Assembly (NCBI GenBank): GCA_026705295.1
Contig: JAPPBA010000161.1
Coordinates: forward strand, 1-39,238
Reading direction: 5' to 3'
Source: Candidatus Palauibacter australiensis
GTDB lineage: Bacteria > Gemmatimonadota > Gemmatimonadetes > Palauibacterales > Palauibacteraceae
Length of the DNA stretch: 39,238 nucleotides
The notes beneath the pieces are model-generated. The model did no database searches. It had not been told where the DNA came from and saw only the letters and a program-made list of their open reading frames with translations. Of this stretch, positions 1-39,238 are shown one piece after another. Position numbers and translations under genes: made by a program. Positions within the stretch are counted from its first letter, which is position 1; every line of letters starts with the position of its first letter.

Positions 1-1292
1 CGCACCTCGGACTCCAGCGTCTCCACGTCGCGGAAGACCGCCTCGCCGGCGAGACGCTCCGCCAGGCGCCGCAGGTGGAGCGCCGTCTCTTCCGGCCGCT
101 TCCAGAAACGCTTCACCGCACCTTCGTCGTAGCGGACGCTCACCGCGAAGAAGGGAGACACCTGCCGCGCGAGCGCGGGAAGCGTCCGCGGCCGCCCCTT
201 CACCAGATCGATGATGCGCGCCAGACGCTCCGGCGAGGTTTCGAGTCCGGGGTGGCTCCCGGCCAGCTCCCCCCCCTCGTCCCGCGCCTCCCGGCCGAGA
301 ATCTCGACGACCGCCGCAGCCAGGTCGGCCGCGGGAGCGTCGGCGATGTGGCGCCCGTTCAGCCAGCCGAGCTTCTCGAGGTCGAACACCGCGCTCTTCT
401 TCAGCACGCGACCGATGGAAAACGCCTCGACCAGGCCTCCGACGTCGAACACCTCGCGGTCGTCCCCCGGAGACCAGCCGAGGAGCGCAAGGAAGTTCAC
501 CATCCCCGCGGGCAGGTAACCGCCGTCGCGATAGGCGAGGACCGAGAGCGCGCCGTGGCGCTTCGAGAGTCGCTTGCCGTCCGGCCCGAGGATCAGCGGC
601 ACGTGCCCGAAGCCGGGGAGCGGCCGGCCGAGGGCCCGGTAGAGGAGGATCTGCTTCGGGGTGTTCGAGAGGTGGTCGTCCCCTCGGATCACGTGCGTAA
701 TCCCGGCCTCCGCATCGTCGGAGACCACGGCGAGATTGTAGACGGGCGTGCCGTCGGAGCGCAGGACGATGAAGTCGTCGATCGATCCGGCGGGGAAGGA
801 CATCGGCCCATGGATCATGTCCTCCCACTCGATCGCCTCCTCCGGCACCCGAACGCGGAGCGCGAACGGCTCCCCCGCGTCGGCCCGCGCCCGCGACACG
901 GCGGGGTCCAGCCGGCCGCAGCGGCCATCGTACCCGTATCCGGACCCGGCCCGCTTCGCCTCTTCGCGTCGCGCCGCGAGTTCCTCGGCCGTGCAGAAGC
1001 AGCGGTAGGCGGCGCCCCGATCGAGCAGGTACAGAGCATCGCGCCGGTGGCGCTCGACGCCATCCGCCTGGAACACCGGCCCCTCGTCCAGGTCCAGCCC
1101 CAGCCATGCGAGTCCTTCCAGGATGGCCCGCGTGTGCTCGGGGCGGGAACGCGCCCGGTCCGTGTCCTCCACGCGCAGGAGAAACGTCCCGCCCGCGCGC
1201 CGGGCATACAGCCAGTTGAACAGCGCCGTACGCGCGCCGCCCACGTGCAGGAAACCCGTGGGGCTGGGGGCGAACCGCACCCGTACCGTCAA
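1..1292 (-). CDS. gltX: Glutamyl-tRNA synthetase, partial (C-terminus beyond left edge)
   Basis: Charges tRNA(Glu) (or tRNA(Glu)/tRNA(Gln)) with glutamate in the cytoplasm. The N-terminus reads VRFAPSPTGFLHVGGARTAL, the class I 'HIGH'-type motif of GltX, followed by LRVEDTDRARS. Around residues 239-246 lies KRLSKRHG, the KMSKS-loop variant typical of GltX, preceded by HVIRGDDHLSNTPKQ. About 430 codons lie in the window; the family is about 470-500 residues, so the anticodon-binding C-terminus is cut off. The start is a TTG at 1292-1290 (TTG-ACG-GTA-CGG): it has an AGGAAGAGGAG Shine-Dalgarno about 6 bases upstream and places the motif at the expected distance from the N-terminus. It is divergent from the thiolase gene. 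The glutamyl family is clear; discriminating versus non-discriminating specificity cannot be judged from this part. Confidence 0.93.
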   Translation of the reverse strand, partial: MTVRVRFAPSPTGFLHVGGARTALFNWLYARRAGGTFLLRVEDTDRARSRPEHTRAILEGLAWLGLDLDEGPVFQADGVERHRRDALYLLDRGAAYRCFCTAEELAARREEAKRAGSGYGYDGRCGRLDPAVSRARADAGEPFALRVRVPEEAIEWEDMIHGPMSFPAGSIDDFIVLRSDGTPVYNLAVVSDDAEAGITHVIRGDDHLSNTPKQILLYRALGRPLPGFGHVPLILGPDGKRLSKRHGALSVLAYRDGGYLPAGMVNFLALLGWSPGDDREVFDVGGLVEAFSIGRVLKKSAVFDLEKLGWLNGRHIADAPAADLAAAVVEILGREARDEGGELAGSHPGLETSPERLARIIDLVKGRPRTLPALARQVSPFFAVSVRYDEGAVKRFWKRPEETALHLRRLAERLAGEAVFRDVETLESEV

Positions 1293-1411
1293 TCTGCGCT
1301 CCTCTTCCTCGGAGAAACCGCCGAACTCCGCGCGCCCGCGCGCCGAAGCCCCGGCAGGCCGTGGCAATAGCTCCGCTGCGATCGTTCCATCTTGGATGGA
1401 CGACCGATAGG

Positions 1412-2710
1412 ATGCCACGCATGAGCCCTGGATCCGCTTTCGTCCTCCCCGGCCTGCGCAGTCCGTTTGCGAAGCTCGACCGCGAACTCTCGCGCCTGGA
1501 CGGTCTCGCGCTCTCCGCTCCGGTGATCCAGCAGACGGTGGCGGGGGACGGGGGCCCGGGCCGCGACGCGGCGGGCCGGATCGACCTCTTCCTGTGGGGC
1601 GCGGTCATCCCCTCGCTCACGGTGAGCAACTGGGGTCGGGAAGTCTGGTTCGACGCGGGGCTCGATGCGAGCGTCCCGGCCCAGGGCATCGTCCAGGCGT
1701 GCGCCACCTCGATCGCCGCCGCGACCCACGGCGCGGGCCAGGTGGCCGCGGCACGGGCGGACCTCGTGCTCTGCGGCGGCGTGGAGTCGATGAGCCACAC
1801 GCAGATCGGTCTCTCGCCCGGACTCAGCCGGACGATCCGGCGCGCGGGGAGCGCGGGGAGCCCGCCGCGCATGGTGCGGACGCTGGCGGGGATTCGCCCT
1901 CGCGACCTCCGGATCTCGGCCCCTGCCGTGAAGGAGCGCACGACGGGGAAGACGATGGGACGGCACGCCGAGGAAATGGCGCGTGAATGGGACATCTCGC
2001 GCGAGGCCCAGGACCGTTTTGCGCTCGCGAGTCACGAGGGCGCCACCCGGGACGAGGGGGCGTTCTTCCGACCGCTGCTCGTCACGCCCGGCACCTTCCC
2101 GGTCGACCGCGATACCCTCCCGCGCCCCGGCACGTCGCTGGAGAAGCTCGCCGCCCTCCGCCCCGCCTTCTCCCGCTCCGGGGGGACGCTCACGGCGGGC
2201 AACTCGACCCCGCTCACGGATGGGGCCGCCGCGTGCTGGGTCGCGTCCGAGGCCGGGCTCTCCTCGCTCCCCGACTCCCTCCCCCGCGCGCGCCTGCTCG
2301 ACTGGCGGCAGGCCGCGATCGATCCGGACCGGGAGGGGCTCCTCATCGCCCCGGCCCTCGCGATCGCCGAACTGCTGCATCGCCACGGGCTGACGCTGGA
2401 TGACATCGGGCTGTGGGAGTTCCACGAGGCGTTCGCGGCGCAGGTCCTCTGCACGGTCGCGGCCCTCGAAGACTCCGGATGGCTCGCCGCGCGCTCCCCC
2501 GTGAAGGACGGCCTCGGCTCCTTCCCGCGCGACCGGATCAACCCCAACGGCGGCAGCGTCGCGCTCGGACACCCGTTCGGCGCCACCGGAGCGCGCATCC
2601 TCTCCCAGACGGTGCTCGAACTCGCCGACCGGCCGGCCGGCACGAGAGCCATCGTCAGCGTGTGCGCCGCGGGCGGCCTCGGCCACGTGGCGCTCCTCGA
2701 GGCCGTCTAA
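1412..2710 (+). CDS. Thiolase (acetyl-CoA acyltransferase, FadA/FadI-like)
   Basis: Condensing/thiolytic thiolase that cleaves 3-ketoacyl-CoA, or makes acetoacetyl-CoA, in the cytoplasm. The nucleophile Cys97 sits in QACATSIAAA, similar to FadI. GGVESMSH, the GHPFGATGAR histidine motif near residue 387 and the second catalytic Cys near 418 in SVCAAGGLGH are all present. Length about 432 residues, as usual for the family. Two close in-frame ATGs exist, 1412 and 1421; AGGA at 1409-1412 is well spaced for 1421, so either may be used. An upstream in-frame extension to 1361 would overlap the gltX promoter region and is unlikely. No hydratase/dehydrogenase partner lies beside it, so fatty-acid beta-oxidation versus another acyl-CoA pathway is undecided. 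Confidence 0.9.
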   Translation: MPRMSPGSAFVLPGLRSPFAKLDRELSRLDGLALSAPVIQQTVAGDGGPGRDAAGRIDLFLWGAVIPSLTVSNWGREVWFDAGLDASVPAQGIVQACATSIAAATHGAGQVAAARADLVLCGGVESMSHTQIGLSPGLSRTIRRAGSAGSPPRMVRTLAGIRPRDLRISAPAVKERTTGKTMGRHAEEMAREWDISREAQDRFALASHEGATRDEGAFFRPLLVTPGTFPVDRDTLPRPGTSLEKLAALRPAFSRSGGTLTAGNSTPLTDGAAACWVASEAGLSSLPDSLPRARLLDWRQAAIDPDREGLLIAPALAIAELLHRHGLTLDDIGLWEFHEAFAAQVLCTVAALEDSGWLAARSPVKDGLGSFPRDRINPNGGSVALGHPFGATGARILSQTVLELADRPAGTRAIVSVCAAGGLGHVALLEAV

Positions 2711-2735
2711 CCCGACCCCGTCGTGTCACCCGCCG

Positions 2736-3836
2736 TCAACGTCCGCGCGCCGGCAGCCGCGCACCGGCAACCCCGCGCCGGAGTTCGAAGGTCAGGCCCA
2801 GGAGCGCGGTGAAGAGGACGAGCGCGTTCGCCTGGTGGAGCGCCGCCAGGGAGATGGGGACGAAGAGCAGCAGCGTCGCGACCCCCAGCGCCGCCTGAAC
2901 CCATGCCGCCGCGAACCCCGCGTGCGCCCACGTGCTCGCCACCCCGGGGGCGCACCGCACGCAGGCCCACCAGAGCGTCGTGACGCCCGCGAGCAGGACG
3001 ATGGCGAGGATGCGGTGGTTGAACTGCGCCGTCGTCCGGTCCTCGAAGGGGCTCAGCCACCAGGGGCTCGCCCCGAAGAGATCGGGCGGGATCCAGCCGT
3101 TCCCCATCCTCGGGAACGTGTTGTAGATGAGCCCCGCGTCCAGGCCCGCCACAAAGCCGCCCGAGAGCAGGGTGAGCGCGGCGAGGCCGAGCACGATGGC
3201 GGATCCCCGTCGAAGACCGGCGCCCGGTGCGGACCCGGGGTCGCCGTCTCCCGCCCCGTCTCCCGCCCCGGGGCGCAGCAGCGAGAGCGCGGTCCAGAGC
3301 GTGAGGGCGTAAACGAGCACGGCGAGCGCGAGATGCGCGGTCAGCCGGTAGGGGCTCACGCGGGGGATGTCGACGAGCCCGCTCCGCACCATCCACCAGC
3401 CGAGCAGCCCCTGCGCGCCGCCCAGCGCGAACAGGAGCAGGAGGCGGGGGATGAGGGGCCGGGGGATCATCCGCCGCAGGAGGAAGACCGCGAAGGGGAT
3501 GATGAAGACGAGGCCGATCACGCGCCCCAGGAGCCGGTGCGCGTACTCGAACCAGAAGATGCGCTTGAACTCGGCCAGCGACATCCCCCGGTTAACGAGC
3601 CGGTATTCCGGTGAATCGCGATAGGCGGCGAACTCGCGCTCCCAGCCCTCGGCGCTCATCGGAGGAACGACGCCGCTCACCGGCTCCCAGTCGACCATGG
3701 AGAGGCCCGATCCGGTCAGGCGGGTCACGCCGCCGACGACGAGCGTCGCCGCGACGAGCGCGCAGCCGACCAGGAGCCAGGCCGCGATGATCCGCGCGTG
3801 GCGCGGCGATCCGCTCTGGAGAGGAGGCGATTGCAT
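2736..3836 (-). CDS. ctaA: Heme A synthase (CtaA/Cox15 family)
   Basis: Membrane enzyme that oxidises the C8 methyl of heme O to make heme A for cytochrome c oxidase. About eight hydrophobic segments are seen. The family's heme-binding histidines are in EFKRIFWFEYAHRLLGR, in RLTAHLALA, in QFNHRILAI and in ALHQANALV. The EFKxIFW motif is that of the proteobacterial/mitochondrial (Cox15-like) type. Length 366 residues is typical. The ATG at 3836 is chosen because the hydrophobic first helix follows after about 20 residues; longer forms run back through the divergent ABC gene's start. A GC-rich insert between TM segments (GAGDGAGDGDPGSAPGAG) is low complexity. It implies an aa3-type oxidase elsewhere in the genome and fits the heme genes 5 kb away. 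Confidence 0.93.
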   Translation of the reverse strand: MQSPPLQSGSPRHARIIAAWLLVGCALVAATLVVGGVTRLTGSGLSMVDWEPVSGVVPPMSAEGWEREFAAYRDSPEYRLVNRGMSLAEFKRIFWFEYAHRLLGRVIGLVFIIPFAVFLLRRMIPRPLIPRLLLLFALGGAQGLLGWWMVRSGLVDIPRVSPYRLTAHLALAVLVYALTLWTALSLLRPGAGDGAGDGDPGSAPGAGLRRGSAIVLGLAALTLLSGGFVAGLDAGLIYNTFPRMGNGWIPPDLFGASPWWLSPFEDRTTAQFNHRILAIVLLAGVTTLWWACVRCAPGVASTWAHAGFAAAWVQAALGVATLLLFVPISLAALHQANALVLFTALLGLTFELRRGVAGARLPARGR

Positions 3837-3948
3837 GAGGGGTTCCGGGGTGCGTTTGCGCCGGTTTCGTGACCCGTGCGAACTTCGGTCGCTCCCGGAG
3901 TCGCCGGGGCGCGGAAGATAGACGGGGACGGTGGAGAGGCCAAGCGCG

Positions 3949-5703
3949 ATGTCGGACTCCGGAGCACGCATTTCGATGTTCGCCCTCCAGCGGCTCGCCC
4001 CGAGATTGCGGGCCCACCGACCGGCGCTCGTGGGGGCCGGGATCTGCCTCCTCCTGAGCACCGCGATCGGGCTCGCCTTCCCCCTCATCGTCCGCTACCT
4101 GATGGACGCGGCCTTCGGTGAGGGCGACCCCGCCCTGCTGGGCGCGATCGCGCTCGGACTGCTGGGGCTCTTCGCGCTCCAGGGCGTGTTCAACTTCGGA
4201 GAGACTTACTGGCTGGGGGCGACGGGCGAGCGGGTCGTGACGCAGTTGCGCGACGAACTCTTCTCCAGGCTGGTGGGGCTCTCCCCCGGCTTCCACGCGG
4301 GCCGCACCAGCGGCGAACTCACGTCGAGGCTGGCCTCCGACTGTTCGACGCTCCAGCAGATCATGGGGCACCAGATCGCCGAACTCGTGCGACAGGTGCT
4401 CTTCCTCATCGGCGCCGTGATCCTGCTCACGCTGCTTCACTGGCAACTGATGCTGACGACGCTGACCGTCGCCCCCGTGGTCGTCCTCGCGGGCTTTGCC
4501 CTCGGCCGCCTCCTGCGGCGGCGGAGCACCGAGGTGCAGGACCGTCTCGCCGCCGCGCACGCGGTTGCGGACGAGGCCTTCGGCCAGATCGAAGTCGTGC
4601 AGGGGTTCGTGCGGGAGGAGTGGGAGGCGGCCCGCTACCGGGCCGGGATCGCCGCGGCCCTCGAGGCGGCGCTCTCGCGGGCGGTGGTGCGGGCGGTCCT
4701 CTTCGGCGTGCTCACGGTGGTCGCCTTCGGCGGCATCGTAGCCGTCCTGTGGCAGGGCGGGCGGCTCGTGCTCGCGGCGCAGATCACGGCGGGACAGCTC
4801 GTATCGTTCCTCCTCTACGCCTTCTCCGTCGCGGCGGCGATCATGGCGCTCGCTTCCCTGTGGGGCTCCTACCAGGAGGCGCAGGGCGCCGCGCGCCGCG
4901 TGTTCGACCTCCTCGACCGCGACAGCGAGATCCTGGACCCGGAAACCCCGGAATCGCTCGCGGGAGCGGGACCGCCTAAGATCGCCTTCGAGGGCGTCTC
5001 GTTCCGGTACGGCGAGGACGAACCGTGGGCCCTGGAAGGGATCGAAGCGACGATCGCCCCCGGCGAGATCGTCGCCCTCGTGGGGCCGAGCGGCGCCGGG
5101 AAGACGACCTTCGCGTCACTCATCCCGCGCTTCTGGGATCCGACCGAGGGGAGCGTGCGCGTGCGCGGGACCGACGTACGGGCCTGCGGCGTCGCGGACC
5201 TGAGATCGCGGGTCGGCATCGTGCCGCAGGACCACCCGCTTTTCGCCGGCACGATCGGGGAGAACATCGCCTACGGGCGGCCGCACGCGGACCAACCGGC
5301 GATCGAGGCGGCGGCCGCGGCGGCGCACGCGCGCGAGTTCATCGAGCGGCTGCCGGAGGGCTACGACACGCGGGTCGGCGAGCGCGGGGTCCGGCTCTCG
5401 GGCGGGCAGCGTCAGCGGATCGCGATCGCCCGCGTCCTCCTCAAGGAGCCCGAGATCCTCATCCTGGACGAGGCGACGAGCGGTCTGGACGCCGAAAGCG
5501 AGGCGCTGGTCGAGGAAGCGCTACGGCTCGCCTCCGCGGGGCGCACGACCGTCATCATTGCCCACCGCCTGCGCACGGTGCGACGCGCCCACCGGCTCTT
5601 CGTCCTGGATCGGGGACGGCTGGTGGACAGCGGCCCGCACGACGCCCTCATCGACCGCTGCGAACTCTACGCCCGCCTCTACGAGGGCCAGCGACTCGCC
5701 TGA
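3949..5703 (+). CDS. ABC exporter, fused membrane and ATPase domains (MsbA/ABCB-like)
   Basis: Half-transporter expected to dimerise in the inner membrane and export a lipid, drug or other hydrophobic substrate. The N-terminal ~310 residues hold six hydrophobic helices. The ATPase follows with Walker A GPSGAGKTT, a Q-loop in GIVPQDHPLF, signature LSGGQRQRIAIAR, Walker B ILILDEATSGLD and switch His in IIAHRLRT, all intact. Length 584 residues is standard. ATG 3949 is preferred over GTG 3931: GGAGAGG at 3933-3939 is well spaced for it. It is divergent from ctaA with a 112-base gap that must hold both promoters. The substrate cannot be inferred: no lipid A or peptide-export genes adjoin it. Confidence 0.9.
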   Translation: MSDSGARISMFALQRLAPRLRAHRPALVGAGICLLLSTAIGLAFPLIVRYLMDAAFGEGDPALLGAIALGLLGLFALQGVFNFGETYWLGATGERVVTQLRDELFSRLVGLSPGFHAGRTSGELTSRLASDCSTLQQIMGHQIAELVRQVLFLIGAVILLTLLHWQLMLTTLTVAPVVVLAGFALGRLLRRRSTEVQDRLAAAHAVADEAFGQIEVVQGFVREEWEAARYRAGIAAALEAALSRAVVRAVLFGVLTVVAFGGIVAVLWQGGRLVLAAQITAGQLVSFLLYAFSVAAAIMALASLWGSYQEAQGAARRVFDLLDRDSEILDPETPESLAGAGPPKIAFEGVSFRYGEDEPWALEGIEATIAPGEIVALVGPSGAGKTTFASLIPRFWDPTEGSVRVRGTDVRACGVADLRSRVGIVPQDHPLFAGTIGENIAYGRPHADQPAIEAAAAAAHAREFIERLPEGYDTRVGERGVRLSGGQRQRIAIARVLLKEPEILILDEATSGLDAESEALVEEALRLASAGRTTVIIAHRLRTVRRAHRLFVLDRGRLVDSGPHDALIDRCELYARLYEGQRLA

Positions 5704-5726
5704 TCCTCACGCCGGCACCGGGGCCG

Positions 5727-6299
5727 TCAGGGGAGGAGGGCCTCGATCTCCTCCGTCAGCGACGCGACGGTCTGGGGACCGAGGAATTCCTTCCGGATCC
5801 AGCCCTCGGGGTCGATGACCAGCGTGGTGGGGAAGCCCACAGCTCCGAACGTCGCGACGGCATCGTCCATCCCGATGATCCAGTTCCGGTATTCGACGCC
5901 GAAGTCCGCGAGGAATTCGCGGATCTCCTCGGGAGTACCGGAGTCGACGGCAAGCCCCAGGAGGATCACGTCCCGTCCGGAGTACGCGCGGGCCAGCCGG
6001 ACGAGTTCCGGCAACTCGTCGCGGCAGGGGAGGCACCAGGTGCCCCAGAGGTTCGCGACGACCACGTTGCCCCGCAGGTCGTCGAAGCGGGCCTCGCCGC
6101 CGTCGAGGGTGCGAAACACGTTGCCGGGCGCGGGCTTCGCCCCCGAGGGCACCCCATCCGGGGCGCCGCTCGCGGCCAGGTCGCGATCCGCCGCGCCGCC
6201 GGCCGCTTCGGACGCATCGTCGCCCGGGGCGCACCCGAGCCCGATCAGCGCCACGAGGGCAACCGCACTCCGTGCGCCCATCATCCGGTCAGCTCGCAT
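5727..6299 (-). CDS. TlpA/ResA-like thioredoxin-fold protein, exported
   Basis: Periplasmic thiol-disulfide oxidoreductase of the TlpA/ResA/peroxiredoxin-like group, which keeps cysteines of exported proteins or c-type cytochromes reduced. It has an N-terminal hydrophobic stretch ending at Cys23 (ALIGLGCAPG), probably a lipoprotein signal with a poor lipobox. The thioredoxin fold has the redox motif WCLPC (Cys89, Cys92) and the cis-proline loop GFPTTLVID. 190 residues. The ATG at 6299 overlaps the end of the upstream amidohydrolase by 11 bases and has a strong GGAGGT 6 bases upstream, so the pair is translationally coupled. ATGs at 6284 and 6281 are alternatives. No cytochrome maturation genes are nearby. 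Confidence 0.87.
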   Translation of the reverse strand: MRADRMMGARSAVALVALIGLGCAPGDDASEAAGGAADRDLAASGAPDGVPSGAKPAPGNVFRTLDGGEARFDDLRGNVVVANLWGTWCLPCRDELPELVRLARAYSGRDVILLGLAVDSGTPEEIREFLADFGVEYRNWIIGMDDAVATFGAVGFPTTLVIDPEGWIRKEFLGPQTVASLTEEIEALLP

Positions 6300-8010
6300 C
6301 GCCCACCTCCGGCGTGAGGACGGCGCCGGGCAGCGCCCAGGTCAGCTCGCCGTCGTCGACCACGAACGTGCCGCCGACCAGCACGTAGTCCACACCCGAT
6401 GGGTACTGGTGCGGCTCGAAGAAGGTCGCGTTGTCCTGAAGTTCGTCCATGTCCAGCACCGCGATGTCCGCGACCAGTCCCTCACGGATGAGACCCCGGT
6501 CCCGGAGCCCCATGACCTGCGCCGGCAGGCTCGTCATCGAGCGCACCGCGCTCTCCGCGGACAGGATGCCGAGATCCATCGCGTAGCGCTTGATCTTGCG
6601 GGGGAAGGTGCCGTAGAAGCGCGCGTGCACCGGCCCGTCGCCCGGGAGGGAGATGCCGGCGTCGGATGCCGTCACGAGCCACGGATGAGCCGAGAACTCC
6701 TCGACGTCGATCTCCGACAGGGAAAACCCGCGCACGCGCGCCCCGCCGGGTCTCGCACGGTCGCCCTCCAGTTGCAGCCGGATCGCCACCTCAACGGGGA
6801 ACGCGTCCCATTCGGCCGCCAGCTCCGCCACCGTCCTGCCCACCAGCGTCTCGTCGGGATGGTCCATGATGACGAGGTTCTCGGGCCCGCCGCGGCGGCT
6901 GATCTCGTGCGCGATATCGAGGCGGACCCGTTCACCGCGTTCCGGATCGGAGAGCGCATACCGCAGCACCGCGGCGTAGTCGACCGTCCCCTGGCCGCCC
7001 GGACGCCCGCCCGGTCCGCCGCCGGGGAAGATCCAGCGAGGGAGGAGCACGGTGTTCCCGTCGCTCCCCGTCGTGTTGTAGGGATACTGGTCCGCGAAGA
7101 TCGGGACGCCGCGCGCCCGGGCCCGTTCGATCAGATCGACGAGCGCCCTTCCCGCCCCCCAGAAATCCGCTCCGCGGGCCTTGATGTGGGTTGCCACCGT
7201 CGTCACGCCCGTGCGTTCCGCGACTTCGATGTCCTCGAGGACCGTCTGGATCATGGTCGGCGGTCCCGGATCGTCCTGGCTCGGCCAGAACCACATCGGC
7301 GTCATGCCGGAACTGCGTTCGTGCACGATGTAGATGCCGCCTCCCCGTCCCGCCGCATCGACGAGCGGGAACAGTTCGGAGGTTTCGCTCCAGATCCCCG
7401 GCACGTACTCGAGTCCCGCGCTGAGGCCGTAAGCGCCCTCGGCCATTCCCTGCTCCACCATCTCCGTCATGCGCTGCACCTCGGCCGGGGTCGACGGGCG
7501 CATGAAATCGTCGCCGAGCGCCATGCGCCGGATCGTGTTGTGCCCGACCATGAGCGCCGCGTTGGGCCCGTGCCCGCGGGACTCGAGGCGGCCGCGTTGG
7601 TCCGCGATCGGCCACGGCCCGCCGCCGTCCTGGTTGATGACGACGGTGGTGATGCCCTGACTCACGAGGTTGGGAGCGGCCCGGCGGCGCGCCCCCTCGC
7701 TACCCGCGTCTCCCTCGGCGTCGAGTCCCTGGTCCGCGTGCGAATGAATGTCGATGAATCCGGGGACGACGTACCGGCCATCGAGTTCGATCACGCGGTC
7801 GGCGGCGGCGTCGACCAGGTCCCCGACCCGGGCGATGCGCCCGCCGCGGATTCCCACGTCGGCGCGGAACCATGGGTTACCCGTGCCGTCCAGGACGCGG
7901 CCGCCGCGCAGCAGGATATCGAAGGCCGGTTCCTGAGCGGCCGCGATCGCGACGTGCGGGACACCGAGGACGGCGGCGAAAAGGAGCGCGCGAAGGACTC
8001 TGCGGTTCAT
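6289..8010 (-). CDS. Secreted D-aminoacylase / N-acyl-D-amino-acid deacylase family amidohydrolase
   Basis: Metal-dependent amidohydrolase of the D-aminoacylase (NagA/AtzF-like TIM barrel) family, which removes acyl groups from N-acyl-D-amino acids. A signal peptide covers residues 1-26 (AIAAAQ), so it acts outside the cytoplasm. The metal motif is HSHAD (His89, His91); GAYGLSAGLEYVPG, THIKARG and the TASDAG aspartate are family hallmarks. 573 residues, within the family's range. The ATG at 8010 is chosen for the signal peptide and a GGGGAAG ribosome site; the longer reading frame to 8088 runs into the hemE promoter. It is followed by the coupled TlpA-like gene. D-amino acid specificity is family-level inference; dipeptidase-like activity is possible. 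Confidence 0.85.
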   Translation of the reverse strand: MNRRVLRALLFAAVLGVPHVAIAAAQEPAFDILLRGGRVLDGTGNPWFRADVGIRGGRIARVGDLVDAAADRVIELDGRYVVPGFIDIHSHADQGLDAEGDAGSEGARRRAAPNLVSQGITTVVINQDGGGPWPIADQRGRLESRGHGPNAALMVGHNTIRRMALGDDFMRPSTPAEVQRMTEMVEQGMAEGAYGLSAGLEYVPGIWSETSELFPLVDAAGRGGGIYIVHERSSGMTPMWFWPSQDDPGPPTMIQTVLEDIEVAERTGVTTVATHIKARGADFWGAGRALVDLIERARARGVPIFADQYPYNTTGSDGNTVLLPRWIFPGGGPGGRPGGQGTVDYAAVLRYALSDPERGERVRLDIAHEISRRGGPENLVIMDHPDETLVGRTVAELAAEWDAFPVEVAIRLQLEGDRARPGGARVRGFSLSEIDVEEFSAHPWLVTASDAGISLPGDGPVHARFYGTFPRKIKRYAMDLGILSAESAVRSMTSLPAQVMGLRDRGLIREGLVADIAVLDMDELQDNATFFEPHQYPSGVDYVLVGGTFVVDDGELTWALPGAVLTPEVGDAS

Positions 8011-8135
8011 GATCGCTTCCCCTGTGAGAGATCCAAGGTCGTGGCCGCACGTCGACTGCAAGCTACGAAAGGTCCCGCGCGGGTCCAACGGTGCGGTTTG
8101 GCGCCCGGCGGGCGACGGGGTAACATCGGCGGGCC

Positions 8136-9158
8136 ATGAACGATCTCCTTCTGCGCGCGCTCGCGCGACAACCCGTGGAGCGGACGCCGGTGTGGTTCAT
8201 GCGGCAGGCGGGACGCTCCCTCCCCGCCTATCGCGAACTCCGCCGGGAGCGCGGGTTCCTCGAACTCGTGCGCGATCCGGAAGCGGCGGCCCGGGTCACG
8301 CGACTCCCGCTCGAGTATTTCGACGTCGACGCGCTCGTCCTCTTCATGGATCTGTCGACGCCGTTCGAGGCCGCGGGGATCGAGATCGAACTGCGGGCCG
8401 GGGTCGGGCCCGTGCCCCTGCCCCCCTGGGGCGGCCTGGCGGATGTGGATCGCCTCCGCCCCTTCGAGCCGCGGGAACACCTCGCCTTCGTGCTCGAGGC
8501 GATCCGTCTCCTTGCCGCGGACGAGGAGCGTCCGATCATCGGCTTCGTGGGCGCCCCCTTCACCCTGTGCTCCTACCTCGCCCGCGGCACGCGCGACAGC
8601 CGACTCGCGCAGCTCAGGGCCTTCATGCTCCGCTCCCCGGCGCTCTGGGACCGGCTCGCGGGGTTCTGGGCGGAGCACCTGGCGGAGTTCGCGATCGCTC
8701 AGCACGAGGCCGGGGCGGGCGCGATCCAGGTGTTCGATTCCTGGTGCAGCGTCCTCGATCCTCACTCGTACCGGACCCATGTGCTTCCCTACTCCCGCCG
8801 CCTGCTGGAGCGGCTGCGCGAGAAGGGGGTCCCCAGCGTGCATTATGGCGCCACGCACGCCGCGGTGGCCGAGGCCGGGGGCGATGCGATCAGCGTCGAT
8901 TGGCGCACGCCGCTCGACGAGGCGTGGGACGTCATGGGCCCGGAGCGCGCGATACAGGGCAATCTCGATCCGGCCTGTATCCTCGCGGGCGAGGAGGCGG
9001 CGCGGGCGGGGACGCGCGATGTGCTGCGGCGGGCGGGCGGGCGTCCCGGCCACATCTTCAACCTCGGGCACGGTCTCCACCCGGATTCCGACCCGGAGGT
9101 GATCGCCGCCGTGGTTGACGAGGTCCGCCGCTGGAAGCCGCCGGACGAGCACCGCTGA
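8136..9158 (+). CDS. hemE: Uroporphyrinogen decarboxylase
   Basis: Decarboxylates the four acetate side chains of uroporphyrinogen III to give coproporphyrinogen III in the cytoplasm. The family signature FMRQAGRSLPAYRELR is near the N-terminus, and GFVGAPFTLCSYL, the GDAISVDWRTPL segment and the C-terminal FNLGHGLHPDSDPE match HemE throughout. 340 residues is normal. It is divergent from the amidohydrolase with a 125-base gap, and converges on hemG with a perfect palindrome between the two stops. With hemG and hemH it makes a late heme pathway block, although coproporphyrinogen oxidase is not in the window. Confidence 0.96.
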   Translation: MNDLLLRALARQPVERTPVWFMRQAGRSLPAYRELRRERGFLELVRDPEAAARVTRLPLEYFDVDALVLFMDLSTPFEAAGIEIELRAGVGPVPLPPWGGLADVDRLRPFEPREHLAFVLEAIRLLAADEERPIIGFVGAPFTLCSYLARGTRDSRLAQLRAFMLRSPALWDRLAGFWAEHLAEFAIAQHEAGAGAIQVFDSWCSVLDPHSYRTHVLPYSRRLLERLREKGVPSVHYGATHAAVAEAGGDAISVDWRTPLDEAWDVMGPERAIQGNLDPACILAGEEAARAGTRDVLRRAGGRPGHIFNLGHGLHPDSDPEVIAAVVDEVRRWKPPDEHR

Positions 9159-9160
9159 GA

Positions 9161-9178
9161 GCGTTCCCGCGGGAACGC
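9161..9178. terminator. Perfect palindrome between hemE and hemG, likely bidirectional terminator
   Basis: GCGTTCCCGCGGGAACGC is an 18-base perfect palindrome starting 2 bases after the hemE stop, in the 36-base gap between the convergent hemE and hemG. There is no T tract, so it is a hairpin without the classic intrinsic-terminator tail. Confidence 0.55.
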
Positions 9179-9194
9179 CGGCAGCCGGGAGGCG

Positions 9195-10460
9195 CTATGT
9201 ACGCGCAGCGAGGCGCTCGGCCACCGCCTCGGCTTCGGCGATCCGGCTCGATATGCCCAGCCGTCCGGTGTAGCCGGCGGCCAGCGTGATACCGGGAGGA
9301 AGATCGAGTCCGTCCAGCGCCGCCCACGAGCCGTCATACGCCGGGAGCCGCGGCCGGGCCGAACGGATGGGCGTTGCCGCCGCCCCATGGATCGCCTCGT
9401 ATTCGCCGGCCGCGGTCCGCTGGAGTCGGGCCGCGTCCCAGGCGGCCACGTCGGGATCGAGACCGCCGCCCAGATAGGCCGTACAGAGGCCGTCGCGCCC
9501 GAACAGCGAGGCGTTCCACGTCACGCCGCGCGTATGCCACCGTTCTCCCAGCGCGACCTGGAACCCGAACCCCTTCGGCGCGATCTCGACCTGCAGCGGC
9601 ACTACGGCGACGCGGTGATACCGCAGTCCGGCGACGCGGTCGGCCGCGGCAGGCGCGACGGTCCTCAGAAGGTCCGCCGCGGCGGGCGCCGGCGTCGCGA
9701 TCGCCACATGATCCACGACCTCGCAGTCCGGGCGCGGGCCCCCGTGGCCGACCTCGAACCGCCGGCCCGAGCGCCGCAACTCGCGGACCGGCGTCGCGAC
9801 CCGAACCCGATCCGCGTGCCGGCGCGCAATGGCGCGCGGCAGCGTAGCCATGCCCGCCCGGAAGGTGAATGCCGGGGGGGACGCGGCCGGCTGCCAGCGT
9901 CTCGCCGCGGCGAGGAGGCTGCGCTTCACGCCGAGCGGACCGAGCAGCATGGGAAGCACGCGCGCCGCCGGCATCGTTTCCGGATCGGATCCGAAGGTCG
10001 CGGAAACGAGGGGACCGAAGAGCCGGCGGTACGCCTCGCGTCCGGCCTTGCGGCGAAAGTAGCGGGCCACGGACTCGCGCGGTCGAATCCCTCCGGTGAG
10101 AGGTTCGAGGGCGGCGCGGGCGCGCCCCGCCGGCGAGAGCAGGTCCCCCGTCAGGAGCCCGCGCGGCCGGTGCGGCACGACCCTCAGGCGGCCGCGGGCC
10201 CATACGAACAGGCGCGCCCCGGCCCGCGCCTCCAGAATCTCCGCTCGAAGCTCCAGTTCATCGACAAGCCGCCGCACCGGAGGCGAGAGGCGCGTCCGCT
10301 GCGGGCCGAGTTCGACGACCCGGCCGTCGTCGCGGCTGGTACGGATCACCCCCCCGACGTCATCCGCTCCCTCGAACAGGATCGAGTCGACGCCACGCCG
10401 CGCCAACGCGTGCGTGAGCGCCAACCCCGTGATCCCTCCACCGATGATTCCGACCCGCAT
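9195..10460 (-). CDS. hemG: Protoporphyrinogen oxidase, oxygen-dependent (HemY/HemG type)
   Basis: FAD enzyme that oxidises protoporphyrinogen IX (or coproporphyrinogen III in the Gram-positive route) to the porphyrin. N-terminal dinucleotide fold GIIGGGITGLALTHALARRG, then DDVGGVIRT and GPQRTRL, and the C-terminal FAD-contact segment LAAGYTGRLGISSRIAEA. 421 residues, slightly short for the 450-480 usual. ATG 10460 is set by the GxGxxG start. Many databases call this family hemG, although it is homologous to Bacillus hemY, not to E. coli HemG. It is divergent from hemH; the 129-base gap carries two inverted repeats. Ferrochelatase of the protoheme type next door favours, but does not prove, the protoporphyrin route. 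Confidence 0.92.
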   Translation of the reverse strand: MRVGIIGGGITGLALTHALARRGVDSILFEGADDVGGVIRTSRDDGRVVELGPQRTRLSPPVRRLVDELELRAEILEARAGARLFVWARGRLRVVPHRPRGLLTGDLLSPAGRARAALEPLTGGIRPRESVARYFRRKAGREAYRRLFGPLVSATFGSDPETMPAARVLPMLLGPLGVKRSLLAAARRWQPAASPPAFTFRAGMATLPRAIARRHADRVRVATPVRELRRSGRRFEVGHGGPRPDCEVVDHVAIATPAPAAADLLRTVAPAAADRVAGLRYHRVAVVPLQVEIAPKGFGFQVALGERWHTRGVTWNASLFGRDGLCTAYLGGGLDPDVAAWDAARLQRTAAGEYEAIHGAAATPIRSARPRLPAYDGSWAALDGLDLPPGITLAAGYTGRLGISSRIAEAEAVAERLAART

Positions 10461-10489
10461 GCCTTCCCCTTCCGGCTGCCTCGACCCTC

Positions 10490-10507
10490 GAACCGCCAAG
10501 GCGGTTC
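10490..10507. promoter_or_regulatory. Inverted repeat between divergent hemG and hemH
   Basis: GAACCGCCAAGGCGGTTC: two 8-base arms, perfectly complementary, separated by AA, 30 bases upstream of the hemG ATG and 83 upstream of the hemH ATG. The symmetry and place suit an operator for a dimeric regulator that could govern both heme genes; a two-base loop makes an RNA hairpin less natural. No regulator is identified. Confidence 0.45.
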
Positions 10508-10536
10508 TGCGGCGCCATACCTGGAGGCGGCAACGT

Positions 10537-10587
10537 CCCGAACCTCTCCCGCACGGGCAAGCCGGTGACTGCGCCGATAGGTTCGGG
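10537..10587 (+). promoter_or_regulatory. Long-loop inverted repeat reaching the hemH ribosome-binding region
   Basis: CCCGAACCT at 10537-10545 is fully complementary to AGGTTCGGG at 10579-10587, which ends 2 bases before the hemH ATG. If it folds in the mRNA, the AGG just upstream of the start would be paired, so it could limit translation. The 33-base loop makes formation uncertain. Confidence 0.35.
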
Positions 10588-10589
10588 CG

Positions 10590-11654
10590 ATGGCGAACTG
10601 CGAACCCCTACCTGCCGTCCTCCTCCTGAACTTCGGCGAACCGACAGGAGCCGACCCGAGCGCCGTCGCACGCTTTCTGGAGCGGATCTTCCTCGCCAAC
10701 GCGCGGCTGGAGCCGCACATGGACGCGGCGGCGGCCCGTGCACGGAGCCGCGAACTCGCGCGGCGGCGGACCCCCGGCCTGCTCGAGATTTATGAGAGGA
10801 TCGGCGGCTCGCCGCTCCACGCGCAGGCGGAGGCGCAGGCGCAGGCGCTCGACCGGGCGCTGAGGGCCCGCGGCCACCCGATGCGCGTGACGGTGGGGAT
10901 GCAGTTCACCGAGCCTTCGATCGAAGAGGCGCTCGGCCACCTGCGGGAGACCGGGGCGGCGGCCCTCGTTCCTCTACCCGTGTACCCGCTCTGCGGCCCT
11001 TCGACCACCGTCGCGGCGCTGGACGAAGTCGAGGAAGCGCTCGAGCGAATCGGATGGCGCCCGGAGGTGCGCGGCGTGACCGGGTGGCATCGCCATCCCC
11101 GCTACGCACGCCTTCGCGCCGACGCGATTCGCCGCGCGGCCGCGGAGGCCGGCTGGAACCTGACCGACCGGGACGTCCGCCTCGTGTTCAGCTCCCACGG
11201 CACCCCGCTTCGGTACATCGAACAAGGCAGCCGCTACGTGGAATACGTCGAGGAATGGTGCGCGACTCAGGCCCGCGCGCTGGGCGTGGAGACGTGGACG
11301 CTCGGCTACCAGAACCACACGAACCGACGAATCGCATGGACTCCGCCGGACATCGAGACCGCGCTGGAGCGCCTCCGGGGCATCGAGAAAGTCCTCGTCG
11401 ATCCCATCAGCTTCATGCACGAGCAGTCCGAGACGTTGATGGAACTGGACGTGGACCTCGCCGGGCACGCGGCCGCACTCGGCCTCGAGTTTCGCCGTGT
11501 TGGCGTGCCGCACGACGACGGGGCGTTCGCCGAGGTGCTGGCCGACCTCGCGCTGATGGCGCTGGGCGGCGACGCTCCGGCCCTGCCTCCGCGGACATCG
11601 TGCCGGTGCCGCCCGGGGACGGACGTCTGCTTCAACGGCGAGCCGTTCGCCTGA
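10590..11654 (+). CDS. hemH: Ferrochelatase, with C-terminal cysteine cluster
   Basis: Inserts Fe2+ into porphyrin, the last step of heme synthesis. The catalytic pair is seen as His203 in FSSHGTPLRYIEQG and Glu281 in HEQSETLMELD; LNFGEPTG and GYQNHTNR are family segments. 354 residues. The C-terminus has Cys338, Cys340 and Cys347 (SCRCRPGTDVC), and Cys135 in YPLCGPSTT lies two residues from where human Cys196 falls. Animal and several bacterial ferrochelatases use one internal and three C-terminal cysteines to hold a [2Fe-2S] cluster, so a cluster is plausible here. The start ATG is fixed by the LNFGEP distance. It is divergent from hemG, with possible operators between; a hairpin follows its stop. 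Confidence 0.94.
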   Translation: MANCEPLPAVLLLNFGEPTGADPSAVARFLERIFLANARLEPHMDAAAARARSRELARRRTPGLLEIYERIGGSPLHAQAEAQAQALDRALRARGHPMRVTVGMQFTEPSIEEALGHLRETGAAALVPLPVYPLCGPSTTVAALDEVEEALERIGWRPEVRGVTGWHRHPRYARLRADAIRRAAAEAGWNLTDRDVRLVFSSHGTPLRYIEQGSRYVEYVEEWCATQARALGVETWTLGYQNHTNRRIAWTPPDIETALERLRGIEKVLVDPISFMHEQSETLMELDVDLAGHAAALGLEFRRVGVPHDDGAFAEVLADLALMALGGDAPALPPRTSCRCRPGTDVCFNGEPFA

Positions 11655-11656
11655 AC

Positions 11657-11676
11657 GCCCCGTGCCGCGGGGCACG
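11657..11676. terminator. GC hairpin(s) after hemH
   Basis: Two mutually exclusive folds are seen: GCCCCG (11657-11662) with CGGGGC (11668-11673), or CGTGCC (11661-11666) with GGCACG (11671-11676). They lie directly after the hemH stop in the gap to the convergent next gene. No T tract follows. Confidence 0.45.
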
Positions 11677-11708
11677 CGGCGGGGCAGGATGTCGCGCGTT
11701 CGGCGCGT

Positions 11709-12305
11709 TCAGCCCTCCGGGCTTGCAGTCAGGTCTTCGAGCACCCGGCCGCCGACGCTGTCCACCTGCCCGCGGATCACACACGCGAGCATGTCGGCGG
11801 CTTCGCGCAGCATCGACGCCGGCTCCCGCCGGTCGCCCTCGAAACGCACGACCTCGCCGAGGAAGATCCCGACCAGTTGAGTGGACTTGGAATCGTCGCC
11901 GCCCGCCTTGATCGCGTCGTCGTACGCCGCCCCGGGGACGCTGGCCCTCCACGGCTCATCCCGCTCGGATCCGCCGCGTGACGCCCGGTCCATCGGCACG
12001 AGCGCGAGCAGGCTGCCCTCCATGCCGGGCCCGCCCTTGCGGACATTGAGCGCGAGCGCGACCGGCCGGTCGAAGAGATCCATCTCGAGGAAGTCCTTCA
12101 CGCTGTCGCGGGGGATGGCGCAGCGCCCGATCGGCCGGTCTTCGTGAAAGGTTCCGATGCAAATGCTGCCGCGGGGCGTCAGGTGGTGCTCGATCGGCCG
12201 GACATCGAGCTTGAGGGGCGTGGCGGTGCCGACGAGGACGTGTTCGCGGCGCTTTTCGGCTTCGGGCGACGGGGGGAGCATGTCTCCGAAGAACAGTGTC
12301 GTCAT
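11709..12305 (-). CDS. Conserved-looking hypothetical protein, unrecognised
   Basis: 198 residues, starting MTTLFFGDMLPPSPEAEKRR. No family is recognised. It has no signal peptide or membrane segment, mixed alpha/beta character, and a Ser/Arg/Gly-rich break around MDRASRGGSERDEPWR. GSICIGTFHEDRPIGRC and VALALNVRKGGPGMEGSLLA look like beta-strand segments. Base composition and codon use are those of its neighbours and it has a good GGAGG site 7-8 bases before ATG 12305, so it is probably a real gene. The longer frame to 12440 would cross the divergent leucine dehydrogenase promoter. It converges on hemH and is divergent from the dehydrogenase gene; no function can be inferred from context. Confidence 0.7.
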   Translation of the reverse strand: MTTLFFGDMLPPSPEAEKRREHVLVGTATPLKLDVRPIEHHLTPRGSICIGTFHEDRPIGRCAIPRDSVKDFLEMDLFDRPVALALNVRKGGPGMEGSLLALVPMDRASRGGSERDEPWRASVPGAAYDDAIKAGGDDSKSTQLVGIFLGEVVRFEGDRREPASMLREAADMLACVIRGQVDSVGGRVLEDLTASPEG

Positions 12306-12460
12306 CCCATCGCCTCCCGGTCGGTCGCCGCCCTCTTTCCACCCGAGCACCGATACGCGATCGCGCCCCACATGTTCCCAATGTCGCCCGGGCGGGCAGC
12401 GCGCGATAGTCTCACCGCGCTCACGCACGCGATTGCACACGAGTCGAATACGGAGAGGGT

Positions 12461-13570
12461 ATGACGCGCGGCTTTCTCGATGTCACGGAGGCGTGGGACG
12501 GCGAGTCCGTCGTCACCGCGTTCGACTCCGCCACCGGGGCCTGGATCTTCGTGGCGCTGCACGATACGCGGCTGGGGCCGGCCGCCGGAGGCACCCGGAT
12601 GGCCTCCTATCCCACGCCCCTGCACGGCCTGATCGATGCCATGCGCCTCGCCGAGGGCATGACGTGGAAATGGGCGGGCGTGGGCATTCGGTTCGGGGGC
12701 GGCAAGGCGGTGATCGCCGTCCCGGACGACCTGAGCGACGAGGCCCGCGCAGGCTTGGTCGATCGATATGCGGCGCGTCTGGTCTCGCTCCGCGGCGCCT
12801 TCCAGACCGGCGTCGACATGGGCACGACCCCGGAGGACATGGCTCGCATCGGCGCCATCTCCGGGTACGCCGTCGGCCTCGTGGACGGGAAGCCGGGCGA
12901 CCCGGGACCGTACACCGCGCGCGGCGTGTTCGCCGAGATCCGGGCCGCGCTCGAGCACCGGTTCGGCGAGGCGGATTTCGGCGCCCGCTCCGTGCTTGTC
13001 CAGGGGCTCGGCGATGTCGGTTTCCCGCTGGCCGGGCTTCTGGCCGAGGCCGGGGCGACGCTCCACCTGACGGATCTGCGCGGGGAGGCCGCCAGGCGGG
13101 CGCAGACACGCTTCGGGGGGACCGTCATCCCCGCCGAGGACATTTGGGACGTAGACGTTGACGTGTATGCGCCCTGCGCCGTCGGGGCGACGCTGAATCC
13201 GGACACGATCCCCCGCCTGCGCTGCGGGATCGTCGCCGGTTCCGCGAACAACCAGCTCCTCTCGGAGGCCGACGCGGAAAGGCTGCGCGCACGCGGGATC
13301 CTCTACGCCCCCGATTACGTGATCAACGCCGGCGGGGCGGTCGCCTTCGCCGCCATCCACCAAGGCGAGCGGGACGAGGCCCGGCTCCGGGCCCGCGTTG
13401 AGGAGATCGGGTCGTCACTGCGAGAGCTCTTCGAGGAGGCGGCCGCCGCCGGAGAATCGCCGCTTCACGCGGCCCGCCGGAGAGCCCGGCGGTTCCTCGA
13501 CGCACGCGGCGGACGGGCCGGCGGAGCCGGGCAGCCCTCCGGCGCCAGCCAGTCCCCCGGCGCGGGTTAG
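12461..13570 (+). CDS. Leucine/Glu/Phe/Val dehydrogenase family protein
   Basis: NAD-dependent oxidative deamination of a branched or aromatic amino acid to its 2-oxo acid. The substrate-binding and catalytic lysines are at Lys70 ([12 protein letters not shown]) and Lys82 (FGGGKAVI), 12 apart as in Bacillus leucine dehydrogenase (Lys68, Lys80). The GGTRM segment and the Rossmann motif [20 protein letters not shown] follow, then [10 protein letters not shown]. 369 residues; the last ~25 (Gly/Ala/Ser/Pro-rich) look like an untemplated tail. GGAGAGGG directly precedes ATG 12461. The stop codon region overlaps the convergent deiodinase-like gene by 4 bases. Leucine versus phenylalanine or valine preference is not decidable by eye. 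Confidence 0.88.
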
Positions 13571-14241
13571 CGGCGGGAGGCGATGCGGTCCAGCGGCTTC
13601 TTCGTGATGTCCGGGACGAGCGCGTCGTCCGCCGGATAGCCCACGACGAGCAGCAGGAAGGGCCGCTCGTTGCGGGGGCGGTCGAGGACCTCGTTCAGGA
13701 AGCCCATGGGGCTCGGGGTGTGGGTGAGGGTGGCGAGCCCCGCGTGATGCAGCGCCGTGATGAGGATCCCGGTGGCGATGCCGACGGACTCCGTTACGTA
13801 GTAGTTCTTGAGCTTCTCCCCGCCGCGCACTTCGTAACTCTCCGCGAAGATCGCGATGAGGACAGGCGCCGTCTCCAGGAAGGGTTTGTGCTCGTCCGTT
13901 CCGAGGTGGGCGAGCGCTTCGAGCCACGCGGCCGGTGCGCGATGCTCGTAGAAGTCCCGCTCCTCCTTCTCCGCTTCCACTCGGATCCGGCGCTTCACCT
14001 CGGCGTCGCGCACGACGACGAAGTGCCACGGTTGCCGGTTCGCGCCGTTGGGGGCCGTCCCCGCCGCCTCGATGCAGGCGTCGATGACCTCCTCGGGAAC
14101 GGGCTCGTCGGAGTATTCGCGGACCGTCCGGCGCCGTCGCACTTCGTCGCGAAAGGCCTGCGCGCGACGCAACATCTCCTCCTCTCCGCGCCGCGTGAAC
14201 GTCGCCAGCGGAACGGGACGGTACGTTCCGCCGTCCGTCAT
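13567..14241 (-). CDS. Iodotyrosine deiodinase-like flavoprotein (nitroreductase superfamily)
   Basis: FMN-dependent protein, 224 residues. The N-terminal [15 protein letters not shown] is the FMN phosphate-binding motif; [13 protein letters not shown] matches AGTAPSGAHTEPW of human iodotyrosine deiodinase (IYD), and the C-terminus [12 protein letters not shown] matches VPDLKRKPLDQI. The IYD active-site lid residues are kept at exact spacing: Glu94, Tyr98, Lys119 (human 157, 161, 182), which grip the amino-acid part of halotyrosine. The role is therefore probably reductive dehalogenation of iodo-, bromo- or chlorotyrosine. ATG 14241 keeps the IYD-like N-terminal segment; ATG 14175 would remove it, though GGAGAGG lies just before it. 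It is the last gene of the minus-strand series and meets the leucine dehydrogenase gene tail to tail. Confidence 0.85.
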
Positions 14242-14296
14242 CGGATCGGCCCGGGAGTCATGGAATCGACGCGGGACTCAGGGGTCGACGCTCGGC

Positions 14297-15721
14297 TCAG
14301 CGGACGCCGACGAGGCCCCGCGTCGCCTGAATCAGCTCCTGGGAATCGTACCCCACGCCGTCCTTGAACACCCAGCGGACCGCCCGAATCGCGCTCGGAT
14401 CGCTCCCGGGGTCGCCGGCCAGAACGATGAGGTCGGCCAGCTTCCCGGCCTCCACGGTGCCGAGTTCGTCATCCACGCCGAGGATCTTCGCGCCGTTGGC
14501 GCTGACCACCTGCACCGCCTGCGCCGGCGTGAGTCCGGCCTCGAGCAGAAGCTCGAAGTTCCGCTGATTCCCGAAGCCGGGGAGCGCACCGCCGTTGCCC
14601 GTGGGATCGACGCCCGAGGCGAGCAACCCGCCGGCGTCGACGAACGCCTTCTCGAAACGCAGTTCGTTCTGGAAGTTCTCGGGATCCGGTCCCATCTCCT
14701 GGATGCGCCCGCGCTCGTCCAGGTAGGCGTCCCGGAGGTCCGGAGCCATCAGCTCGAGGGTCCGCTCGTCCACGACGTCGCGGTCGGGAAAGAACGCCTC
14801 GTAGACCGAGAGCGTGGCGGTGAGCCCCACGCCCGCCTCCACCATCGCCTCGATCGTCTCCATCGCGATGGGCCCCGTGGGGTCTGAACTGCCGGCCCGC
14901 TGCATGACGTTGCCGGGACAACGGTCCGGCTCCTTCTCCGGCACGAAATCGGACGCCGTGAGCATCCCGTGCTCAAGGTTGTCGATCCCGAGCGCGACGG
15001 CTTCCTGGAAGCTCACCGAACACAGGTGTCCGGTGACGCGGAGGCCCAGGCGGTGCGCCTCCTCGATCGCCGCCCCCAGTTCAGCGCTCCCGATGGACGT
15101 GTACGCCTTAACCCACGTGGCTCCCTCCTCCGCCCAGTATTCGACGAAACGCCGCGCCTGTTCGGGAGAGGTCATGCGGGCCTGGTGGGGCGAGCCCGTC
15201 GAGCCGGTGATGTACGGCGCCGTGATGTGGATGCGGGGGCCGGGCGAATCGCCGCGGTCGATCGCGTCCTTCAGGTGGACATCCGCGTAGGGAGTGAAGC
15301 TCCCGGTCGTGCGGATCGTCGTGACGCCGGAACCGAGGTAGAGCCGCGGCGCGCTGTACCCGAGCTGCACGCGCCGCCCCCCGACGGAGGTGTAGAACAG
15401 ATGGTCGTGCATGCCGACCATCCCGGGGATCACGGTGTGGCCGCCCAGGTCGTGACGATCCGCGCCCTCCGGCACGGCGATGGACGAGGCGGGGCCAACG
15501 GCGGCGATGCGTCCGTCGCGCAGCAGCACGGTCTGGTCTTCGAGGACCGGCCCGCCGGTGCCGTCGATCACGCGGACGTGTTCGAGCGCCACGGTCGGCC
15601 CCCGCACGGCGACATAGGCGCGGGTTTCCTCGGACAGGCGACCGTAGCTCTGCGCGGCCACGGGGTCGGCAAGCACGGTCGCGACAGCCGCGAAGGCGGC
15701 GAGCACTCTGGACATCTTCAT
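14297..15721 (-). CDS. Secreted amidohydrolase (imidazolonepropionase-like), paralog A
   Basis: TIM-barrel metal-dependent hydrolase with a signal peptide ending at VAAQ (residues 1-24). The metal motif is HDH in GMVGMHDHLF; the bridging Lys is in WVKAYTS, metal histidines in VTGHLCS and NLEHG, and the catalytic Asp in SGVDPTG. C-terminal GTVEAGKLADLIVLAGDP closes the composite beta sandwich. 474 residues. It is closely related along its whole length to the next gene, so the two are a tandem duplication. GAGGAATGAAGG precedes ATG 15721. The family covers many amide, lactam and dipeptide substrates (prolidase-like, imidazolonepropionase-like); the substrate is unknown. Confidence 0.85.
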   Translation of the reverse strand: MKMSRVLAAFAAVATVLADPVAAQSYGRLSEETRAYVAVRGPTVALEHVRVIDGTGGPVLEDQTVLLRDGRIAAVGPASSIAVPEGADRHDLGGHTVIPGMVGMHDHLFYTSVGGRRVQLGYSAPRLYLGSGVTTIRTTGSFTPYADVHLKDAIDRGDSPGPRIHITAPYITGSTGSPHQARMTSPEQARRFVEYWAEEGATWVKAYTSIGSAELGAAIEEAHRLGLRVTGHLCSVSFQEAVALGIDNLEHGMLTASDFVPEKEPDRCPGNVMQRAGSSDPTGPIAMETIEAMVEAGVGLTATLSVYEAFFPDRDVVDERTLELMAPDLRDAYLDERGRIQEMGPDPENFQNELRFEKAFVDAGGLLASGVDPTGNGGALPGFGNQRNFELLLEAGLTPAQAVQVVSANGAKILGVDDELGTVEAGKLADLIVLAGDPGSDPSAIRAVRWVFKDGVGYDSQELIQATRGLVGVR

Positions 15722-15767
15722 TCCTTCATTCCTCCCTCGACGGGTCCCTTGTCGTCGGATCCCTCGG

Positions 15768-17204
15768 TCACCGAATCCCCACCATCCCCTTCACGGAGTC
15801 GATGAGCTTCTCGGAGTCGTAGCCCACGCCGTCCTTGAACACGACGGTCACGTTCCTGATGATCGCGGCGTCTGACTCGAGGTCGCCCCGGAGCACGACG
15901 AGATCCGCAAGCTTGCCGGCCTCGATCGTTCCAAGCTCGTCGTCCACGCCCATGATGCGGGCACCGTTCGCGCTGACGATCCGGACGACCGTGGAGGCGT
16001 CGAAACCCGCTTCGATGAGAAGCTCGTAGTTGCGCTGGTCTCCGAAGCCCGCGATGGCGCCCCCGATCCCCGTCGGGTCCACGCCCGCCGCGAGCACGCC
16101 CCCGGCCTCGACGAAGCCGCGCTCAAACGCCATGTGCTTCTGGAGGTGCGCCTCCGTCATCGGCCACTCCGGGTTCGCCTCGATCGCGTCGACCGTCTCC
16201 AGGTAATCCTCCCGCACCTCGGGAGCCATCGCCTCGAGCGTACGCTCGTCGAGGACGGCGCGTCCCTTCGTCATGGGCTCGATCACGGCCATCGTCGAGG
16301 TCATCCCGACGTCGTTCTCGACCATGGAGAGGATCAGCGCCCGCGCAATCTCCCCCGTCGGGTCCCCCTCCTCTCCCACGGTGACCATCGAGTTGGGCGG
16401 ACACTCGTCCGGCTGCTTGCGCGGATCGAAGTCCGTCGCCGTCCCGAAGCCGTGCTCGATGTTGTCCATCCCCATATCCACGGCTTCCTGGAAGGTGATC
16501 GAGCAGATGTGCCCCGTGACCCGGAGGCCCTGCGCGTGCGCTTCCTCGATGACGGCGGCGAGTTCGGCGCGGCGGATCGTCGTGTACGCCTTGATCCAGG
16601 AGGCGCCCTCCCCGGCCCAGTAGCGGACGAAGCGGCGCGCTTCCTCGGGCGAGTTCACCTGCGCCATGTCGCCCAGGGCCGGGTTGGGCCCCGTGACGTA
16701 CGGCGCGGTCACGTGCATGCGGGGTCCCGGCGCCAGCCCGCGCTCGATGTTCGACTTGACGTTGAGGTCCGCGTAGGGCGAGACGCTGCCCGTCGTGCGG
16801 ATCGTCGTGACTCCCGCCGCGAGATAGAGGCGCGGGGAGGAGATGTTGCCCTGAGCCATCCGGCCCCCGGCGCCCATGAAGAACATGTGGTTGTGGAGCC
16901 CGATCATCCCCGGGATCACGGTGTGCCCCGGCAGTTCGCGGACCTCGGCGCCCGGCGGGATCTCTACCGCGCCGGCGGGACCCACGGCGGCGATCCGGTT
17001 CCCCTCGATCACGACGGTCTGGTTCGTCCGGGCGCCGGACCCGGTCCCGTCGATGACCTTGACGCCGGTGAGGGCGACCGTCGGCCCGGCGATGGAGACG
17101 AACTCGGAGGTCGCGTCGCCGAGTTCGGCCGCGGACTGTCCGGACAGGTGAGCCGGAGCGAGAAGGGCCGCGAGCGCGACGGGGGCCGCGATGAACTTTC
17201 TCAT
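15768..17204 (-). CDS. Secreted amidohydrolase (imidazolonepropionase-like), paralog B
   Basis: 478-residue paralog of the downstream gene, sharing the order VIDGTG, TVIPGM, PRLYLxxGVTTIRTTGS, RVTGHxCS, GVDPTG, VSANGA and GVDDELGT. A signal peptide ends at HLSGQS. The first metal motif is HNH (GLHNHMFF) instead of HDH; the outer histidines that bind metal are kept. The bridging Lys is in WIKAYTT and Asp in AAGVDPTG. The mid-region after the EHG motif differs most from paralog A, suggesting divergent substrate choice. 46 bases separate the pair and 48 the preceding oxidase gene; all are probably one transcript. Exported action on an amide or cyclic amide is the family-level expectation. Confidence 0.85.
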   Translation of the reverse strand: MRKFIAAPVALAALLAPAHLSGQSAAELGDATSEFVSIAGPTVALTGVKVIDGTGSGARTNQTVVIEGNRIAAVGPAGAVEIPPGAEVRELPGHTVIPGMIGLHNHMFFMGAGGRMAQGNISSPRLYLAAGVTTIRTTGSVSPYADLNVKSNIERGLAPGPRMHVTAPYVTGPNPALGDMAQVNSPEEARRFVRYWAGEGASWIKAYTTIRRAELAAVIEEAHAQGLRVTGHICSITFQEAVDMGMDNIEHGFGTATDFDPRKQPDECPPNSMVTVGEEGDPTGEIARALILSMVENDVGMTSTMAVIEPMTKGRAVLDERTLEAMAPEVREDYLETVDAIEANPEWPMTEAHLQKHMAFERGFVEAGGVLAAGVDPTGIGGAIAGFGDQRNYELLIEAGFDASTVVRIVSANGARIMGVDDELGTIEAGKLADLVVLRGDLESDAAIIRNVTVVFKDGVGYDSEKLIDSVKGMVGIR

Positions 17205-17252
17205 GGGAGACTCCTGTGAGTTGGGCCGTTCAGGGCCCCAAAACGTACCGCG

Positions 17253-19502
17253 TCACGGCTCCACCGTGAACACCATCTGCATGCCCGCCTCCAGGTGCTC
17301 GGCGATGTGGCAGTGCAGCATCCATTGGCCGGGGTTCGAGAGTTCGAGCAGGAGGTCGACCGAACCGCCCACGGGGACGACCACCATGTCCTTCCAGGCG
17401 AGGTTGTCGTGCGGCACGCCGTTCGTGGCGAGGGCGAGGAAGCGCTGGCCGTGGATGTGGATCGGATGCTGCATCTGGTGCAGCGTCTCGCGGCGGCTCC
17501 GGATCCTCAACTTGACGACGTCGCCCACCCGGAAGGTCCACCGGATCGCCTCGTTCTCGAGCCCCGTGGAGGGCTCGCGCAGCGTCCACGACACGTTTTC
17601 GGGCGTCGAGATCAGGTTCATCATCGGCATCGTTCCCGACCACTCGACCGGGTGGAAGTACGCCGAGTCCACCTGCATGAGACGCTCGACGACGAGCGGG
17701 AGGCCGCGCGTCGACATGTCGAGTTCCAGGGTGAGGTCCACCGGCCGGTCGAAGAGGGGGCGGTAGGGCGCGATCTCGTCGCGCGCGCGCACGTTCTCCC
17801 GCAGCGCCTCGAAAGTCGCGCTCAGATCCGGCGTGGCGTCGGCCGCGCCGACGCGAACGACGCCCAGCGTGTCCTCCTCCGGGAAGAAGCTGCCGCCGAT
17901 GTGGTCGATCCCCTGCACCCGGTTCAGAAGGGGGTATCTCCCGCTCTCGGGGAAGGCGACGTGCACGATGTAACGCTCCGCCGGCGCGATGATCACGCTC
18001 TCGACCCATTCCTCCCGCTCGAAGTTGCCCACGTCGGCGCCCACGAGCTTCATGGGCGCTCCGCCGAAGGAGAGGTTGAACGTCCGCGTGTTCGACGCGT
18101 TCGTGAAGTAGAAACGGACGACCGAGCCGCGCTCCACGTCCAGCGCGTAGTCGGGCCTCCCGTTCACCAGCATGGTGTTGCCGAAGCGGCCCATGAGCGC
18201 GTGGGTGGCGCGCTCGAGACCGAAGGGGACGATCCCGTGCTCGCCCAGGAGCAAGTCGTCGAGCATCACGACCTCCTCGCGGTGGACGGGACTGAAATAG
18301 TCGGGATCTTCTGACCGGACCATGAGGTTGCCGGCCAGTCCCAGGTCCTGCTGGACTTCCTCGCGGTGGTGCGGGTGGTACCAGTAGAGGCCGGGGTCGG
18401 GGAAGTGCACTGTGTAGCGGAAGCTCTCGCCGGGGGCCACGATCTCCTGCGTCAGGCCCGGGACGCCGTCGAAGCGGTTGTCGAGCCGCAGTCCGTGCCA
18501 GTGGATCGCGGTCGGCCAGTCGATGCGGTTCGTAAAGCCGATCGTGACCGTCGCGTCCTCGGGGACCCAGAGGAGGGGCCCGGGGATCTGTCCGTTGAAG
18601 CCGTAACCCAGGAGTTCGCGGCTGCCGATGCGGCGGCGCACGTAGACGGCGTCGAGGGCGAGCGAGTCGCCGTCGGCAAGTTCGATCAGCTCGCGGGGGC
18701 GGGCGTCGACGATCTCGCCTTCCCAGCCGTCTCCCGGCAGCCAGGGCTGCACGTCCGGCCGCAGCTCCATGAGCGACGGGAGCATCATGACCCCTTCGGG
18801 CATCGGCACGCCGCCCCACGCGTCGTCCATCGCCATCTCGCCGGGGGGGGTCCGCGAGGCGCCCAGCGCGAACTCGAGGAAGTCGGCGGGCTGCATGCGG
18901 CTGGAAGGCGACTGTGCTCGCAGCACGTAGGGACCCTCGGGCTCCGGGCCCAGTCCCCCGGCCGCGCCGGGTTCCGCGCCGGATTCCGCGCCGGATTCCG
19001 CCGTGACCAGGATGAGGAACTTGTTGAATTCGACCTGCCCCACCTCGGCGCGCCCGCGCGCCGGAACCTCCCCGAGCCGCTCGATGGGCCAGAGCACCTG
19101 GGTCGACGCCCAGGCGACGTAACGGTCGTACGGACCGAGCGTGGACGGGGGCGGAAGCTCCGTCGAGATCACGGCGTCGTACAGGAGCCGTCCGTCCGGC
19201 GTCACCCCCACCGAGAACGGCCCCGGGGGACGGCGCAACTCGACCGTGCCGGTCGCGTCCGGGACGCGGGGCGTCGGGAACAGAGCCATGCAGTACAGGT
19301 CGGGGCTCGCCGCTTCCCCCTGCTCCGCGCCGGGCGTGCAGGGAGAGGCCTCCTGCCGAGCCTCCCGCGGCGGCGACATCCCCGGGGGCGCCTCGCCCAC
19401 CCACAGCCAGAGCGCCCCGCACAGCGCCCCGGCGGCACCCAGCGCCGCGGCGGCGGCCGGGCCGGCGCCGCCCTCCGATGACCGCCGGGCCCCGGGGGTC
19501 AC
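17253..19502 (-). CDS. Multicopper oxidase with long N-terminal extension
   Basis: Oxidises a metal ion or organic reductant with O2 reduced to water. All four copper motifs are intact: HWHG near residue 335, HPHH near 376, HPIHIHG near 679 and HCHIAEHLEAGM near 728 (type 1 Cys with Met axial ligand). 749 residues, against roughly 450-550 for bacterial laccases and CueO. The first ~290 residues are not cupredoxin-like by eye: a hydrophobic anchor near residues 15-33, then a beta-rich region with the segments FSVGVTPDGRLLYDAV and VEFNKFLILVTAES. The GTG at 19502 forms a 4-base overlap (GTGA) with the SDR stop, so it is chosen over the longer frame to 19643. Expected in the periplasm, membrane-anchored. 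Confidence 0.87.
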   Translation of the reverse strand: MTPGARRSSEGGAGPAAAAALGAAGALCGALWLWVGEAPPGMSPPREARQEASPCTPGAEQGEAASPDLYCMALFPTPRVPDATGTVELRRPPGPFSVGVTPDGRLLYDAVISTELPPPSTLGPYDRYVAWASTQVLWPIERLGEVPARGRAEVGQVEFNKFLILVTAESGAESGAEPGAAGGLGPEPEGPYVLRAQSPSSRMQPADFLEFALGASRTPPGEMAMDDAWGGVPMPEGVMMLPSLMELRPDVQPWLPGDGWEGEIVDARPRELIELADGDSLALDAVYVRRRIGSRELLGYGFNGQIPGPLLWVPEDATVTIGFTNRIDWPTAIHWHGLRLDNRFDGVPGLTQEIVAPGESFRYTVHFPDPGLYWYHPHHREEVQQDLGLAGNLMVRSEDPDYFSPVHREEVVMLDDLLLGEHGIVPFGLERATHALMGRFGNTMLVNGRPDYALDVERGSVVRFYFTNASNTRTFNLSFGGAPMKLVGADVGNFEREEWVESVIIAPAERYIVHVAFPESGRYPLLNRVQGIDHIGGSFFPEEDTLGVVRVGAADATPDLSATFEALRENVRARDEIAPYRPLFDRPVDLTLELDMSTRGLPLVVERLMQVDSAYFHPVEWSGTMPMMNLISTPENVSWTLREPSTGLENEAIRWTFRVGDVVKLRIRSRRETLHQMQHPIHIHGQRFLALATNGVPHDNLAWKDMVVVPVGGSVDLLLELSNPGQWMLHCHIAEHLEAGMQMVFTVEP

Positions 19503-20290
19503 TGGAGGGACCGCGTGCGGCCCCCGTCGACGGCGATGGAAACGCCCGTCACGTAGCTGGCACGCTCGGAGGCGAGGAACGCCACGACTGCGGCGAACTC
19601 GCGCGGGTCGCCGAGACGTCTTGCGGGGATCGCGGCGTTCCACCCCGCCTCCACTTCGTCGGTCGAGATGCCCCCGGCTTCGGCGCGCACGGCGGCCAGT
19701 TGCTCCAGCCTCGCGGTGCGCGTGAAGCCCGGGAGCACATTGTTCACCGTCACGCCGAACGCAGCGACCTCATTCGAAAGGGTTTTTGCGAATCCGGTCA
19801 CGGCGGCGCGGACGCTGTTGGAGAGGATCAGGCCGTCCACCGGTTCCTTTACGGCGACCGACGTGATGTTCAGGATCCGCCCCCAGCCGCGCTCCTTCAT
19901 GCCGGGCAGGACGGCGCGGGTGAGATCGAGAGCGCTCTCGAGGTTGAGGCGTACGGCCGCCTTCCACGCCGCCCGGTCGTGGTCCTCGAACTCCCCCGCC
20001 GGGGGCCCGCCCGCGTTGTTCACGAGGATGTCCACGCGTCCGAAGCGGGTCATTGCCGCTTCGACGAGGCCGGCCACCGCCCGGGGGTCCGACAGATCGG
20101 CCGGGATCCCGACGACATCGCCGGGCCCGCGTGCGTCGGCGGAGGCCGCGGCTTCCGCGAGCGCCGCCTCCCCGCGCGCGCACATCAGCAGGTGCGCCCC
20201 TTCGGCGGCCAGTTCCTCCGCCACGGCGCGGCCAAGCCCCTTCGACGAGGCGGCCACGAGGGCGACGCGGCCCGCGATCCCGAGGTCCAT
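19499..20290 (-). CDS. SDR-fold protein with degenerate catalytic motif (BKR-like subgroup)
   Basis: Short-chain dehydrogenase fold, 263 residues. The cofactor segment reads AASSKGLGRAVAEELA and the NNAGG motif (91-95) and Ser144 are present, but the usual YxxxK is Ser157 and Arg161 (LILSNSVRAAVTG). A recognised SDR-like subgroup annotated 'putative 3-oxoacyl-ACP reductase' shares this loss, so it is a lineage feature and not damage. The substrate and even redox activity are uncertain. The start codon overlaps the cupin stop by one base (TGATG) and the stop overlaps the oxidase start by four, giving a tightly coupled cupin-SDR-oxidase trio. Confidence 0.88.
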   Translation of the reverse strand: MDLGIAGRVALVAASSKGLGRAVAEELAAEGAHLLMCARGEAALAEAAASADARGPGDVVGIPADLSDPRAVAGLVEAAMTRFGRVDILVNNAGGPPAGEFEDHDRAAWKAAVRLNLESALDLTRAVLPGMKERGWGRILNITSVAVKEPVDGLILSNSVRAAVTGFAKTLSNEVAAFGVTVNNVLPGFTRTARLEQLAAVRAEAGGISTDEVEAGWNAAIPARRLGDPREFAAVVAFLASERASYVTGVSIAVDGGRTRSLQ

Positions 20291-20670
20291 CAGTCGTCCG
20301 TGTCGTGAAAGTAGGAGTCCGTCCCGTCGAGCCAGTCCGCACGGGGGGGACAGAAAATGTCGAGATCCAGTGTCTTTTCGAGCGCGACGGCCTTGTGTGG
20401 GACGTGGGAGGGAATATGGAGGATCTCGCCCGCCCGTACGACGACTTCGTCGCGCCCGTCCTCGCCCAGCCAGAAGTGCAGCGCGCCCTCGAGGATGTAT
20501 GTGAACTGCTCATTCTCGTGCGAGTGCGTGGGAACGACCGCGCCCTCCTCGAGCAGGACCTGCGCGATCATGGCCCGGTCTCCCGTCACCATGCGCCGGC
20601 CCAACTGCCCGGTCACGCGCTCCCACGGCAACTCGTCCCAGCGGAAGTGCCGGGGCTTCGCTTCGCTCAT
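20290..20670 (-). CDS. Small cupin-domain protein
   Basis: Single-domain cupin, 126 residues. Cupin motif 1 is seen as PTHSHENEQFTYILEG (the metal ligands HxH, E) and motif 2 as GEILHIPSHVPHKAVA with the last His. It can bind a metal and act as a small dioxygenase, isomerase or sensor; nothing shows which. ATG 20670 has AAGGAGGA 6 bases upstream, the best ribosome site in this stretch, and the longer frame to 20769 has none. It heads a coupled trio with the SDR-fold protein and the multicopper oxidase, which suggests a shared oxidation or binding task. Confidence 0.85.
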   Translation of the reverse strand: MSEAKPRHFRWDELPWERVTGQLGRRMVTGDRAMIAQVLLEEGAVVPTHSHENEQFTYILEGALHFWLGEDGRDEVVVRAGEILHIPSHVPHKAVALEKTLDLDIFCPPRADWLDGTDSYFHDTDD

Positions 20671-20740
20671 GACGTTCCTCCTTGCGGGGTAGCTCCCGGA
20701 CTCGCGCCCGGGCCTGTTCGGGGGACGGACGATGTGCCGC

Positions 20741-21655
20741 CTACCGATTCCCGGCAAGCGTCCAGGCAACGCCCGCGCGCATATTCCAGTCGCCGCTCAT
20801 TTCGGTCGTTCCGTGCCCGAACCCGCCGTCGACGGACACCGGTCCCCGTCTCCACTCCACCGTGGCCCGGAGTTCGCCGAGGTCGCCCGTGCCCGGCGGC
20901 GACACGCTTCTTGTACTGGACCGCCCGCGGGCCCCGACGGAGAGCCGCCAGCCGGGGGCGGCGTCCCACAGCGCTTCGAATGCGTAGGCGAACGCGTCGT
21001 TCTGCTCGAAGGGCTCGACCGGTACCTCCAGGATGCCGACGCCGAACCAGCCCGTGGCGCGCCAGCGAGCCGAACCCCACGAGAAGAGGGCCGCGATCGT
21101 GATGTCCGTCGTGTTGAGCCCGATCCCCCGGGTTTCGTCGGAGTTCGGGAGCCTCACGCCCAGATGCCCCCCCGCCGAGAACCCCGTGGCTCCGCCGATG
21201 GGCGCGAACGACACCGCGAGTTCGAAGTCGCCCACATCCCGGGAAGTACCCTCGGCGAGAGAAGGGTCGAGCTCGATGGAAGGGACCGGATCGCGCGTCT
21301 CGATGGAGAGCATCTTCCGGGCCGCGCCCTTCAGTTCGAACACGACGCGCGGTCCGATCGCCCAGGCGGCGTGGAGTTCGGGAAAGGCCGTCAGATCCCC
21401 CCCGAGCCCCGCCAGCGGGAAGTCGGCGTTCGCGGTACGCGAGACCCCGACGCCGAGCAGGACCTCGCCGGACCGCGCGCCTCCCACCGGCTGCACGAGG
21501 GCGTCGCGCTTGAGTTGCCCCTCGGCCGGAATCGCCACCGCCACGGCGACGGCCGCGGAGAGAACGCACGAGAGCCCGACGCGCGAACGCCGGGCTCCCG
21601 GGCACTGCGGCGAAGCGGACCGCCGGCGCGGCGCCGGCCGGTCGCCGGGGCTCAG
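20741..21655 (-). CDS. Predicted outer-membrane beta-barrel or secreted protein, start codon unclear
   Basis: About 270-305 residues ending GVAWTLAGNR. After a signal-peptide-like hydrophobic stretch (LSCVLSAAVAVAVAIPAEG) come many alternating strands rich in Gly, aromatic and charged residues (GEVLLGVGVSR, AWAIGPRVVFELKG, SAGGHLGVRLPN, ATGWFGVGILEVPV, WRLSVGARGRS), as in small barrels or MipA/OmpL-like proteins; the exact family is not recognised. No ATG, GTG or TTG lies in frame between the upstream gene's stop and the signal peptide. The coordinate given uses a CTG (21655-21653) that overlaps the upstream stop as CTGA. A GTG at 21605 would serve with a one-base frame change. The frame is open through the whole barrel. 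Confidence 0.6.
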   Translation of the reverse strand: MSPGDRPAPRRRSASPQCPGARRSRVGLSCVLSAAVAVAVAIPAEGQLKRDALVQPVGGARSGEVLLGVGVSRTANADFPLAGLGGDLTAFPELHAAWAIGPRVVFELKGAARKMLSIETRDPVPSIELDPSLAEGTSRDVGDFELAVSFAPIGGATGFSAGGHLGVRLPNSDETRGIGLNTTDITIAALFSWGSARWRATGWFGVGILEVPVEPFEQNDAFAYAFEALWDAAPGWRLSVGARGRSSTRSVSPPGTGDLGELRATVEWRRGPVSVDGGFGHGTTEMSGDWNMRAGVAWTLAGNR

Positions 21656-22323
21656 CTTCGAGCCGCCTGCATGACGTCGTTCACATAGCCGTCCAGTCGC
21701 GCCATGACCTCGATCGTCTCGGCCTGCGTCTCGGCGTTGGCCAGCTCTCTCACCAAACTGAGGAGCAGTCCACGGACCGCCGCCGCGTCCCCGCCTCCCA
21801 TCGCCGGGGCTTCGGCCGCGGGGGCCGGAGGTGCAGCGGCCGGTGCGGGCTCCGCCACCGCCGGTGCGGGCTCCGCGACCGCTGGCGCGGCGGGCTTCGG
21901 AGCCTCCGCGGCGGCAAGGCGCCGCTTCACCTGGAGCGGGTACTTCGCATGGAACTGTCGGGGCGACAACTCGGCCACCGAGGCGTCGATCTCGCAGGCC
22001 CCCGCAAACAACTCCGCGTTCTTCACGCCGGGGTTCCTCTTGAGCACGCGCGTCACGTATGCCAGCACCGCATCCGCAGCGCCCTTCGAGGCACGCGGTC
22101 GCCGCGCCGCTTTCGCTCTGGCCGGCGCCCGAACCGCGCGCCCCGGGCCGGCTCCGGCCAGACGACGCTTGACCTGCAGCGGATACTTCGCGTGGAACTG
22201 CCTCGGGTTCAGCTTCCCGATGGTCTTGTCTATGAGCTTCGCTCCTGCAAAGAGCGTCGCGTTCGAGACGCCGGGGTCCTTCTTCAACTCCAGCTCTATG
22301 AATTCCATCACGTTCTCGTTCAT
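21652..22323 (-). CDS. Basic protein with a duplicated ~50-residue domain, unrecognised
   Basis: 223 residues, no signal peptide. Residues 7-56 and 88-137 are two copies of one domain: xxELKKDPGVSNATLFAGA is followed by RQFHAKYPLQVKRRLA, the latter identical in both copies. Between them (57-82) is an Arg/Ala/Lys/Pro linker (RAVRAPARAKAARRPRASK), like the tail of histone-like proteins. An Ala/Pro/Glu spacer (PAPAVAEPAPAV) leads to a C-terminal helix (QAETIEVMARLDGYVNDV). The many Arg/Lys and the small helical units suggest nucleic-acid or nucleoid binding; this is an inference. GGAGGAGG lies 5 bases before ATG 22323, and a good promoter is upstream, so it should be well expressed. It is the first gene of a long minus-strand series. 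Confidence 0.75.
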   Translation of the reverse strand: MNENVMEFIELELKKDPGVSNATLFAGAKLIDKTIGKLNPRQFHAKYPLQVKRRLAGAGPGRAVRAPARAKAARRPRASKGAADAVLAYVTRVLKRNPGVKNAELFAGACEIDASVAELSPRQFHAKYPLQVKRRLAAAEAPKPAAPAVAEPAPAVAEPAPAAAPPAPAAEAPAMGGGDAAAVRGLLLSLVRELANAETQAETIEVMARLDGYVNDVMQAARS

Positions 22324-22396
22324 TATGCCTCCTCCTGCGGAGCGGTGCGCCGGACCATAGATGCCGCGGACGCATGTTTGCGGTGTGTAATGAACC

Positions 22397-22425
22397 ATAA
22401 TCTCCCGCGGTGCACTGCGCGTCAA
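22397..22425 (-). promoter_or_regulatory. Sigma-70-type promoter for the minus-strand gene series
   Basis: On the minus strand: TTGACG (22425-22420, -35), a 17-base spacer, then GATTAT (22402-22397, -10; 4 of 6 to consensus). Transcription would start near 22390, leaving about 67 bases of leader before ATG 22323. This is the most AT-rich patch between the divergent genes at 22323 and 22496. Confidence 0.6.
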
Positions 22426-22495
22426 CTGTAGAGTAGACGATAGATGTGCGGACCCCCGCTTTCTGCGACCACCGCGTGGGCGTAGCTTCCCGCCC

Positions 22496-25186
22496 ATGCA
22501 ACCTCGATCGATGTCCGCCGCGATCGCCCTCCTGGCGTGGTGTCTGCTCCCGGCGGTCGCGTTCGCCCAGGGGTCGCGTCTCCCGGGCGCGATCGAAGCG
22601 GGACTCATCCTCCGGCAGCTCGATGGAGTGAAGAGGGTCCTCGTCGTGGCGGCGCACCCGGACGACGAAGATACCGCCCTGCTGACCACGCTCGCGCGCG
22701 GCTGGGGCGTGGAGGCCGCCTACTTCTCCTTCACGCGAGGCGAGGGGGGGCAGAATCTCATCGGCACGGAACTCGGCGCGGGACTCGGCATCATCCGCTC
22801 GGGAGAACTGCTGGCTGCCCGCACGATCGACGGGGCGCAGCAGTTCTTCGGCCGCGCGTTCGACTTCGGCTACTCGAAGACGGCGGAGGAGACGTTCACG
22901 AAGTGGCCGCGCGAGCGCGTCCTCTCCGATCTGGTGTGGACCATCCGGCGCTTCCGGCCCCATGTGCTCGTCTCGATGTGGAGCGGAACGGAACGGGACG
23001 GCCACGGGCACCACCAGGTATCCGGCCTGCTCACGCGAGAGGCCTTCGACGCCGCCGGAGACGCGACGCGGTTCCCGGAACAGGTCGCGGCGGGAGTGGC
23101 GCCCTGGGCGCCGCTGAAGCTGTACCGCCGCCCCCTCTTCGAACTGGGCGCCACCGCGATCGAGATCGAGACGGGCGCCCTCGATCCCCTGTTCGGCCTC
23201 ACGCACCACCAGGTCGCGATGGACAGCCGCAGCCAGCACCGCTCGCAGGACTTCGGCACGGCCCTGCCGCTCGGTCCCCGCACCACACGGCTCTCGCTCG
23301 TGTCCTCGCGGGTTGGCGGCTCTCCGACGGAGCCGCTGCTGGCGGGGATCGACACGACGCTGGCAACTCTGGCGGCCGAGCTCGACGAGACCGCGCGGGC
23401 GGATCTCGGTTCGTACCGGGAGGCTGTCGGCCGCGCCGGCGGCTCGCTCAGCGCGACGAGGCCGGAGACCGCCCTGCCCTTCCTCGCCGAGGCGCTGCGG
23501 CGACTGGAGCGGCTCCGCGCCGGCGCGCCCCCCGCGGGGGAGAGTGAGCTGCGACGCGAACTCGACCGACGCGCGCGCCTGCTGATGCGGGCGATCCTCG
23601 CGGTGGCCGGAGTACGGATCGAACTGCGGGCGCGGGACGATGTCCTGGTCCCGGGGCAGACCGTACTCGTCGAGGCGCGCGTCTCGAGTGGGGCCGGGGC
23701 GGCCCTGGAACTCGCCCCACCCCTCATCGAGGCGCCCCCCGGGTGGTCGGTGGAGAGCATCGGCCCGGACGTCGAGACGGAGCCCGACGATGCGGGCCCC
23801 TTCGCTCGCTTCTTCCGCCAGCCGGAGGTCGTCTTCGACCCGGCGGCCCGGGCGCGGATCGAGCCGGGGGAACTCGGGCTGTGGCGCTATGCCGTCACCG
23901 TGCCCGCGGACGCGCCGCCGGCCTCTCCGTGGTTCCTTGAACATCCGCGGGACGGCGACCTGTATCAATGGCCTGCGGAGCCCGGCCTGCGCGCGCTCCC
24001 CTTCCGGCCGCCTCCCCTGCTCGGCCGCGTGGCGGCGGTCGTGTCGGCGGCGGGCGAACGATTCGACGTCGAGGTCGCGGATCCGGTGCGTCATCGGGAC
24101 GTGGATGGCGTTACGGGAGAAAGCTGGCGGCCGCTGCAGGTGGCGCCCCGCATATCGGTGGCGGCGACGGCGCCCACGTTGATCTGGCCCGGCAACCGTC
24201 CGGGGTCACGCGTCATCGCCTTCCGGATCTCGAGTTTCGCCCGGGACGTGACGGCGGGGGAGATCGAGCTCGATCTGCCGCCCGGATGGCGCGCGGCACC
24301 CGAGACGACGGCGTTCGAACTCGCCGGAGAAGGAGCGGTCCGGACGGTGGGCTTCACGGTCGAGCCTCCTGCGGGAGACGCGGAAGGGGAGTTCTTCGCG
24401 CGGCCGCGCATCCGGATCGCCGGAGCCGAGGTTCCCGCCACGCACGCGACGATGATCGACTATCCGCACATCGAGCCGCGGCTCCTGACCGGCGACGCCG
24501 CCGTGCGCATCGTGCGCTTCCCCGTTCGGGTCGCGGACCGGCGCATCGGATACGTGATGGGTTCCGGCGACGACGGGCCCGAAGCCATCCGGCAGCTCGG
24601 GCTCGACGTCGAACTCATCGAACCGGAGGACTGGGAGGCCGATAGGCTCGACGGGTTCGACACGATCGTGCTCGGGATCCGGGCTTACGAGGTGCGCGAG
24701 GACCTCATCGCGGCCAACCCGGAACTGCTTGCGTGGGCGGAGCGCGGAGGCACCGTCGTCGTCCAGTACAACCGCTACGAGTTCAACCAGGGGGCGTACG
24801 CACCGTACCCGATCTCGATCGGCCGCCCCGCCCCCCGCGTCACGGAGGAGGACGCCGCCGTGACGCTCGCCGACCCGGCTGCGCCGGTGCTCCTCGAGCC
24901 CAACCGTCTCGGCCCGGCCGACTTCGAAGGCTGGGTCCAGGAGCGCGGGCTGTATTTCCCCGATGCGTGGGACGAAAGATACCAGGCGCCGCTGGAAATG
25001 GCCGACACGGGAGAACCGCCGAGTCGCGGCAGCCTGCTCGCCGCCCCGGTGGGTCGCGGACTCTACATTCACACGTCGCTTTCCTTCTTCCGGCAACTGC
25101 GCGCGGGGGTGCCGGGCGCCTTTCGTCTGTGGGCGAACCTGCTCTCTCTCGACGGGAGCCGCTGGCGCGAGATCGCCGCCCAGTGA
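22496..25186 (+). CDS. Secreted PIG-L family deacetylase with C-terminal GATase-like domain
   Basis: 896 residues. Signal peptide (AFAQ, ~25), then the PIG-L/LmbE zinc deacetylase domain: AHPDDE (His54-Glu58) and the third ligand region GHGHHQ near 170. These enzymes remove acetyl groups from N-acetylglucosamine-type sugars. The middle (about 370-640) has immunoglobulin-like beta segments, and the end (from about 680) looks like a ThuA/glutamine-amidotransferase-fold domain (FDTIVLGIRAYEVREDL, GGTVVVQYNRYEF). This long PIG-L form recurs in Bacteroidota and Gemmatimonadota-type genomes. ATG 22511 is an alternative start. Overlaps the small membrane gene downstream by 4 bases. Probable role: periplasmic or surface deacetylation of a glycan; the acceptor is unknown. 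Confidence 0.85.
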   Translation: MQPRSMSAAIALLAWCLLPAVAFAQGSRLPGAIEAGLILRQLDGVKRVLVVAAHPDDEDTALLTTLARGWGVEAAYFSFTRGEGGQNLIGTELGAGLGIIRSGELLAARTIDGAQQFFGRAFDFGYSKTAEETFTKWPRERVLSDLVWTIRRFRPHVLVSMWSGTERDGHGHHQVSGLLTREAFDAAGDATRFPEQVAAGVAPWAPLKLYRRPLFELGATAIEIETGALDPLFGLTHHQVAMDSRSQHRSQDFGTALPLGPRTTRLSLVSSRVGGSPTEPLLAGIDTTLATLAAELDETARADLGSYREAVGRAGGSLSATRPETALPFLAEALRRLERLRAGAPPAGESELRRELDRRARLLMRAILAVAGVRIELRARDDVLVPGQTVLVEARVSSGAGAALELAPPLIEAPPGWSVESIGPDVETEPDDAGPFARFFRQPEVVFDPAARARIEPGELGLWRYAVTVPADAPPASPWFLEHPRDGDLYQWPAEPGLRALPFRPPPLLGRVAAVVSAAGERFDVEVADPVRHRDVDGVTGESWRPLQVAPRISVAATAPTLIWPGNRPGSRVIAFRISSFARDVTAGEIELDLPPGWRAAPETTAFELAGEGAVRTVGFTVEPPAGDAEGEFFARPRIRIAGAEVPATHATMIDYPHIEPRLLTGDAAVRIVRFPVRVADRRIGYVMGSGDDGPEAIRQLGLDVELIEPEDWEADRLDGFDTIVLGIRAYEVREDLIAANPELLAWAERGGTVVVQYNRYEFNQGAYAPYPISIGRPAPRVTEEDAAVTLADPAAPVLLEPNRLGPADFEGWVQERGLYFPDAWDERYQAPLEMADTGEPPSRGSLLAAPVGRGLYIHTSLSFFRQLRAGVPGAFRLWANLLSLDGSRWREIAAQ

Positions 25187-25329
25187 CGGAGCACCGGGAC
25201 GAGAACGAGGGCCGGATCGGTCCCTTCCGTAGCTGGCGCGCTCTGTATGTGTCGGTGATCGTCTATACTGCCGGACTCATCCTTCTCCTCTATCTCGCCA
25301 CGCGTCTGCTCGACTTCGGAGTGCCGTGA
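25183..25329 (+). CDS. 48-residue single-span membrane protein
   Basis: Reads from a GTG (25183) that overlaps the PIG-L stop as GTGA and ends with TGA at 25327-25329. The first ~19 residues are polar (TEHRDENEGRIGPFRSWR), then one strong transmembrane span (VSVIVYTAGLILLLYLATRLL) and a short tail. No known family is recognised. Its position between the PIG-L gene and the symporter gene, 4-base coupling with the first and only 19 bases from the second, suggests a small accessory subunit of the symporter or a membrane tether. Codon use is like that of its neighbours. Confidence 0.65.
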   Translation: MTEHRDENEGRIGPFRSWRALYVSVIVYTAGLILLLYLATRLLDFGVP

Positions 25330-25362
25330 GCAGTTTCGACGGAGTGCCGTGAGCGGCCTCGA
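25317..25362 (+). repeat. 23-base tandem duplication of the symporter start region
   Basis: Copies 25317-25339 and 25340-25362 match at 20 of 23 positions. Each contains CGGAGTGCCGTGAGC, i.e. the GGAG ribosome-binding bases and the GTG-AGC start. In copy 1 the GTG opens only an 8-codon frame that stops at TGA in copy 2; copy 2 starts the symporter. Confidence 0.75.
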
Positions 25363-27052
25363 CTGGGTCGTCTTCGCCGTCTATTTCGGCGCCGTCGTCG
25401 CCTTCGCCTGGCGGCAAAGCCGGAGGAACCGCGGCGTCGAAGGCTTCTTTCTCGCCAACCGCCGGCTGGGCTGGGGCGCCATCGGCCTCTCCGTGATGGC
25501 GACGCAGGCGAGCGCGATCACGTATATTGGCACGACCGGACAGGCTTTCGACGACGGCATGGAGTTCGTCCAGTTCTACCTGGGCCAGCCGATCGCCATG
25601 GTCATCCTCTGCGTCGTATTCGTCCCCTTCTTCTATCGCTCGAAGGTCTTCACCGCCTACGAGTACCTCGAACGCCGCTTCGACCCCAGAACCCGGTCGC
25701 TGACGAGCTTTCTCTTTCTCGTGTCGCGCGGACTCTCGGCGGGGATCGTCCTCTACGCCCCGGCCATCGTGCTCTCCGTCATCATGGGCTGGGACGAGCG
25801 CGTGACGATTCTCGTCATGGGACTGATCACAATGGCCTATACGATCATGGGAGGCATCACGGCCGTCATCTGGACGGACGTGCTGCAGATGATCGTCATG
25901 TTCGCCGGGATCGGGATCGCGATCGCGGTGCTGTTCTCGACGCTGCCGGAGGGCGTGGGCGTCGGCGACGTGGCGTATATCGGCGGGATCCATGAGATGT
26001 GGCGCAGCATCGACCTCTCGTGGGACCCGACGAATCGCTATACGCTCTGGTCCGGACTCATTGGAGGACTCTTTCTCGCCCTGGGCTACTTCGGGACCGA
26101 CCAGAGCCAGGTCCAGCGCTATCTCACGGCGAGTTCACTCCGCCAGAGCCGCCTTTCCCTCATCTTCAACGCCTTCGTCAAGGTTCCGATGCAGGTCTTC
26201 ATCCTCGCCATCGGCGTTCTCCTCTATGTCTTCTATCACTTCGAGCGTCCCCCGCTCGTCTTCAATTCGGCGGAGGCCGCCATGGTCCGGGAAAGTCCCC
26301 GCGCCGGCACCTTCGCCGAGCTGGAGGCGGAGCACGAGCGGACGCACGAATTGCGCCGCGAAAGCACCCTGGCGGTGCTGGAGGCTCGCCGCGCCGGCGA
26401 CGACCCCGCGGCGCTGCAGGGCCGGATCGCGGGGTACGATGACGAACTGGCGCGGTTGAGGGAGGCGTCCAAATCGCTCGTGTCCGAGGTGCGCGGGTCT
26501 TCGTCGAACGATGTGAACTATGTCTTCCCGTCCTACCTCATCTCCTATGTCCCCGCCGGTATCCTGGGACTGCTGATCGCCGTCATCTTCGCGGCCGCGA
26601 TGTCTTCGCTGGACTCCGAACTCACGGCCCTGTCCAGCGCCACGGTGATCGACTTCTATCGGAGGTACGTGAAACCGGAGGGGACGGACGCCCACTATCT
26701 GCTCGTGTCGCGGCTCGCCACGTTGGGGTGGGGCGGATTTGCCGTGCTCTTCGCGCTCTATGCAGGCCAGTTGGGATCGCTCGTCGAAGCGGTGAATGAA
26801 GTCGGCTCGATCTTCTACGGCGCGCTCCTGGGCGTGTTCCTCCTCGCCTTCCTGGTGAAGCGGGCGACGGCCGCGGGCGCCTTCTACGGGCTGATCTTCT
26901 CGATGCTCGCCGTACTCGCCGTGTCGCGCTTCACGGAGATCGCATGGCTGTGGTACAACGTCGTGGGAACGCTGGCGGTTCTCGTCGTCGGCCTCGTCCT
27001 CCGCAGGCCGGAGCCGCCGGCGCCGCGAGGGTCAGCCGCCCCGGCGGGTTAA
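25349..27052 (+). CDS. Sodium:solute symporter (SSS/SLC5 family)
   Basis: 567 residues, about 13 hydrophobic helices. The N-terminal LDWVVFAVYFGAVVAFAW and the following SRRNRGVEGFFLANRRLGW with GLSVMATQASAITYIGTTGQ are SSS hallmarks; YPSYL-like LSSATVIDFYRRYV and later helices match too. It would import a sugar, amino acid or similar solute with Na+. An unusual soluble stretch (about residues 320-385) is predicted coiled coil (AELEAEHERTHELRRES, DDELARLREASKSL). The start is GTG 25349 with GGAG spaced at 5 bases. It follows the PIG-L gene and the 48-residue protein, a pairing that suggests it takes up the deacetylation product. The substrate is not shown by the sequence. Confidence 0.87.
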   Translation: MSGLDWVVFAVYFGAVVAFAWRQSRRNRGVEGFFLANRRLGWGAIGLSVMATQASAITYIGTTGQAFDDGMEFVQFYLGQPIAMVILCVVFVPFFYRSKVFTAYEYLERRFDPRTRSLTSFLFLVSRGLSAGIVLYAPAIVLSVIMGWDERVTILVMGLITMAYTIMGGITAVIWTDVLQMIVMFAGIGIAIAVLFSTLPEGVGVGDVAYIGGIHEMWRSIDLSWDPTNRYTLWSGLIGGLFLALGYFGTDQSQVQRYLTASSLRQSRLSLIFNAFVKVPMQVFILAIGVLLYVFYHFERPPLVFNSAEAAMVRESPRAGTFAELEAEHERTHELRRESTLAVLEARRAGDDPAALQGRIAGYDDELARLREASKSLVSEVRGSSSNDVNYVFPSYLISYVPAGILGLLIAVIFAAAMSSLDSELTALSSATVIDFYRRYVKPEGTDAHYLLVSRLATLGWGGFAVLFALYAGQLGSLVEAVNEVGSIFYGALLGVFLLAFLVKRATAAGAFYGLIFSMLAVLAVSRFTEIAWLWYNVVGTLAVLVVGLVLRRPEPPAPRGSAAPAG

Positions 27053-27194
27053 GGGGCTTCACGGCAGGCGCGATACGCGGGTACGGTTTTCCACGGGCGG
27101 CGCGAGCGGTAGAGTCTCCGCTCGGAAATACGCCGACGCACCCCGAATCCCTTCCGGGGAACGGCTCACGGCAACCTCATCGAACCTTAGCGGG

Positions 27195-28871
27195 ATGACA
27201 CGGATGCTCACGGACGTACAGATCGCCGAGGCCGCGACGCCACGGCCCATCGGGGAGATCGGGGCGAAGATCGGGCTGGGCCTCGATGAACTCGTGCCAT
27301 ACGGCCACTACAAGGCGAAGGTCGGCCCGGAGTCCATCTTCGAGCGTGAGCCCGGCTCGGGCCGGCTCGTCCTCGTCACCGGCATCACCCCGACGGCGGC
27401 GGGCGAGGGCAAGACGACCGTCTCCGTGGGACTCGCGGACGGTCTGCGCCGCGTAGGGGCCAACTCGGTGCTCTGCATTCGCGAGCCGAGCCTGGGCCCG
27501 GTGTTCGGCGTCAAGGGCGGCGCCGCCGGCGGGGGATACTCGCAGGTGATCCCGATGGCGGACATCAACCTCCACTTCACGGGGGACCTGCACGCGATCA
27601 CGTCGGCGCACGCGCTCCTGTCGGCGGCGCTGGACAACCACCTGCAGCAGGGGAACCGGCTCGGGGTCGACCCGCGCCAGATCACATGGCGGCGCGCCGT
27701 CGACATGAACGACCGGGCGCTGCGGAACATCGTCGTCGGGCTCGGGGGCCGGATCAACGGGGTGCCGCGCGAGGATGGCTTCATGATCACGGCGGCCTCG
27801 GAGGTGATGGCGATCTTCTGCCTCGCCGCCAGCCTTGAGGATCTGGAGGAGCGGCTGAGCAGCATCATCGTGGGGTACGACTACGGCGGGGAGCCGGTGC
27901 GGGCGCGCGAACTGAACGTGGCGGGCGCCATGACCCTGCTGCTGCGGGAGGCGATCGGACCGAACCTCGTTCAGACGCTGGAGGGCACGCCGGCCTTCGT
28001 CCACGGCGGGCCCTTCGCGAACATCGCCCACGGCTGCAATTCGCTCATGGCCACGCGGGCCGGATTGGCCTTCGGCGACATTGTGATCACGGAGGCGGGG
28101 TTCGGTTCGGACCTCGGGGCCGAGAAGTTCTTCGACATCAAGTGCCGGACGGGCGGACTGAACCCGGAGGCCACCGTGCTCGTGGCGACGATCCGCGCCC
28201 TCAAGCTGCACGGCGGGGGCGACCGCACCGCGCTCTCGACGCCGGATCCCGACGCGGTCCGCGGCGGGCTCGCAAACCTCGGCGCGCACGTCGAGAACAT
28301 CCGCGGCTTCGGCATCGAGCCGGTGGTGGCGATCAACGTGTTCGCGACGGACTCCGACGAGGAGGTCGCGGCGGTGGCCGAAGCGTGCGAGGAGCTGGGC
28401 ACGCCCTGGGCTCGCTCCGATGGCCACGCGCTGGGCGGCGCCGGCTGCGAGGATCTGGCCCGCGCGGTCCTGGCAGCGCTCGACGCGGGGACGGCCGCCT
28501 TCGCGCCGAAGTACGATGCCAGGGCTTCGATCCGGGACAAGATCGAGGCGATCGCGCGGAAGGTGTACGGAGCGGACGGGGTGGACTATGCGGCGCGCGC
28601 TTCGAAGGACATCCGGCAACTCGAGGCGGCCGGGCTCGGGGACACGCCGGTCTGCATCGCGAAGACGCCGAACAGCCTGAGCGACGACCCGGCGCGCCTC
28701 GGACGGCCGACCGGCTTCCGAATCACGGTTCAGGACGTGCGTCCCTCGGCGGGGGCGGGCTTCGTCGTGGCCAGGGCGGGCACCGTCATGACGATGCCTG
28801 GCCTCCCGCGCGTGCCCGCCGCGGAGGGGATCCGGATCGTCGAGGACGGGAGCGTGGTCGGGCTCTTCTGA
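27195..28871 (+). CDS. fhs: Formate-tetrahydrofolate ligase
   Basis: Makes 10-formyl-THF from formate, THF and ATP, feeding purine, fMet and one-carbon metabolism. The ATP loop TPTAAGEGKTTVSVGL (residues ~65-80) and the family blocks LREPSLGPVFGxKGGAAGGG, DINLHFTGDLHAI, NHLQQGN, AGFGSDLGAEKFFDIKCR and AKTPNSLSDDP are all present. 558 residues is standard. ATG 27195 lies in a weak ribosome site; ATG 27204 is equally possible. The 142-base gap upstream shows no clear promoter by eye. No fold/metF gene adjoins it; it stands alone before the isomerase gene, 22 bases away. Confidence 0.95.
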   Translation: MTRMLTDVQIAEAATPRPIGEIGAKIGLGLDELVPYGHYKAKVGPESIFEREPGSGRLVLVTGITPTAAGEGKTTVSVGLADGLRRVGANSVLCIREPSLGPVFGVKGGAAGGGYSQVIPMADINLHFTGDLHAITSAHALLSAALDNHLQQGNRLGVDPRQITWRRAVDMNDRALRNIVVGLGGRINGVPREDGFMITAASEVMAIFCLAASLEDLEERLSSIIVGYDYGGEPVRARELNVAGAMTLLLREAIGPNLVQTLEGTPAFVHGGPFANIAHGCNSLMATRAGLAFGDIVITEAGFGSDLGAEKFFDIKCRTGGLNPEATVLVATIRALKLHGGGDRTALSTPDPDAVRGGLANLGAHVENIRGFGIEPVVAINVFATDSDEEVAAVAEACEELGTPWARSDGHALGGAGCEDLARAVLAALDAGTAAFAPKYDARASIRDKIEAIARKVYGADGVDYAARASKDIRQLEAAGLGDTPVCIAKTPNSLSDDPARLGRPTGFRITVQDVRPSAGAGFVVARAGTVMTMPGLPRVPAAEGIRIVEDGSVVGLF

Positions 28872-28893
28872 GCCGCCTGAAACGCCTGGGACG

Positions 28894-30636
28894 ATGATCG
28901 AGATCGACCTCTCCGCCGGCGCCCACACGGAGGGTGTGGAGCGCCGCCTCCGGGAATGGGACGCCGAGGACGCGGTGGCGCGGCTCTGGCGGCGGGATCC
29001 GGCGCTGTGGAGCGCGGACGCGGACACGCCCGAACTGGCCGACCGGCTCGGCTGGCTGGACCTTCCGGAGACGTCTCCCGCGGGGCTCGGCCCGCTCGAG
29101 GAGTTACGCGCAAGCGTGCCCTTCTGGTTCACCGATCTCGTGCTGCTCGGCATGGGGGGATCGAGCCTCGCGCCCGAGGTGATCGCGCGGACGATGCCGG
29201 GCGAGGGGCTGCCGCTCACGCTCGTGGACACCACGCACCCCGGTGCGCTCCGCGACCTGGAGTGGCTGCGCCCCGCGAACACCATCTTCGTCGTCTCCAG
29301 CAAGTCGGGCACGACCGTCGAGACGCTCTCGCTCTTCCGCCACTTCTGGTCGCGTACCGCAGAAGTCGTGGAAGATCCCGGGGCACACTTCATCGCGGTC
29401 ACGGACCCCGGGTCTCCCCTCGCCGAACTTGGCCGCGAGCGGGGATTCCGCGCCGTGTTCGAGGCACCCACCGACGTGGGGGGCCGCTTCTCGGCCCTCA
29501 GCCCCTTCGGCCTGGCGCCGGCGGCGCTCGCGGGCGCCGATGTCCCGGCTCTTCTCGCGGAGGCGGCCGAGGCCGCGGATGCCTGCAAGGACGAGGCCCA
29601 CCTCAACCCGGGCTTCCTCCTCGGGGCGGCGCTGGGGGAACTCGCGCTCGCGGGGCGCGACAAGGTCACCTTCCTCGCGGCGTCCGACTGGGAGGCGTTT
29701 CCGGACTGGGCGGAGCAACTCCTCGCCGAGAGCACCGGCAAGGAGGGCCGGGGCATCGTCCCGGTCGTCGCCGAGCCGCCGAGGCCGCCGGACGAATACG
29801 GCGAGGACCGGGTCTTCGTCGGCCTGCTCCTCGGCGGTGACGCGGCGCGCGAAGCGGAGCAATGGGGAGAAGCCGACGAGACGCCGGACGTCCTCGACGC
29901 GCTCCAGGCGGCCGGCCACCCGACGCTGCGCATCCAGCTCGAACGGCCCGAGGAACTCGGCGCCCTCTTCTTCGTCTGGGAGGTGGGCGTGGCCATGGCC
30001 GGAGCGGCTCTCGGCATCCAGCCCTTCAACCAGCCCGACGTACAGCTCGCCAAGCGCCTGGCGCGTCGGGCGATGGCGGGCGACGGCGGGCCGGATGCGG
30101 AGCCGACGGAGAACGAGACGGTCACCGATGCGGATGAGATCGACCTCGTCTGGGAGGTGCCTCAGTTCGGACACGCCCCGCCCCGAACGCCCGTGCCCCC
30201 CGACCTGGATGGGATCCGCGAGCGGCTGGAGGACTTCGTGTCCGCGGTGGCCTCGACGGACTACATCGCCGTACAGGCGTTCCTCGCGGGAGGCGAGGCG
30301 GAGGAGGGGCTGCTCGGGACGCTGCGGGCGGCCCTCGCCGCGGCCACGGGGGCGACGACCACGCTGGGCCACGGCCCCCGCTTCCTGCATTCGACCGGAC
30401 AACTGCACAAGGGGGGGCCGGACAACGGCGTCTTCCTTCAGCTCGTCGACGATGCGGGCGAGCACGTCCACGTCCCCGAGACGGACTTCACCTTCCGTCA
30501 ACTGATCCGGGCCCAGGCGCTGGGGGACATCGAGGCCCTCGGCCAATGCGACCGCCGGACGCTGCGGGTCCGCGTCGGCGGCCCCGAAGGCCTCGGCCTG
30601 CGCCGCCTGATCCAGCTCGTCGAGGAGTCCGCCTAG
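28894..30636 (+). CDS. Glucose-6-phosphate isomerase-like protein (stand-alone PGI domain of the Tal-PGI type)
   Basis: 580 residues with two SIS-like sugar isomerase domains. LGMGGSSLAPEVIART (~85-100) and SSKSGTTVETLSLF (~134-147) are phosphosugar-binding loops of PGI; GGRFSALSPFGLAPAAL is the next conserved block, and QPFNQPDVQLAK contains the QPDV-type motif. It resembles the PGI half of bifunctional transaldolase/PGI proteins, here without the transaldolase. It would interconvert glucose-6-P and fructose-6-P. The C-terminal ~150 residues (GHGPRFLHSTGQLHKGG) are the long form. It follows fhs closely, so it may share its transcript, though the functions are unrelated. Confidence 0.83.
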   Translation: MIEIDLSAGAHTEGVERRLREWDAEDAVARLWRRDPALWSADADTPELADRLGWLDLPETSPAGLGPLEELRASVPFWFTDLVLLGMGGSSLAPEVIARTMPGEGLPLTLVDTTHPGALRDLEWLRPANTIFVVSSKSGTTVETLSLFRHFWSRTAEVVEDPGAHFIAVTDPGSPLAELGRERGFRAVFEAPTDVGGRFSALSPFGLAPAALAGADVPALLAEAAEAADACKDEAHLNPGFLLGAALGELALAGRDKVTFLAASDWEAFPDWAEQLLAESTGKEGRGIVPVVAEPPRPPDEYGEDRVFVGLLLGGDAAREAEQWGEADETPDVLDALQAAGHPTLRIQLERPEELGALFFVWEVGVAMAGAALGIQPFNQPDVQLAKRLARRAMAGDGGPDAEPTENETVTDADEIDLVWEVPQFGHAPPRTPVPPDLDGIRERLEDFVSAVASTDYIAVQAFLAGGEAEEGLLGTLRAALAAATGATTTLGHGPRFLHSTGQLHKGGPDNGVFLQLVDDAGEHVHVPETDFTFRQLIRAQALGDIEALGQCDRRTLRVRVGGPEGLGLRRLIQLVEESA

Positions 30637-30681
30637 CAGTACGCCACGGGTCGGCCTGGTACGCCGCGGGTCCACGGGTGG

Positions 30682-31404
30682 TCAGGCGAGCGGCATCTCG
30701 GTCTGGTCGTGGGGGTGGAGGAGATCGGTCCGGCCCTCGATGTCGAGGAGGGCGCGCTTGTAGCGGAGTCCGCCCGTGTATCCCCCGAGCGTCCGGTCGG
30801 TCCGGACGACCCGGTGGCACGGCACGATGATCGGTATCGGGTTCCGGCCGAGCGCGTTGCCGACCGCGCGCGATGCCTTCGGACGGCCGATGCGCCTGGC
30901 GATCTCCGTGTACGTCACGGTCTCGCCGAACTCGAGTCCGGAGGCGGCGTCCAGCACGGCCCGCTGGAAGTCGCCAAGTCCCGTGAGGTCGACGAAGAGA
31001 TCGAAGCGAGGGCGGCGACGGCCGAAGTACTCCGTCAGTTGCTCTTCCGCGGGGCCGAGTCGGTCGGTGTCGCGCACCACGGGGATCGACGGGTACCGGT
31101 GTTCGAGGCCGGCGACGAACGCAGCGTCGCTCTCGTCCTGCCACGAGAGCGCGACCAGCCCGGCGGCGCTCGCCGCGACGCGCATGGCGCCGAAGGGCGA
31201 ATCGAAGCGGCGCCAGCGGATGACCGGGCCGTCTCGGAGGCGCTCCGCGGAGCGATGCAGGCCCCGGTATGCCACCGCACGCTCCCGACAGGCCGGGCAG
31301 GCCGCCATGCGTTCGGCGAGCTTCAGAGCGGCGTCCGCATCCAGGTCGCCCAGGATCCAGGCGAGCACGTCTTCTTCGCGACAGGTCGTGCAACGTCGAG
31401 TCAT
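30682..31404 (-). CDS. Anti-sigma-like zinc-finger fused to O6-alkylguanine-DNA methyltransferase (Ogt/MGMT)
   Basis: 240 residues in two parts. Residues 1-55 hold Cys5, Cys8, Cys36 and Cys39 (CTTC and CPAC) around a helix (DVLAWILGDLDADAALKLAERMA), the layout of a zinc-binding anti-sigma (ZAS) domain with cysteines replacing the usual His. Residues ~60-230 are the repair methyltransferase, with active Cys196 in PIIVPCHRVVR and the DNA-contact segment ASRAVGNALGRNP. Established MGMT activity is suicidal transfer of a methyl group from O6-methylguanine (or O4-methylthymine) to that Cys. Its ATG overlaps the sigma-factor stop (ATGA), so both are made together. It probably binds the sigma factor and lets go when alkylated; this is an inference. 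Confidence 0.87.
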   Translation of the reverse strand: MTRRCTTCREEDVLAWILGDLDADAALKLAERMAACPACRERAVAYRGLHRSAERLRDGPVIRWRRFDSPFGAMRVAASAAGLVALSWQDESDAAFVAGLEHRYPSIPVVRDTDRLGPAEEQLTEYFGRRRPRFDLFVDLTGLGDFQRAVLDAASGLEFGETVTYTEIARRIGRPKASRAVGNALGRNPIPIIVPCHRVVRTDRTLGGYTGGLRYKRALLDIEGRTDLLHPHDQTEMPLA

Positions 31405-31943
31405 ATCGGCCCCTCTTCGCGCCACACCTCGGCGAGGTCGCGGCGCAGCTTCTTCATCCCCTGGTAGACGTTGGCTCTCACAGCCTCGGGAGAGGCCCCC
31501 ATCCGGCTGGCGATCGTCGCGTAATCCAACTGCTCGATCCAGCGGAACCAGACGGCGTCCCGTTGCCGCCGCGGGAGTTCCGCGACCCCCCTCCGGACGC
31601 GCGCCGCGGCGGCTTCGGAGAGCCGACCCAGCGCCGCATCGGCCGCGGGAAGGGCCCTCGGCTGCAGCTCGCCGGAGTGGGCCGCGAGCAACTCGGAGCG
31701 CCGGCGGCGCATGGCCAGGCGGTCGAGCGCCCGCCGGGTCGCGACCCGGTACAGCCACGCCCGAATGTTCACGGCGTCTCCCGCCTCGGGCCGCGCGCCG
31801 AGCGCCGTCACCCACAGGTCCTGCACCACATCCCGGGCCTCGTCCGCGCTGCCCAGCATCCCGGCTACGTGGCGCTGCAATTCCGGACCGAACCGCTCGG
31901 ACCAGTCGTGCACCCGCCGTTCCGGCTGCGCAGCTGTGGTCAT
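31401..31943 (-). CDS. ECF-family RNA polymerase sigma factor
   Basis: 180 residues, of the extracytoplasmic-function type with regions 2 and 4 only. Region 2 helices: HVAGMLGSADEARDVVQDLW, then NIRAWLYRVATRRALD (2.2-2.4-like). Region 4: ELPRRQRDAVWFRWIEQLDY and ASRMGASPEAVRANVYQGMK as the -35 helix-turn-helix. Directs RNA polymerase to a small regulon. ATG 31943 is favoured, GTG 31958 is the alternative. It is translationally coupled to the zinc-finger/MGMT gene downstream and divergent from the TolB-like lipoprotein gene, whose 224-base upstream region could hold a sigma-dependent promoter. Confidence 0.92.
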   Translation of the reverse strand: MTTAAQPERRVHDWSERFGPELQRHVAGMLGSADEARDVVQDLWVTALGARPEAGDAVNIRAWLYRVATRRALDRLAMRRRRSELLAAHSGELQPRALPAADAALGRLSEAAAARVRRGVAELPRRQRDAVWFRWIEQLDYATIASRMGASPEAVRANVYQGMKKLRRDLAEVWREEGPI

Positions 31944-32167
31944 CCGCCTCGGCTCCACCTCTCCATCCCCCTTCTCCGTCGTTCTCTGTCCTTACAACGT
32001 ATCGCCACTGAACCCGTGAAAACGGGACGCGTCGGCCCTGGCCGCGCCGGAACTGGCCGCGCGAGCGCGTGAATCGTACCGTGTGAGCCCGCGGCCCAAC
32101 CGGGCCTGAGGAGCACAGCGGCGGCGGGCGCGCCGTCGGACATCCGATCGGCAAGACCGAGGTTCCC

Positions 32168-33319
32168 TTGAAATCAGCACAGTTCGGATCCGTATCCACC
32201 CCGACCTGCGTCGCCGTCTCGCTCGCGGCCGCCTTCTTCGCGACGGCCTGCGCCGGTAACGCCGGAGAGGAAGCCGAGGCCGCGACCCCTGAGGACGGCG
32301 TAGAGAACGGTGCGGAGAACGCCGCCGTGAGCCGCGATCCGCTCCCGGAAGAACGGCGCTTCGCCAGTCTGGCTCAACTCACCTTCGAGGGGGAGAACGC
32401 CGAGGCATACTACTCTTCGGACGGACAGCGGCTGATCTTCCAGCGCCGCCACGCGGGCGAATACGAGTGCGACCAGATCTTCACCATCGGCGTCGAGGGC
32501 GGCGACCGGAAGCTCGTTTCGACGGGACTCGGCCGGACCACGTGCTCGTACTTCTTCCCGGACGACTCGCGGATCATCTACAGCTCCACGCATCACGTGG
32601 CGCCCGAGTGTCCTCCGCCACCGGACATGCGGCGCGGGTACGTGTGGCCGCTCCACGACTTCGACATCTACACGGCGAACCCGGACGGTTCCGACGTCCA
32701 GCCGATCTTCTCGAGTCCCGGCTACGACGCGGAGGCGACCCTCTCTCCGGACGGGTCGCGGGTCGTCTTCACCTCCACGCGCGACGGAGACCTGGACATC
32801 TACACGATGAATCCCGACGGCTCCGACGTCCGGCAGCTCACCAACGAACCCGGATACGATGGCGGGCCCTTCTTCTCCCCGGACGGATCGAAGATCGTCT
32901 ACCGGGCGAGGTACCCCGAGAGCGAAGAGGAACTCGCGGACTACCAGGCGCTCCTGGCCGACGGGCTCGTCCGGCCCGGCGTGCTCGACATCTACGTGAT
33001 GGATGTGGACGGCTCGAACCGGGTGCGTCTCACGGACAACGAGGCCGCGAACTTCGCCCCCTTCTTCCACCCGAGCGGCGAGAAGGTGATCTTCGCCTCG
33101 AACCTGCACGAGGACGATCCCCGCAGCCGCAATTTCGACCTCTTTCTCGTGAACCTGGACGGCACGGGGCTGGAGCAGGTGACGTTCAGCGAGCACTTCG
33201 AGAGCTTCCCCATGTTCAGCCCGGACGGCCGTTATCTCGTGTTCGGATCGAACCGGCACGGATCCCACCTGGGCAACACGAACATTTTCATCGCCGAGTG
33301 GATCGAAGACCTCCCCTGA
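32168..33319 (+). CDS. TolB/WD40-like (PD40) beta-propeller lipoprotein
   Basis: 383 residues with a signal peptide and lipobox-like ATAC at Cys28. Repeats of the PD40 type occur (ATLSPDGSRVVFTSTRDGD, FFSPDGSKIVYRARYPES, FHPSGEKVIFASNLHED, FSPDGRYLVFGSNRHGS, plus DIYTMNPDGSDVRQLT), i.e. a five- or six-bladed propeller as in TolB. Such lipoproteins scaffold protein contacts at the outer membrane. The start is TTG 32168 (GAGG upstream). It faces the ECF sigma operon head to head. No peptidase domain is visible, so an enzymatic role is unlikely. Confidence 0.82.
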   Translation: MKSAQFGSVSTPTCVAVSLAAAFFATACAGNAGEEAEAATPEDGVENGAENAAVSRDPLPEERRFASLAQLTFEGENAEAYYSSDGQRLIFQRRHAGEYECDQIFTIGVEGGDRKLVSTGLGRTTCSYFFPDDSRIIYSSTHHVAPECPPPPDMRRGYVWPLHDFDIYTANPDGSDVQPIFSSPGYDAEATLSPDGSRVVFTSTRDGDLDIYTMNPDGSDVRQLTNEPGYDGGPFFSPDGSKIVYRARYPESEEELADYQALLADGLVRPGVLDIYVMDVDGSNRVRLTDNEAANFAPFFHPSGEKVIFASNLHEDDPRSRNFDLFLVNLDGTGLEQVTFSEHFESFPMFSPDGRYLVFGSNRHGSHLGNTNIFIAEWIEDLP

Positions 33320-33449
33320 TCGACCGGCTGCCCCGGCGGTCCGTGGCTGCCAGTGACCGACTTCGCCCGCGGACCGTCTAGTGTCTGAAGACAGTCCCGG
33401 CGGCGAACCGGCCGTCCGGGGCGGGGATCGGAAGACACGGGAGCTTGGG

Positions 33450-35681
33450 ATGCGGTTCGCAAAGGCGACAGGAAACTCCGGAGCGCCCCGGCGGTTGCGG
33501 GGCCGGCGGCGGGTGTGGGCGGTCGGGATGGCGTGGGGCGTCTCGTTCGCCGTGCCCCCGGTCTCCGCCCAGGAGGCGGAGACCCCGATCGATTATGACG
33601 CCGCGATCGCGCAGAGCGGGATCGACGGCAGCTACGGATACCTGCGCGCGCTCGACGGGTCCGCGACGCTCATCCAGGGAGACACCCAGGAGCGCGTCCA
33701 GCTCGCGGTGAACGAACCCATCCTCGCCGGCGACCGGATCTTCGCCTCCGGTGAATCGCGCGTCGAAATCGTGCTCGCCGACGGGAACCTCGTCCGGATC
33801 GGGGACGGGGCAGAACTTCTGTTCCGCGCGCTCGCCAACTCCGCGGACACGAACGACCCCGCCTCCATCCTCGAGCTCATGCGCGGATCGCTGCAGCTCG
33901 TGGTGGCCGCGAATCCACCGGGCTCCGAGTGGCCCTCCGTAATCACGCCGAACGCGACGATCCTGCCGCGGGGAGCCGGTTCCTTCCTGATCGTCGTCGA
34001 CGACGAGCGCCGCAGCGAGGTCGTCGTGCGCGAGGGGCTGGCGGAAGTCACGACACAGACGGAACTCGCCGAGGTCCGCCGCGGAGAGAGCCTCTTCGTC
34101 GAGGGCGCGCGAGGTGACCGGCTCCGCTTCGCGGCGGCCCCGGGTCTAGATCGTCTGGAGGCATGGGGTCAGGGGCTCGGCAACTACGCGGGCGGGGAGT
34201 ATACGGCGCATGTGGAGCCGGATCTCCACTACGCCGCGTCTTCGCTCGAGGGACACGGGTCGTGGGTCGACGTGGGAGCAGGTGTCGCCTGGCGTCCGCG
34301 CGTGTCCACGGGCTGGGCGCCGTACCGGCACGGGCGCTGGCGACACACACCCAGCGGGATGTTCTGGGTCTCGTACGAACCGTGGGGCTGGGTGCCCTAC
34401 CACTACGGGTACTGGGATCTCGATCCCGACTGGGGCTGGATCTGGTTCCCGGGACAGCGTTTCGCCGTCGCGCACGTGTACTGGTACTGGGGCCCGAGCT
34501 ACGCGGGCTGGATTCCCTCGGGCTACTACTGGCGCCACTACCGGAACTACTACGGGAGCGACTGGGGCTTCCACTTCGGGGTCTACGGACACATCGGGGG
34601 CGGCTTCGGGCGCTATCGGCACTGGACTTTCCTGCCGCACGGCCGCCTCGGACACCGGCGACAGCACTTCTACTCGGTGGGCGGTTCGAACTTCGGGCGC
34701 GGACGGAAGGCGGTTGAGCGCGGCGTGCTGCTGACGGACTCCCGCCTGCTCGGGCGCCAGGCGCAGCGGAGACCCGCGCAAACGCTGGCGAGCTTGCGGC
34801 GCGCGGTGTCGCGTGACGGGAGAACGACCGTCAATGCGGACGGCTTCATCGATCGCGGCGCGGGTCTGCCGCGGGAGGTCGAACGCGTCGTGCTGCGTGG
34901 GCGCGATGGGCGGTCGGCCCGCCCGCGCGACGCGACCGCCGGGGCGACGAGCGGCAACTCGCGGACGGCCGGCTCAGCGCCGGTCCGCGTGACCAGGCGG
35001 TCGCCGGAGGCCGGTACGTTGCGGCTGGAGCGGTCCGGCGTTCAGGGGACGACGCGGACCGGCGTGCAACGGGCGACGACGCGGACCGGCGTGCAGCGCG
35101 CGACGCCGCCCGCGGCCGGGACCGGCGCCCGCCCGGCGATCCGGCGGCCCACGGCGCGGGAGCGGAATGTGCCCGACGCCGTGAGACGACCGGCCGTGCG
35201 GCCCACGACGCGCACGGGTTCCGGCGGCGTGCAGCGCGCGTCCCCGGCGAGGCCGACCGTGCGGTCCGCGCCGGCGCGGCCGGCGGCGCGGCCCACGACG
35301 GCGAGGCCGTCCCGGCCGGTGGTGCGGCGCCCGCCGTCGACGACGAGACCCGTGACCCGGCAATCCGCCCCGCGGTCATCGCGGCCGGCGGCGCGGCCCT
35401 CCGGACCTTCGAGGTCGAGCGGCACCGTCAGCCGTTCCAGCGGCGGGTCCCGATCCGGGGGTACGGTCCGCCGATCCGGCGGCAGCTCCCGATCCGGGGG
35501 CGCGGTCAGCCGCTCCAGCGGCAGCTCCCGATCCGGGGGTGCGGTCCGCCGATCCGGCGGCAGCTCCCGATCCGGGGGCGCGGTCCGTCGCTCCAGCGGC
35601 AGCTCCCGATCCGGGGGCACGGTCCGTCGCTCCAGCGGCAGCTCCCGATCCGGGGGCACGGTCCGCCGATCGGGCGGCTAG
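33450..35681 (+). CDS. FecR-like and DUF6600-like exported protein with tandem-repeat tail
   Basis: 743 residues. Signal peptide (VPPVSAQE), a FecR-type domain (about 70-225: LAVNEPILAGDRIFASGESRVEIVLADGNLVRIG), then a Trp/Tyr/Gly-rich DUF6600-like region (about 280-370: WAPYRHGRWRHTP, YEPWGWVPYHYGYWDLDP, GWIWFPGQRF). From about residue 455 it is Arg/Ser/Gly/Pro-rich and disordered-looking, ending in seven near-identical 13-residue repeats. FecR domains often bind carbohydrate or transmit envelope signals; the rest has no known activity. ATG 33450 is chosen for the GGAG spacing and the signal peptide; the longer frame to 33381 lacks a ribosome site. Basic tail may bind acidic envelope glycan. 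Confidence 0.8.
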   Translation: MRFAKATGNSGAPRRLRGRRRVWAVGMAWGVSFAVPPVSAQEAETPIDYDAAIAQSGIDGSYGYLRALDGSATLIQGDTQERVQLAVNEPILAGDRIFASGESRVEIVLADGNLVRIGDGAELLFRALANSADTNDPASILELMRGSLQLVVAANPPGSEWPSVITPNATILPRGAGSFLIVVDDERRSEVVVREGLAEVTTQTELAEVRRGESLFVEGARGDRLRFAAAPGLDRLEAWGQGLGNYAGGEYTAHVEPDLHYAASSLEGHGSWVDVGAGVAWRPRVSTGWAPYRHGRWRHTPSGMFWVSYEPWGWVPYHYGYWDLDPDWGWIWFPGQRFAVAHVYWYWGPSYAGWIPSGYYWRHYRNYYGSDWGFHFGVYGHIGGGFGRYRHWTFLPHGRLGHRRQHFYSVGGSNFGRGRKAVERGVLLTDSRLLGRQAQRRPAQTLASLRRAVSRDGRTTVNADGFIDRGAGLPREVERVVLRGRDGRSARPRDATAGATSGNSRTAGSAPVRVTRRSPEAGTLRLERSGVQGTTRTGVQRATTRTGVQRATPPAAGTGARPAIRRPTARERNVPDAVRRPAVRPTTRTGSGGVQRASPARPTVRSAPARPAARPTTARPSRPVVRRPPSTTRPVTRQSAPRSSRPAARPSGPSRSSGTVSRSSGGSRSGGTVRRSGGSSRSGGAVSRSSGSSRSGGAVRRSGGSSRSGGAVRRSSGSSRSGGTVRRSSGSSRSGGTVRRSGG
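35415..35678 (+). repeat. 39-base tandem repeat encoding the 13-residue Ser/Gly/Arg tail
   Basis: About seven copies of a 39-base unit, each carrying TCCCGATCCGGGGG, with codon-level variation only at VRR/VSR and S/G. Translated unit GGxVRRSxGSSRS. Units are nearly identical at DNA level, which suggests recent copy-number change by slippage or unequal recombination. Confidence 0.85.
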
Positions 35682-35702
35682 CAGGAGCTTGACGGGCCGA
35701 GA

Positions 35703-36272
35703 TCAGGGATCCGGCCACACGGCCGGGTCCCGCTCCATCTCCGGCTCCGGTTCGACGCCGAGTGCCTCGACCATGCGCACATAGTAGTTGAAGAAGCCGA
35801 CGATCTCGGTCGCGGTCAGGATCTGCGCGTCAGTCCAGCCGACCTCCCGCAACCCGTCGATGTCCCGACGAGCGGTGGAGGTCGGCTCGCGCGTGATCGC
35901 CACCGCATAGTCCATCAGTCGGCGCGTCTTCGCGTCGAGCGCCGCCGTCCGATAATCGATCCGGATCGCGCGCGCCAATTCGTCATCTCCCGTGGCCTGA
36001 CGGAGATCCTCTCCGTGCGCCTCCGTTCAGTAGAAACAGTCGAGTTCGCGCGAGGTCACGGTCGCGAGCATCTCGCGCACGTCCCGCCCTAGCGGTCCCG
36101 GCGCCAGCATCAACGCCTCGTAGAGCTGGATCGAGGCGCGCATCACGGGCGGGTTCAGGCTCTGGATGCCGATCACGTTGAAGACGCGCCCCGCGCGGCG
36201 GACGGCCTTCTCGTACTCGCGGGCGAGAAGCCCGTCCGCTTCGTCGGGAGCTACCGTCTCGATATGCGGCAT
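35703..36272 (-). CDS. AhpD-like (CMD family) peroxidase-related protein, predicted selenoprotein with in-frame UGA
   Basis: The reading frame is open over 190 codons except for a TGA at 36029-36027 (codon 82). It falls at the second position of the AhpD redox motif: Cys79-Phe-Tyr-UGA, then TEAHG, matching the family's CxxCxxxHG. Both halves match the AhpD/carboxymuconolactone decarboxylase fold (N: RAGRVFNVIGIQSLNPPVM, PLGRDVREMLATVTSRELDC; C: DAKTRRLMDYAVAITREP, ATEIVGFFNYYVRMVEALGV), and 189 residues is normal length. AhpD-like CxxU selenoproteins are an established bacterial family. A SECIS-like hairpin follows the UGA. Probable role: thiol/selenol peroxidase or reductant of peroxidase. 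Strong GCAGGAGG before ATG 36272. It lies 59 bases after the hydroxyproline dehydratase gene on the same strand. Confidence 0.85.
35994..36029 (-). promoter_or_regulatory. Bacterial SECIS-like hairpin after the UGA
   Basis: Reading the minus strand, the UGA ends at 36027. After 10 bases come ACGGAG (36016-36011), loop AGGAT (36010-36006) and CTCCGT (36005-36000), a perfect 6-bp stem. GGC (36021-36019) and GCC (35996-35994) extend it across an internal loop. The apical loop starts 17 bases after the UGA and has G at its second position, which fits the published bacterial SECIS rules (loop 16-37 bases away, G in the first two loop bases). Confidence 0.75.
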
Positions 36273-36331
36273 CTTGCCTCCTGCAGGCGACGGATCCGGG
36301 GTTCAGAACCAGCTCGTCGGCGGGCACCCGC

Positions 36332-37360
36332 TCAGCGTACGAGGAAGCCGTCCCACCACGGATCCTCCGGATCGACGAGGAACTCGTGGCGGCCCGTAAC
36401 CCAGGCCCGGCCGCCGACCTCCGGCACGACGGCCGCGTGGCCGCCGACTGTCGTCGTGTCCACGACGCGGCCGCTGAACCGGCCGCCGATGATGCTCTCG
36501 ACGATGATCTCCGAATCGCCGGAGTACTCCCCGCGCGCGCGAAGGATGGCGAGGCGGCCGCTCACGGCGGTCCCGGTCGGACTTCGGTCGAGTTCCCCGT
36601 CCGCGAAGATGCAGACGTGCCGCGAGTGGTGTGCGGCGTCGGCCGCCGCCCCCGTGAACACGGTGCCGTAGAGAAACCCGAGATCCGGATCGTCCGGATG
36701 CGAGATGTGATCCGCGGCGGACGAAGATACTGCGTGTGTGATCCGGCGACCCGCTTCGATGAGGTCGGCGCCGCCGCCCGGAGTGAGCGAGAGCCCGAGC
36801 GCATCTGCATCGACGTAGGCGTAGAAGGCCCCGCCGAAGGCGAGGTCGTATGACACCGTACCCAGCCCCTCGACCTCCACGGCCCGCCCCAGCGCGGGCG
36901 CGAAGGACGGCACGTTGAGGAACCGAACCTCCCGGACCCGCTCGCGATCCAGGATGGCGGTGGCGCGCACGAGCCCGGCGGGCGTGTCGATCGTCACGGG
37001 CCGCTCCCTGCCCGACCCGTCGATCCAGCCGGCTTCGACGGCGATCTTCGCCACGCCGATGATCCCGTGACCGCACATCGTCGAGTAGCCCTCGTTGTGC
37101 ATGAACAGGACGGAGAAGTCCGATCCGGACCGCACGGGAGGCATCACGAGGCAGCCGTACATGTCCGCATGCCCTCGCGGTTCCCACATCAGCGCCCGGC
37201 GGAGTTCGTCGTGGTCCGCCCGCGCGACGCGCCGCCGGGCGAGGACCGTGTCTCCCTCCAGCTCCGGGAAACCCGCCACGATGACGCGCAGCGGCTCTCC
37301 CTCGGTGTGGGCGTCGATCGTCTCGATGCGAAGCCAGTGTTCGGGCGCGGTCCAGGTCAT
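36332..37360 (-). CDS. Proline racemase superfamily protein, probable trans-3-hydroxy-L-proline dehydratase
   Basis: 342 residues. The superfamily has two active-site residues: Cys96 in STMCGHGIIG is kept, but the second, Cys in proline racemase and hydroxyproline epimerase, is Thr262 in DRSPTGTAVSG. The Cys/Thr pair is the mark of trans-3-hydroxy-L-proline dehydratase (EC 4.2.1.77), which makes pyrroline-2-carboxylate, so that is preferred to racemase or epimerase. ATG 37360 has GAGGAG 5 bases upstream and starts near the family N-terminus. It lies upstream of the selenoprotein gene on the same strand, divergent from the aquaporin gene with a strong hairpin between. Trans-3-hydroxyproline is found in collagen-type material; a role in host-collagen use is speculation. 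Confidence 0.85.
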   Translation of the reverse strand: MTWTAPEHWLRIETIDAHTEGEPLRVIVAGFPELEGDTVLARRRVARADHDELRRALMWEPRGHADMYGCLVMPPVRSGSDFSVLFMHNEGYSTMCGHGIIGVAKIAVEAGWIDGSGRERPVTIDTPAGLVRATAILDRERVREVRFLNVPSFAPALGRAVEVEGLGTVSYDLAFGGAFYAYVDADALGLSLTPGGGADLIEAGRRITHAVSSSAADHISHPDDPDLGFLYGTVFTGAAADAAHHSRHVCIFADGELDRSPTGTAVSGRLAILRARGEYSGDSEIIVESIIGGRFSGRVVDTTTVGGHAAVVPEVGGRAWVTGRHEFLVDPEDPWWDGFLVR

Positions 37361-37431
37361 GTGAACTCCTCGGTGAAGCAGTGGCCCCCGTCGACGGGAT
37401 CGTCGTATGCTGGCGTCGCTGATCTTACGCC

Positions 37432-37459
37432 CCGCCGCCGAAGTCCGCTTCGGTGGCGG
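37432..37459. promoter_or_regulatory. Strong 12-bp hairpin in the aquaporin/hydroxyproline dehydratase gap
   Basis: Arms 37432-37443 and 37448-37459 pair at 12 positions (one G-U on the plus strand), with tetraloop TCCG. It is 41 bases upstream of the aquaporin ATG and 72 upstream of the dehydratase ATG. A smaller 5-bp hairpin (CGACG-GGAT-CGTCG, 37392-37405) lies beside it. It could be an RNA leader structure or an operator. Confidence 0.5.
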
Positions 37460-37500
37460 CTCGCCGTGCCGCACGATGATCGATCGCCAAGGGGGAAGGC

Positions 37501-38124
37501 ATGAGACCGAGGTCCGTCGCCGCCGAACTCGTGGGCACGTTTGCGCTCACGCTTTCCGCCGTGATCTCCATCAACAATGCGGGTTTCCCTATCCCGGCCC
37601 CGGCGATGGCGGGACTCACGCTTGGGGTTCTGGTTCACCTTCTCGGGCCTGTCTCGGGCTGCCTGCTCAACCCGGCGGTCACAATCGCCATCTGGTCGAT
37701 CGGGAAGATCGAGGCGAAGGACGCCGGCTCGTTCATTGCGGCGCAGTTTGCGGGGGCCGGACTGGCCCTCGCCCTCGGAAGCGTCCTGTTCGCAGATCCG
37801 GTCCCGCTCCCCGTGGACGCGTCCGCCGGCACCGGCGTGGCCGAGATGCTGGGGGCTGCACTCCTCGCCTTCACGATCGCGGCCGTCTTCCTGGACCGCA
37901 TCCCCGACCGGCTGACCGGCGCCGTCATCGGCGCGGCGCTCGTCGTGGGAATCTCGTGGGCCGCCCACGGATCGAACGGTGTTCTCAACCCGGCAGTCGC
38001 CCTCGGGATCGGGTCTTTCTCGCTCGCCTACGTTTGGGGGCCCGTCGTCGGCGCCCTGATCGGCGCACAGCTGTCCCGGTACGTGTGTGACCCGGGCGGC
38101 CGGACGACACGCGTCGACGGCTAG
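37501..38124 (+). CDS. Aquaporin-family channel (MIP), atypical filter
   Basis: 207 residues, six hydrophobic helices with the two NPA half-helices: LLNPAVT (NPA at 57-59) and VLNPAVALG (NPA at 163-165). It would pass water or small neutral solutes through the inner membrane. The Arg that normally follows the second NPA (NPAR) is Val166, so the aromatic/arginine filter is lost, and the usual His of the first motif (GxHxNPAVT) is Leu. Length is short for the family (220-280). GGGGGAAGG precedes ATG 37501. Its stop overlaps that of the VOC gene on the opposite strand by 4 bases, sharing the CTAG. Confidence 0.87.
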   Translation: MRPRSVAAELVGTFALTLSAVISINNAGFPIPAPAMAGLTLGVLVHLLGPVSGCLLNPAVTIAIWSIGKIEAKDAGSFIAAQFAGAGLALALGSVLFADPVPLPVDASAGTGVAEMLGAALLAFTIAAVFLDRIPDRLTGAVIGAALVVGISWAAHGSNGVLNPAVALGIGSFSLAYVWGPVVGALIGAQLSRYVCDPGGRTTRVDG

Positions 38125-38522
38125 CGGTCGGAGAGGTCTTCGCCCTCGGGCGGGTCCGGTGCCTCGCCCTCCGCGAGACCTCGGTAGAAGGTGAGCCCGT
38201 TCATGTCGAGGTCGTAGAAGGCGAATTCGCGCGTGCCCCAGGGCGTCCGCCGCAGGGTCGTGCGCTCGTGGAAGACCCCCTGTTCGCGGTATTCGTCGAA
38301 CAGGTCCTCGACCGCGGGCACGACGAAGCGAAGCATGGGCCGCTCCACGCGGGACCACTCCTCCGCATCGTGCCACTGGATGTGCAACTCGATCCCGTCC
38401 CGCCTCACGCCGGCGTACCCCGGATCGCGAGTCGAATCGGCGAAGGCGAGTTCGAAGCCGAGCCGTCCGACGTAGAAGCCGATCGCCGCGGCGACGTCCC
38501 GCGACGGGAGCACGGGCTGCAC
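38121..38522 (-). CDS. VOC superfamily (glyoxalase/bleomycin-resistance-like) protein
   Basis: 133 residues of a single glyoxalase-like unit with paired beta-alpha-beta-beta-beta modules: MQPVLPSRDVAAAIGFYVGR, then ELHIQWHDAEEW with a possible metal His, and TREFAFYDLDMNGLTFYR with the typical D-x-NG turn. Such proteins bind small electrophiles or metals; the function cannot be set. The start is GTG 38522 (MQPVLPSRD), as the frame has no ATG upstream before the korB stop. It is in line after korB (32 bases) and tail-to-tail with the aquaporin gene. Confidence 0.78.
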   Translation of the reverse strand: MQPVLPSRDVAAAIGFYVGRLGFELAFADSTRDPGYAGVRRDGIELHIQWHDAEEWSRVERPMLRFVVPAVEDLFDEYREQGVFHERTTLRRTPWGTREFAFYDLDMNGLTFYRGLAEGEAPDPPEGEDLSDR

Positions 38523-38554
38523 CGCCTCGAGGCGGGCCGCCCGCTCCTCGGCGG

Positions 38555-39238
38555 CTATCGGTAGTTCTCCATCAGAGCGTCCAGCGCTTCAGCTCCAGGG
38601 CACAACTCCTCGAAGGGGAGGTTCCACAGCGGTCGCTCGACCGTCTCCAGCACGTCGTGCAGGTCCCTCGACTCCGGGTCCACGTAGAGGAGACCCGTCG
38701 GAACCTCGCCCGCGTTCTGCCGCTCGCGCAGGTAGCCGTACACGGCGTCCCTGTCCGTCGCGTCGTAGTCGCCCTCCACCTGCCGGAAGCGGATCACGCT
38801 GCCGTCGTGCATGCGGACGTCGCGCACGTCGGCGGACCCTATGTCGGCCGTGATCTCGTCCGCCGGGGGGACGAAGTCCTTGGGGGCCACGAACGCGGCC
38901 TCGACCGCCTCGCGGAAGTGCTCGCGCGTGTAGGCGTAGCTCTTCGTCGACCCCACGTGGTCGTTGAAGGTCACGCACGGCGAGATGACATCGACGAGGG
39001 CCAGACCCGGGTGCCGGATGCCCGCTTTGATGATGGGGACGAGCTGGTTCTTGTCGCCGGAGAAGCCGCGGGCCACGAAGGTCGCGCCGATCGAGAGTCC
39101 GAGCAGCACCGGATCGATGGGGGGCTGTTCGTTCGGGACGCCCCGCTTCGACTTCGAGCCCATGTCGGCGGAGGCCGAGAACTGGCCCTTCGTCAGGCCG
39201 TAGACGCCGTTGTTCTCGATGATGTAGAGGAGATTGAG
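38555..39238 (-). CDS. korB: 2-oxoacid:ferredoxin oxidoreductase beta subunit, N-terminus beyond right edge
   Basis: The visible ~227 residues of the C-terminal part of the thiamine-diphosphate subunit: YIIENNGVYGLTKGQ and SADMGSKSKRGVP are the ThDP/Mg region, then FSGDKNQLVPIIKAGIRHPG and VDVISPCVTFNDHVGSTKSY, with a C-terminal RDLHDVLETVERPLWNLPFE. With an alpha subunit outside the window it would oxidatively decarboxylate 2-oxoglutarate, pyruvate or another 2-oxo acid and reduce ferredoxin. The tail extension (from about residue 160 of the visible part) is long. The gene begins beyond the right edge, so the start and the N-terminal ThDP residues are not seen. Substrate is not decidable. 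Confidence 0.87.
   Translation of the reverse strand, partial: LNLLYIIENNGVYGLTKGQFSASADMGSKSKRGVPNEQPPIDPVLLGLSIGATFVARGFSGDKNQLVPIIKAGIRHPGLALVDVISPCVTFNDHVGSTKSYAYTREHFREAVEAAFVAPKDFVPPADEITADIGSADVRDVRMHDGSVIRFRQVEGDYDATDRDAVYGYLRERQNAGEVPTGLLYVDPESRDLHDVLETVERPLWNLPFEELCPGAEALDALMENYR

Follow-up and report, generated by a model that had tools for sequence, protein, structure and literature searches.

An AhpD-like gene of Candidatus Palauibacter australiensis with an in-frame TGA in its redox motif very probably encodes a selenoprotein

A gene on the minus strand of contig JAPPBA010000161.1 of Candidatus Palauibacter australiensis (39,238 nucleotides, referred to as a whole as the window) appears to carry a selenocysteine (Sec) codon at the heart of its redox motif. 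With a probability that we put at about 95%, it is best explained as an AhpD-fold redox enzyme of the TIGR01926 family whose UGA codon 82 is read as Sec, and which most likely reduces peroxides. Its family, its predicted fold, the exchange of TGA with Cys codons among homologues, a hairpin following the TGA, the Sec machinery of the genome and selection on both sides of the codon are all supported by computation. That the cell inserts Sec, how the enzyme works and what it acts on are inferred. Because the machinery, the TGA/Cys exchange, the fixed place of the hairpin, purifying selection and an association with selA point the same way, the gene very probably encodes a selenoprotein that is translated.

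From an ATG at 36272, the frame comprises 189 codons, including one TGA, ahead of a final stop that is itself TGA (35705..35703, Table 1). A first-pass annotation, made from the sequence alone, had described an uninterrupted frame of 190 codons with a single TGA at codon 82. The single frame and the place of its TGA stand, but the length given counts the final stop, and the strand, which was left unstated, is minus. With TGA written as U, the protein reads MPHIETV...SRELDCFYUTEAHGEDLRQ...WPDP, and its motif, C79-F-Y-U82-T-E-A-H86-G, has U where CxxC-x3-H has its second Cys. The ribosome site and the fragmentation by ordinary gene calling that had been predicted are both seen: AGGAGG precedes the ATG, and a mechanical list of open reading frames contains the gene only in pieces, such as 36027..36272 (81 aa) and 35703..35978 (91 aa, with a TTG start). 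The upstream neighbor, which resembles proline racemase or trans-3-hydroxyproline dehydratase, is kept in nine of ten genus-level loci from named records; its listed start in the window is probably too early. Elsewhere in the window, a second TGA between long open frames (17255, minus strand) was rejected as a Sec codon. It is an ordinary gene boundary, between the end of a multicopper oxidase gene and an amidohydrolase gene that begins 48 nt later.

Table 1. Features of the AhpD-like locus, in window coordinates
Feature	Position	Strand	Remarks
Sec-containing AhpD-like (TIGR01926) gene, probable	36272..35703	minus	189 residues, U at 82; stop TGA included in span
In-frame TGA, codon 82	36029..36027	minus	putative selenocysteine codon
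SECIS-like hairpin ACGGAGA-GGA-TCTCCGT	36000..36016	minus	positions 14-30, the T of TGA being 1
Probable ribosome binding site AGGAGG	36282..36277	minus	4 bases before ATG
Proline racemase / hydroxyproline epimerase-like gene	36332..37474	minus	immediately upstream, same strand

With Cys substituted for Sec, the protein matches the peroxidase-related enzyme model TIGR01926, a family marked by CxxC (or CxxU) followed by x3-H, at 126.5 bits (cut-off 81.8) over model positions 4-178 of 178. It also matches the carboxymuconolactone decarboxylase-like CMD family PF02627 (41.2 bits, cut-off 23). C79, position 82 and H86 are invariant across 18 aligned rows, as is the TGA column in the 18 rows from this genome and its relatives. 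Membership failed for two further models. The CFYUT stretch is shared by the name of NF041238 (AhpD_rel_CFYUT; hypothetical protein 1 of the Sargasso Sea), but the gene is not a member, with a score of 42.6 bits (cut-off 175) and a match confined to positions 218-341 of 357. The likeness to Sestrin (PF04636; Sestrin-2) in sequence and fold is distant, and its score of 25.6 bits lies under the Pfam gathering cut-off of 29.4.

An AlphaFold model, again with Cys for Sec, has a mean pLDDT of 94.8 and matches the structures 6k40, 2pfx, 3c1l, 2oyo and 2prr with Z scores of 24.4-24.7 over 176-184 residues at 26-31% identity. Fainter by fold is the match to the debrominase Bmp8 (6ohi, Z 19.1, 178 residues, 14% identity). 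The best match, 6k40 (Z 24.7, 182 residues, 31% identity), is an AhpD-like protein of Deinococcus radiodurans, which we take to be DR_1765. That protein, as described in passages of PMC8945050, has CxxC where the present gene has CxxU. The peroxidase-related proteins 2pfx (residues 18-178, 91 bits) and 2oyo (residues 18-181, 85 bits) are similar in sequence as well, but their residue aligned to position 82 is Cys. Together with other Cys homologues they place the TGA exactly at the second redox Cys, as had been proposed.

We compared codon 82 in 100 distinct homologues and found TGA in 89, TGC in ten, TGT in one and no other codon. These sequences (111 matches minus 11 duplicates) are not a random sample, having been fetched by likeness to the Sec-form query and supplemented with ten listed rows without a stop and one more; two Cys homologues (L090 and L091) were too distant and lie outside the count. 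A first count split frames at TAA and TAG and so could not have seen either at codon 82; with all stops read through, so that both could have shown, the result was the same (89 + 11). The 30 loci of a separate search of named genomes all have TGA at codon 82; their records carry the names Gemmatimonadota, Acidobacteria, Planctomycetota, Latescibacterota, Zixiibacteriota, Chloroflexi and others. At 90-96% identity, the nine nearest named relatives are all MAGs, under the names Candidatus Palauibacter, Gemmatimonadales or Gemmatimonadetes bacterium.

The protein is matched in 42 of 60 genomes (its own and relatives) and, across the phylum, in 139 of 298 genomes at E<=1e-12. Among the 150 match rows listed in the phylum survey, counted by eye and with the TGA position checked only in fetched rows, 140 contain one or more internal TGA codons and ten are free of stops. 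TGA scattered elsewhere in homologues, a concern of the first-pass annotation, is uncommon: by eye, four of these 150 rows have two TGA codons, and two have a TAG besides the TGA. One relative (L135, G305:C209) has TGA at the codon aligned with 82 and GGAAU for CxxU, its resolving Cys apparently lost. Two Acidobacteria records (L062, near 7202, and L063, near 7000, both minus) hold a second AhpD-like TGA gene, with CHYUTESHAEFLRR, which lies roughly 1 kb away from the first and is encoded on the other strand.

Selection acts on both sides of the codon. In 13 sequences of the genus (78 pairs), dN/dS is 0.148 in codons 1-81 and 0.160 in codons 83-188, and this near-equality indicates equal constraint before and after the TGA. 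Synonymous divergence falls to 0.047 in codons 83-92, the site of the hairpin, compared with a dS of 0.220 in codons 1-81 and 0.294 in codons 93-188.

The claim that this genome decodes UGA as Sec is supported by its gene content. The assembly (3.58 Mb in 188 contigs, 95.5% complete) encodes tRNA-Sec (79.7 bits; ARAGORN also calls a tRNA-SeC with anticodon tca), selA (488.1 bits), selB (376.9 bits) and selD (370.3 bits), each above its cut-off, and selA, selB and tRNA-Sec lie together on contig C39. The selD gene (C123:5588-6514, minus) has one in-frame TGA, read as GAGUACKLG, so SelD itself is likely a selenoprotein. The genome also holds a second, more distant AhpD-like gene (C176:5322-5798, plus) with a TGA in CRYUIVHHGEG and a hairpin of its own, of the first of the two layouts described below.

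The form of the codon goes with the machinery across genomes. Among 30 chosen genomes, selA is absent from all eight that have only Cys forms and present in all ten that have the TGA form (0/8 versus 10/10; Fisher P 2e-5 for this chosen set). tRNA-Sec was found in eight of the ten TGA-form genomes, G023 and G036 being those in which it was not found, and seven of the eight Cys-only genomes lack it, the other (G285) giving a marginal match of 50.1 bits. A genome with one form of each kind (G021) has both selA and tRNA-Sec. In the remaining 11 of the 30, the protein had no counterpart above the thresholds applied, and five of these genomes have both genes. SelB exceeds its cut-off in 53 of 60 relatives; four of the other seven, G023 (a fragment only), G036, G039 and G045, nevertheless carry TGA forms. 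G045, which is 99% complete, thus combines a TGA-form AhpD gene and selA with no SelB above the cut-off, as do G036 and G039.

Starting 10 nt after the TGA, the RNA can form a hairpin with a 7-bp stem and a GGA loop. Hairpins in the homologues fall into two layouts, a first, which is that of the present gene, with 17 nt between the TGA and the loop, and a second, found chiefly in a group with TQAHAHDLR, with 24 nt. Both fit the geometry of the bacterial SECIS model as set out in part of PMC13188914, its energy limit aside: an apical loop of 3-9 nt with G in the first two loop positions, an upper stem of 4-16 bp, and a distance of 16-37 nt from the UGA. Tested over all 89 Sec and 11 Cys forms at a strict threshold, a hairpin is present in one of the two fixed places in 83/89 Sec forms and 0/11 Cys forms, with both layouts having been picked by eye from the same sequences. 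Other in-frame offsets gave a hairpin in zero to four of the 89 Sec forms each. The looser threshold that was used first gave 85/89 and 3/11. Six Sec forms fit neither layout at the strict threshold, and four at the looser one.

Base pairing is also preserved within each layout. Once repeated 42-mers were removed, 41 of the 47 sequences with the first layout and 28 of the 38 with the second remained, and in both alignments the share of pairs formed and the covariation score were above all 500 shuffles and all slides; these alignments were chosen by a pairing threshold, and their shares of pairs formed therefore lean towards structure. Columns 17/27 of the first layout hold G-C in 35, C-G in five and G-U in one of the 41 rows, with none broken, and the five C-G rows are related and so may reflect one event. 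The CTC to CTG change there is silent in a Leu codon and follows a Gly-to-Ala change three codons earlier. In the second layout, columns 24/37 hold C-G in 22 and U-A in six of 28 rows, again with none broken. Two of five measures for the first layout were not above shuffling, namely double-change pairs (178/500) and further pair types (367/500). Synonymous re-coding of the gene's own codons reaches seven pairs in 0.7% of 3000 trials.

Plain folding energy, by comparison, fails to separate the two forms. The median percentile within the gene is 0.235 for 89 Sec forms and 0.087 for ten Cys forms, such that Cys forms, if anything, fold better, and against synonymous re-coding 17/89 Sec and 2/11 Cys forms reach 0.05. 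A permissive Rfam search around the gene gave ten matches, all below gathering scores, with a best E of 0.45. The SECIS assignment rests on the hairpin in its fixed place, not on folding energy.

Several explanations other than Sec must be weighed against these data. One genome alone cannot tell a Sec codon from a nonsense mutation, and the open reading frame list does give two pieces; the TGA might then be an ordinary stop in a pseudogene, with its downstream half decaying. Such a recent mutation, which the first-pass annotation had already thought improbable, is extremely unlikely given that 89 of 100 distinct homologues, from records of several phyla, share the TGA at this codon, the rest having Cys and none TAA or TAG, that dN/dS is equal on both sides, and that the genome has the Sec machinery. 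A sequencing error turning TGC into TGA is conceivable in an assembly as fragmented as this one, but we give it negligible weight, as all 30 loci in separately named records show TGA at codon 82, and the hairpin accompanies TGA forms in one of its two fixed places and is missing from Cys forms.

It is very unlikely, too, that a changed code or a suppressor makes the TGA stand for Trp, Cys or some other residue. The frame would be open under any sense reading of TGA, but the gene's own final stop is TGA, only Cys codons substitute for it in the homologues read, and tRNA-Sec, selA, selB and selD are all present. We therefore reject a pseudogene, a sequencing error and general TGA reassignment on the basis of codon conservation, dN/dS and the terminal TGA.

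If codon 82 is decoded as Sec, SelB and tRNA-Sec would read the UGA, with insertion directed by the hairpin that starts 10 nt after it. The second Cys of the AhpD CxxC is the nucleophile, and Sec82 would replace it, with Cys79 as the resolving thiol. The protein would then most likely reduce peroxides, or pass electrons to a peroxiredoxin, by way of a Cys79-Sec82 selenenylsulfide that is formed and re-reduced; Sec at the second position may provide a faster selenol nucleophile, resolved by Cys79. The function is most likely that of a selenol/thiol peroxidase or disulfide reductase. According to passages of PMC8945050, AhpD either reduces organic peroxides directly or transfers electrons to AhpC, and, as cited there from the literature, loss of the AhpD-like protein makes a D. 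radiodurans mutant more sensitive to H2O2, and both Cys of the CxxC matter.

A selenoprotein that serves chiefly for something other than peroxide reduction seems to us unlikely. It might be a reductive dehalogenase akin to Bmp8, for instance, or reduce disulfides on behalf of another enzyme. In favor of such a role, Bmp8, whose AhpD fold the model also matches, is a marine enzyme, deiodinase is a Sec enzyme, and the order to which the nearest named relatives belong is known from sponges, corals and sediments. The AhpD-like and peroxidase-related structures nevertheless match better, some TGA relatives are from records whose names point to groundwater or other sources, and nothing in the analysis ties the gene to brominated compounds.

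Selenoproteins of this kind are already in print, as the first-pass annotation had held. In the relevant portions of three papers, an 'AhpD-like protein, CxxU' appears with 27 sequences from the Sargasso Sea in 2005 (PMC1088965), an 'AhpD-like 1' with 299 sequences from GOS in 2008 (PMC2398784), and AhpD-like CxxU under TIGR01926 in a 2026 review (PMC13188914). A review of 2022 covers the kind as well. The present gene therefore belongs to a known selenoprotein family (TIGR01926 / COG2128), sharing with it, as far as those portions describe it, the family model, the CxxU and a SECIS after the UGA. It differs from those accounts in coming from a 95.5% complete Gemmatimonadota genome with its machinery, and in Cys forms being tied to the absence of selA. 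What our analysis may add is this genomic setting, the breadth of occurrence in the phylum, the link between Cys and selA and the two SECIS layouts, any of which could have been published earlier. Among the papers listed in literature searches, none had a title on Sec or selenoproteins in Gemmatimonadota/Gemmatimonadetes or sponge symbionts, a result that concerns those titles only and is no claim of absence from print; 'seleno' and 'selenium' are absent from the main text of the Palauibacterales paper.

The distribution of the two forms raises the possibility, which we advance only tentatively, that Sec is the standing and perhaps ancestral state of this TIGR01926 branch in Gemmatimonadota and several other phyla, served by two SECIS layouts, with Cys derived alongside loss of the machinery. 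Trees favor neither state as ancestral, with one label change on 99 rows and two on 98 rows; in the latter, two Cys homologues from the PDB were added, three long-branch rows (L095, L135 and L081) were left out, and long branches meet at the changes. One partly masked sequence (L096) was left out of both the trees and the hairpin alignments. If this proposal is true, the enzyme would be unusually dependent on Sec, and not a member of a family where Cys is now and then upgraded to Sec.

The finding would correct an annotation, since reading the TGA as a stop splits the gene both here and in its TGA-bearing relatives. Two SECIS layouts within one family could also help to improve SECIS models. 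Furthermore, a single phylum that has the enzyme in both a Sec and a Cys version offers a natural experiment on what Sec buys an AhpD-like enzyme.
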